Source: a virus. Taken from it: a stretch of DNA of 41,335 bases. The translations under genes and the position numbers were made by a program. Where the stretch lies: the IMG/VR virus record IMGVR_UViG_3300025671_000154, positions 1 to 41,335 of that record; one strand, given 5' to 3'. The notes below the pieces were generated by a model. That model had not been told where the DNA came from and made no database searches. It saw only the letters and a program-made list of their open reading frames with translations. Of this stretch, positions 1 to 41,335 are shown in pieces. Every line of letters starts with the position of its first letter. Position 1 is the stretch's first letter.

Positions 1-419
1 TAGTCAAGATGATACTTGAAACAGGTCAGATGTTATCAACTGCATATCAACGCCATTGTGGTATTGATGATAGTTTATACAAGCCTGCATATCCTAAACA
101 CCCCATGACTATATGGGTTGGAGAATCCTTAGGTAATTATTTATGGTCATTAGATTTGCTAGGTCATTTGCTTAATCAGTATCGCTACAGATACAACAAC
201 AAAGTACACAGTACAGGCAGAATACTAAACAATCTTTTAAAACTCACAGACAAAGTAAAAGATAAATTCAAATACAAATCATTTCTTATACCACCATTGT
301 GTATGCCAGAAGAATACAAAGAAGATAATTACATTCAAGCCTATCGTAATTATTATGTTGGCGAAAAGAAACGCTTTGCAAAATACACATTAGTTGACAC
401 ACCAGAATTTATGTTGTAA
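1..419 (+). CDS. Conserved phage protein, 5'-truncated by window edge
   Basis: The reading frame is open to the left edge: the codons before the first ATG (position 9) read V-K, giving VKMILET. This matches a conserved motif (H-x-V-K-M-I-L-E) that I recall from the N-terminal third of a phage protein family found in cyanophages and other podo- and myoviruses. The remaining conserved blocks follow in order: a W-V-x-E-S-x-x-N-Y-x-W segment, a P-x-x-M-P-x-E-Y segment and an A-Y-R-N-Y-Y-x-G-E-K block near the C terminus. The true start is therefore outside the window, probably 20-30 codons upstream. The conserved His, Cys, Arg and Glu residues suggest an enzyme or nucleic-acid protein, but I know no established function. 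It is the first visible gene of the left arm. Confidence 0.7.
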   Translation, partial: VKMILETGQMLSTAYQRHCGIDDSLYKPAYPKHPMTIWVGESLGNYLWSLDLLGHLLNQYRYRYNNKVHSTGRILNNLLKLTDKVKDKFKYKSFLIPPLCMPEEYKEDNYIQAYRNYYVGEKKRFAKYTLVDTPEFML

Positions 420-447
420 TATACATAGATAAACACAAGGAGAAAAC

Positions 448-723
448 ATGACAGTAATAAAAGGCGATAGCCAAAACGACTTAAGAACATTTGTGTTTGA
501 AGATGGTTATACACTTCAGCAGAATATGTTATTAAGAGCATTAAAAATGCAAGCACAACATGGAATGCTTATGACTAATCCTAGAGTGACAGGATATACT
601 TCCTTTGCTAAGGCAGTCATTGGTAATTTTAAACTAGACGATAAAGCACCTAAGACTTGTAAAAAACTTTATGAGTATTTAGTTGAGAAAGGATATTATG
701 AAAGCATTAATAGAAAAAGTTAA
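448..723 (+). CDS. Hypothetical protein, 91 aa
   Basis: A strong Shine-Dalgarno (AAGGAGA) sits 5 bases before the ATG. The product is a soluble, mixed-charge 91-residue protein with no signal peptide or membrane segment. It is rich in Gln, Met and Lys, and its C-terminal half looks helical and winged-helix-like (K-L-Y-E-Y-L-V-E-K-G-Y-Y). I do not recognise the family. Its 3' end overlaps the start of a small membrane peptide gene in another frame. Confidence 0.7.
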   Translation: MTVIKGDSQNDLRTFVFEDGYTLQQNMLLRALKMQAQHGMLMTNPRVTGYTSFAKAVIGNFKLDDKAPKTCKKLYEYLVEKGYYESINRKS

Positions 724-799
724 TCAACTATCATTGTATTACAGAACTGAAATAGTCTGTTTTATATTTGGTTTTATATTAGGAGTAATAGTAATATGA
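698..799 (+). CDS. Small single-pass membrane peptide, 33 aa
   Basis: This short frame starts inside the end of the 448-723 gene. GAGAAAGGA lies 5 bases before its ATG. Its stop TGA overlaps the ATG of the GP88-like gene (ATGA at 796-799), an arrangement typical of coupled genes. The peptide has a polar N-terminal half (K-A-L-I-E-K-V-N-Q) and a hydrophobic C-terminal half (C-F-I-F-G-F-I-L-G-V-I-V-I) that could span a membrane. Function is unknown. The ribosome binding site, the exact overlap and the clean membrane profile support it; its short length leaves doubt. Confidence 0.5.
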   Translation: MKALIEKVNQLSLYYRTEIVCFIFGFILGVIVI

Positions 800-1434
800 G
801 TAAGTTAAAACAAATAGAAGATAAGATAGGTAAGTTATCTAACCCAAGTAAAATGCCTGCATTTGCTTGGGGGATACCTACTGAGTATTGTAATACAGGT
901 ATGAAGTTAGCTAAGATTGAAGGAACTATATGCAACAAATGTTATGCAGATAAAGGTTGTTATGTATTTCCTATGGTTAAAGTTGCATACCAAAAAAGAT
1001 ATGACGCAATAGAAATGCCAGAATGGGTAGACTACATGGTAGAATTATTGACTATCAAGTACAAAAACCTAGATAAATCAAGGCTTTTTCATCGTTGGTT
1101 TGACTCTGGAGATTTGCAATCTGTTGAGCATTTACAAAAAATATTTGAGATATGCAGACAGACACCACATATAAAACATTGGTTAGCTACTAGAGAATAT
1201 CAAATAGTAAAACATTTTAAAGAAGAAGATGTTCCAGAAAATTTATGTTTGCGTGTATCAGCATTAGAAGTTGATGGTGCAATACCTAAGTTCTGGCAAT
1301 GGACATCTGGTGTGCATAAAGATAAAAGACATAAAGGTAAAGAGTGTCGTGCATATACAACTAATAATGAGTGTGGCAGTTGTCGTGCTTGTTGGAATAG
1401 AAATGTTAAACAAGTAAGTTATAAGGAACACTAA
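796..1434 (+). CDS. GP88-like Cys-rich phage protein
   Basis: The 212-aa product resembles the phage 'gene product 88' family as I remember it. The visible hallmarks are a P-A-F-A-W-G-I-P segment near residue 21, a cluster C46-x2-C49-x5-C55 (C-N-K-C-Y-A-D-K-G-C-Y), an F-H-R-W-F-D-S-G-D-L-Q-S core near residues 98-109, an L-A-T-R-E segment near 130, and a C-terminal cluster C193-x2-C196-x2-C199 (C-G-S-C-R-A-C-W). The ten cysteines could bind zinc or an Fe-S cluster; that is inference. The biochemical role of the family is not known to me. It lies with replication genes, and its stop overlaps the next start (TAATG). Confidence 0.75.
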   Translation: MSKLKQIEDKIGKLSNPSKMPAFAWGIPTEYCNTGMKLAKIEGTICNKCYADKGCYVFPMVKVAYQKRYDAIEMPEWVDYMVELLTIKYKNLDKSRLFHRWFDSGDLQSVEHLQKIFEICRQTPHIKHWLATREYQIVKHFKEEDVPENLCLRVSALEVDGAIPKFWQWTSGVHKDKRHKGKECRAYTTNNECGSCRACWNRNVKQVSYKEH

Positions 1435-1625
1435 TGATAAAGAATCCAGACAGACTTAAACTAACTATGAAGTTAGAGGATAAGATAAAAGAAATTGGTG
1501 GCAGAGTCACAAGTTCAAACTCTTATCTTGATGGGTATGGTGCAGTAATATCATTTACTTTTAATGGTAAAGACTTTCATATAGATTTACTTGACGAAGC
1601 AGTACTAGATAAAAATATTTATTAA
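1434..1625 (+). CDS. Hypothetical protein, 63 aa
   Basis: The start overlaps the stop of the GP88-like gene (TAATG), which suggests translational coupling. The product is a small soluble protein with a lysine-rich helical N terminus followed by a predicted beta pair (G-A-V-I-S-F-T-F-N-G-K-D-F-H-I-D-L). Family not recognised. Confidence 0.6.
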   Translation: MIKNPDRLKLTMKLEDKIKEIGGRVTSSNSYLDGYGAVISFTFNGKDFHIDLLDEAVLDKNIY

Positions 1626-1714
1626 CATGACATTTGCTTGGCACCACCCAAATTTTTATAAAAAGTTAAAAGATAACTTGACAAATAATATAAATTATGA
1701 TAAGGGAATAGACA

Positions 1715-1912
1715 ATGAAAAAATACAAAATCAGACTAACAGGACTAGGAATAGAGGCAGTAGCAGTAATTCCATTCAAACAGGAACCGACTTACGAAGA
1801 AATAGAAAATGAAGTAGCATTCTATCTTAATGAAAACTTAATGAAGGTAGAGGCTAATGATTTTTTTAGAACAGATAGATACTCTATTACCTATGAAGAA
1901 CTTACAGTATAG
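1715..1912 (+). CDS. Hypothetical protein, 65 aa
   Basis: A short AAGGGA Shine-Dalgarno stands before the ATG. The product looks like a small alpha/beta protein (K-Y-K-I-R-L-T-G, then E-E-I-E-N-E-V-A-F-Y-L). It begins after a gap of about 90 bases following the previous gene, and its stop is 8 bases before the primase start. Family not recognised. A competing frame from 1627 is considered a shadow because it lacks a ribosome binding site. Confidence 0.6.
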   Translation: MKKYKIRLTGLGIEAVAVIPFKQEPTYEEIENEVAFYLNENLMKVEANDFFRTDRYSITYEELTV

Positions 1913-1920
1913 GAGTAGCA

Positions 1921-2727
1921 TTGAATATATCACAACAAGTAGAAGTAATACAAGGACTACAAGTACCAGAAGAAACTAAACAAAGAATGGATTGTCCATT
2001 CTGCCATAACACAAATACATTATTGATAGATACAACTGATGATAAAATTAGTTGGTATTGTTTTCATGCCTCATGTTCTGCTAAGGGTAGACATCAAGGA
2101 GATAAGACTATACGATATGTAAATAAAACATTTTCCAAACAAGAAACTTCAGGCGAGCCTAAAAAATTTTTAGTGCCAGATAGTTTTAAATCTCCATACT
2201 CAAATGAAAAAGCAATGAAGTATCTCCAACAAAATAATTGTTGGGATTCATTCTCTATGAACAGAGCAGATATTAAATATGATGTAGCACAAGAAAGAGT
2301 TGTGTTTATGATTAAGAATAAATACTCAGATGAATATGTTGGTGCAGTAGGTAGAGCATTAGATAAATCTGTATATCCTAAATGGTTTATGTATGGTAGT
2401 AAAAGTGTTCCATTTATTTGTGGTCAATGTGATGATGCAGTTATAGTTGAAGATTGTCCATCTGCCTGTGCAGTATCTGGAGTCTTGACAGGTATAGCTA
2501 TCATGGGAACATCATTAGCTAATACACATCTTGCACATATCATGCAGTTTAAAACTATTCATGTAGCACTTGACCGAGACGCTACAACTAAATCATTTGC
2601 TATTGTAAAAGAATTAAGAGGAAAAGGATTTGATAATGTTAAGGTTAAACACTTGACAGAAGACTTAAAATATTATAATAGCGAACAGATAAGAAATATA
2701 TTTTATGGAGAACAAAATGACAGATAG
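1921..2727 (+). CDS. DNA primase (zinc finger plus TOPRIM)
   Basis: The product makes RNA primers for the replication fork and corresponds to the N-terminal half of T7 gp4. The start is TTG, preceded by AGGAG with 6-base spacing; the next ATG (codon 23) would fall at the edge of the zinc finger. Visible parts are a zinc-binding domain with C25-x2-C28 and C47/C52, then a TOPRIM core with E177 (V-I-V-E-D-C-P-S-A) and the D218-x-D220 pair (A-L-D-R-D-A). There is no helicase domain: that activity is in the separate gene at 2989, so primase and helicase are split, unlike T7 gp4. The 3' end overlaps the next gene. Confidence 0.88.
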   Translation: MNISQQVEVIQGLQVPEETKQRMDCPFCHNTNTLLIDTTDDKISWYCFHASCSAKGRHQGDKTIRYVNKTFSKQETSGEPKKFLVPDSFKSPYSNEKAMKYLQQNNCWDSFSMNRADIKYDVAQERVVFMIKNKYSDEYVGAVGRALDKSVYPKWFMYGSKSVPFICGQCDDAVIVEDCPSACAVSGVLTGIAIMGTSLANTHLAHIMQFKTIHVALDRDATTKSFAIVKELRGKGFDNVKVKHLTEDLKYYNSEQIRNIFYGEQNDR

Positions 2728-2977
2728 ACCACACCCAGACAATCCTAACTCAAAAGACTTTGATGCAGGAAAATATGTAAAGATGAACAGCGTTGAAGAA
2801 GAAAATAAAAAACTAAAAGTTGAAATAGAAAGACTTAAAAGTTTATTGCATGGCTCTAGTTTAGATTTAAAACAAGCAGAAGAAGTCAGATTAAAACTAG
2901 CAAAAGAAATTGATAGATTATCTGAGATAGTTGATTACTTAAATGATAGAATAAGAAAATTTAATAACGGCATATGA
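2717..2977 (+). CDS. Small coiled-coil protein between primase and helicase
   Basis: Two starts are possible. The ATG at 2705 has no ribosome binding site. The ATG at 2717 has GGAG (2707-2710) at ideal distance, so 2717 is preferred, giving 86 aa. After a polar N terminus the rest (about residues 25-83) is a long amphipathic helix rich in Glu, Lys and Leu, a likely coiled coil that could mediate oligomerisation. It overlaps the primase 3' end and its stop is next to the helicase start, so it may bridge or regulate the two proteins. That role is inference from position only. Confidence 0.65.
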   Translation: MTDRPHPDNPNSKDFDAGKYVKMNSVEEENKKLKVEIERLKSLLHGSSLDLKQAEEVRLKLAKEIDRLSEIVDYLNDRIRKFNNGI

Positions 2978-2988
2978 AAGGAAACACG

Positions 2989-4200
2989 ATGGAAAAACAG
3001 CTAATTAAAATGATGCTCAATAAAAAGTTTTATAATGAGTATAAGGGAGTTATATCTCGTAGTATATTTGAGGGTGAACTTGGTTCATTCTTTGAGTCAC
3101 TACAGAAAGCACATAAAGATTATGATGGCGATTTAAAAGTTGATGATGTATACACTTTGCATGTAGGTAAATTTAATCCTGCATTAACTAGAACTGCTAA
3201 AGAAAAGTTTGAAGAACTTGTAACTGAAATAAAACAAGTCACAGACCCAACACCTGCTATAGCAAAAGATATAGCAAACATAATGGTGGATAGAGAAACT
3301 GCTCAGAAAATTGCCATTGAAGCTACAGAAATATTTAATGGTAAGCCTGCAAACTTTAGTGAGATTTCAAAAATAATTGAAGGTCATAAAAAAAATTTGC
3401 CAGATGAAGATATAAAACCTGTAACAAATGATATAGGAAAAGTCATTGAGCAGTTGTCAGTAACTACTAAATGGAAATTTAATATACCTGTACTATCAGA
3501 AAAAGTTGGTGGAATCGGCCCAGGCAATTTAATGATTGCATTTGCTAGACCAGAGACAGGTAAGACTGCTTTCTGGGTTAGTTTAGTTTCAGCACCAGAT
3601 GGTTTTGCATGGCAAGGTGCAAATGTACATGCATTTATAAATGAGGAACCTGCAGTAAGAACTCAAATGAGAACTATATCTTGTTCAACTGGATATACTA
3701 GAGACGATATACCAGACAATATGAAAGAAGTACATTTTACATGGTCAAAAGTAAGAGACAATATAAAATTATTTGATGTAGTTGATTGGACATTAGATGA
3801 CATAGATGCTCACTGTGAAAAGCATAAACCAGATGTTGTAGTAATTGACCAACTAGATAAAGTAAATTTAGATGGTAAGTTTTCTAGGTCAGATGAAAAG
3901 CTACGAGCAATTTATACAGGTGCAAGAGAGTTAGCTAAGCGTAGAAACTGTGCTGTCATAGCAATATCTCAAGCATCTGCTGAGGCACATAATAGAAATA
4001 GTATATCGTTTGATATGATGGAAAATTCTAAAACTGGAAAAGCTGCTGAAGCTGATTTAATTATTGGTATAGGTAGAAATCAAAGTTTAGATGAAGCAAA
4101 CACAAATAGAACTTTGTGTATAAGTAAAAATAAAATAACAGGCTATCATGGTGAACCTAGCTGTGTTATTAGAAGGGATATAAGTAGGTACGAAGGATGA
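2989..4200 (+). CDS. Replicative DNA helicase (RecA-fold, DnaB/T7 gp4 type)
   Basis: This hexameric 5'-3' helicase presumably works with the TOPRIM primase encoded just upstream. An earlier in-frame ATG at 2974 exists, but AAAGGA lies inside its first codons and is correctly spaced for the ATG at 2989, giving 403 aa. Motifs in that numbering are Walker A A-R-P-E-T-G-K-T at 186-193, where the usual first Gly is Ala; a catalytic-type E-E at 219-220; Walker B D-V-V-V-I-D at 282-287; an A-I-S-Q-A-S sensor at 325-330; and a conserved Arg near 363 that could be the arginine finger. The N-terminal 150 residues look helical. The stop overlaps the polymerase start (ATGA). Confidence 0.85.
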   Translation: MEKQLIKMMLNKKFYNEYKGVISRSIFEGELGSFFESLQKAHKDYDGDLKVDDVYTLHVGKFNPALTRTAKEKFEELVTEIKQVTDPTPAIAKDIANIMVDRETAQKIAIEATEIFNGKPANFSEISKIIEGHKKNLPDEDIKPVTNDIGKVIEQLSVTTKWKFNIPVLSEKVGGIGPGNLMIAFARPETGKTAFWVSLVSAPDGFAWQGANVHAFINEEPAVRTQMRTISCSTGYTRDDIPDNMKEVHFTWSKVRDNIKLFDVVDWTLDDIDAHCEKHKPDVVVIDQLDKVNLDGKFSRSDEKLRAIYTGARELAKRRNCAVIAISQASAEAHNRNSISFDMMENSKTGKAAEADLIIGIGRNQSLDEANTNRTLCISKNKITGYHGEPSCVIRRDISRYEG

Positions 4201-6251
4201 TTACAATAGTAGATGTAGAAACAACTTTTCAAAAAAATAAAAACAATGGGTTTGACCCATCACCATTTCATGCTAACAATAAATTAGTTAGTGTTGGATT
4301 AGATTCTAAATATGGTTTGGAATATTATTTTACACACCATTCAGAAAAAGTTAGTAGAGGTGGTGTAGCTAGAATACAAGAAGTACTAGATGAAACTACA
4401 TTATTGATAGGTCATAATTTAAAATTTGATTTGATGTGGTTATTAGAGTCTGGATTTAAATACACAGGTAAAGTATATGATACTATGATTGGAGAATATA
4501 TTTTAAACAGAGGTATTAGAAAATCTTTAACACTTCAGATGTGTTGTCAGCGTAGAAAAATAGGTATGAAAGATGATCGAATAAAAGATTTCATGGACAG
4601 AGGTGTATCTTTTGATAACATACCTGCTGATTTAGTAGAGGAGTATGGTCGTAATGATGTTGCTATTACGAGAAGACTATTTGATTCTCAGATGGCAGAC
4701 TTTAGATTACCTGCTAATAAAGATTTAATTAAAACTGCTAAGACTATGGGTGAGTTTCTTGTTGTATTAAGTGATATGGAACGCAATGGTATTTATGTAG
4801 ACTTAAATGTATTAGAAAAAGTTAATGCAGAATACAAAGCAGAAAAAGAATATCTAAGTCAGAAAATAAATAAAATTGTATATAATAAAATGGGTGATAC
4901 TGAAATTACTTTATCAAGTCCAGAACAATTATCTTGGTTAATCTATTCTAGAAAACCTGTAGATAAAAAAGAATGGTCAAAGATATTTAATATAGGTGTT
5001 GATAAAGCTACAGGTAAAAATAAAAGAAGACCACAAATGTCTAGAATACAGTTTAGAAAAATTGTACAAGCTAATACTGTACCTGTATATAAAACTACAG
5101 CTAGTAAATGCACTGACTGTAATGGTAAAGGCGTTATAAAGAAAATAAAAAAAGATGGAACACCATTTAAAAAATATCCTAAGTGTACAGAATGTAAAGG
5201 TAGTGGATTTGTTTATCATAACATGGCTAAACTTGCAGGGTTTAATCAGATACCTAAAAGTGTTTATGATGTATCTGAGTCTGGTTTTAGATCAGATAAG
5301 ATTACTTTAAATAAATTAGCAGCTGAATCTGAAGGAGAGTTAAAAGATTTTTTAGATTCTATTGTTAGATACAATGCAGTAGATACTTATCTATCTACAT
5401 TTATTGATGGTATGAAAGAGCATACAGATGATCATGGAATGTTACACCCAAAATTTATGCAAGCTGTAACAGCAACAGGAAGATTATCAAGTCGTGATCC
5501 TAACTTTCAAAACCAACCTAGAGGAACTACATTTCCAATTAGGCAAGTAGTAAAGTCTAGATTTAAAAATGGTAAGATACTTGAAATAGATTTTGCACAA
5601 CTTGAATTTAGAACTGCTGTATTTATGGCACAAGATAAACAAGGTATGGAAGATATAAAAAATAATGTTGATGTACATAAATATACTGCAGATATTATTG
5701 GTGTATCAAGACAAGATGCAAAAGCACATACCTTTAAACCATTATATGGTGGAGTATCTGGTACTGAAAATGAAAAGAAATATTATAGTAAGTTTCTTGA
5801 AAAGTATAAAGGTATTAAAGAATGGCATGAGCATTTACAAAATGAAGCAATAAGATTTAAAAGAATTAAAATACCTACAGGTAGAGAATATTCTTTTCCA
5901 TATGCTGAGAGAATGCCTTGGGGTGGTTCTAGTTATGGTACTCAAATTAAAAATTATCCTGTGCAAGGATTTGCTACAGCAGATATAGTACCACTTGCTT
6001 GCATTAATATTTATAAACTAATGAAAGAAAACAAAGTTAAAAGTTTATTAGTAAATACTGTACATGATTCTATTGTAGCTGATGTGTATCCTGGTGAAGA
6101 AAATATTATGTGTAAAATATTTAAGCAAGGTACTAGTGGAGTTATAGATTCTCTTAAAGAATATTATGACATTGATTTCAATGTTCCACTTGACACAGAG
6201 ACTAAAATAGGATATAACTGGTTAGATATGAAGGAGGTAATTATAACATGA
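4197..6251 (+). CDS. DNA polymerase, family A (T7-like), with zinc-motif insert
   Basis: The 684-aa replicative polymerase is close in size to T7 gp5. The N-terminal 3'-5' exonuclease is intact: D6-x-E8, a G-H-N-L-K-F-D block at 72-78 and Y150-x3-D154. The palm and fingers carry T-G-R-L-S-S-R at 427-433, motif A D-F-A-Q-L-E at 465-470, the O-helix R505/K509/F513 and motif C V-H-D-S at 622-625. All catalytic Asp residues are present. Between the two domains lies a DnaJ-like double motif, C305-x2-C308-G-x-G and C330-x2-C333-G-x-G, near where T7 carries its thioredoxin-binding loop. The residue matching T7 Y526 is Phe. The start overlaps the helicase stop. Confidence 0.95.
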   Translation: MITIVDVETTFQKNKNNGFDPSPFHANNKLVSVGLDSKYGLEYYFTHHSEKVSRGGVARIQEVLDETTLLIGHNLKFDLMWLLESGFKYTGKVYDTMIGEYILNRGIRKSLTLQMCCQRRKIGMKDDRIKDFMDRGVSFDNIPADLVEEYGRNDVAITRRLFDSQMADFRLPANKDLIKTAKTMGEFLVVLSDMERNGIYVDLNVLEKVNAEYKAEKEYLSQKINKIVYNKMGDTEITLSSPEQLSWLIYSRKPVDKKEWSKIFNIGVDKATGKNKRRPQMSRIQFRKIVQANTVPVYKTTASKCTDCNGKGVIKKIKKDGTPFKKYPKCTECKGSGFVYHNMAKLAGFNQIPKSVYDVSESGFRSDKITLNKLAAESEGELKDFLDSIVRYNAVDTYLSTFIDGMKEHTDDHGMLHPKFMQAVTATGRLSSRDPNFQNQPRGTTFPIRQVVKSRFKNGKILEIDFAQLEFRTAVFMAQDKQGMEDIKNNVDVHKYTADIIGVSRQDAKAHTFKPLYGGVSGTENEKKYYSKFLEKYKGIKEWHEHLQNEAIRFKRIKIPTGREYSFPYAERMPWGGSSYGTQIKNYPVQGFATADIVPLACINIYKLMKENKVKSLLVNTVHDSIVADVYPGEENIMCKIFKQGTSGVIDSLKEYYDIDFNVPLDTETKIGYNWLDMKEVIIT

Positions 6252-6433
6252 CAACAACAAATCTAATTATTAGAGTAAGGAAGTTCTCAAATGCAGAGCC
6301 TTACTTTTCTATACAATCTATAATAGCTGATTCCCAAGAGGCATCAGATGTTACAGATAAGTACAACCAAATAGCACAAATAGATCCACAACAAAGTGAT
6401 GTTATCTATAAGTGCATACCAATAACCCTATAG
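6248..6433 (+). CDS. Hypothetical protein, 61 aa
   Basis: AAGGAGGT precedes the ATG, and the start overlaps the polymerase stop. The product looks like a small alpha/beta protein (N-L-I-I-R-V-R-K-F at the start, then a D-V-T-D-K-Y helix). It could be a polymerase accessory protein by position, but the sequence gives no functional motif. Confidence 0.6.
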   Translation: MTTTNLIIRVRKFSNAEPYFSIQSIIADSQEASDVTDKYNQIAQIDPQQSDVIYKCIPITL

Positions 6434-6440
6434 GAGGAAT

Positions 6441-6650
6441 ATGGTAGAAGCCCTAGATACTCTAGATGAATTTGATGATAGCGAGTATACTGCATATCAA
6501 AAGTATCAAGCATTTAGAGATAGTTATACAGGTACACAAAGTATTCTGTATTTGAATAAAGACTTTGAAGACTACTCTGCATGGAAACAATATGCAGAAT
6601 ATGAAGGTCTTAAAGTTATACAAACAGATGGAGATACTTATATATGTTAG
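6441..6650 (+). CDS. Hypothetical acidic protein, 69 aa
   Basis: TAGGAGGA lies immediately before the ATG. The product is acidic and rich in aromatic residues (many Tyr and Asp), with no Cys cluster or membrane segment. It follows the previous gene by 7 bases. Family not recognised. Confidence 0.6.
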   Translation: MVEALDTLDEFDDSEYTAYQKYQAFRDSYTGTQSILYLNKDFEDYSAWKQYAEYEGLKVIQTDGDTYIC

Positions 6651-6721
6651 ATATTCTTAGCAATACTTTTTGGATATTTATTTATATAGTGTTATTATCC
6701 GCATGTTTCCTTGGAAAATAA
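6644..6721 (+). CDS. Possible 25-aa membrane peptide
   Basis: The ATG overlaps the end of the preceding gene, with GGAG about 10 bases upstream. The peptide is almost entirely hydrophobic (T-F-W-I-F-I-Y-I-V-L-L-S-A-C-F-L) and would form one membrane helix. The stop is just before the promoter at 6725. It fills most of an otherwise empty gap. Length alone makes this uncertain. Confidence 0.35.
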   Translation: MLDILSNTFWIFIYIVLLSACFLGK

Positions 6722-6724
6722 TGC

Positions 6725-6753
6725 TTGACATTTTATTAAAAATATGTTATATA
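6725..6753 (+). promoter_or_regulatory. Sigma70-type promoter (consensus -35, extended -10)
   Basis: A perfect -35 TTGACA (6725-6730) is followed by a 17-base spacer and an extended -10, TG-T-TATATA (6745-6753). Transcription would start near 6760, leaving a short leader with AAGGAGG before the ATG at 6778. It would drive the putative ssDNA-binding protein and the downstream genes to the terminator at 11,137. Confidence 0.65.
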
Positions 6754-6777
6754 CGAATCAATTTATAAGGAGGTTCA

Positions 6778-7635
6778 ATGACAAAAAATGAACTAGCAAA
6801 TATAAGTTCGATGACTGACGAACAAATAATGAAAGCAATCGGTCAAGATGATGGTACGAGTACTAGTGATGGTATTCCTAGACTATCAATAAATAGAAAC
6901 CCAGAAGATGACAATGGGAATAAACTTCCCGTTGGAGAATTTTCTGTGTTTGATACAACTGCAGGTAAAGTTGCATATGGAAAACCTGTAACCTTTAGAC
7001 CATTTCTAAGTGGTATGCAGTATATGAACTATAGCCCAGATAAAGGTGAGTATGTAAATAGATCAATCATATTCTCATCACATAAAGACGAGGCTATAGA
7101 TATGTTAGGTGGTGTCAATTGTGGTAAAGTACCATACAAAGAAAGAGACCAACTAACACCAGAGCAACAAGTTGAACAAAGAACTATTAGATGTTATAGA
7201 TTAGTCTATGGTCTAGTAAGTTTTGGTGGGAAACTTGCTGATGGTTCAGTACACAATGTAGATGAACTGCCTGCGTTGTATAGAGTATCTGGTACAGCGT
7301 TCTTGCCTGTCAGTAATGCTATCAAAAGTTTAAAAGATAGTGGTAAGTTAATGTTTAAATGCACATTAAAACTTGATACTGAGAGACAGAAAAGAGGTGG
7401 TAATACTTTCTATGTACCTGTCATCACTCCTAACTCAAATACTCAAATAGAGTTTACTTCTAAAGACAATGATATTTTAACTGTCTTTAAAGATGCAATC
7501 GACAAAGAGAATCAAGAGGTAATCTCAGCATATAAAAAAGCTAGAGATAAATCACCTAACGACTCTGATGCTGAATCAGCAAAGATTGTTAATGAGTTAG
7601 ATGATCAACTTCCAGAAGATGTATTATCAGCATAA
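6778..7635 (+). CDS. Putative ssDNA-binding protein
   Basis: This is a 285-aa soluble protein with its own strong promoter and AAGGAGG ribosome binding site, which implies high expression. It sits between the polymerase and the recombination-type nuclease. The N terminus is polar, the middle (about 55-235) looks beta-rich, and the C terminus is acidic and ends D-D-Q-L-P-E-D-V-L-S-A. An acidic tail is typical of phage ssDNA-binding proteins, which recruit polymerase and primase. I cannot demonstrate an OB fold by eye, so the call rests on position, expression signals and tail. Its stop overlaps the nuclease start. Confidence 0.5.
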   Translation: MTKNELANISSMTDEQIMKAIGQDDGTSTSDGIPRLSINRNPEDDNGNKLPVGEFSVFDTTAGKVAYGKPVTFRPFLSGMQYMNYSPDKGEYVNRSIIFSSHKDEAIDMLGGVNCGKVPYKERDQLTPEQQVEQRTIRCYRLVYGLVSFGGKLADGSVHNVDELPALYRVSGTAFLPVSNAIKSLKDSGKLMFKCTLKLDTERQKRGGNTFYVPVITPNSNTQIEFTSKDNDILTVFKDAIDKENQEVISAYKKARDKSPNDSDAESAKIVNELDDQLPEDVLSA

Positions 7636-8537
7636 TGAATAATATACTAGATAAAGTAAAAATATATCTGGATAAAGTATCTACTAGTCCTGTTGAAATC
7701 TCTGAGGATTTGTTAAATGAGTTTGGCGAGGCATGTAAAAGTGCCTTGCGAAAACAGTTCTCAGAGAAACGACAGGATAAGTTTGAGCCTAGAATGTCTA
7801 ACATTGGCAGACCACTATGCCAATTACAAATGGAGGCTAAGGGTATCAAGGGTGATGGGCAACCATACAATAACAAAATGAGAAATACATTTGGTGACTT
7901 GATAGAAGCCTTAGCTATATTTGTTTTAAAATCTGCAGGAGTTAAAATTGATAGTGAACAAAAACAAGTTGAGTATAAATTTGACAAAGAAAATATCTCT
8001 GGAAGATTGGATGTTGAGATTGATAACAAAGTTTGGGATATTAAAAGTGCATCTCCATATTCCTTTGAGCACAAGTTCGGAGAGAAGGGAGGGTTTAGTG
8101 AAGTAGTTGATAATGATTCCTTTGGTTATGCCTCACAGGGTTTCCTCTACGCTGAAAGCGAGAAGAAACCTTTTGGTGGTTGGATAGCTATTAATAAATC
8201 TACAGGAGAGTGGGCAGTATGTGAAACGCCACAGATTCAAGATGAATACAGAGATAGATTTATTAAACAAGCTACTGATAACTACAAAGCATTAAAAGAT
8301 AAAGTACCTTTTAAAAAATGCTTTGATGATGTAGAAGAAACATTTAGAGGTAAACCTACAGGCAATAGAGTTTTGGATAGAGTATGTTCTTTCTGTCCAT
8401 ACAAGGTACCTTGTTGGGGTAACAATTTAAAACATTTACCACAACAACAATCTAAGGGAAAGAATCCTAAGTGGGTATGGTATACCCAAGTGAATAATCC
8501 TAAACAGGAAGATTCACAGGGAGATAGTGGGGAGTAG
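7635..8537 (+). CDS. Cas4/AddB-like PD-(D/E)XK exonuclease with Fe-S cysteines
   Basis: The 300-aa product has a full RecB-family nuclease signature: E91 in G-D-L-I-E-A, D126 in G-R-L-D-V-E, D135-x-K137 in W-D-I-K-S, and Q168-x3-Y172. One Cys before the nuclease core (C62) and three after it (C251-x2-C254-x5-C260) match the 1+3 arrangement that binds a 4Fe-4S cluster in Cas4 and AddB. It is probably a 5'-3' or end-processing exonuclease for recombination, replication or host DNA breakdown, filling the place of T7 gene 6. No CRISPR genes are nearby. The stop lies in the loop of the hairpin at 8525-8560. Confidence 0.82.
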   Translation: MNNILDKVKIYLDKVSTSPVEISEDLLNEFGEACKSALRKQFSEKRQDKFEPRMSNIGRPLCQLQMEAKGIKGDGQPYNNKMRNTFGDLIEALAIFVLKSAGVKIDSEQKQVEYKFDKENISGRLDVEIDNKVWDIKSASPYSFEHKFGEKGGFSEVVDNDSFGYASQGFLYAESEKKPFGGWIAINKSTGEWAVCETPQIQDEYRDRFIKQATDNYKALKDKVPFKKCFDDVEETFRGKPTGNRVLDRVCSFCPYKVPCWGNNLKHLPQQQSKGKNPKWVWYTQVNNPKQEDSQGDSGE

Positions 8538-8560
8538 TTTGAGGGGTCTGCTCCCCACTA
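8525..8560 (+). terminator. GC-rich hairpin at nuclease stop codon (no U-tract)
   Basis: A perfect 10-bp inverted repeat (TAGTGGGGAG / CTCCCCACTA) has a 16-base loop that contains the nuclease stop codon. No T-run follows, so it is not a classical intrinsic terminator. It may be an RNA processing site or an mRNA 3' stabiliser, or give weak attenuation. It stands out in this AT-rich sequence. Confidence 0.5.
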
Positions 8561-8566
8561 GTATAT

Positions 8567-8764
8567 ATGCATTTATACTTTGTTTTATATAAAAAAAAGA
8601 AAGATGAAGACTATAAAATATTTACAAATGTTTTATTTGATGCTGAAGATAAAGCAGAACTCTTTGGTAAAAAGAGTATGAAGAGAGGCTACGAACATAA
8701 AGTAGTAGAATATAATAAAGAAAACGTAGACAGGTATTGGTATAAACATGGCAAAGAAAACTAA
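8567..8764 (+). CDS. Hypothetical basic protein, 65 aa
   Basis: The product is small, Lys- and Tyr-rich, with a hydrophobic start (M-H-L-Y-F-V-L-Y) and a helical middle. There is no clear Shine-Dalgarno; the ATG comes just after the hairpin at 8525-8560, which may affect its translation. The 3' end overlaps the next gene by 17 bases in another frame. Family not recognised. Confidence 0.55.
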   Translation: MHLYFVLYKKKKDEDYKIFTNVLFDAEDKAELFGKKSMKRGYEHKVVEYNKENVDRYWYKHGKEN

Positions 8765-9089
8765 AAAAGAAGATTTTAATAATGCAATCAAGGTATTAAT
8801 TACGCCTTGGGAAAGAGGATTTACTTGTGGTATTGTAATGGAAAGCAAAGCAAAGATGACCACAGAACAATATGAATTATGTTCTACAATAGCTAGAGGC
8901 ATGATAAAGGCAGCAACTCAAGACCCCCAAACTATTTTTGTTTATGGGCTCAAAGGTTTTGCTGATGATAAACGAGACCCCAATAAAGAAAATCTTACAA
9001 TCAATTCTGTTGCAGAGTTTGATGAAGAAGATAATGTGATTGACTTTATTGAATACTTAAAACAAAAACGTGAAAAGGAGTTAAACTAA
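8748..9089 (+). CDS. Conserved phage protein upstream of metallophosphoesterase
   Basis: The 113-aa soluble protein has a Lys-rich N terminus, a central I-A-R-G-M-I-K-A-A helix and an acidic helical C terminus. I recall similar short proteins beside metallophosphoesterases in marine podoviruses, but know no function. It overlaps the previous gene, and its stop overlaps the next start (TAATG), so it is probably translated by coupling. Confidence 0.6.
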   Translation: MAKKTKKEDFNNAIKVLITPWERGFTCGIVMESKAKMTTEQYELCSTIARGMIKAATQDPQTIFVYGLKGFADDKRDPNKENLTINSVAEFDEEDNVIDFIEYLKQKREKELN

Positions 9090-9832
9090 TGGCAACGCAC
9101 TTAGTTATAGGTGACCCTCATTGCACACCTAAAGTAAGCAATGATAGATTTCTGTGGGCAGGTAGACTAGCCGCAGATATAAAAGCTACCCATGTAATAT
9201 GTATGGGTGACTTTTGTAGTATGGATTCTCTATCAACATATGATAGAGGTAAGAAATCTTTTGAAGGAAGAAGATACCAACAAGATATGGATCATTCACA
9301 TCATGCTTTATCTTTATTTAATAAAGGTCTAGGCAAACATAAACCTAGAAAGATTATGTTGCATGGGAATCATGAAGATAGAATAGATAGATTTGTAGAA
9401 GAGAATCCAGAGTTAGAAGGTACTATGAAAATATCTGATCTGCAATTTAAAAAATATGGTTGGCAAGAAATACCATACAAACAATTTAAAGTTGTAGATG
9501 GTATATATTATGCACATCATTTCCCATCGGGTATTATGGGTTCAGCTATATCTGGTGAAAATATTGGTAGAACACTCTTGACAAAACATAAAGTTTCTGC
9601 TACAGTAGGTCATAGTCATTTATTAGATTATGCTGTATCTACTTTACCAAGTGGTAAAAAGATTCATGGGCTATCTGCAGGATGTTATTTAAATCATTCT
9701 GAACACTTTGCTAGAGATACTCAACACATGTGGTGGAGAGGTGTGATAGTTAAGAGAGAAGTAAAAGATGGTGACTATAATCTAGAGGCTATAGATATTA
9801 AAACTATTAGGAGAGAATATGGCAAACGTTAA
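9089..9832 (+). CDS. Calcineurin-like metallophosphoesterase
   Basis: The 247-aa enzyme shows all family blocks: D9-x-H11 (I-G-D-P-H), G40-D41, G93-N-H-E-D97, H143/H144 and G174-H-S-H177. These bind two divalent metals and hydrolyse phosphomono- or diesters. The same family is common in the replication regions of SIO1- and VpV262-like phages. The substrate cannot be read from sequence; nucleotides or nucleic-acid ends are possible. The start is coupled to the upstream gene, and the 3' end overlaps the DUF3310-like gene. Confidence 0.85.
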   Translation: MATHLVIGDPHCTPKVSNDRFLWAGRLAADIKATHVICMGDFCSMDSLSTYDRGKKSFEGRRYQQDMDHSHHALSLFNKGLGKHKPRKIMLHGNHEDRIDRFVEENPELEGTMKISDLQFKKYGWQEIPYKQFKVVDGIYYAHHFPSGIMGSAISGENIGRTLLTKHKVSATVGHSHLLDYAVSTLPSGKKIHGLSAGCYLNHSEHFARDTQHMWWRGVIVKREVKDGDYNLEAIDIKTIRREYGKR

Positions 9833-10112
9833 AAAAGAAATAAAGTATAATGGTAATACTTATGTTCTTAGCAATGATATTAATACCATTGCTGATACAC
9901 ATGATAATGTAAATTCACCTAATCATTACAAGCAAGGTAAGAAAGAAACTATTGATGTTATCCGAGATTGTATGACAGATGATGAGTATCATGGTTATTT
10001 AAAAGGTAATGTATTAAAGTATGTTGCTAGATATAAATTTAAAGGTGAGCCTTTACAAGATTTAGAAAAGGCTAACTGGTATCTTAATAGACTAATACAG
10101 GAGGTTAAATAA
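9819..10112 (+). CDS. DUF3310-like protein
   Basis: AGGAGAGA precedes the ATG. The signature of the DUF3310 family is clear in the second half: N-S-P-N-H-Y at about 32-37, then G-N-V-L-K-Y-V-A-R-Y at about 63-72 and A-N-W-Y-L-N-R-L at the end. This family is widespread in phages and is sometimes labelled nucleotide kinase, for which I see no kinase motif here. The overall shape is a small helical protein that could bind nucleotides or proteins in replication. Confidence 0.75.
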   Translation: MANVKKEIKYNGNTYVLSNDINTIADTHDNVNSPNHYKQGKKETIDVIRDCMTDDEYHGYLKGNVLKYVARYKFKGEPLQDLEKANWYLNRLIQEVK

Positions 10113-10300
10113 TGTCTGCAATGAAACAAGCACATATTGAAGTTGTTGATTTAGTATGTGGATGCTTACAACAAAATAAAACATTATCTCAAACAGTTAA
10201 TGAACTTAAAGAACTACAAGGATTAAAGATGAATCATAATCCTTATCTTAGTGATGAAGAGTTTATTGAAAAAACTTACTATGAATATAGAGGTTACTAA
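10112..10300 (+). CDS. Hypothetical protein, 62 aa
   Basis: AGGAGG precedes the overlapping TAATG start. The product is helical, with two cysteines (V-C-G-C) near residues 14-16 and an acidic C terminus. It is coupled to both neighbours. Family not recognised. Confidence 0.6.
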   Translation: MSAMKQAHIEVVDLVCGCLQQNKTLSQTVNELKELQGLKMNHNPYLSDEEFIEKTYYEYRGY

Positions 10301-10512
10301 TGGATACTAAACTATTACTTATAGATGCATTAAGAAAGAGGTATGAAGCCGAAATAGCTGATGCTTATGCAAGTGCATTGGTATACTTTAATGCATCTGT
10401 GGGTATTGGGGAGCACCCACAATTTATAAATGAATTAGATAAATTAATAACTAAAATATCTAGTGCAGAAGAAAACTTAGATACCCTCAATAAATATTTT
10501 ACTGATAAATAG
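10300..10512 (+). CDS. Hypothetical helical protein, 70 aa
   Basis: The start overlaps the previous stop (TAATG). The product looks like a helical hairpin: R-K-R-Y-E-A-E-I-A-D-A-Y-A-S-A-L followed after a turn by L-D-K-L-I-T-K-I-S-S-A. I recall similar short helical proteins in marine podoviruses, with no known function. Confidence 0.6.
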   Translation: MDTKLLLIDALRKRYEAEIADAYASALVYFNASVGIGEHPQFINELDKLITKISSAEENLDTLNKYFTDK

Positions 10513-10521
10513 GGAGGGAAT

Positions 10522-10731
10522 ATGAGTAAAGAAACAAACAAACCTAGTCCTAAGACTTATCTTATAACATCTGAACAGTTAATGGATATTATGAGATACT
10601 TAATGACTAGACCATATGGTGAAGTAGTTAAACTAATGAATGTGTTATCAGCCTTGAGTCCACTAGATCCAAGAATTGGTGCAGATTTTATAAAAGCAAG
10701 CGAGGAAAAAAATGAAAGAAGAAAAGGATAA
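10522..10731 (+). CDS. Hypothetical protein, 69 aa
   Basis: The ribosome binding site GGGAGGGA is strong. The product begins K-E-T-N-K-P-S-P and has two helices with L-M-D-I-M-R-Y-L and V-V-K-L-M-N-V-L. The charged C terminus is encoded where the next gene starts in another frame. Family not recognised. Confidence 0.6.
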   Translation: MSKETNKPSPKTYLITSEQLMDIMRYLMTRPYGEVVKLMNVLSALSPLDPRIGADFIKASEEKNERRKG

Positions 10732-10969
10732 GATAAAAGAGCCAGACGATATATCAAAGTATACTGGTATATTATTTGAATTGAAGATTGGTTTAAATAA
10801 AAACAATGCTGTTGTTATAGACTATGGTGGAAAGCCTGTTACTAAAATTAGAGAGGCACTTAAAGGTTATCCGTTTCATGCTAATCTTTGTGCATCAATA
10901 ATTAATCATGCTAACACTATTGGTAAAAAACTACAAGAAGATGTTAAACAGATTATACAAAAAATTTAG
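10712..10969 (+). CDS. Hypothetical protein, 85 aa
   Basis: GAGG is followed by an A-run and the ATG, inside the 3' end of the preceding gene. The product starts with charged residues and continues as a mixed alpha/beta protein (G-I-L-F-E-L-K-I-G-L-N-K, then a C-terminal Lys-rich helix). No motif recognised. Confidence 0.6.
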   Translation: MKEEKDKIKEPDDISKYTGILFELKIGLNKNNAVVIDYGGKPVTKIREALKGYPFHANLCASIINHANTIGKKLQEDVKQIIQKI

Positions 10970-10994
10970 ATATTACTTTTGGCATAACTGTGTT

Positions 10995-11105
10995 ATGGAT
11001 AAACTAGAAGGTTATGCTGTTAAATTAAGTAGCTGGTTTTGGACTAAGCGATGGGGTGATAGATCACTGTATCGCAAGGCCCAAAAAAAAAGGAACCCAA
11101 GATAA
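10995..11105 (+). CDS. Small basic Trp-rich protein, 36 aa, end of left operon
   Basis: The frame encodes a short basic peptide with three tryptophans (S-S-W-F-W-T-K-R-W-G). It ends in R-K-A-Q-K-K-R-N-P-R, the last codons running into the A-tract of the opposite-strand terminator. No good Shine-Dalgarno is visible. A longer version of the frame from 10908 overlaps the previous gene and is less likely. It is the last gene before the terminators. Confidence 0.4.
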   Translation: MDKLEGYAVKLSSWFWTKRWGDRSLYRKAQKKRNPR

Positions 11106-11115
11106 CTTAGGTTCC
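11083..11115 (-). terminator. Intrinsic terminator for the right (virion) operon
   Basis: Read on the - strand, the stem GGAACC...GGTTCC, extended by AAG/CTT across one mismatch, is followed by nine T residues (11091 down to 11083). It lies about 50 bases after the stop of the 786-aa protein gene and ends late transcription. Confidence 0.8.
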
Positions 11116-11136
11116 GAGTCGTGTTGCCTTGCTGTG

Positions 11137-11164
11137 GGGGAGTCTTTATGGCTCCCCTTTTTTT
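11137..11164 (+). terminator. Intrinsic terminator for the left (replication) operon
   Basis: Stem GGGGAG (11137-11142) pairs with CTCCCC (11152-11157) around a 9-base loop, followed by seven T residues (11158-11164). The T-run overlaps the stop codon of the convergent gene on the - strand. Confidence 0.85.
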
Positions 11165-13523
11165 ATGCAAATAATCTATCTGTTTGCTGTTTAGCTTTAC
11201 TTAGTTTGATAGGCTTGCTTAATATATCTTTCTGTAATTTTTTAGGTAATTTCATTTTTATAATTTCATGTTTATAACCTATGTCAGAACTTTTTTCTCT
11301 CATCTTATCAAAGTATTCTAATATATAAGAGTTGTAATTATTTATATCAGTACCACCACTAGGCATTACTGATGATATTGGCATTTGTAAATTAATATCA
11401 GCAATATCCCATACTCCCGATAAAGAAGAATAGTTTGGTTGTGATTGTAATGCATTGTCTATTGGTGTATTAGGCACTACCCACATATAATATTTTTTAT
11501 CATTATCAATATCTGGATTATCCGCAATTAAATTATCTATTATACTTTCTCCAGATGCTCTACCTGTTTCAGTAAATATAGTGGTATAATCGGGAAGTGT
11601 TACTGCAGGATTATCTGCTCTTTCTGGATCCTCAAATCTACCTGTAACTAAATCATTTATTGTATTAGCTAATAAATTACCAGATACTTCACGTAATACA
11701 AATCCATCTCTTAATGCTCTTGTAGTTCTACGAGTTATACTTCTTGCATCTGATTCTTCTGTAGGTTCATTTAAACCAACATCATCAAATTCTTTTAATT
11801 CACCTTTACCAGGAAGTTCAACTGTTTCTAGTTTTACATTATATTTATCTGCAATTTTTTCTAATTGTTTATATACAATTTCATCATAAAATTTTTTCAA
11901 ACCTTCCTTATCTTCCATAGGCTGACCTTCATATCTATCAAATTGTATTTGACCATTAGTTATACCTATACTATCTAAATCTTTTTCCACTGCTTTTTTT
12001 ATCATAGCATTTAGTATTAACTCTACATACTTTTTAGATTCAGTTACTGGTAATGCTTCGTAACCTCTCAGATCTACCTGTTTCTGTGCTTGTTCTTTTG
12101 TTTTATAAGAACCTTTAGTAACTAAAGTGTTTTTATCAAATACATAAAAGTTATTATCCATTAATCTAACTTCAGGCACACCACGTTCACTTGTTATATC
12201 TCTATCTGGATCTACAGAATACAAAACGTTATTATTATCTCTAGCAGCTATTAAACCTTCATCTTTAAGTTCTTGATTAGATTTACCCTCAAGTATACTT
12301 ACTGGTGTAGACCTAACAGCATAATTAGGATAATTTTTTTGTAAAAAATCTTGAGTAATATCTTTACCTTTTATTATAACAAAATCGTCTTTTGTACCAT
12401 ATTTTTGTATATCTTGTATAGCATCAGATTGTATCTCATCTACGATAAAAGTATCTTCTAGTTGCCTAGATGCGTTTTTTAAAATTTTATCTTCATTACT
12501 TAATGCTGTCCCTTCGGCTTCTTTTTCATCTAATCTTTTTTCTACAGCATCAGCATTAAAGTATCCTGTTTGTGCTCTAGCATGGGCTATAGCATTCCTT
12601 GCATATTTTTCAGAAAAGTGTGCAGAATCAGCTGACCATTGTTTAGGCCCATCTACTTGAAAAACATATTGTTCTACAGAAGATTTATATCCTTCCATAG
12701 TAGGAAGTTTAACATCACCTGCACCTAGTACTTCTCTAGTACTTTCACTAGCACGGGCCCTTTTACCCCCTGCACCTCCAATTGAAAAAGCTGTAAAATC
12801 ATATTGATCTTCTAAAGGTACTTCAACTACACTTAGTTTATCTGCAATATTTTTTTGCTCTACAAAATCTAATAAGTCTTGTTTAGTTATAGATTCATTA
12901 CCTTGTAAATAATCTGATAAACCAAGGTAATCCATTTCTTCTTTAGTAGAATTACTCTGTACAATACTTTTCCATTTACCTTTAGTAAATTTATTTTGTT
13001 TAGCATTTTTAATAGCGTCTACAGCACGAGAATAGAACTCTGGTTTATCACCCATAAGTGCCTGTGCTGTTTGCTTTTCTGTTTCTGTCAGTGTGCCAAA
13101 TTCTACTTTGGGTTCTAATGCTTTTTGTGTTTGAGATTTAATATCTTCTTGCTTGGATAAGTTTTTTGAGATTTGTAATGCAGCTTCGGTAGCTACTTCG
13201 GTACCAAGGTTTGGCCCTTTATCTTCTGGAGGTTCTTGTTGTGGTTGGTTAGACTTCTGCTGATCTTGTACCATCGGTACATTAGTGTCATCATCATCAC
13301 TACCACTAGACATATAATTAGGATTAACCATTGGCATAGCCTCTGGTTTAACCATAGTAGTATTTTTGTTTAAACTTTCTAAAGTATTAAATGCACCTTT
13401 GCCATAAGTTGAAACAAACTTATTCATGCCCAACTTACCTAACTCTTTGGCTAGGTAAGGTGCAGCAAACCTACCTGCTGCTGTTATTATTGGAATAGCT
13501 GCAAGTGCGACTGGTGCGGGCAT
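11163..13523 (-). CDS. Large virion-associated protein with polyvalent-protein-like domain
   Basis: This 786-aa protein is the last of the late operon. The N terminus is Ala/Pro-rich and hydrophobic (A-L-A-A-I-P-I-I-T-A-A) and is followed by a Gln/Pro-rich low-complexity stretch (about 70-105). The centre carries W-S-A-D-S-A-H-F-S-E-K, A-I-A-H-A-R and then F-I-V-D-E-I-Q-S-D, followed about 160 residues later by a helical block and K-K-F-Y-D-E-I-V. I recognise this order (H-x-S, A-H-x-R, E-I-Q-S-D, G-F-Y-D) from large polyvalent or ejected proteins of phages and conjugative elements. It is probably packaged and ejected; enzymatic activity is unknown. Confidence 0.6.
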   Translation of the reverse strand: MPAPVALAAIPIITAAGRFAAPYLAKELGKLGMNKFVSTYGKGAFNTLESLNKNTTMVKPEAMPMVNPNYMSSGSDDDDTNVPMVQDQQKSNQPQQEPPEDKGPNLGTEVATEAALQISKNLSKQEDIKSQTQKALEPKVEFGTLTETEKQTAQALMGDKPEFYSRAVDAIKNAKQNKFTKGKWKSIVQSNSTKEEMDYLGLSDYLQGNESITKQDLLDFVEQKNIADKLSVVEVPLEDQYDFTAFSIGGAGGKRARASESTREVLGAGDVKLPTMEGYKSSVEQYVFQVDGPKQWSADSAHFSEKYARNAIAHARAQTGYFNADAVEKRLDEKEAEGTALSNEDKILKNASRQLEDTFIVDEIQSDAIQDIQKYGTKDDFVIIKGKDITQDFLQKNYPNYAVRSTPVSILEGKSNQELKDEGLIAARDNNNVLYSVDPDRDITSERGVPEVRLMDNNFYVFDKNTLVTKGSYKTKEQAQKQVDLRGYEALPVTESKKYVELILNAMIKKAVEKDLDSIGITNGQIQFDRYEGQPMEDKEGLKKFYDEIVYKQLEKIADKYNVKLETVELPGKGELKEFDDVGLNEPTEESDARSITRRTTRALRDGFVLREVSGNLLANTINDLVTGRFEDPERADNPAVTLPDYTTIFTETGRASGESIIDNLIADNPDIDNDKKYYMWVVPNTPIDNALQSQPNYSSLSGVWDIADINLQMPISSVMPSGGTDINNYNSYILEYFDKMREKSSDIGYKHEIIKMKLPKKLQKDILSKPIKLSKAKQQTDRLFA

Positions 13524-13529
13524 AGGTTA

Positions 13530-13862
13530 TTATGTACCTTTAGTATGTTTCTGTGATTTAGGTGGTGACTTTTTAGATCCACCTGGGCCTGCCCAGAACA
13601 TCTTATCTGCCCAATAGGCAGCACTTTCTTTTCCTTTAGATATGTTCTTAGCATGTCTAGCTTTGAAACTTTTTCTAGCCTCATCACTATAGTTATGACC
13701 CATCTTCTGGTCACCGAATCTAATAATTTTAATATCCCCATCACCTTCTCTAACAGCAACAATACCTTTTTTAGTTGGGTGTCCTGGGGTTCTTTTAGGT
13801 TTATTTAAACCATCAAGATTATATCTATCTAGTTTTTTCTTTTCTGACTCTGTTAGTGCCAT
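13530..13862 (-). CDS. Conserved basic phage protein, 110 aa
   Basis: The sequence has the blocks K-P-K-R-T-P-G-H-P-T-K-K, I-K-I-I-R-F-G-D-Q, S-F-K-A-R-H-A-K-N-I and S-A-A-Y-W-A-D-K. These define a family of short basic proteins common in marine phages and large viruses (a DUF, possibly DUF6321; number from memory). The high positive charge suggests DNA or capsid association. It is 6 bases upstream of the 786-aa gene. Function unknown. Confidence 0.75.
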   Translation of the reverse strand: MALTESEKKKLDRYNLDGLNKPKRTPGHPTKKGIVAVREGDGDIKIIRFGDQKMGHNYSDEARKSFKARHAKNISKGKESAAYWADKMFWAGPGGSKKSPPKSQKHTKGT

Positions 13863-13864
13863 TA

Positions 13865-14005
13865 TTATACCTTCTTATTATTTTGTTTTAATTTTTTAAA
13901 ATCTGCTTTTTCAATTTTCTTAGGGTCACCAGCGACTGATGCAATCTTTAGTTGATTAGCAGTTAATGTTTTGTTATTTTTTTTAACTTTACTTTTGTAA
14001 GCCAT
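13865..14005 (-). CDS. Small Lys-rich protein, 46 aa
   Basis: The start overlaps the stop of the upstream gene (TAATG), with AGGAG 7 bases before it. The stop is 2 bases from the next start. The peptide is very basic (K-S-K-V-K-K-N-N-K at the start, K-K-L-K-Q-N-N-K-K at the end). It fills the gap between two recognised genes exactly, so I consider it real. Together with its neighbours it forms a group of small basic proteins that may bind DNA. Confidence 0.65.
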   Translation of the reverse strand: MAYKSKVKKNNKTLTANQLKIASVAGDPKKIEKADFKKLKQNNKKV

Positions 14006-14250
14006 TATACACTCCTATATTTTCTAACTTTACTAGCTATGTTTTTTGGTTGTTTAACAAATTGTTGTCCTGCTGATTTGCCTTTTCTTTTAGCAGCTGT
14101 CGTTGCTGCATATTCCTGTGGGGAGAGAGCCTTAATTGCTTTAGATGGTAAATATCTTTCACCTGTTTGTGATGAAGGTTTACCAGACTTTGTTCTCCAC
14201 TTTTGTTTGCCCCATGCCTTGAGTGATTTTTGTTCTTGTGTTAGTGCCAT
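14005..14250 (-). CDS. Conserved basic phage protein, 81 aa
   Basis: The product carries W-G-K-Q-K-W-R-T-K-S-G-K-P-S, G-E-R-Y-L-P-S-K-A-I-K-A-L and E-Y-A-A-T-T-A-A-K-R-K, a pattern I recall from many marine phage genomes. It is strongly basic, without cysteines or membrane segments. Function is unknown; DNA binding or packaging is plausible from charge. It is coupled to the 46-aa gene downstream. Confidence 0.75.
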   Translation of the reverse strand: MALTQEQKSLKAWGKQKWRTKSGKPSSQTGERYLPSKAIKALSPQEYAATTAAKRKGKSAGQQFVKQPKNIASKVRKYRSV

Positions 14251-14258
14251 ATTATCTC

Positions 14259-14612
14259 CTAGCTAAATTGCTTTGGTACATATTCTTCTGCAACATTTAT
14301 ACTGATATGGACTGAAGTGTTTGCACTAGCTAGTCCTCTTATCTTATCTGATTTTAATAACCAGAATCCTTCTGTTATTTGAATAAGACCATTAGGTTTT
14401 AATGTGGTTGCCTCTGCTATAGTATGATATGTAGTGTTTGCACTATCATACCAATCTAAACTGAATGTAACTGTATTGCCAGATGTATTACTAATAAAAA
14501 TACTTTTAATATTAGATTTATAGTTGGCAGGTACAGTATAAATATCTTGATTGCTTGTGGTTAAATCTAAACCGACTGTTCTTTTTTTAGTTATTATCAT
14601 GTTAATATCCAT
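14259..14612 (-). CDS. Beta-rich virion protein, about 113-117 aa
   Basis: The composition (Thr, Ser, Asn, alternating hydrophobics) indicates a beta-sandwich: I-Y-T-V-P-A-N, then F-I-S-N-T-S-G-N-T-V-T-F-S-L. This resembles the 109-aa protein at 31252, which has L-R-L-T-N-T-T-A-S-S-V-T-V and L-Y-G-L-A-S-A near the end, against I-R-G-L-A-S-A here. Both may be small decoration or tail proteins of one family. The ATG at 14600 is better placed for AGGATGG than the first ATG at 14612. Confidence 0.6.
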   Translation of the reverse strand: MDINMIITKKRTVGLDLTTSNQDIYTVPANYKSNIKSIFISNTSGNTVTFSLDWYDSANTTYHTIAEATTLKPNGLIQITEGFWLLKSDKIRGLASANTSVHISINVAEEYVPKQFS

Positions 14613-15381
14613 CCTGTACTAATAATAAATCAAATGAAGCAGAAGCAGAAGAGTTAGAACTTGCCTTTCCAGAAACATAGATATCTGACTTTTGAGGTAT
14701 TACATTGATTGCATTAAAGATAACTGTTGTTTGACCACCTCTGACATCTAAAAATTGTTTTGTTTGAAACGCTGCGTTAGCAACACTATTATCTCTTTGT
14801 ATAAATTTAAATTCCATTTCTTGATCTTTACCTGATGATATATTTATAGATAATAAATAACCAGTATAACCTGCAGGTATGGTATATAGTGTCATAAGTG
14901 TTTGACCGTTTCCTTCCGATATAGTTGCTGCTACATCCGAACCACCTGTATAGGTTACAGTAATTGTTCCTTCATTATTTCCAGATGAACCTGCTGTTTC
15001 TACAGACATTCTAAATACTCTTAAAAAAGTTTGTGTAGTTGTAACCGTAGTTGTTCCATCCATATCAACTGTCTCTTCAGCCAAATTATAAGAACCATCC
15101 AAACCTTGTATTCTTAAAGTTCTAGCACCTGTTCCAGCTACATCGTCATTAGTATCATCACTTACTACATCAACAGTAACTGCCGAAGATTGCCAAGGAT
15201 AGTTGTTTCCTGTTTCCCAAATAGTTTCAAAAGAACCTGAACCGATACTAGGATTATATCCAAATTTATTAATCATAGAGTAACCAGGAACTTTACCTTG
15301 TTGCACCTCTAGATAAAAAGGTATTCCAGATTCACTACCACTAGAGGTAGTAATTAGCATTGGATAGTGGGTTATACTCAT
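14602..15381 (-). CDS. Putative virion structural protein, 259 aa, beta-rich
   Basis: The product is rich in Ser, Thr and Gly with many predicted beta strands, for example Y-T-I-P-A-G-Y-T-G-Y-L-L-S-I-N-I, typical of capsid or tail surface proteins. I recall similar proteins in marine podovirus genomes. No enzyme motif or signal peptide is seen. It overlaps the following gene by 11 bases and abuts the preceding one. A role on the virion surface is inference from composition and operon. Confidence 0.55.
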   Translation of the reverse strand: MSITHYPMLITTSSGSESGIPFYLEVQQGKVPGYSMINKFGYNPSIGSGSFETIWETGNNYPWQSSAVTVDVVSDDTNDDVAGTGARTLRIQGLDGSYNLAEETVDMDGTTTVTTTQTFLRVFRMSVETAGSSGNNEGTITVTYTGGSDVAATISEGNGQTLMTLYTIPAGYTGYLLSINISSGKDQEMEFKFIQRDNSVANAAFQTKQFLDVRGGQTTVIFNAINVIPQKSDIYVSGKASSNSSASASFDLLLVQDGY

Positions 15382-15563
15382 TAAGATCTATATCCCCCAC
15401 CTGCCTTCTTATATGCTTTAGCTAATGCTTGTGCTTTTCTAGCAGACCATTGGCCTGCACCTGTACCATGTGATGCCTGTGATTTTATTCTATTAAATAT
15501 AGTTTTTCTTAATCCAGGTTTAGTATAATTACCTGCTTTATTTACTGTACTTTTATTACTCAT
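15381..15563 (-). CDS. DUF5872-like small basic protein, 60 aa
   Basis: The blocks G-N-Y-T-K-P-G-L-R, F-N-R-I-K and G-Q-W-S-A-R-K-A-Q-x-L-A-x-x-Y-K-K-A-G-G-G-Y match a short family I know from phages and bacteria (DUF5872, number from memory). Basic, helical, no cysteines. Function unknown; likely nucleic-acid binding. Overlaps the upstream gene by 8 bases. Confidence 0.75.
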   Translation of the reverse strand: MSNKSTVNKAGNYTKPGLRKTIFNRIKSQASHGTGAGQWSARKAQALAKAYKKAGGGYRS

Positions 15564-16206
15564 CTTTTAACTCCTTAAAATGATAATCGTAGCTGCCTTC
15601 CTCATGCTCATCAGTTATCCATTTAGAACTAGTCTCAACTGACCATCTTCTGCTACTAACTAATCTATTAATAACAGGTTTTTCATTAGGGTCAGTGCCC
15701 ATAGATGCATCAAATACTCTTAATCTATTGTTAGGTTGAATAGCATAATTACCATCTTCTAACTCAAGTACATGACCACATTTATGTTGATCTGGTTTTT
15801 CTGAATAACCAAAATTTAATTCGTTATAATCTCCACCACACCAATCAATAGTAAATAAGTAAGTACCTTTTCTTTTTACTTTACGTCTTGATATGTATTG
15901 CATTTTACAACCTGCTAATTCATAGAAAGTTGTAACAGCTACATTGTAGCTAAAGCTATCCCACATTACTAATTCATTTAGGGGTAATTCTTTTACACCA
16001 GGCTCCTTACAAAATGCTGATATAGGGGATCTCCACCATAACCCACCATCTTCCATCATGTAATGAAATAAAGGTACTTGATTTGGTATAGAACTAAAAC
16101 CAAATATAGCACAACCAAAGTATTTATCGTGTGAATCTTTCTGGTCTCTTAAGTAATTACCTCTAACATAGCATTCTATTATAGGTATGTTAGCATTTAA
16201 ATACAT
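15556..16206 (-). CDS. Conserved phage protein, 216 aa
   Basis: The product starts Y-L-N-A-N-I-P-I-I-E-C-Y-V-R and has several Trp, Tyr and Cys residues with an acidic C terminus (D-E-H-E-E-G-S-Y-D-Y-H-F). I recall this protein near the lysis genes of pelagiphage- and cyanophage-like podoviruses, without a known role. The compact alpha/beta look and the conserved aromatic residues fit a soluble structural or enzymatic protein. Its stop overlaps the DUF5872-like start. Confidence 0.6.
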   Translation of the reverse strand: MYLNANIPIIECYVRGNYLRDQKDSHDKYFGCAIFGFSSIPNQVPLFHYMMEDGGLWWRSPISAFCKEPGVKELPLNELVMWDSFSYNVAVTTFYELAGCKMQYISRRKVKRKGTYLFTIDWCGGDYNELNFGYSEKPDQHKCGHVLELEDGNYAIQPNNRLRVFDASMGTDPNEKPVINRLVSSRRWSVETSSKWITDEHEEGSYDYHFKELKDE

Positions 16207-16425
16207 TTATTTTTCACTTATAATTTTGTTTATACTAATACTTCCATCAATATTTTTTTCAAGTTCTGCCTCTACTTCGCCACACATAAATCTTTTATTG
16301 TTCATTTCTATGTTTCTAGATGCCTCTCTCTTCATCTTTAAACACGTAGATATATCTGGTTGAATACGATGTTCAACTAACTGGCCATTTATAAATAAAC
16401 AAAGTGCAATAACTGTTTGTACCAT
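16207..16425 (-). CDS. Small exported-type protein with two cysteines, 72 aa
   Basis: A short hydrophobic N terminus (T-V-I-A-L-C-L-F-I) is followed by two further cysteines, C28 and C48, that could pair in the periplasm. I recall this type next to holin/amidase genes in marine phages. The start overlaps the previous stop, and the stop is directly before the next start. The signal is weak and lacks charged N-terminal residues, so export is likely but not certain. It may belong to the lysis cassette. Confidence 0.55.
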   Translation of the reverse strand: MVQTVIALCLFINGQLVEHRIQPDISTCLKMKREASRNIEMNNKRFMCGEVEAELEKNIDGSISINKIISEK

Positions 16426-16799
16426 TAATGATCCCCATTTAATTTACCTATATTAGCTCTAACGCTATCTTTTAGTTTCTCTACATCTATTCGTAGTCTT
16501 TCTACATCTGTTTGTAATCTTTCAATATTAACTCTATTGTTCATCATACCATCAACTCTTATCGTTAATTTCTCTAACCCTTCTGCAATATGTTCTAATA
16601 ACATAAACTGTTCTTGGTCGATTGGTTTTTGAGCAGATGCCTCTAGTAAATCTTGTTCAAATAATTTGTTAGCCGTTTCTAATTGATTCAGTCTTTCAAT
16701 AACCCCAAAGGCAAACCATGCACCAACAACTATTGCAGTTATTAGGCCCAAAAGGTTACGTAAGGGTAACCCTATATTAGTACTTTCATTTATTTTCAT
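16425..16799 (-). CDS. Membrane-anchored coiled-coil protein, 124 aa (spanin-like topology)
   Basis: One membrane helix (about 12-33: L-R-N-L-L-G-L-I-T-A-I-V-V-G-A-W-F-A-F-G) is followed by a long coiled coil to the C terminus, with heptads such as I-E-R-L-Q-T-D-V-E-R-L. N-terminal anchor plus periplasmic coiled coil is the layout of an inner-membrane spanin, and the gene lies in the lysis cassette. I see no overlapping lipoprotein partner, so the spanin role is inference. The start overlaps the 44-aa Cys-rich gene (ATGA). Confidence 0.6.
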   Translation of the reverse strand: MKINESTNIGLPLRNLLGLITAIVVGAWFAFGVIERLNQLETANKLFEQDLLEASAQKPIDQEQFMLLEHIAEGLEKLTIRVDGMMNNRVNIERLQTDVERLRIDVEKLKDSVRANIGKLNGDH

Positions 16800-16930
16800 T
16801 CTTTATCATGCTCACATTTTTCACATGTACATTCATCACATGTGCATATACCATACTCATCTGCATGGAGTTCACCATCAGCATGACAATTATGGTGGCA
16901 AGTTTTACATGTTAAATCTAATTCAATCAT
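16796..16930 (-). CDS. Cys/His-rich 44-aa microprotein (metal-binding)
   Basis: The peptide has eight Cys (8, 11, 15, 29, 31, 34, 36, 39) and five His (12, 13, 16, 22, 41) in 44 residues, including C-K-T-C-H-H-N-C-H and C-T-C-D-E-C-T-C-E-K-C. It almost certainly binds zinc or another soft metal, as a compact zinc ribbon or metallothionein-like fold. Start and stop each overlap a neighbour by ATGA, so it fits the operon exactly. Role unknown. Confidence 0.7.
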   Translation of the reverse strand: MIELDLTCKTCHHNCHADGELHADEYGICTCDECTCEKCEHDKE

Positions 16931-17016
16931 TTCTTTTTTCTCTTAAAAAAACTTTCTATCTTTTCAAAAAATAAATCTATATATTCAAAAAATTTATATA
17001 GTACTTTATCTATCAT
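16927..17016 (-). CDS. 29-aa amphipathic peptide in lysis cassette
   Basis: The start overlaps the stop of the holin-like gene (TAATG), and the stop overlaps the Cys-rich gene (ATGA). The peptide is Phe-rich and amphipathic (Y-K-F-F-E-Y-I-D-L-F-F-E-K-I-E-S-F-F) with a basic tail K-R-K-K-K. Such a peptide could bind membranes. The coupling geometry is the main support. Confidence 0.5.
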   Translation of the reverse strand: MIDKVLYKFFEYIDLFFEKIESFFKRKKK

Positions 17017-17393
17017 TATTTTCTTTTAATTAAATCTGTTGCTTTAAGACCATAAACACTAGCTATGACACCTACAAAAATTGTTTGATACCAAAAAGGT
17101 AACTGAGAAAAATACTCAAAGAACAATTGCATCTTTTCCATAGCTGCTGGATCATCTGAAAATACTGCCCACGCAAGGAGTACTATGGGAGCCGAGAGTA
17201 ATAATAAAATAAACTCATCTTTCCAGTCTGAATTTCTAGACTCAAGTAGCTTACCTTGATACTCTGCCTCTCCATTTGCCATCTTCTCTGCATGCCTCAT
17301 TTGTGCATCAGACATTAGCATTTTAGTTTTCTGTCTATTTTGATATATATGGCTACCTGCTTTGAAAGCCATTCCTAATAAATTAAACCACAT
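17016..17393 (-). CDS. Holin-like membrane protein (GTA/3TM holin type)
   Basis: The 125-aa product has two clear membrane helices, F-I-L-L-L-L-S-A-P-I-V-L-L-A-W (about 62-80) and Y-Q-T-I-F-V-G-V-I-A-S-V-Y-G-L (about 102-118), preceded by a possible short N-terminal helix and ending in K-R-K. The W-K-D-E-F entry to the first helix and the closing G-L-K-x-x-D-L-I-K-R resemble holins of the GTA_holin_3TM type as I recall them. It follows the amidase gene with an 11-base overlap, the usual place for the holin that releases or times the endolysin. Confidence 0.7.
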   Translation of the reverse strand: MWFNLLGMAFKAGSHIYQNRQKTKMLMSDAQMRHAEKMANGEAEYQGKLLESRNSDWKDEFILLLLSAPIVLLAWAVFSDDPAAMEKMQLFFEYFSQLPFWYQTIFVGVIASVYGLKATDLIKRK

Positions 17394-17811
17394 TGTTTTC
17401 CTTTAACCATTTTGGCACATCAAATGATGGACATTCTTTTTTGTCATCAACTTGATAGTGACCTATTACTTTTTTTACTCTATAATCTGACATTAGTTTT
17501 TCTAATAATTCTTTTAAAGATTCAAATTGTCTTTCAGTAAAATTATTTTCCCAGCCCATATCTTTAGTACCACCTCCGACTAATGCCACACCTATTGATG
17601 TACCATTAACTGCTACTGCATGGGCCCCAACATAATTAATATCACGACCTTTATCAACATGACCATCCCTTCGTATCACAAAGTGATAGCCTATTGTATC
17701 AAAGCCTCTATTCTTATGCCATTTTTTTATTTCATCTGCACCAATATCCATAGTATCTGGAGTTTGTGTGCAATGAATAACTATTGTATCTGTATCTTTT
17801 CTAATCTCCAT
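17383..17811 (-). CDS. N-acetylmuramoyl-L-alanine amidase (T7 lysozyme-like endolysin)
   Basis: This zinc amidase cleaves peptidoglycan between MurNAc and L-Ala at lysis. With the ATG at 17811 the protein has 142 aa, near T7 lysozyme size. Zinc ligands are H13 (I-V-I-H-C-T-Q-T), H118 (I-G-H-Y-Q-V-D) and C127 (K-K-E-C-P); Y42 and K125 match the T7 catalytic Tyr46 and Lys128. A TTG at 17820 would add three residues and is less likely, since the domain begins at M-E-I-R-K-D. No signal peptide is present, so export needs a holin, supplied by the next gene. T7 lysozyme also inhibits T7 RNA polymerase; no such polymerase is seen here. Confidence 0.9.
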   Translation of the reverse strand: MEIRKDTDTIVIHCTQTPDTMDIGADEIKKWHKNRGFDTIGYHFVIRRDGHVDKGRDINYVGAHAVAVNGTSIGVALVGGGTKDMGWENNFTERQFESLKELLEKLMSDYRVKKVIGHYQVDDKKECPSFDVPKWLKENNVV

Positions 17812-17869
17812 AAGAATCAAATAGCCAATCTACGTATCTTTTCCATAGTTTTTTTATAAATCTTAACAT
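17801..17869 (-). CDS. Possible 22-aa basic/aromatic peptide
   Basis: GGAGAG lies 5 bases before the ATG, and the stop falls just after the amidase start, so ribosomes reading it could feed the amidase, which itself has no good Shine-Dalgarno. The peptide is M-L-R-F-I-K-K-L-W-K-R-Y-V-D-W-L-F-D. It may be a leader peptide for coupling rather than a functional protein. Confidence 0.4.
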   Translation of the reverse strand: MLRFIKKLWKRYVDWLFDSYGD

Positions 17870-17883
17870 AGGCACTCTCCATA

Positions 17884-18096
17884 TTATGATCTTTCCATTG
17901 GTTTGCATGCAAAACTAAGATAGATTCTGTCTGCATTTACTCTTTCTTTTCCTAAGTTTTTTATTATGTCAGCACTAAGTGTATAACCTTCATGAGCACA
18001 TTCATAGTGATTATTAAATATCTCATCAACCTGTACTGGCGGCATACAATTTTTATATATGCTAGAGCACATTGTAATTATTAATAAAAATTTCAT
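17884..18096 (-). CDS. Small exported-type Cys protein, 70 aa
   Basis: The product begins with K-F-L-L-I-I-T-M-C, a short signal-like segment, then C-M-P-P, and has later cysteines in Y-E-C-A and F-A-C-K. I recall the same C-M-P-P...F-A-C layout in marine phage lysis regions. Disulphides in the periplasm are likely. No canonical lipobox is present. The start overlaps the previous stop (ATGA). Function unknown. Confidence 0.6.
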   Translation of the reverse strand: MKFLLIITMCSSIYKNCMPPVQVDEIFNNHYECAHEGYTLSADIIKNLGKERVNADRIYLSFACKPMERS

Positions 18097-18311
18097 TTAA
18101 TAAAATATGTTAATAGAGTTAATAAAACTGCACCCATTCCTGCCATAATTAGATATAACAGTTTATCAACTTTACCATGTATTTTATCAATGTCTTCATG
18201 CATATGTTTTAAATGATTATTCTTTATAGTGTTGACTTCTTTTTTTAAGCCTGTAATATAACCATAAAGTGATATTAAGTGTTCACTGGTTGTTCTAGGC
18301 TTCTTAGTCAT
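18093..18311 (-). CDS. Coiled-coil protein with C-terminal membrane anchor (XhlA-like)
   Basis: The 72-aa product has a helical charged part with heptads (V-N-T-I-K-N-N-H-L, I-D-K-I-H-G-K-V-D-K-L) and one C-terminal membrane helix (L-I-M-A-G-M-G-A-V-L-L-T-L-L-T-Y-F-I). This is the layout of XhlA-type lysis accessory proteins and some small holins. It starts the lysis cassette directly after the 1173-aa virion protein. Confidence 0.6.
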   Translation of the reverse strand: MTKKPRTTSEHLISLYGYITGLKKEVNTIKNNHLKHMHEDIDKIHGKVDKLLYLIMAGMGAVLLTLLTYFIK

Positions 18312-18314
18312 AGA

Positions 18315-21300
18315 TTAATTCTTTCTTTCGAATAGACCTTTAATCTCTTCGAATGGTTCTTTTGGTTGTGAGTATGTAGCTTTTTCAAAGTACACCCCAT
18401 ATTTTTTTGAAAGTTCTCTCATTTTTTTAGCAACAACATCTATTTCTTTTTTAGCTGTTTCTCTATTAATTAATCCTTTTCTATAATCATTTCTATATTT
18501 ATTTATTTGTTCTTCAAAACCTTTTAATTTTCTTTTTAATTCATAAACTTTACCAGCTTTTAATTTATTTAATTCTGCTCTTTCAATTTTAAATCCAAGA
18601 GTTTGCATTAAAGATACTAACTCACTTTGATCAGCAGTGAATGGTGAATCTAATCCTTTTCTAGTTCTTTCTAATTTTTCACTAGAGTATGATCCAGGTA
18701 AGAATGGTATGTTAGGAGTTAGTTTATCTAATACTGTATTAAGTCTTATAGGTAAATCTTCTTTAAACATACCTGTTTGACCTTTTATTTTTTCTGCTCT
18801 AAATAAATCATAACCTAACATAGGAAATAGTATTTCACCACCTAAACCAAATGATGGTTGAAATGGTGCAGGTAATCCAGGGATCCCTGGTGAACCTAAA
18901 TCTAATACATCACCACCTGGTACAAATCTTGTTAAGTCTGCATAATAAGATTTTTGCTCATCACCTATTTGTGGCATAGGTAATTTAATATTTCTATATG
19001 GTAAGAATGGCATACCAAAAAAGCTACCTTGTTTTCTTTCTGGCATAACTGCTCTCTCAGCTTCTTCATCACCACCACTAACAAGATCACCCATCTTATT
19101 TAAACCATAACCAAGCCCTGCATATTTTGCATACTTCCATGGTCTTACTATTGCAGTTTCTGCAAGTATAGGTATAATTCTATATGTGTATGCTAAGAAT
19201 GGAGTTACTGTATTTCTCATCCAGTTAATAGCAGGAGCATCAATATTGTAATCAATAAATGCTCTTCTAGCATCTAATGCAGCATCTGCATAACTAAATC
19301 CTTTAGCAATTCTATCTTGAAATACTGATAATCTAAATACTGCATCTTCAAACTGATAGAAGTTTGTAAGACTTGTTAGTATGTTTTTATTTTTAACATC
19401 ATCAAAAATACCTCTAGCAGCATTAACAGAATTATTAAATGGATCTAAATCATCTGTAAAATTATAAGGAAATGAAGATCCTACTTTAATATTTTTTAAT
19501 TCTTGATTTACAAATCCAGCATCAAATACACCATACTTAGTAGCAGCTTCTACTAATTTAGATTTTTGAATAGTAGCTTTACCATTTTTAGTAATTGCTT
19601 TTCCATGTGTAGTTAAAGCAGTCCAAGCAGGTTTTAGATATTTAAAATCTGCATCAATTAAATCATGTAACACAAAGTTACTCATAACATTGTTTACATG
19701 AACTGTTGGATTCCAAGCAGTTTTAGATAGCTTCCAATATGAATTTAAATTTCTATAACCTTTATAAAAAGTATTAGACTCTGCTCTTACATATCTATTA
19801 GCAGCAACTAAATTTTTGTATACTTCTTCTGGTACATATTTACCTGCTAATGCACCATATCTTTGTTTGCTATCAGTTTTACTGATAACAGTTGTTGGCA
19901 TTTTTCTGTAATTAATTCTTTCAGCAGCAGGTATATTTCTTATACCGTCATAAACATAATCTTGTTTAGCTATGTTTTGATAAAATCTATATTGACTTAT
20001 AGTTTCTGCAAAACCTCTACCTGTTTCAGCTATAGCAAATGATGCATCTTCTATTTCACCTAAGCCTACTCTTTGTGGTTTAGTATACTCCCATCTTATT
20101 TGTACATCATCTGTCTTTTTTAATTTTTTAAATTCTTTTTGTGATGTGCCTAATAATTCCCAACCTCTATGACCTTTAATTAATTTCTTTTTACCTTCTA
20201 CTTGTCTAAATAAACCAGTCTTTTTATCTGCATCTAATGAAGTAGTTGTATATGCTTTTTGATTTTTATATATTTTATTGTATTCTTCTTTACTTACTGT
20301 AAGTGTAGCACCTCTGTTTCTTAGTTCTTCTCCAAATGGTCTATCTTCTAACTTACCTTTATATGATCTTTTTAAATATATATTTTTATTTCTTTGGAAT
20401 GTCTGTGGGGATATTAATCCCATATCCACGTACTCTTGTGCAATTTCTGTAATTAAGTCTCTAGATTCTTTATTTAATTTATTTAACGTGCCTGGCTTAA
20501 GACCATACTTAATATCACCTTCAAGCATATTAAATAATATCTTTTGTTCATCTGGCTGTAATTGTAATTTAATTTTATTAGCAAGAAAAGAAAATCTCAT
20601 GCCAATATGATTAGCAAAACCTTGTGCTTCACCTTTTAATTTTTTAAAATCTTTAGGTAATTTATAACCATCAATAAAGTTTCTACCTAAAATATCACCA
20701 ATACTTTCAGTAACTTCAATTGCTTCTTCTTCTTTACCAAAAGTTCTTTGTACTTTAATTCTTTTAATACCGCCTAAACCTACAGCACCTGCAACAGCAC
20801 TAGTAAATGCAACTCCTAATTTAGTTCCAATAGGTGCTTCCTCATCTGTAAATGCATAACCTGTTACACCACCTGTTAATGCACCCCCTGCTTCTGCACC
20901 ATATTCACCATTAGTAATATAATTTAATGCAGGTTTACCAAACTTTTGCTCATATGGTTTTAATATATTTTCTCTAAAAAATAATCTAGGGCCTCTTAAT
21001 AATTTACTTTTATCTTGAGGTAAATCTTCTAAATCTTCTATTTTTACATCTGTAATTTTTTTTCTAGCAAAAGCATCTCTATCTTTTTTACCTGCTTCAT
21101 TAGTTAATTTAACTTTTTGATATTGTGCATCTGCTTGTGATTTAATACTAGGTGCATCTAAACCAGGAATACCTAAGGATTCTCTAGTAAATACTTTTTC
21201 ACCTTTTATTTTTTTACCAACACCTGCTATGATAGGAGATACAATAGTACCACCAATAGCACTAGCTGCAGCTTGTTTTGCTCTAGTATCTAATAAAGAT

Positions 21301-21836
21301 TCTTCATCTACATAACCTAATCCACCTGCAATACCAGAAGATACAAAACCATACTTAGCAGCTTTATATAATGTTCTAGCTTTTGTTACAGGTATTAACC
21401 ATCCTGCAGGATCTAATAATGCACTACCAAAATATGCAGCAGCAACCATATAGTTAGTACTACCATCTGGGTCTTGCATATATTCATATAGCTTCTTTTG
21501 ATCTGCTTTCATTTGCTCAGCATCAATTCCAGCTATTTGTTTTACACCTCTATAAGTATCTGTAAAACCTAATTTAGTAGCAAACTTTACTTTTTCCCAA
21601 AGATCTTGATCATCATCAATATCTTCTTTTTGTACATTTGGTTTTAAATCATCAAACATTCCTGGTTTATCTATATCAGAAAAATCTATTTTTTCACCAG
21701 GATTACCTTGTGTAGTTAATTTAAATTTTTGTTGTTGATTTTTAGGCAATAGGTCACTAAACATTCCCTGATTAATTTCAATATTATCAGGTAGCTTAGG
21801 GCCTTTAGCCTTTATATCATCAAACAATCCAGCCAT
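18315..21836 (-). CDS. Large internal virion (ejected) protein, 1173 aa
   Basis: This is the longest gene in the window. The N terminus has three copies of a short motif, G-L-F-D-D-I-K, G-M-F-S-D-L-L-P and G-M-F-D-D-L-K-P, within the first 75 residues. Hydrophobic segments follow (A-A-A-Y-F-G-S-A-L-L-D-P-A-G-W-L-I-P). A late helical region around D-A-R-R-A-F-I-D-Y-N and T-P-F-L-A-Y-T-Y-R matches internal virion proteins of marine podoviruses and, as I recall, LPD38-type domains of polyvalent proteins. It is probably ejected with the DNA to form or line the trans-envelope channel, the role of T7 gp15/gp16. No lytic transglycosylase motif was seen. Confidence 0.7.
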   Translation of the reverse strand: MAGLFDDIKAKGPKLPDNIEINQGMFSDLLPKNQQQKFKLTTQGNPGEKIDFSDIDKPGMFDDLKPNVQKEDIDDDQDLWEKVKFATKLGFTDTYRGVKQIAGIDAEQMKADQKKLYEYMQDPDGSTNYMVAAAYFGSALLDPAGWLIPVTKARTLYKAAKYGFVSSGIAGGLGYVDEESLLDTRAKQAAASAIGGTIVSPIIAGVGKKIKGEKVFTRESLGIPGLDAPSIKSQADAQYQKVKLTNEAGKKDRDAFARKKITDVKIEDLEDLPQDKSKLLRGPRLFFRENILKPYEQKFGKPALNYITNGEYGAEAGGALTGGVTGYAFTDEEAPIGTKLGVAFTSAVAGAVGLGGIKRIKVQRTFGKEEEAIEVTESIGDILGRNFIDGYKLPKDFKKLKGEAQGFANHIGMRFSFLANKIKLQLQPDEQKILFNMLEGDIKYGLKPGTLNKLNKESRDLITEIAQEYVDMGLISPQTFQRNKNIYLKRSYKGKLEDRPFGEELRNRGATLTVSKEEYNKIYKNQKAYTTTSLDADKKTGLFRQVEGKKKLIKGHRGWELLGTSQKEFKKLKKTDDVQIRWEYTKPQRVGLGEIEDASFAIAETGRGFAETISQYRFYQNIAKQDYVYDGIRNIPAAERINYRKMPTTVISKTDSKQRYGALAGKYVPEEVYKNLVAANRYVRAESNTFYKGYRNLNSYWKLSKTAWNPTVHVNNVMSNFVLHDLIDADFKYLKPAWTALTTHGKAITKNGKATIQKSKLVEAATKYGVFDAGFVNQELKNIKVGSSFPYNFTDDLDPFNNSVNAARGIFDDVKNKNILTSLTNFYQFEDAVFRLSVFQDRIAKGFSYADAALDARRAFIDYNIDAPAINWMRNTVTPFLAYTYRIIPILAETAIVRPWKYAKYAGLGYGLNKMGDLVSGGDEEAERAVMPERKQGSFFGMPFLPYRNIKLPMPQIGDEQKSYYADLTRFVPGGDVLDLGSPGIPGLPAPFQPSFGLGGEILFPMLGYDLFRAEKIKGQTGMFKEDLPIRLNTVLDKLTPNIPFLPGSYSSEKLERTRKGLDSPFTADQSELVSLMQTLGFKIERAELNKLKAGKVYELKRKLKGFEEQINKYRNDYRKGLINRETAKKEIDVVAKKMRELSKKYGVYFEKATYSQPKEPFEEIKGLFERKN

Positions 21837-21847
21837 GTAATTAAGTA

Positions 21848-22822
21848 TTAAAGATTATAATCTCGAATATCGTAGCCAGCGTTAATTAATCTTTGTTTAA
21901 TTATCTTTACAGTATCTTCATCACCAATAGATCTATATTGATTAATTAATGCTTTTGCTTCTACAATATCTGAAGGTAGGGTTTTTGTGTATGTGTATCC
22001 AGAGCTTGGTAGGAATCTATTTTTAAAAAAGTTATCAAATGCAAACTGTTCTATAGTTATACTTTTTTGTTGTGTTTCTGGTAGATTTTTATATGCCTCT
22101 TGAACTGCAGGTTCAATTTTAGTATCCCCTGTTAATTCATCTTTGTATATACCATTAAATTCTGCTAGTGCTCTAGTTCTTAAAGACATTTGATCTTCTC
22201 TACCTAAACTAGTATACGTTCTATCTACACCTTCTTCAACTCCAAATATGTCTTCAAAGCTAGGAAGTTTAGTTGTAGTAGTATCTTCAGTAGGTGCAGC
22301 AGCTGCAGGCATTTCACCTTCTACTTTAGGTGCCTCAGCCATCATAGCTTTTTCTTGTGGCATACCTAAACCTAATTGATTCTTAAGAGTGTTAGAACCA
22401 AAACCATTCTTAGTCATATTATTCATAATAAAGTTTTGTTGGTCTTCCATAGTCTTAAATCTTTTTTCTGCTCTTTCACCATAGGTACCTGCTTGTGTAG
22501 CTTCTAAGTATGCTTTTAATTTAGCTTCATTAAAACTATCACCTTCTGATAATACAGAAACAACTTCATCATAATCAGTAAAGTTATTTTGATCCATATA
22601 GTTTGCTATATCAGCACCATATCTTGCTTTTACTTTATTATATGTATCTTGTCTTTTTGTTTCATTCTTTTGAAATTCTGGTAAAGTATTTGTATAAAAA
22701 TTACTACCAGCTTGTTTTACAATATCTTCTTTTAATCTGTCATTAGCTTCTGTGTTTGCTATCTTTGCACTTAAATATCCAGTAGCAACACCTCTTGCCA
22801 TTCTTCCAAAATCTATAGCCAT
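21848..22822 (-). CDS. Putative internal virion protein, 324 aa
   Basis: The product is soluble and mostly helical, starting F-G-R-M-A-R-G-V-A-T-G-Y-L-S-A-K, with a Pro/Ala/Thr linker (about 165-190). It lies directly between other internal proteins and overlaps the preceding stop (TAATG). The F-G-R-M-A-R-G N terminus resembles that of other marine podovirus virion proteins I recall. No enzymatic motif is visible. A role in the internal core is inferred from position. Confidence 0.5.
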   Translation of the reverse strand: MAIDFGRMARGVATGYLSAKIANTEANDRLKEDIVKQAGSNFYTNTLPEFQKNETKRQDTYNKVKARYGADIANYMDQNNFTDYDEVVSVLSEGDSFNEAKLKAYLEATQAGTYGERAEKRFKTMEDQQNFIMNNMTKNGFGSNTLKNQLGLGMPQEKAMMAEAPKVEGEMPAAAAPTEDTTTTKLPSFEDIFGVEEGVDRTYTSLGREDQMSLRTRALAEFNGIYKDELTGDTKIEPAVQEAYKNLPETQQKSITIEQFAFDNFFKNRFLPSSGYTYTKTLPSDIVEAKALINQYRSIGDEDTVKIIKQRLINAGYDIRDYNL

Positions 22823-23337
22823 TACTCAATCTCCTCTGCTTGTTCTGGTTGTGCCATTAAACCTGTCATTTTAGGTTCAGCTGTAATATCTTTAGCAATA
22901 CCTTTAGCTATTGTTTCAAATTGTTTTCTATTTTCTTTAATTTGTATAATAGATTGTAAAGATTTTTTATTAGTTAAATCTTGCATAGACATTCTAATTT
23001 TTTTAACACCACCATGGATTCCTACAGCAGCAATCATTTTCATTACAGGTTCAGTAATAATAAATGCTACATCGGGTGTCCATTTACCTTCTGCAAATCC
23101 TGTAAAAATAATAATACGACCAATAGCTTCTACAGGTATACCTGCATCAAGCATAGCAATAACTTGTTCTGCAAATTGTGGTTGAGTTAGTTTATCCCAA
23201 ACATAATCAGCAGCCTCTGATGTATCTGTATATTGTGGTGGATGTTCCCATGGGTAATTCCCTGGTTTATCAGTTAGCCCTTGGCCAGGTACTGGGGCAT
23301 CAAAAGGATTGTTATCTGCTTCTTTAAATTGATCCAT
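22822..23337 (-). CDS. Virion-region protein, 171 aa
   Basis: The N terminus is polar and Pro/Asp-rich (D-N-P-F-D-A-P-V-P-G-Q-G). The middle has hydrophobic helices (I-G-R-I-I-I-F-T-G-F-A and P-V-M-K-M-I-A-A-V-G-I-H-G-G) that may associate with membrane. The C terminus is basic and then acidic. I recall similar proteins between the small Gly-rich protein and the large internal proteins of pelagiphage-like genomes. Function unknown, possibly part of the ejected core. Confidence 0.5.
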   Translation of the reverse strand: MDQFKEADNNPFDAPVPGQGLTDKPGNYPWEHPPQYTDTSEAADYVWDKLTQPQFAEQVIAMLDAGIPVEAIGRIIIFTGFAEGKWTPDVAFIITEPVMKMIAAVGIHGGVKKIRMSMQDLTNKKSLQSIIQIKENRKQFETIAKGIAKDITAEPKMTGLMAQPEQAEEIE

Positions 23338-23344
23338 GATTCTC

Positions 23345-23692
23345 CTATGTAAATAAATTTCTGTTTCTTAAACCTTTAGTAAGTCTGTATTCCCATTCTG
23401 CATTTAATGTTTCTGCATCTACAGTTTTCATTCTAACATCTGGGGCTTGAGCAGCACCTGCTTTATATGAAGTCATTCTTCCACCATAGCTTGGCATACT
23501 TACTGAAGTATCTATGGGTGACCATGGTTGTTCAGATGCACCTGGTAATTTAGTAAATAAACCACCTACTTTTTCTCCAATACCTTTACCTATAGCTGCA
23601 CCTGTAGGCCCACCTATAGCACCACCAATGGCTCCACCAACCCATCCAGCAGCTTTTGATACAGCACCTTTAAATATATTTCCAATACTCAT
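23345..23692 (-). CDS. Gly/Ala-rich small virion protein, 115 aa
   Basis: The N-terminal half has a glycine-zipper-like segment (G-G-A-I-G-G-A-I-G-G-P-T-G-A-A-I-G), a pattern that can insert into membranes. The C-terminal half is polar. Placed between two internal virion genes, it is a candidate for a pore or channel part during DNA ejection. Membrane insertion is inference from the repeat. Confidence 0.55.
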   Translation of the reverse strand: MSIGNIFKGAVSKAAGWVGGAIGGAIGGPTGAAIGKGIGEKVGGLFTKLPGASEQPWSPIDTSVSMPSYGGRMTSYKAGAAQAPDVRMKTVDAETLNAEWEYRLTKGLRNRNLFT

Positions 23693-23700
23693 TTATCCTC

Positions 23701-25080
23701 CTATGGACTAGTTAATAGATCAAATCCAAACTTACCGATCATTTGATACATTGCATCTTTAGATGATTGATCTTGTAAGTCTATAGCAGTAGATCTTTCT
23801 AAAGCAGCCATAGCTAAATTATGATTTCTATTAGCTTCATTTTCAGATGCAGTATTTACCCATGATGCTTCATCTCTCCATTGTTGCCATGCAGCAGATA
23901 AAGCCCAGTTAGATAAGTTTAATAAGTTCTGAGCATTCGCTTGGTTAGCAGCATTCGTAGCAGCAGTGTTTGCTGTATTGATTGCTCTTCTCCAAACTAC
24001 ATTTGATTGATCTATTTCTCTTTGATTGTTTACATTAAATTGTTGTCTTTGACTTTCTAATGTTGCATTAAACTGATTAATAGCAGCTTCTCTAGCAGCA
24101 TTAGCTTCATCAACAGCAACTTGATTTTGTGCATTAAGTGCAGCTATTTTATTAGCTTCACTAGTTGCATATTGATTCATAGCATCAGCTCTAACAGCAT
24201 TTTGTTCTGCCATTTGTGCTGACATATTGTCATAAAATTGATTAACTTGATTCTGACTTTGTGCATTAAATTGTAATGCAGCATTCTGTGCAGCTTGGTC
24301 AGATAATAAAAATGTTTGTCTTGCATTTAGATTAGCTAAACTTGTTTGTTGTCTATTAGACAAGTTAGCCATATCCATTTGTAAATATGATTGTGCATTA
24401 ACTATATTAGCTTGTTGATTGTTTGCTAAGTTTTGGAATATCATATCCTTATACGTAGCAGCATCTTGAGCAGCAATAGGTACAGCTGCATTCATAATAC
24501 CTTCAGCTAATGCCTCAGCAGCCATAGAACTAGCACTCATACCTCTTCTATTCATGGCAGCTTCAGTAGCCTTAGCAGCACCTCTAGCCCATACAGGTAA
24601 AGGATTACCCGATTGTATAGCTGTAGTTACTTCTTGTTGTAAAGATTGTAGCTGGCCCTTAACGGTAGCATCAGCAGTAATAGCACCTGTAGCAGCTTGT
24701 GCAGGTGCAGTTAAAGTACCTTGTGCAGCAGTAGCTGTAGGAGTAACCCCTGCTACTTGAGCAGCAGTCATTTGTGCTGCAGCTTGTGCAGTTGGTGCAG
24801 TTGTAGTTGTAGCAGTTGGAGCCGTAGCAGCTGTTATAGTTGGAGCTGTAACAGCAGTTGGAGCAGCAGCAGTCACAGGTGCTTGAACACCTGGCGTAGC
24901 CATTAACTCCCCAGTACCTAACTGTTGTAATTGAGGTGATACAGTTGTGCCTGTAGGAAGCGTTGGCTGTGCTACTATATTTTCAATTAAGGTAACAGCT
25001 TTTTGACTTCCTGTTTGCTCAGCTTGAGCAGGAGCTATTGCACCTTTTTGTAATTGAGTATCATCTGGTGTAGTTGCCAT
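23701..25080 (-). CDS. Ala/Gln-rich internal virion protein, 459 aa
   Basis: Residues about 65-150 are a low-complexity Ala/Thr/Pro tract. Then comes a conserved-looking block, W-A-R-G-A-A-K-A-T-E-A-A-M-N-R-R-G-M-S-A-S-S, and a long Asn/Gln/Ala helical region with many repeats of N-A-Q, probably coiled coil. I know this layout (R-G-x-S-x-S-S then Ala-rich helix) from core proteins of marine podoviruses comparable to T7 gp14/gp15. It heads the block of internal proteins. Confidence 0.6.
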   Translation of the reverse strand: MATTPDDTQLQKGAIAPAQAEQTGSQKAVTLIENIVAQPTLPTGTTVSPQLQQLGTGELMATPGVQAPVTAAAPTAVTAPTITAATAPTATTTTAPTAQAAAQMTAAQVAGVTPTATAAQGTLTAPAQAATGAITADATVKGQLQSLQQEVTTAIQSGNPLPVWARGAAKATEAAMNRRGMSASSMAAEALAEGIMNAAVPIAAQDAATYKDMIFQNLANNQQANIVNAQSYLQMDMANLSNRQQTSLANLNARQTFLLSDQAAQNAALQFNAQSQNQVNQFYDNMSAQMAEQNAVRADAMNQYATSEANKIAALNAQNQVAVDEANAAREAAINQFNATLESQRQQFNVNNQREIDQSNVVWRRAINTANTAATNAANQANAQNLLNLSNWALSAAWQQWRDEASWVNTASENEANRNHNLAMAALERSTAIDLQDQSSKDAMYQMIGKFGFDLLTSP

Positions 25081-25082
25081 AA

Positions 25083-25211
25083 TTATCTTCCTTGTCTATT
25101 ATATTTTTTATAACTTCTTTTTTGTGATTTATTTAATTTTTTCTTATGAACCCCTGGTCTTTTTCTAGGTTTTGGTCTTGGTACAAAGTGTAAAAAATTT
25201 ACTTTTGCCAT
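25083..25211 (-). CDS. Small very basic protein, 42 aa
   Basis: The peptide has P-R-P-K-P-R-K-R-P-G-V-H-K-K-K-L-N-K, then R-S-Y-K-K-Y-N-R-Q-G-R. The R-P-G-V-H-K-K-x-L-N-K and K-Y-N-R-Q-G blocks recall short conserved proteins of marine phages. It occupies the only sizeable gap between the oxygenase and the 459-aa gene. The ribosome binding site is weak. The charge suggests DNA or RNA binding. Confidence 0.6.
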   Translation of the reverse strand: MAKVNFLHFVPRPKPRKRPGVHKKKLNKSQKRSYKKYNRQGR

Positions 25212-25234
25212 ATAAAATTAAAGTATCAACTTTG

Positions 25235-25813
25235 TTATTTAAACTGTTTTCCAGTTACCCAAGCAACCAAAGAATTTCTTTCTCCTTTTGTTACAGGTTT
25301 TACCTCATGCAACATATAAGATGGAAATAAAACTAATGTTCCTTGTTCTTTTTTCATTTCTGTACCTTTTTCATCTTCATATAAGATTAATTCTCCACCC
25401 TCATATTCTTTAGAATTAGTAAGTTGAATTGATAATGATAATTTTCTTATTACCATATTTAATGCTCTATCAATGTGTTTTTCATATTTATCAGATGGTG
25501 CTTTATAGTTTGTAAATTGTAATCCCTCATTTAAACCATGAAGATCAAATTGAAAAAATCTATCATTAAGATTTAAAACTATATCTGTAATTCTTCTATA
25601 CACCCAATCTAAATTATCATTAGGATTTAACCAAGTTATTTGACTTAATCTAGCATCTGTTTTACCTTTAGTTTTTCCTTTAATTAAACCTTTATCTTTT
25701 CCAATTTTAATTATTTTTTTACATTCTTCAGGAGTAAATGCTTTTTCCCAATAAGCATAGGTACAAACTTTATCTAACTTAAAAGACCAAGATGGATTAT
25801 TAAATTTTTTCAC
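25235..25813 (-). CDS. 2-oxoglutarate/Fe(II)-dependent oxygenase (prolyl-hydroxylase type)
   Basis: The 192-aa product has the complete iron and co-substrate set of the P4H/PKHD family: H113-x-D115 (Y-E-K-H-I-D-R-A), H169 (M-L-H-E-V) and R179 for 2-oxoglutarate (K-G-E-R-N-S). The sheet segments L-S-L-S-I-Q-L, G-G-E-L-I-L and T-L-V-L-F-P-S complete the double-stranded beta-helix. It hydroxylates an unknown substrate; protein side chains or nucleobases are possible. It is the only clear enzyme inside the tail/virion block and lies two genes after the polyglycine adhesin. Confidence 0.85.
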   Translation of the reverse strand: MKKFNNPSWSFKLDKVCTYAYWEKAFTPEECKKIIKIGKDKGLIKGKTKGKTDARLSQITWLNPNDNLDWVYRRITDIVLNLNDRFFQFDLHGLNEGLQFTNYKAPSDKYEKHIDRALNMVIRKLSLSIQLTNSKEYEGGELILYEDEKGTEMKKEQGTLVLFPSYMLHEVKPVTKGERNSLVAWVTGKQFK

Positions 25814-25828
25814 ACCACTAATTTAATT

Positions 25829-26206
25829 TTATTCTATTAAATCCCAAGATTGATTAGTTTCATTCCAATTATATCTTTGACCATCTGTAGGATAAGCAAC
25901 TGGTGCTTCCCAAAGACAAGTTGTTTCATTTAATATCCAACTATTATAAGTTTTTGGTGGAATAAAAGCATCTCTAGTTTGGTCATAAGTATAACCAATT
26001 CCAGCATAATTTTTTCTAAATGGTGTACCATCTAATTTATGAATACCACCATGTGTATTATAAGATGTTTGTTTCCAAACTGCTCTATCTTTATATAGGT
26101 TTTGTAAAAATTCAACACCAGCTTGTTCGGTTGTTGCAATATCATTTGATACTACTTCAACTCTTTGAATTATATTTCCTACTCCTAATTTTGCAAAATG
26201 TGCCAT
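25829..26206 (-). CDS. Conserved virion-region protein, 125 aa
   Basis: The sequence contains A-H-F-A-K-L near the start, F-R-K-N-Y-A-G-I-G-Y-T-Y-D in the middle, then D-A-F-I-P-P and a C-terminal W-N-E-T-N-Q-S-W-D. This is a very common protein type of marine cyanophages and pelagiphages, encoded near tail fibre genes. It is probably a small structural protein. Short gaps on both sides keep it in the operon. Confidence 0.7.
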   Translation of the reverse strand: MAHFAKLGVGNIIQRVEVVSNDIATTEQAGVEFLQNLYKDRAVWKQTSYNTHGGIHKLDGTPFRKNYAGIGYTYDQTRDAFIPPKTYNSWILNETTCLWEAPVAYPTDGQRYNWNETNQSWDLIE

Positions 26207-26209
26207 AAA

Positions 26210-27514
26210 TTATCCTGTATAAGTTCCACTTCCTGTAAATGTTAATATTGTATCTGAACCAGATGTTCCTACTGTTGGACTTCCTGTTGTAGTACCAGAA
26301 TAACTTGCAGTTGGCATTCTCAAAATTACAACTCCACTTCCTCCATCTCCACCAGTACCAGGAGAGCTTGATTGACCTCCACCACCACCACCACCTGTAT
26401 TAGCAGTTCCGTTTCCTGGTAAAACACCTCCTGTAGTACCACCATCTCCTCCACCACCATCTCCTCCTGGAGGTTGAGTTGGACTTTCTATATTTCCACC
26501 TCCTCCACCACCTCTTGTAACAGCAGAACCTGTTATTGAAGATGATAAACCATCTCCACCATATGCTTGTCCATCTGTATTGCCAGCTTCTCCAGCACCA
26601 CCACCACCTCCAGCTTCTAAAGCTGGAGAATTTCCATTTCCTCCAGCATAACCTTGATTAGCAGTTCCAGGCTGACCTCCACCAGTAGTAGTAGCACTAC
26701 CACCTCCACCAGAACCACCTGAATCTCCACTAGTAATAGGGCCATTTCCATTACCACCACCTCCACCACCATTTGATGTGATTGTAGTAATATCTGAACC
26801 AGAAAGTGAAGAATCTGTACCAGCAACACCATTAGCTGGACTTCCTGTTGCACCAGCACCACCAGCACCTACTGTAATTGTATAAACTGTACCACCATTA
26901 AAAGTTAAAGAACTTTCTGAAGAACCTCCACCACCAGATGTTTCTGTAGAGTAAGAATTTCTATATCCTCCAGCACCGCCTCCGCCTCCTCTATCAAATC
27001 CTCCACCACCTCCTCCAGCGATAACTAAAAAATCTACTGAATAAGTCTGTGGAGTTTCTAAAGTAACATCATCATCAACACTTGGAATCCAACCTTGTGT
27101 TGCACCAGAATAAACTATTCTTACTGATTGACCATTAACATCATAGACAGGATTAGGAGATGAGTTTCCTTGAAAATTTAAACTGTTAGGGTTTATTGTA
27201 ACATTATTTGTTGCCCAATTTCTTGCATAATCTGAAAATTCTATTGTATCTCCAACACTTGCTGATCCTGGAAGTGTAACAGTACAAGCATTTGATGTTG
27301 TATCAATCCAATAACCATTACCAGCTACCGCTGATAAAGTTGTTCCTGTAACAATACTTGATTGCCATTGAATACCACCACCTACAAATTCTGCACCTGA
27401 AGCAACTTGTACGGTATCCCCAGATTTACCAATAGTAATAGTACCAGCACTCTCGTTGATAATATTATTACCATCTTGATCTTGAATTGTATCTACTTTA
27501 AGTATACTAGCCAT
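26210..27514 (-). CDS. Glycine-rich tail adhesin, 434 aa
   Basis: An N-terminal module (L-K-V-D-T-I, then I-G-K-S-G-D-T-V) resembles those of the small fibres at 27773 and 30663 and probably anchors to the virion. Residues about 90-150 are beta-rich. From about 165 to 400 the protein is a glycine-rich domain opening F-L-V-I-A-G-G-G-G-G-G, with repeated G-G-G-G-G-A-G-G and G-G-x-G-G-S runs. This is the composition of polyglycine-II adhesins such as phage S16 gp38. The end (V-V-I-L-R-M) returns to a beta strand. It is probably receptor-binding. Confidence 0.75.
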   Translation of the reverse strand: MASILKVDTIQDQDGNNIINESAGTITIGKSGDTVQVASGAEFVGGGIQWQSSIVTGTTLSAVAGNGYWIDTTSNACTVTLPGSASVGDTIEFSDYARNWATNNVTINPNSLNFQGNSSPNPVYDVNGQSVRIVYSGATQGWIPSVDDDVTLETPQTYSVDFLVIAGGGGGGFDRGGGGGAGGYRNSYSTETSGGGGSSESSLTFNGGTVYTITVGAGGAGATGSPANGVAGTDSSLSGSDITTITSNGGGGGGNGNGPITSGDSGGSGGGGSATTTGGGQPGTANQGYAGGNGNSPALEAGGGGGAGEAGNTDGQAYGGDGLSSSITGSAVTRGGGGGGNIESPTQPPGGDGGGGDGGTTGGVLPGNGTANTGGGGGGGQSSSPGTGGDGGSGVVILRMPTASYSGTTTGSPTVGTSGSDTILTFTGSGTYTG

Positions 27515-27515
27515 A

Positions 27516-27776
27516 TTATACTCCTATTAATGCTTTTACTTCGGATTCTGTCAATCCTAAGTCTAAAAGTTTTTGTTTGCCAGATGCTTTTTTATTTATT
27601 GCGTCTTGCTTTTCTTGTTCTATTTCAGCTTCAACAGTTGGTATCATAGCTTTAATATCTTCTTTAGAAATAGGTGTAGTATTTTTATGCCATTCTATTT
27701 CGCAAGTATCAATATCATTTCCTCTTACAGTTACGATTGCACTAGGATTTATTTTAAGTATTGCTTCTATAATCAT
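27516..27776 (-). CDS. Small tail-associated protein, 86 aa
   Basis: The N-terminal part looks like a beta hairpin (A-I-V-T-V-R-G-N-D-I), followed by a helical Lys/Glu region and a C-terminal A-S-G-K-Q-K-L-L-D-L-G-L-T-E-S-E-V. That end matches short proteins found beside tail fibre genes, possibly assembly helpers. It overlaps the preceding fibre gene by 4 bases and is 1 base from the adhesin gene, so it could act on either. Confidence 0.55.
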   Translation of the reverse strand: MIIEAILKINPSAIVTVRGNDIDTCEIEWHKNTTPISKEDIKAMIPTVEAEIEQEKQDAINKKASGKQKLLDLGLTESEVKALIGV

Positions 27777-28528
27777 GCTTCTATCTCCATAATAGTTAAA
27801 CTTACATTCCAGTTACCACCATCTGTTGTATTAAAATAAACTGCATTTGCTGTTTCACTTCTAAAATATGGTGTATATGTAACTGCACTTGTAGTGTTAG
27901 GAGTATCTAAAAAACTGAAACTGTGTGGTAATTGCATTTGACCAGCAGCACTAATTGCATTCATTACATAACCTACTTGTGATGTATTACTATCAACATC
28001 TGTTACACTCATACCACTATATGAACCAGCACCAATTTTTCTATGCATTCTAACTTTCATTTCTCTATTTTCGCCTACATAAGCATTTCCACCATTCATA
28101 AGAATTAAAATTTTATTACTTGCTGATGATGGTGTTAAAGAAACCTCAAAATCTGAATCTGCTTGTACATAACTACCACTACTTGTATTTACATCTCCAC
28201 CCCAATTAACAGTAGCAACTTGTAAAACTTTACCACCACCAGCTTCTGCAAAAGTATTATCTCCTCTTAAAAAGGTTGTAGCATCTTTAGTTCCTGTTGC
28301 TGATAAATCTGCTAATGCAATATTTCCAGTTAAATTTAATTTAGAATAATCTATAGCTGCTGAAGCATTTACTTTAGCATTAGTAACTGTTCCATCAGGC
28401 AATGTAACTGTACTATTAGAAGTATCTAAAGTTACTCCAGTAGGTACTGTAAATGTATCACCACTATCACCTAAAGTGACATCAGTTCCTGAACGTGGAC
28501 TTATTTTATTTACTTTTACTTCTGACAT
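27773..28528 (-). CDS. Small tail fibre/adhesin, 251 aa
   Basis: The N-terminal module (V-N-K-I-S-P-R-S-G-T, then L-G-D-S-G-D-T-F) is shared with the 30663 and 26210 proteins. A linker with N-A-S-A-A-I-D-Y-S-K-L follows, like one in the 505-aa fibre. The C-terminal domain (about 100-251) is a beta-rich head with G-S-Y-V-Q-A-D-S-D-F-E-V, probably receptor-binding. Trimeric fibre architecture is likely from the family but cannot be seen directly. Confidence 0.65.
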   Translation of the reverse strand: MSEVKVNKISPRSGTDVTLGDSGDTFTVPTGVTLDTSNSTVTLPDGTVTNAKVNASAAIDYSKLNLTGNIALADLSATGTKDATTFLRGDNTFAEAGGGKVLQVATVNWGGDVNTSSGSYVQADSDFEVSLTPSSASNKILILMNGGNAYVGENREMKVRMHRKIGAGSYSGMSVTDVDSNTSQVGYVMNAISAAGQMQLPHSFSFLDTPNTTSAVTYTPYFRSETANAVYFNTTDGGNWNVSLTIMEIEA

Positions 28529-28530
28529 AA

Positions 28531-28818
28531 TTACGGTTTAGTTGGCCATGTAACATTATTTACATCGTCAACATTTGTTAAATTGTTAGTAATATCTCTT
28601 AAACTTTGTCTATAAATTTCCCAAGATGTTTTATCTGCTATTGGAGAATCTGACATCATAACCCAATCGCATGATGCAAGAAGTCTATCTCTTTTACTTC
28701 TTAAATCTGCCATAGCTCTATCGAATGCACCTGCATTCCAAGCAGCTTCTTCAGCTTGTCTTTGTGCGATTTCCTCTGGTGTTAGAGGTACTTGTATTCC
28801 ATTTACTAATTTGTGCAT
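28531..28818 (-). CDS. Tail fibre assembly chaperone-like protein (Phage_tail_APC type)
   Basis: The 95-aa product has R-D-R-L-L-A-S-C-D-W, then S-W-E-I-Y-R-Q-S-L-R-D-I-T and the ending V-T-W-P-T-K-P. This is the signature of the Phage_tail_APC family as I recall it. These proteins help fold or attach tail fibres. The gene lies between the three paralogous fibres and the 251-aa fibre, which it may serve. Confidence 0.75.
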   Translation of the reverse strand: MHKLVNGIQVPLTPEEIAQRQAEEAAWNAGAFDRAMADLRSKRDRLLASCDWVMMSDSPIADKTSWEIYRQSLRDITNNLTNVDDVNNVTWPTKP

Positions 28819-28835
28819 AATGTTCTCCTTATAAA

Positions 28836-29435
28836 TTAATTTACTCCGAATAGCAATATTTCTCCACTATCTATGTTTCCACTAGACATTTGGAATTTGA
28901 TAGCATCTATTGCTGATGTAGTGTTCCCATACCCAGCAGTATATACATTTTTTGTAGCATTATCATCAGTACAAGTATTAGAATTGGAAATAAAATGTTT
29001 AACATAAGTAGTAGAACTTGGATTAAACAAATGTAAATATCCACTAACATTTTGATCTGCATCTGAACCAACACCATCAACTATATTTGCAAAAGCAGTT
29101 GATTGAGCTAAATCTTGTCCTGTTGAATAAAGCAAACCAGCAGAACTATCACTTTCATAGTGTACTGCTCTAAAAAATGTAGTAGTTTTTGTAACATTAT
29201 AATTAGAACCAGAATCTGTAGAAAAGTTAAATTGAAATTTAGGATTATCTACACTTGGATGTATGTTTACAAAATAAAAAACATATTCCTTATATGTACT
29301 ATCAATACCAGATGTGAACTCTATACTAGCAGATGCACTAGCAGTAGCTTTTGAGATAAATTTTAAATCTGCACCAAAGCCAGATGCCATTGAGCCATTG
29401 TCGAATATTGTTGTGCCGTTAGATATTAAACCCAT
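28836..29435 (-). CDS. Tail surface protein, paralogue 3 of 3
   Basis: The 199-aa product has the same layout as its two upstream neighbours: N-terminal I-S-N-G-T-T-I-F-D-N-G, then A-S-A-S-A-S-I-E-F-T-S-G-I-D-S-T-Y, I-H-P-S, S-G-S-N-Y-N-V-T-K-T, L-F-N-P-S-S-T-T and a C-terminal S-G-N-I-D-S-G-E-I. It is beta-rich, with no enzyme motif. It was probably made by tandem duplication. Its start overlaps the previous stop. Confidence 0.7.
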   Translation of the reverse strand: MGLISNGTTIFDNGSMASGFGADLKFISKATASASASIEFTSGIDSTYKEYVFYFVNIHPSVDNPKFQFNFSTDSGSNYNVTKTTTFFRAVHYESDSSAGLLYSTGQDLAQSTAFANIVDGVGSDADQNVSGYLHLFNPSSTTYVKHFISNSNTCTDDNATKNVYTAGYGNTTSAIDAIKFQMSSGNIDSGEILLFGVN

Positions 29436-30049
29436 TATTTTACTCCATACATTTTGATTATGCCATCATCTATGTTGCCAGATGCATATTTAAAATCAAT
29501 TGCATTGATGGCACTAGTAGTATTCCCATACCCAGCTACATAAGCATTTACTGTGTAAGCAACAGAACTATTATCAACAAAATTACTATTTGAAATAAAA
29601 TGTTTTACAAAAGTGGTATTACTTGGATTAAAAAGAATTAAAGTTCCTGAAAAAGACCTATCAGCTTGATTTGCACCTGCAGCACCTCCCATAGTTAAAT
29701 TTTGGTAGGCAGTTGATTGTGCTAAATCTTGGTTAGTATCATAAGCTAATATATTATCATTATCACCTTCAGTATGATAAGCACCAAAATTTGTGCTTGT
29801 TTTTGTTACATTGTAATTACTTCCACCATCTGTACTTAAATTAAAAGTAAAATTAGAATTTGTTGATGGGTGTATGTTTATTAATTTAAAAACATAAACA
29901 TCATAAGTAGAATCTATCCCAGATGTAAATTCTATAGATGCACTTGCACTTGCTGTTTGAGTTGAAAGTAATATTAAACTTCCTGTTGGTACTCCAGCAT
30001 CTAAAGCACCATTGTCTATTAAAGTTGTTCCACCTGATACTACTGCCAT
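29435..30049 (-). CDS. Tail surface protein, paralogue 2 of 3
   Basis: The 204-aa middle copy shares A-S-A-S-A-S-I-E-F-T-S-G-I-D-S-T-Y, the Y-N-V-T-K-T block, L-F-N-P-S-N-T-T-F-V-K-H-F and the closing S-G-N-I-D-D-G-I-I-K-M-Y-G with its neighbours, while the loops (about 85-125 and 155-175) differ. This pattern, a conserved frame with variable loops, fits a receptor-binding or decoration protein. The stop overlaps the next start. Confidence 0.7.
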   Translation of the reverse strand: MAVVSGGTTLIDNGALDAGVPTGSLILLSTQTASASASIEFTSGIDSTYDVYVFKLINIHPSTNSNFTFNLSTDGGSNYNVTKTSTNFGAYHTEGDNDNILAYDTNQDLAQSTAYQNLTMGGAAGANQADRSFSGTLILFNPSNTTFVKHFISNSNFVDNSSVAYTVNAYVAGYGNTTSAINAIDFKYASGNIDDGIIKMYGVK

Positions 30050-30660
30050 TAGCTATCCTTTATTCCATATAGTTTTATTGTGCCAGAATCTATGTTGCCA
30101 GAACCAAATTTAAATCTTACACCATTTACTGCTGATGTTGTGTTACAATATCCACCAGAAAATTGTTCTTCAGTGTATGGTGGACTAGATGTATCAAATG
30201 AATTTGCAATAGTCATATAATGTTTTACAAATGTTGTACTTGATGGATTAAATAATTCTAAAGAACCACTTACTCCACTATCATTATCATTAACAACTGA
30301 ACCACCAGCTATCATTTGTTCTCCAGTAGATTGTGCAGTATGTAATGAAGTAGCATAACCTAAAAATGGACTTGTACCATTTTCCCTATGATAGGCTTGA
30401 AAACCAGCAGAAGTTTTAGTTACATTGTAGTTAGAACCTCCATCACTAGAAAAATTAACTTGAAATGGAACTGTACTATTACTTGGGTGGCAGTTTATAA
30501 ACTCAAAACGATATATTGGATAGGTGCTATCTATTCCACTTGTAAATTCTATTGAGGCTGAAGCTGATGCGGTTTGTTCAGATATTAAAACTAAATTTCC
30601 TAGACTAGCTTGAAATGCACCAGCATCTAAAATTGTAGTGCCATTGGAGATAAAAGCCAT
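30049..30660 (-). CDS. Tail surface protein, paralogue 1 of 3
   Basis: The 203-aa first copy of the tandem set has I-S-N-G-T-T-I-L-D-A-G, A-S-A-S-A-S-I-E-F-T-S-G-I-D-S-T-Y, L-F-N-P-S-S-T-T-F-V-K-H-Y and S-G-N-I-D-S-G-T-I-K-L-Y-G. I recall the same family as single genes in marine phage tail regions. Its loops differ from those of the other two copies. A virion surface role is inferred from the family and place. Confidence 0.7.
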   Translation of the reverse strand: MAFISNGTTILDAGAFQASLGNLVLISEQTASASASIEFTSGIDSTYPIYRFEFINCHPSNSTVPFQVNFSSDGGSNYNVTKTSAGFQAYHRENGTSPFLGYATSLHTAQSTGEQMIAGGSVVNDNDSGVSGSLELFNPSSTTFVKHYMTIANSFDTSSPPYTEEQFSGGYCNTTSAVNGVRFKFGSGNIDSGTIKLYGIKDS

Positions 30661-30662
30661 TT

Positions 30663-31073
30663 CTAAATCTCCTCTAGTTTAAACTTATATTTTTTACCTG
30701 ATTTTCTATTTATTAAGAATAAATCTTCTGATCCTTCTTGAATAGTCCAAGAACCTTTAGTGCCATCAACATCATTACCTGTTTTTGATTCATTATTTAA
30801 ATTTAAGTCTCCAGTATATATGTTAGCCCAAACTTTAGATGATGAACCTAAATCGTAAGTATCTGTAGTAGAAGGTATTAAACTTCCTGTAATTTCTTTT
30901 GAGTTAATATCTAAGTTACCACCTAATTGTGGCGTAGTATCACTTACTAAATCTACTGCCCCTGCTGGAAGAGTTACTGTTGCATTCGATAAATCTACTG
31001 TATCTCCAGATTCACCAACAGTTAATGTTGTGCCAGATTGTGGTGCGACTGTATCGACTTCAATTTTACTCAT
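30663..31073 (-). CDS. Short fibre protein with shared N-terminal module, 136 aa
   Basis: The N terminus (K-I-E-V-D-T-V-A-P-Q-S-G-T-T-L-T-V-G-E-S-G-D-T in two adjoining blocks) belongs to the shared attachment module. Then come P-Q-L-G-G-N-L-D and D-T-Y-D-L-G-S-S-S-K-V-W-A-N-I-Y, a repeat-type shaft motif common in fibres. The end is short and charged (K-Y-K-F-K-L-E-E-I) with no separate head, so it may be an adaptor fibre to which other adhesins bind. Confidence 0.65.
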   Translation of the reverse strand: MSKIEVDTVAPQSGTTLTVGESGDTVDLSNATVTLPAGAVDLVSDTTPQLGGNLDINSKEITGSLIPSTTDTYDLGSSSKVWANIYTGDLNLNNESKTGNDVDGTKGSWTIQEGSEDLFLINRKSGKKYKFKLEEI

Positions 31074-31243
31074 TAAATTATTACCAATGTTCCTGTTACT
31101 GTCACTGTTTCAGTAAAAGTAACTGGGCCTGCAAGTACTGCAGATTCAATTTCCATTTTCTTATCCATCACTTGTGCATGATGGTAAATATCTTCTGACG
31201 CAGGTTTATCCCCTACATATACTGTTCCATTTACTTCACTCAT
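31073..31243 (-). CDS. Small virion-region protein, 56 aa
   Basis: AGGAGA is followed by the ATG, and the stop overlaps the next start (TAATG). The peptide has V-N-G-T-V-Y-V-G-D-K-P-A, a short helix with H-H-A-Q-V-M-D-K-K, and a beta-like end (V-T-F-T-E-T-V-T-V-T-G-T). It fits exactly between two fibre-region genes and is a likely real short gene. Function unknown. Confidence 0.65.
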   Translation of the reverse strand: MSEVNGTVYVGDKPASEDIYHHAQVMDKKMEIESAVLAGPVTFTETVTVTGTLVII

Positions 31244-31251
31244 GTTGTCTC

Positions 31252-31581
31252 CTATGTACTAATACTATCAACTCTGCTTAACCATGCATCAACACTTGTT
31301 GCTGCACTAGCTAAACCATACAATACATCACCAGATTGTAATACAATTTTAGCACCACCTTGAATTAGTTCAACTGAACTAGCAGGTGGAATACTTAAAT
31401 CTTTTGCTACATATCTGTCTGTACCTACTCCACCTTTATCAATATAAACATCTACAGTTACTGAACTAGCTGTAGTATTGGTTAGTCTTAAACCAATAAT
31501 AGCATCGTCAGAATCTGCAGTTAATAGAGTAGTTTCAGAGTTTGTGATTTGTGTGCCAGTTGATTCAAAATCCTGTGCCAT
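31252..31581 (-). CDS. Small beta-rich virion protein, 109 aa
   Basis: The product has a beta-sandwich look: I-I-G-L-R-L-T-N, then V-T-V-D-V-Y-I, Y-V-A-K-D-L-S-I-P-P-A-S-S-V-E-L and G-L-A-S-A-A-T-S-V-D-A-W. It resembles the 14259 protein in layout. It is the first gene after a consensus promoter, with ribosome binding site AAGGAGA, so it is probably abundant. A decoration or tail tip role is inference. Confidence 0.6.
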   Translation of the reverse strand: MAQDFESTGTQITNSETTLLTADSDDAIIGLRLTNTTASSVTVDVYIDKGGVGTDRYVAKDLSIPPASSVELIQGGAKIVLQSGDVLYGLASAATSVDAWLSRVDSIST

Positions 31582-31606
31582 TGTTTATTTTCTCCTTATT
31601 TATAAT

Positions 31607-31634
31607 ATTATACTCGTTTTTTTAAAAATGTCAA
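31607..31634 (-). promoter_or_regulatory. Consensus sigma70 promoter inside the late operon
   Basis: On the - strand, TTGACA (31634-31629), a 16-base spacer and TATAAT (31612-31607) match both consensus hexamers perfectly. It lies in the gap between the 505-aa fibre gene and the 109-aa gene. It would give a leader of about 20 bases with AAGGAGA before the ATG at 31581, and would drive the adhesin block and genes beyond. Confidence 0.75.
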
Positions 31635-31636
31635 CA

Positions 31637-33154
31637 TTAAAGTGCAATCGCCATAGCTACAGCAAAACCTGCACTAGCAGCACTATCTATTTGTGTTTGT
31701 ATAGCAGATGTTACACCAGATAAATAGCCTAATTCTGTATCTGTTACAGTTGATACAGCTACTTTTCCAGAACCATTAGCTATTAAAGCTCTAGATGCTG
31801 TTAAATCTGATGAAGTAATAGTTGTTGCAGCACCAGTAATTGTATCTTCTTTAGCATTTATTTGTGTTTGAATAGCAGATGTTACACCATTTAAGTATCC
31901 AAATTCTGTATTTGATATTGACCCATCATGAATTTTAGTTGCATCAATTGCAGCACTAGCATTAATATCTGCATTAACAATAACACCAGATCCAATAGCA
32001 GCAACACCTGTATCTGCAATAGTAATATCTCCAGATACTACATTATCAATCCATTTAGATGTACCTGTATCATAAAATAATAATGATCCATCTGCAGGAG
32101 TTGTAATATTAACATCTGTTAATTCTGATAATTCATTAGCTGTTGCAACTTGAGTATCTACATAATCTTTTACAGCTGCACTTGTAGGTAAAGTTGTATC
32201 ATTATCATTTGAACTAATACCTTCTGATTCAAGTATAATTGCTGATCCAGCAAAGTCTGCTACTTCTAAATTTGTAATACTATTTCCAGTACCATTAGCA
32301 TCAATAGTTTTATTAGTTAAAGTATCTGTAGTTGCTCTACCAACTAATGTATCTGTAGATGTAGGTAATGTAATTGTACCAGTATTTGAAATTGTAGATA
32401 TAACTGGTGCAGTTAAAGTTTTATTTGTTAAAGTTTGAGCTGTTGATAAATCAACTGTAGTTCCTGTATCTATGCTTAAAGTTACATCACCAGTTGTACC
32501 TCCACCTGATAAACCTGTACCAGCATTAACTGCAGTAATATCTCCTACAGGTATTGTAGCAACTTGAGTATCAACATATGCTTTAATAGATTGTTGAGTA
32601 GCTAATGCAGTTGCACTATCAGATGACATTGTATCTTCATCTAATATCGCTGTAACTGTTGCACCTGATGCTAAAGCTAAACTTGTATTTGCAGTTAATG
32701 TAGTAAATGTACCAGCAGCAGGAGTTGTACCCCCAATAACTGCATCTACTGTACCTGCATTAATATCAGCAGTATCTGCTACTAAGCTATCAATATTAGC
32801 AGTACCATCAATATATAAATTTTTAAATTCTAAACTAGCTGTACCTAAATCAATATCATTATCTGTTATAGGTACAATAGCACCATCTTCTATTCTTAAT
32901 TGTTGTACAGATGAAGAAGATACATTTACATAAAATTCTAAATGGTTATTAGAAGTATCTAATAAAATTCTATTATATGCATTGCTATCTCTTAATACAG
33001 ATACAGGCCCACCATCACCCGCAGTACCATCATGCGTGTGTCCTGTGCTTGCATTAAAGGCAGATATTAATTGATTAAATTCATCATTAGTATCTGCTGC
33101 TGCAATAACGTCACCTGTTGTATAAGTTGACTGTCGTGTTGAGTATCCTGCCAT
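31637..33154 (-). CDS. Tail fibre protein, 505 aa, repeat-rich
   Basis: The N terminus (about 1-60, with F-N-Q-L-I-S-A-F-N and G-H-T-H-D-G-T) is the common fibre attachment type. Next are shaft repeats: D-I-D-L-G-T-A-S-L-E-F-K-N-L-Y-I, two K-x-Y-V-D-T-Q-V-A-T copies, T-L-T-N-K-T repeats and two copies of G-Y-L-x-G-V-T-S-A-I-Q-T-Q-I near the C terminus. It has no folded enzymatic head and ends A-V-A-M-A-I-A-L. It is probably the main tail fibre shaft, linking virion to receptor-binding subunits. Confidence 0.75.
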   Translation of the reverse strand: MAGYSTRQSTYTTGDVIAAADTNDEFNQLISAFNASTGHTHDGTAGDGGPVSVLRDSNAYNRILLDTSNNHLEFYVNVSSSSVQQLRIEDGAIVPITDNDIDLGTASLEFKNLYIDGTANIDSLVADTADINAGTVDAVIGGTTPAAGTFTTLTANTSLALASGATVTAILDEDTMSSDSATALATQQSIKAYVDTQVATIPVGDITAVNAGTGLSGGGTTGDVTLSIDTGTTVDLSTAQTLTNKTLTAPVISTISNTGTITLPTSTDTLVGRATTDTLTNKTIDANGTGNSITNLEVADFAGSAIILESEGISSNDNDTTLPTSAAVKDYVDTQVATANELSELTDVNITTPADGSLLFYDTGTSKWIDNVVSGDITIADTGVAAIGSGVIVNADINASAAIDATKIHDGSISNTEFGYLNGVTSAIQTQINAKEDTITGAATTITSSDLTASRALIANGSGKVAVSTVTDTELGYLSGVTSAIQTQIDSAASAGFAVAMAIAL

Positions 33155-33155
33155 T

Positions 33156-34706
33156 TTATCTTCTTCCTCCTGGAGTAAATTCTAATTGAAATCCTTTAAC
33201 TGAAAATGAGTCTGCTTGGTTTCTATCATCTATTTTTAAAGCGACTGCAAATCCAGAGCCTTCTACTGTTTGTCTTATAAGTGGTGTTCCTGATGCACCA
33301 TATAAACCACTACCATATAATGCTGTACCATATAATGCAGCACCCCCTGCAGATTGAATACTTATTGCGTTTGGTTGTGGGGTATTTGAGTCATCATAAT
33401 TATATCTTACAGCTAACTCAGCATCAACGGTTGTACCTTCTCCTTCATAGTTTAGATTAACCCTTTGCATATATTTTCTTAAACCAGGATCACCCATAAC
33501 CATATCTGGAGATCTATAAGTAGCTACAATTGTATTATTTGCAGTTCCATTAGCAAATGTATTACCTACTTCCATTTTATAAATATAACCATCATAGCCA
33601 CCAAATACTTGAGTTTCTACTGCACTTATAAAATCTGAATCTGTACATGATGGTTTAATACCAATCATATCTGAAAACTCAAAACCAATTTGTCCTGTAT
33701 TAACATTTGCTTTTAATACACCAATAACTCCTTTTGCTGAACCTTGTGCTCCTGCAGTTGTTGGATAAAACAATCTGTATTGAGATTTATCTCTAATAAC
33801 TAATGATGATACTCTATCTAAAGTTATCTCATCAATTCTAGCTTGTATTTGTCTAGAAATAGAACCTAGTTCAACGTCACCAATTCTAGCTGTACCAGCA
33901 ATAGTTCTTAATCCATCTGGTGCTAAAAATATAACATCACCACCAATCTCTTGAATACTACCACCATCTCTGCAACCAATATTTCTAGTTACTTCTTGTA
34001 CTGCAAAATCAGCAGAAGAAGAACCTAATAATTTATAAATTCTATCTTCACAAAATATAAATAATTCATTTCTAAATACTCTTAATCCTACAACATTAGA
34101 GTCAACTTTAAATGAACCTGCACCATCAGCAGTAGTAAAATCATCTTCTGCAAAAGGTGCACTAAATAAAACTTCTTGTGGATTAGTAGCACCAGCATAA
34201 AACATATGGTTTTGAAATGCTTTTACAAACTTAGGATTTGTAGGTGCAGTTCCACCATCTGTTGCGTTTATAGGATCTACAGTCCAACTAGTATCTATTG
34301 TTTGTGCAGCTGAATGTCCTGTAGCAATTATAACTTTGTCTGTTCCATTAAAGTTATATTTTTCAAAATCATATGTTCTAGTTGATGTACCTAAACCTGT
34401 AGCAATTGTAGTCCAACTTCCAGATGTTGTACCATAGTGAATATCACCACCCATTGCTACAATAACTTGATCGTTAAATATAATTGAACAATCTACAATA
34501 GTATTTGAATTACTTGAGCCTGTAGGTATAATTGTTGAATTAAATAATGCTGTACCATTTACTCTTCTATAGCCACCTTTAATATCTGGTTCAAAATTAC
34601 GTAATATAAGTGCTTCACCTGGGGCCATTGAAAAAACATCTTTGTTTAATACTAGACCTCCTGCACAACTAACTACGTATGGGGATATTAAATCAGTAGC
34701 TGGCAT
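33156..34706 (-). CDS. Tail nozzle / tail tubular protein B-like
   Basis: The 516-aa product is rich in beta strands in propeller-like repeats, e.g. C-S-I-I-F-N-D-Q-V-I-V-A-M-G-G, K-V-I-I-A-T-G, N-H-M-F-Y-A-G and L-F-I-F-C-E-D-R-I-Y-K-L. The G-L-V-L-N-K-D N terminus with F-E-P-D-I-K-G-G-Y-R-R matches nozzle and stabilisation proteins of marine podoviruses (T7 gp12 / P22 gp10 role). It would cap the adaptor ring and carry the fibres. The gene order after the adaptor supports this. Confidence 0.75.
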   Translation of the reverse strand: MPATDLISPYVVSCAGGLVLNKDVFSMAPGEALILRNFEPDIKGGYRRVNGTALFNSTIIPTGSSNSNTIVDCSIIFNDQVIVAMGGDIHYGTTSGSWTTIATGLGTSTRTYDFEKYNFNGTDKVIIATGHSAAQTIDTSWTVDPINATDGGTAPTNPKFVKAFQNHMFYAGATNPQEVLFSAPFAEDDFTTADGAGSFKVDSNVVGLRVFRNELFIFCEDRIYKLLGSSSADFAVQEVTRNIGCRDGGSIQEIGGDVIFLAPDGLRTIAGTARIGDVELGSISRQIQARIDEITLDRVSSLVIRDKSQYRLFYPTTAGAQGSAKGVIGVLKANVNTGQIGFEFSDMIGIKPSCTDSDFISAVETQVFGGYDGYIYKMEVGNTFANGTANNTIVATYRSPDMVMGDPGLRKYMQRVNLNYEGEGTTVDAELAVRYNYDDSNTPQPNAISIQSAGGAALYGTALYGSGLYGASGTPLIRQTVEGSGFAVALKIDDRNQADSFSVKGFQLEFTPGGRR

Positions 34707-34709
34707 TAA

Positions 34710-34958
34710 CTACCCCTGCATTTTACGTGCTTTCTCTGCTTCGTATAATTGTCTTAATTTTTCTAATTCAAAAATTGATTTGTCTGGAAATACTTCCATG
34801 ACATTATCTTTTTCAACAGCTTGTTTGTATTTGTTATAATCACTTAAACTAAACACACCACCTGCCATTTCCATATTATTATTTTTTTGCATTGCATTTT
34901 TTTTGGATTTATAATCCATATTATCTTCTGCGTATTTTGCATCATCTCTTATAGCCAT
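34710..34958 (-). CDS. Small charged protein between adaptor and nozzle genes, 82 aa
   Basis: The product is helical and highly charged, with many Lys, Glu, Asp and Met (M-Q-K-N-N-N-M-E-M-A-G-G) and a C-terminal helix E-L-E-K-L-R-Q-L-Y-E-A-E-K-A-R. I recall comparable small proteins between tail genes in marine podoviruses. The position suggests a tail assembly factor; no motif proves it. Confidence 0.6.
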   Translation of the reverse strand: MAIRDDAKYAEDNMDYKSKKNAMQKNNNMEMAGGVFSLSDYNKYKQAVEKDNVMEVFPDKSIFELEKLRQLYEAEKARKMQG

Positions 34959-34966
34959 AATATCTC

Positions 34967-36055
34967 CTATACTATTTGTACTCTAGTTCCTTGGTTAATT
35001 CTTGAGTCTCTCATATACTCTTGTCTTGAAGAGTAATCTACTCTTAATAATCTTAATTTTCTTTGATAATCTCTTTCTGCCATAGATGCATGTTGAGCAT
35101 CAGACCTTAACATATAAGTATAATATTTAGATCTATCTATTACTAGTGGTGCAAATCTATCTGGTAATGACATAGTATCTGTATATGTAGATAAATCTGT
35201 ATGAGTTATAAAATAATCATACTCAATAGTATAGTCATCTTTATCTGGTATTGGGCTTAATCCAAAGTATCCATAGTCTGGTTTTCTGTATACAAATTCT
35301 GGAGTAGCATATACACCATCATCATTTTTAGAATCTCTTTCTTTAAAAGACTGTAACCAATTATCATATGAAATATATTTTAACTTTCTAGGAGTTATAT
35401 CTTGTCTTGATACTCTTACATAATCTACAGTAAAATCTCCAGATGTAGATAAATGTACATAGCTAGTTATACCTGTAGCAGTAAATGTAGATTCAAATAT
35501 TTTACCTTTGCCATAATCATCTACAGTTAAAGTAGCATTTAAATTATCTGTTCCACCTGCAGAAGTTCCAACTTTAATTGCTAAAGTATCTCCATCAGCA
35601 TTAGTATCAAATGCTCTTATTTGAATTTTATATTGTTTATTTACTATTGTAGATATAGCTTGATAAGAAGATGCATTACTTAAACTTAATCTACCATTTC
35701 CTAAACTTGAATGTGCAGGAGAACCTGTATCTGTTGTCCAGTTATCTATTGTTGTAGCAAATTCACCGTTAGTAATTAATTCACTAGGTTTTAAGAAAAA
35801 AGAATCCCAATCTACTTTTCTCATATCTGACTCTAACGAATACTCTTGAGTTCCTGTATTTGTAGTTTTAGTAGTAGTACTATGCAGTAATGGTATTTCA
35901 CCAGATTCATTATAAATATCATGAATTGATTTATTTACAAAATCTTTTACTGCAGTTTGTATACCTCTACTAGAACTAAAATTAGCTGAAGTTAATTCAG
36001 TTTCATTTAATTCTCTAAGAGTTCTATTAGTTAAAGTTAAATATGTTGTAGCCAA
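34967..36055 (-). CDS. Head-tail adaptor (tail tubular protein A-like) with inserted sugar-binding-like domain
   Basis: The outer parts look like a podovirus adaptor: residues 1-91 (L-T-L-T-N-R-T-L-R-E-L-N-E, then D-F-V-N-K-S-I-H-D-I-Y) and 219-362 (L-K-Y-I-S-Y-D-N-W-L, L-S-P-I-P-D, and a helical end). They are interrupted at about 92-218 by a beta domain with L-I-T-N-G-E-F, I-D-N-W-T, Y-K-I-Q-I-R-A-F-D and V-D-Y-V-R-V. That pattern is typical of galactose-binding-like or CBM-like modules. The protein should form the ring under the portal. Confidence 0.7.
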   Translation of the reverse strand: MATTYLTLTNRTLRELNETELTSANFSSSRGIQTAVKDFVNKSIHDIYNESGEIPLLHSTTTKTTNTGTQEYSLESDMRKVDWDSFFLKPSELITNGEFATTIDNWTTDTGSPAHSSLGNGRLSLSNASSYQAISTIVNKQYKIQIRAFDTNADGDTLAIKVGTSAGGTDNLNATLTVDDYGKGKIFESTFTATGITSYVHLSTSGDFTVDYVRVSRQDITPRKLKYISYDNWLQSFKERDSKNDDGVYATPEFVYRKPDYGYFGLSPIPDKDDYTIEYDYFITHTDLSTYTDTMSLPDRFAPLVIDRSKYYTYMLRSDAQHASMAERDYQRKLRLLRVDYSSRQEYMRDSRINQGTRVQIV

Positions 36056-36078
36056 TGTATTCCCCTGTTAAATATCAA

Positions 36079-36096
36079 GGGGGGATTGCTCCCCCC
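36079..36096 (-). terminator. GC-rich hairpin after the capsid genes (no U-tract)
   Basis: GGGGGGA / TCCCCCC pairs over 7 bp with a 4-base loop, between the capsid-associated gene and the adaptor gene. No T-run follows on either strand. It could be a partial terminator or protect the 3' end of the capsid mRNA. Confidence 0.5.
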
Positions 36097-36109
36097 ATGA
36101 ATATATTTA

Positions 36110-36553
36110 TTAACTAAAAGTTACTGTTTGTGAGTCTGTGTCAGCGTCTGATCCACCTTTATCAAGTGAAATCATAGTTGCCCATACTCTAACTTTTGCA
36201 TTAATTGCACCAGTACCAACTGTGATTCTGATAGCATCAGCAGAACTGTTTGCAAAAGGTGCAGCTAAAATAGCCATTTGGCCAGCAGCAGCTACAGTTG
36301 CAGCAGCTACATATTGGTCAGCGTCTGCACTATCACCTAATGCGATTGTTCCACTGTTTCCAGCAGAGTCAGCAGTTAATACATCAACGCCTGCAGCAAG
36401 TACCATTGTGTTTGCTGGAATAGCAATAACATCAAAAGTATCAGTAGCAGCGTTAGTTGTAGAAGAGAAATCTACAACTTCTGATGCGATTCTTACAGTA
36501 TCACTAGATGCTTTGATCTGAGTGTTTGTATTTGAACTATCATAAGCAGTCAT
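36110..36553 (-). CDS. Capsid-associated (decoration-like) protein, 147 aa
   Basis: The product is Ala/Ser/Thr/Asp-rich and beta-like, with I-P-A-N-T-M-V-L-A-A-G-V-D-V-L-T and G-T-I-A-L-G-D-S-A-D-A-D-Q-Y. I recognise this pattern from proteins encoded next to major capsid genes in marine phages. AGGAGG-type signals precede it, and a stable hairpin follows. It probably decorates the head; its place 19 bases after the capsid gene supports high expression. Confidence 0.65.
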   Translation of the reverse strand: MTAYDSSNTNTQIKASSDTVRIASEVVDFSSTTNAATDTFDVIAIPANTMVLAAGVDVLTADSAGNSGTIALGDSADADQYVAAATVAAAGQMAILAAPFANSSADAIRITVGTGAINAKVRVWATMISLDKGGSDADTDSQTVTFS

Positions 36554-36572
36554 AATTTATTTCCTCCTACTA

Positions 36573-37511
36573 TTAACCGATTGTTATAACACCAGAGTAT
36601 ACAGCGTCATCTCTTAAGATTTTTCTTCCGAAAACGTGTAATCCTCTTACGATGTCAGCGAATGAATCAGGGTCTCTGATTAATTCTGTTTTTGCAATGT
36701 GGTTAGCTGTAGCTACAGCAGACATATGTCCATATAAGAATGCATATTCGTTTGCACCTGATGAACCAAATGTTTTGTTTGCAGCACTTCCGCTAGACAC
36801 AGCAATTGCGTTAGTCATGTACATGTTAAAACCAAATAACGGTTTGTCAGTAACCATACCGTTTCTGATTTGTGATACACCACCATCGTTCAAGATTGAT
36901 TGGTCTGAAAGTTTAGCACCAGCTTTTCTTAATTGTTGAAAAAAAGCAGGCGGTGCTACTAACCATCTATTTTCTTCTGGTACGTCATTCCCATCAAGAA
37001 CTGTTTTAGCAGCTGAAACTACATCTGCTAAAGTATCTGTAGCAGCATCACCATCAATTGGTGAACCATCAGTACCTGTGTTACCAGCTGATGTTGCAGC
37101 ATTGTCGTAGATGTGCTTCAACACGTTGAAGTCATAGTTTCTTTTTAATGAGTATGCACCTGAAGAGGTTGCAAGAGCTTCAAAGTTTACATGAGATTGT
37201 CTTTCTTCAATGTCATCTACTTTGAAAGCAAAGTATGAACCTTGATCAACTGTCATAGTGATTTGGTCATCAGCTAAGTCTTGTGTAGAAACAGCTGTAC
37301 CTCTTGCATAATCTGCAACAGTGATTGTAGGTTCTTTTATTATTTTAACAGTATCGCCAAAATTTTCAATTTCTCCAGCATAATCAGTGTTAGTAATGTC
37401 TTCTACCACTGATGCTCTTCTGAAGAATTTTTGAACCTTCTGACTAAAAATTTGTGGAGTGAAATTACCTGAAGGTAAGTTTCCGTATCCACCAGCACTT
37501 CCAAAAGCCAT
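36573..37511 (-). CDS. Major capsid protein
   Basis: The 312-aa product is the likely HK97-fold head subunit. Evidence is its place after the scaffold gene, the size and features such as F-F-R-R-A-S-V-V-E-D-I-T-N, the K-I-I-K-E-P-T-I-T-V-A-D-Y strand, a D-I-E-E-R-Q helix turn, R-W-L-V-A-P-P-A-F-F and the ending K-T-E-L-I-R-D-P-D-S-F-A-D-I-V-R-G-L. These resemble capsid proteins of marine podoviruses. AAGGAGGG before the ATG is the best ribosome binding site of the arm, after a short CTAAA repeat. Confidence 0.85.
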   Translation of the reverse strand: MAFGSAGGYGNLPSGNFTPQIFSQKVQKFFRRASVVEDITNTDYAGEIENFGDTVKIIKEPTITVADYARGTAVSTQDLADDQITMTVDQGSYFAFKVDDIEERQSHVNFEALATSSGAYSLKRNYDFNVLKHIYDNAATSAGNTGTDGSPIDGDAATDTLADVVSAAKTVLDGNDVPEENRWLVAPPAFFQQLRKAGAKLSDQSILNDGGVSQIRNGMVTDKPLFGFNMYMTNAIAVSSGSAANKTFGSSGANEYAFLYGHMSAVATANHIAKTELIRDPDSFADIVRGLHVFGRKILRDDAVYSGVITIG

Positions 37512-37546
37512 GGTTGTACCCTCCTTAGTTTAGTTTAGTTGATTGT

Positions 37547-38482
37547 TTAACTTTGTTCAATCCTACCTTCTAAACGAGCAAGATCAATATCCTTTTCATG
37601 TTTCTCAAATTCATGAGGTTTCATTCTAGATATTTCACTTACAGTCCAAACTTTCTTTTTAGGAATTTCAGATTCAGTACTTTTTCTAGTTTTAGAAATT
37701 GCTTTAGCAGCTTCTTTCTTAACATCCTTTTCTTCTTTCTTAGATAACGTACTAATGCCACGATCCATTTTATATAAATCAATAGCTCTAGCAGCTAACT
37801 TAGAATTGGAAGTATTTTCATACAACCAACTTTGAATAGTAGGATCTTGTAGTTGAGCCCATTCATGAAAATCATCTTTTTGACGAAGATCATTAAAGTC
37901 TGGGTGAACCTTAAGAAGTTCTACTTCAGCTTTTTCTCTAGCAATTTGTTCCTGTTGCTTTTGCAAGTTTTGATATTTTTCTTCAACATCTTTTGCTCTA
38001 GCATCAGCCTTTGTCATGGCAATTGTTTCTACCATGTCATAGACATCTGGATACTCCCTTTTCCAAGATTCTAATTCCTCTTTAGATTTAGGAGGTGTAA
38101 ATTGCTGAGTACTTGATTCTAATTGTGTCCGTAAAGAAGAAAGCTCTTCCTTATGTTTTTGAATAGTAGAATCATAGTGTCTTTTCAAATCGTCATAACG
38201 TTTTTTAAAGACACGGTCTTCAGCGTTAGCAGGGCGTTCAGCGATAGGAGTAGCCTGATTATCTGTTTGATCTGCAGTCTCTTCAGATGCATCGGTGTCC
38301 TTCTGTTCGGTTGCTGCGGTTGCTTGTTTGTCTCTTTGTTCCTGATGATATTTAGATAATTTACCTGTTAGAAACGCTTTTGTTTCTTCATCATCCTCAC
38401 CTCTATCTTTATGATATGGGTTTGCATTTGGTACACTAACTTTTTTCTCTTCAGTTTCAGAGACTCTGTTTTCTTCTTCCAT
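37547..38482 (-). CDS. Scaffolding protein
   Basis: The 311-aa product is highly charged and almost wholly helical. It has an acidic N terminus (E-E-E-N-R-V-S-E-T-E-E-K-K), a Gln/Thr/Ala-rich linker and a long coiled coil (about 80-195, e.g. E-E-K-Y-Q-N-L-Q-K-Q-Q-E-Q-I-A-R-E-K). The C-terminal part is basic and then acidic. Composition and position just before the capsid gene are those of podovirus scaffolds, which shape the procapsid and leave it during packaging. Confidence 0.8.
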   Translation of the reverse strand: MEEENRVSETEEKKVSVPNANPYHKDRGEDDEETKAFLTGKLSKYHQEQRDKQATAATEQKDTDASEETADQTDNQATPIAERPANAEDRVFKKRYDDLKRHYDSTIQKHKEELSSLRTQLESSTQQFTPPKSKEELESWKREYPDVYDMVETIAMTKADARAKDVEEKYQNLQKQQEQIAREKAEVELLKVHPDFNDLRQKDDFHEWAQLQDPTIQSWLYENTSNSKLAARAIDLYKMDRGISTLSKKEEKDVKKEAAKAISKTRKSTESEIPKKKVWTVSEISRMKPHEFEKHEKDIDLARLEGRIEQS

Positions 38483-38552
38483 TATTTTTACCTATTGGTT
38501 GAGTGCCTTATGGATAAGGGTAGCTCGATTCCATAATTTTTGTGGGCCGAAA

Positions 38553-39071
38553 TTAAACTCCTTGAGTATCTATTGATTGATAATCAATATCTCCTGCTTG
38601 TTCACTTTCGGGTGGCACAGTTTGTTGATCCATCTCTTGACTAGATGCAAGATCAGCTATAAAACTTTCTACAGCTTGAGCTTCATCTGCTCCACCATAT
38701 CTTTTAGTTGCAAATGTTTTTACAACTGAGACAGGTAGAACTACGTTCTCTTCTGCACTAGTAAATTGATCCACAAGTGGACTAAGTTCTGGTGCTAGTT
38801 TTTTAAGAACGCCTGCAACAGATGGAGCTAATACTGTATCAAGTACAACCTTATCTTCATCTGTTAGAGATTGAATTTTGTTTTGTAAATCTTCTGATGG
38901 CATTTCTTGGGGTTGAGGCTGAGGTCTTTGTGCAACTTGTTGAGGTTGAACTCTTTTAGGTTGCATAGATTCTGGAACTTTCATTCTACTCATATCGGGT
39001 GCTTGTGGAGTAAAAGGTTTTTTATCTACTAATCCAGTTGTGCTAACTTTATTCCCTGCTTCAATTGCCAT
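38553..39071 (-). CDS. Pro/Gln-rich virion-region protein, 172 aa
   Basis: Residues about 35-60 are Pro/Gln-rich (P-K-R-V-Q-P-Q-Q-V-A-Q-R-P-Q-P-Q-P-Q), followed by a helical part with L-A-P-S-V-A-G-V-L-K-K-L-A-P-E-L and an acidic end. I recall similar proteins between portal and scaffold in pelagiphage-like genomes. The start overlaps the stop of the Hint-domain gene (TAATG). A head assembly role is inferred from position. Confidence 0.6.
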   Translation of the reverse strand: MAIEAGNKVSTTGLVDKKPFTPQAPDMSRMKVPESMQPKRVQPQQVAQRPQPQPQEMPSEDLQNKIQSLTDEDKVVLDTVLAPSVAGVLKKLAPELSPLVDQFTSAEENVVLPVSVVKTFATKRYGGADEAQAVESFIADLASSQEMDQQTVPPESEQAGDIDYQSIDTQGV

Positions 39072-41089
39072 TATAAATGCCTATTACGTTTAGTGTTTAA
39101 TAAATTATAATTTTTATCACTTACAAAGTTTCCTATTAACCAACATAAAGGTTCACCTATACCTGCATAGATTCTTCCTAATAAATCAAATTTACCTTGA
39201 TTCATTCTCCATGCAATATCATTTGCTCTATGTTGTGCAATATGTTTCCAAACTTTTCTGTAAGTTTTAAATTTTTGAATATGTCTTACTGTTGGAATTG
39301 CCCAAGCTAAATATCCTTTTAAATGTTTTTTACTTAAATGTCTGTAAGTAAATCTTATATCTCTTACTAAATCAGCTGTAGATAATTCTCCTGTTTTATT
39401 TAATTCTGTACAAATAACTCTTTGTGATCCACCGCCACCACCTTTGTTGTGTACTACATATTTATCTGCAATATATGAATTGTCATTTGAAACATTAAAA
39501 TTGTATAAAGGTGTTTTAGGACTTTCTATATCTTTTGATTTAATATCAGTAATTTCTAATAAACCATTTTCAGTTATAAGTTTATCACCAACTTTTAATT
39601 CACCTTTTAATTGATTATATAATTCAATACCATCACGTTCTTTTGTTTTTTCTGGTTTAATAGATTTCCAACCTTCATCTGTCATGAATGGGTGTTCTGA
39701 AGTAAAAAAATAATGTTCAGTATTATTAAATGAATATAATTTTCTTTCACCTAATAATGTAGGATCTAATTTAATAACTTCATTATCACCTTTGTATCCT
39801 TTTACTTTATCTCCAACTATAATATCTTCAATATTTTTAGTTGTACCATCTGCCATAGTAATTTTAGTACCAGCAATAAAACAACTTCCATATGCTGCTT
39901 CTTCTTTAGTTTGTTCTCCAAAGCTATCTTTACCTGTGCTTTCTTTTCTACTACCGTAGACTTCTTTGTTTTCTGCTTTTGCTTTTGCTCGATCTGCTAC
40001 TTCTTTATTTTTTTTATTATTATATTCTTCTAATTGTTTTTCCATTTTTTTAGTATCATCTATAAATTTTTGAGATACATTTTTAGTAGCAATAGTATTT
40101 TTTCTTGTTGCAATTCTAGTACGAGCACCTCTAGCTATATCTCCAAATGCAGAAACTGCATTCATACCAGCAAATACATCTGTAGCTGGATTACCTCCTA
40201 CTCTACCATTATCCATAACATTAAAATAAGATTTATTAAATTTGTCTGTAGGAGATTCTTGAATATTAGCAGCTATACTTCTAGCAATTGTAGCTATTGG
40301 CCCAGACGTTAAAACTTTACCTACGCTAGTAGCTAATGACTGTAATCCTGTTTTAACTGTAGATAAACCAGTTGTCGGTGCTTCTGGTTTTACATCTTCT
40401 TTTTCAGCAGGATCAGCTAATGTGCCTGCAGTTGAACCTGCAAATCTTGCAGTATCTAAAGGTTGTGCAGCAACTTTACTAATACCTAATTGTGCAGCAT
40501 CTGAAGTCATTGCAGCTCTAGCATCTGCAGTTGTAGATGCATATGCTTGAGGTGCTTGAACTTGTTGTGCACCTAAACTTAAACTTCTAAAAGGACTAAT
40601 AGGTGTTTTATCTACAACTATACCTGGAGCTTTTGGTTGTGTTGTATCACCAGCTATATCTCTCATAGTTGGTCTTTCAAATGATGATTTAGTTGTTTGT
40701 TGTGTAGTATCACCAGCTATATCTCTCATAGTTGGTCTAGCTACACCTAAACTAGTTGTAGTTGTATCAACTTGCGGATCAATTTTTTTAGCTTCTTTTT
40801 GTAGCTGTGCTTGGCTCAACATTTCTGAACCAGTATAATCTATTCTATCCCCACCTGTTGCAGGTTTAAATGCTTCTGTAGTTTGTTGTGCTACAGTTTG
40901 TGTAGTAGCTTCTGTAGTTGCTTTTGATGTATCTGTAGTACCAGCAGTTGTAGTTGTATAATCTGGTATAGATAATTTTTTAACAGGAGTAAATCCAACT
41001 TGTTTGACTGTATATTTTCCAGTAGTAGGATCTTGAACTAATTCAAAAGTTCCACCACCAATTCTATTTACATCAAAAGTTGTTGCCAT
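39071..41089 (-). CDS. Hint (intein/hedgehog-like) domain protein, 672 aa
   Basis: Three parts are visible. Residues 1-400 are low-complexity Thr/Gln/Ala, then helical. Residues 403-548 are a Hint domain: C403 followed by F-I-A-G-T-K-I, T-M-A-D-G; T463-S-E-H466; and the end V-V-H547-N548. Residue 549 is Lys, not Cys, Ser or Thr, so ordinary splicing is not expected, but autocleavage is possible. After a five-Gly run comes a C-terminal domain (V-I-C-T-E-L, then Y-L-A-W-A-I-P-T, G-E-P-L-C-W) known to me from proteins of alphaproteobacterial phages. AAGGAA precedes the ATG. Confidence 0.8.
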   Translation of the reverse strand: MATTFDVNRIGGGTFELVQDPTTGKYTVKQVGFTPVKKLSIPDYTTTTAGTTDTSKATTEATTQTVAQQTTEAFKPATGGDRIDYTGSEMLSQAQLQKEAKKIDPQVDTTTTSLGVARPTMRDIAGDTTQQTTKSSFERPTMRDIAGDTTQPKAPGIVVDKTPISPFRSLSLGAQQVQAPQAYASTTADARAAMTSDAAQLGISKVAAQPLDTARFAGSTAGTLADPAEKEDVKPEAPTTGLSTVKTGLQSLATSVGKVLTSGPIATIARSIAANIQESPTDKFNKSYFNVMDNGRVGGNPATDVFAGMNAVSAFGDIARGARTRIATRKNTIATKNVSQKFIDDTKKMEKQLEEYNNKKNKEVADRAKAKAENKEVYGSRKESTGKDSFGEQTKEEAAYGSCFIAGTKITMADGTTKNIEDIIVGDKVKGYKGDNEVIKLDPTLLGERKLYSFNNTEHYFFTSEHPFMTDEGWKSIKPEKTKERDGIELYNQLKGELKVGDKLITENGLLEITDIKSKDIESPKTPLYNFNVSNDNSYIADKYVVHNKGGGGGSQRVICTELNKTGELSTADLVRDIRFTYRHLSKKHLKGYLAWAIPTVRHIQKFKTYRKVWKHIAQHRANDIAWRMNQGKFDLLGRIYAGIGEPLCWLIGNFVSDKNYNLLNTKRNRHL
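40644..40738 (-). repeat. 32-bp direct repeat in Hint-protein gene
   Basis: Two identical 32-base copies (40644-40675 and 40707-40738) lie exactly 63 bases (21 codons) apart. They encode two copies of R-P-T-M-R-D-I-A-G-D-T-T in the N-terminal region of the 672-aa protein. Confidence 0.85.
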
Positions 41090-41090
41090 A

Positions 41091-41297
41091 TTATTCCTTA
41101 TTGCGTTTGTTCGCTTCCTTCAGGTTGAGTATTTGCCGCACTAAAGCCAGCTTCCCCTGGCATCGGCACACTTCCCGTTCCGATGTTGCCACCTCCAGCT
41201 CCCGATACATCTGTTGCTGAAGCTCCAGGAGGTACTTCTCCAGTTGGCCCCATTTGACTTTGTCCTCTAGCAGAGGCAGTATTGTTTTGATTTCCAT
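41091..41297 (-). CDS. Small helical protein overlapping the portal end in another frame, 68 aa
   Basis: The frame is nested in the last part of the portal-like frame. It encodes a regular amphipathic helical protein: L-P-L-L-E-D-K-V-K-W-G-Q-L-E-K-Y-L, R-E-L-E-V-A-T-S-E-R-E and A-L-V-R-Q-I-L-N-L-K-E-A. I know this type of protein (W...L...Y, then E-x-A, then L-L-N-L) from the same place in podovirus genomes. GGGGA precedes the ATG. The local GC is higher than in the rest of the arm, as expected for two-frame coding. The stop is 1 base before the next start. Confidence 0.65.
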   Translation of the reverse strand: MEIKTILPLLEDKVKWGQLEKYLLELQQQMYRELEVATSEREVCRCQGKLALVRQILNLKEANKRNKE

Positions 41298-41335
41298 TTG
41301 CCATCCCCATTATTTGTGCATAGATCGCAGCTTTT
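41098..41335 (-). CDS. Portal protein C-terminal end, truncated by window edge
   Basis: The frame is open to the right edge (K-A-A-I-Y-A-Q-I-M-G-M-A before the first listed ATG). It then gives a Gly/Pro/Gln-rich tail with P-P-G-A-S-A-T-D-V and G-G-G-N-I-G-T-G-S-V-P-M-P-G-E-A-G-F-S. I recall this tail type from portal proteins of marine podoviruses, and gene order (portal before scaffold and capsid) agrees. Only the last 79 or so residues are in the window. The main body lies outside, so this is a probable, not proven, call. Confidence 0.6.
   Translation of the reverse strand, partial: KAAIYAQIMGMANGNQNNTASARGQSQMGPTGEVPPGASATDVSGAGGGNIGTGSVPMPGEAGFSAANTQPEGSEQTQ

Follow-up and report, generated by a model that had tools for sequence, protein, structure and literature searches.

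The window analyzed here (the whole 41,335-nt stretch of viral DNA) encodes, next to its portal gene, a 672-aa protein of which residues 403-548 are a real Hint domain and a conserved member of a known family. Our analyses established the domain, its fold, the invariance of its catalytic residues, purifying selection on it, its mobility as a cassette and its optional presence in closely related phages. We consider it to be a new variant of the A-type bacterial intein-like (BIL) domain, one with an ordinary-looking fold that lies in an unusual place, is carried on a phage recombination cassette and is trailed by an invariant lysine. The best explanation, which we hold to be rather probable, is an active A-type BIL at the modular hinge of a structural-region protein, where it would cleave and could possibly also splice or conjugate via Lys549.

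Identification of the Hint domain

The hallmarks named in the original prediction (Cys403, T-x-x-H and the terminal His547-Asn548) were all present, and the span it gave, 39446-39883, proved exact, running from the Cys403 codon (39881-39883) to the codons of His547-Asn548 (39446-39451). The domain comprises 146 aa and, as had also been noted, the residue after its terminal Asn548 is Lys549 rather than Cys, Ser or Thr (Table 1). No second Hint was found in the 41,335-nt window. Matches to the Pfam families Hom_end_hint (E 1.7e-7) and Vint (E 1.1e-4) both fell just below the curated cut-offs, and a single-sequence search of the PDB identified the BIL domains 6y75/6tmm (E 9.6e-6). The profile comparison that had been proposed as a check bore out the assignment: with a family profile, the best PDB match was 2lwy, an A-type bacterial intein-like domain of Clostridium thermocellum (E 2.8e-29), and 6y75/6tmm matched at ~5e-27. 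An AlphaFold2 model built with a 76-row alignment had a mean pLDDT of 87 (structure prediction without an alignment reached only 34) and has the horseshoe Hint fold, its top PDB matches in Foldseek being Tetrahymena BIL2 (TMt 0.81), the gp41-1 intein (0.83) and 2lwy (0.79).

Table 1. Coordinates in the window of the Hint-encoding gene, its parts and neighboring genes
Feature	Position	Strand	Basis
Whole gene, 672 aa: N part, Hint, Gly linker, C-terminal module	39071..41089	-	ORF
N part, residues 1-402, Thr/Ala-rich, hypervariable among near-isogenic phages	39884..41089	-	
Hint domain, residues 403-548, A-type BIL-like, without homing endonuclease	39446..39883	-	Profile and predicted fold
Cys403, block A nucleophile, 32/32 in the phage family	39881..39883	-	
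Block B, T463-S-E-H466; T and H invariant in the phage family	39692..39703	-	
Block G, His547-Asn548	39446..39451	-	
Lys549 at +1, invariant (32/32 phage-family copies)	39443..39445	-	
Linker KGGGGGSQ, residues 549-556	39422..39445	-	
C-terminal module RVICTEL..., residues 557-672; basic (pI 10.3) and largely helical, without a known family	39074..39421	-	
Approximate segment swapped for ~55 bp in Hint-less alleles L012/L013	39423..39980	-	
Portal gene 3' end (SU10-type)	41098..41335	-	
Major capsid protein, 84% identical to HTVC033P capsid	36573..37511	-	

BILs occur in bacterial proteins and in ciliates, and little is understood of what they do in nature; the A-type domains were reportedly described by Amitai in 2003 and Dassa in 2004. 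The phage domain has the features of A-type BILs such as 2lwy, that is, the Hint fold, a Cys at position 1 (Cys403), T463-x-x-H466, a His-Asn end, no nucleophile at +1, no homing endonuclease and a location in a variable region of a non-conserved protein. Unlike them, it recombines as a cassette among structural-region phage proteins, is framed by invariant Ser(-1), Lys(+1) and Gly(+2) residues and often has a second Hint after it; its activity is predicted. The closest solved fold, BIL2 of the Tetrahymena BUBL1 locus (6tmm, 6y75), shares the terminal His-Asn and the Hint block order; however, BIL2 lies between ubiquitin-like domains and is a reported isopeptide maker, whereas the phage Hint lies between phage modules and conjugation by it is hypothetical. 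Class 1 mini-inteins (e.g., gp41-1) share the fold and blocks A, B and G. Inteins use Cys, Ser or Thr at +1, however, and in the phage protein this residue is Lys549 and the insertion site is a hypervariable Gly/Ser linker rather than the conserved motif of an active site. An ordinary intein was therefore rejected, based on the missing +1 nucleophile and the variable insertion site. Nor did the arrangement agree with a Hedgehog Hog domain, in which a sterol-recognition region comes after a C-terminal Hint; in the phage protein a Gly linker leads into an unrelated helical module. The Pretoxin Hint (PF07591), a hinge of polymorphic toxins, is also found at the junction of interchangeable C-terminal modules, but its match to the phage domain was weak (13.6 bits versus a curated cut-off of 27.7; E 0.083), and the phage N and C modules are of unknown function with no toxin domain recognized. 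A terminal Hint-toxin was rejected as no toxin family was recognized, and an assembly artefact was rejected as the same allele was present on three further contigs (L002-L004).

Genome context of the Hint-encoding gene

The genome is that of an HMO-2011-type podophage near the pelagiphage HTVC033P, with a GC content of 33% and a capsid protein and DNA polymerase 84% and 74% identical, respectively, to those of HTVC033P. Its DNA polymerase A (4197-6251) contains a PF00684 DnaJ-type zinc domain at residues 300-341, between the exonuclease and the polymerase, and a partial DnaJ domain at this location is a hallmark of HMO-2011-type phages (PMC9038755). HTVC033P-like phages have been reported among the most abundant pelagiphages (PMC9038755). 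Outside SAR11, a possible host link comes from one copy of the cassette (L031/L102), whose 32-kb contig doubles as a single-cell scaffold of Flavobacterium (KB911105.1).

The gene directly upstream of the Hint-encoding gene is the portal gene (Pfam SU10_portal, 2e-34; PHROG portal), and downstream are, in order, a 172-aa gene, a 311-aa gene (phrog_13678, of unknown function) and the major capsid protein gene (phrog_267). As such, the original placement between portal and scaffold was roughly right, scaffold being a role that the position of the 311-aa gene would fit. Gene position, the sole basis for placing the Hint-bearing protein in the virion, makes its presence there plausible. The equivalent protein of HTVC033P, gp76, shares the position after the portal and both the N and C ends, and HMO-2011 gp49 shares the position and the C module; neither has a Hint. 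The C module gave no Pfam, PHROG or PDB sequence match, and no separate fold match because the Hint dominates the fold search. It is widespread after Gly linkers in marine phage proteins, where it carries VICTEL or IVCTAM and has two conserved Cys (window 39074-39421, HMO-2011 gp49, HTVC033P gp76 and L022).

Optional presence and shuffling of the cassette

Three Hint-less loci (L012, L013 and L014) were near-isogenic to the window, with DNA identities of 98-100% at the portal end, 94-99% in the C module, 95-100% in the next two genes and 98-100% in the capsid gene. In these alleles ~55 bp encoding a Gly/Ser-rich linker takes the place of window 39423-39980, and the N part has 70-84% DNA identity, compared with 66-84% over the Hint-less alleles as a whole. 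L011 and L017 were likewise Hint-less, with Gly-rich linkers. A C-module scan built from close relatives yielded 80 loci, seven of which had a Hint (L170-L172, L005, L187, L188 and L209, by contig matching), and across all loci there were 12 distinct C-module proteins with a Hint and 53 without. As the 53 Hint-less relatives keep the N part and C module covalently joined through a Gly/Ser linker, separation of the two is not generally required. A natural split was found in L016, where an N part with another Hint type, an unrelated product and the C module are encoded by three separate ORFs.

The same cassette was identified with at least 11 N-part clusters that lack any BLAST link to each other, including a DUF4815 protein (L042). 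What follows HN-K-G is either a Gly linker with one of several C modules (ICTEL, VCTMM, ICTQM, VCTAS, LCDYI or CVIATH) or a further Hint, of a second type, that ends FTDY or FADY; a second Hint follows in 17 of 32 copies. Conservation extends over the unit Ser(-1)-[Cys...Asn]-Lys-Gly, and the variation lies outside it. Mapped on the tree of Hint DNA, the C modules require 13 changes, compared with a minimum of 8 and a shuffled mean of 14.5, and the almost identical Hints of L041 and L056 precede different C modules; judged from these comparisons, the modules are shuffled relative to the Hint tree. Since the Hint is absent from near-isogenic phages and present in unrelated proteins, it is a shuffled cassette whose presence in the hypervariable hinge is optional, and the maturation step suggested in the original prediction would not be a fixed one for this protein. 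The N part of the portal-adjacent gene is hypervariable among phages whose neighboring genes are 95-100% identical, and the motif RPTMRDIAGDTTQ is repeated inside the N part of the window (39884-41089).

Searches of cultured phages gave solely short or weak matches to the first Hint, and therefore no isolate with the cassette, and no match to the second Hint type. Our literature search, with incomplete open-access coverage, found no paper on the cassette, its setting in the phage structural region or its conserved trailing Lys. A large marine phage family with a BIL at a recombination hinge, a fixed Lys at +1 and closely matched Hint-less alleles as natural controls makes two questions testable, namely why BILs sit at sites of module swapping and whether lysine can act as the +1 nucleophile.

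Conservation and likely activity of the domain

Hint-based scans defined a phage family of 32 distinct copies at least 76% identical. All 32 share C403, T463, H466, H547, N548, Lys+1 and Gly+2, and conservation of the corresponding catalytic residues is 92-100% in 96 wider Hints. These counts depend in part on the search, whose patterns included CFIAGT and whose tally was restricted to domains extending to the terminal Asn; L090 and L122 are exceptions that lack HN. Synonymous variation is seen in the phage-family codons for C403, T463, H466 and N548, and the median dN/dS is about 0.19, a value by which the Hint is judged to be under purifying selection. In place of the block F His that 70% of relatives have, the phage family has Asn (27/31), Ser or Lys, and this replacement might weaken C-terminal cleavage or coupling. 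On the strength of these sequence comparisons the domain is likely active, and autoprocessing is the best reading because the catalytic residues are invariant, selection is purifying and the nearest solved relative is a BIL.

Lys is at +1 in 18 of 40 clusters (50% identity) versus a Lys background of 5.8% (binomial 2e-12, a value that ignores shared ancestry). On the tree of all Hints, Lys+1 requires ~14 changes and is therefore not essential to the fold. In 19 of 128 Hints the tail is no longer than 10 residues, and 10 of these 19 end HNK, HNKK or HNKT; Hints with practically no C-terminal flank suggest an N-terminal-only or Hedgehog-like use. Among proteins of bacterial MAGs and viral contigs, those of L111, L113, L115, L078, L081, L095, L101 and others stop at HNK or a single residue beyond it.

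Predicted outcomes of autoprocessing

A-type BILs have no +1 nucleophile, occur in variable regions and cleave, and splicing by aminolysis is possible for them (PMC4031507, PMC5874633, PMC7765530). In those studied cleavage dominates, and splicing takes place when the freed amine attacks the N-terminal thioester (PMC4031507; PMC5874633). In the most likely course, Cys403 would take the N part (ending at Ser402) as a thioester, and Asn548 would cyclize and so cut the Asn548-Lys549 bond. The thioester could then be hydrolyzed to give separate N, Hint and C products or, alternatively, the freed amine of Lys549 could attack it and rejoin the N part to the C module. We infer that catalysis occurs and, by analogy with the A-type BILs studied, that the product mix should be dominant cleavage with some ligation. 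As the absence of a +1 nucleophile is part of what defines A-type BILs, which can nevertheless splice, cleavage, splicing and lysine linkage are all candidate outcomes, and to call the junction non-splicing, as in the original prediction, was too strong (PMC4031507, PMC5874633). Its suggestion that the protein cuts itself or becomes linked agrees with autoprocessing as the best reading of the sequences, with the amendment that splicing is also a candidate outcome.

Were the Hint mainly to splice, it would remove itself, join Ser402 to Lys549 by aminolysis and be a nearly neutral passenger. The spliced product would then be the normal protein, given the 53 Hint-less relatives with Gly/Ser-joined N part and C module, and splicing has been reported for an A-type BIL without a +1 nucleophile (PMC4031507). 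We nonetheless think this unlikely, as cleavage dominates in the A-type BILs studied (PMC4031507), 17 of 32 copies precede a second Hint without a C module, the wider relatives often stop right after HNK with nothing to splice, and the C module is a separate ORF in L016. Short-tailed Hints, too, leave hardly anything to splice. Autoprocessing with dominant cleavage is therefore favored, with splicing as its main rival and lysine conjugation as the novel case.

In conjugation, the thioester of the N part at Cys403 would be passed to a lysine side chain (of Lys549 or of another virion or host protein) to form an isopeptide, or to a small nucleophile as in Hedgehog. BIL2, the closest fold match, reportedly makes isopeptide bonds of the K(epsilon-NH2)-C-terminal kind (PMC8616854), and the invariance of the +1 Lys in the phage family, its enrichment across clusters and the ten relatives with HNK, HNKK or HNKT ends are in line with such a role. 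The conserved Lys could, however, merely serve junction geometry or the cassette boundary, it changed ~14 times on the Hint tree, and the acceptor lysine of BIL2 is proposed to lie within the ubl5 domain, not at +1; we therefore regard conjugation as quite improbable. Similarly doubtful is a more specific form, in which the +1 lysine of the phage BIL cassette would be dedicated to ATP-independent isopeptide ligation and the N part of a structural protein would pass to the Lys549 epsilon amine or to a lysine of another virion or host protein; if true, virion proteins would be cross-linked or branched post-translationally. Least probable is that the domain is an inactive remnant of a degenerate intein, used as a spacer. 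Its optional presence, replaced block F His and missing +1 nucleophile would fit this reading, but N- and C-terminal catalytic residues invariant in 32 copies, synonymous codon variation and a dN/dS of 0.19 speak against it.

Second Hint-like family and tandem Hints

The second Hint-like family (CFIKGT...SGSH...FTDY) has no terminal HN and is often found after the first Hint (L016 2988-5368; C-termini of L029, L036 and L064); it gave a weak Hom_end_hint match (1.3e-5). Tandem Hints were identified in a 1219-aa marine phage protein (L009 3613-7269; L010 is identical in sequence), which has three with the junctions HN-KG-C and HN-KS-C. A single protein on a MAG contig labelled as a Thermoplasmata archaeon (L112:1-6756) has nine tandem Hints together with subtilase, rhodanese and thioredoxin matches, and proteins on contigs labelled as Nanoarchaeota (L110:5791-9756) and Woesearchaeota (L116:5014-6960) have four and three, respectively. 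The Hints of these three arrays are joined almost directly, through HNTC, HNKGC and HNKDGSCC.
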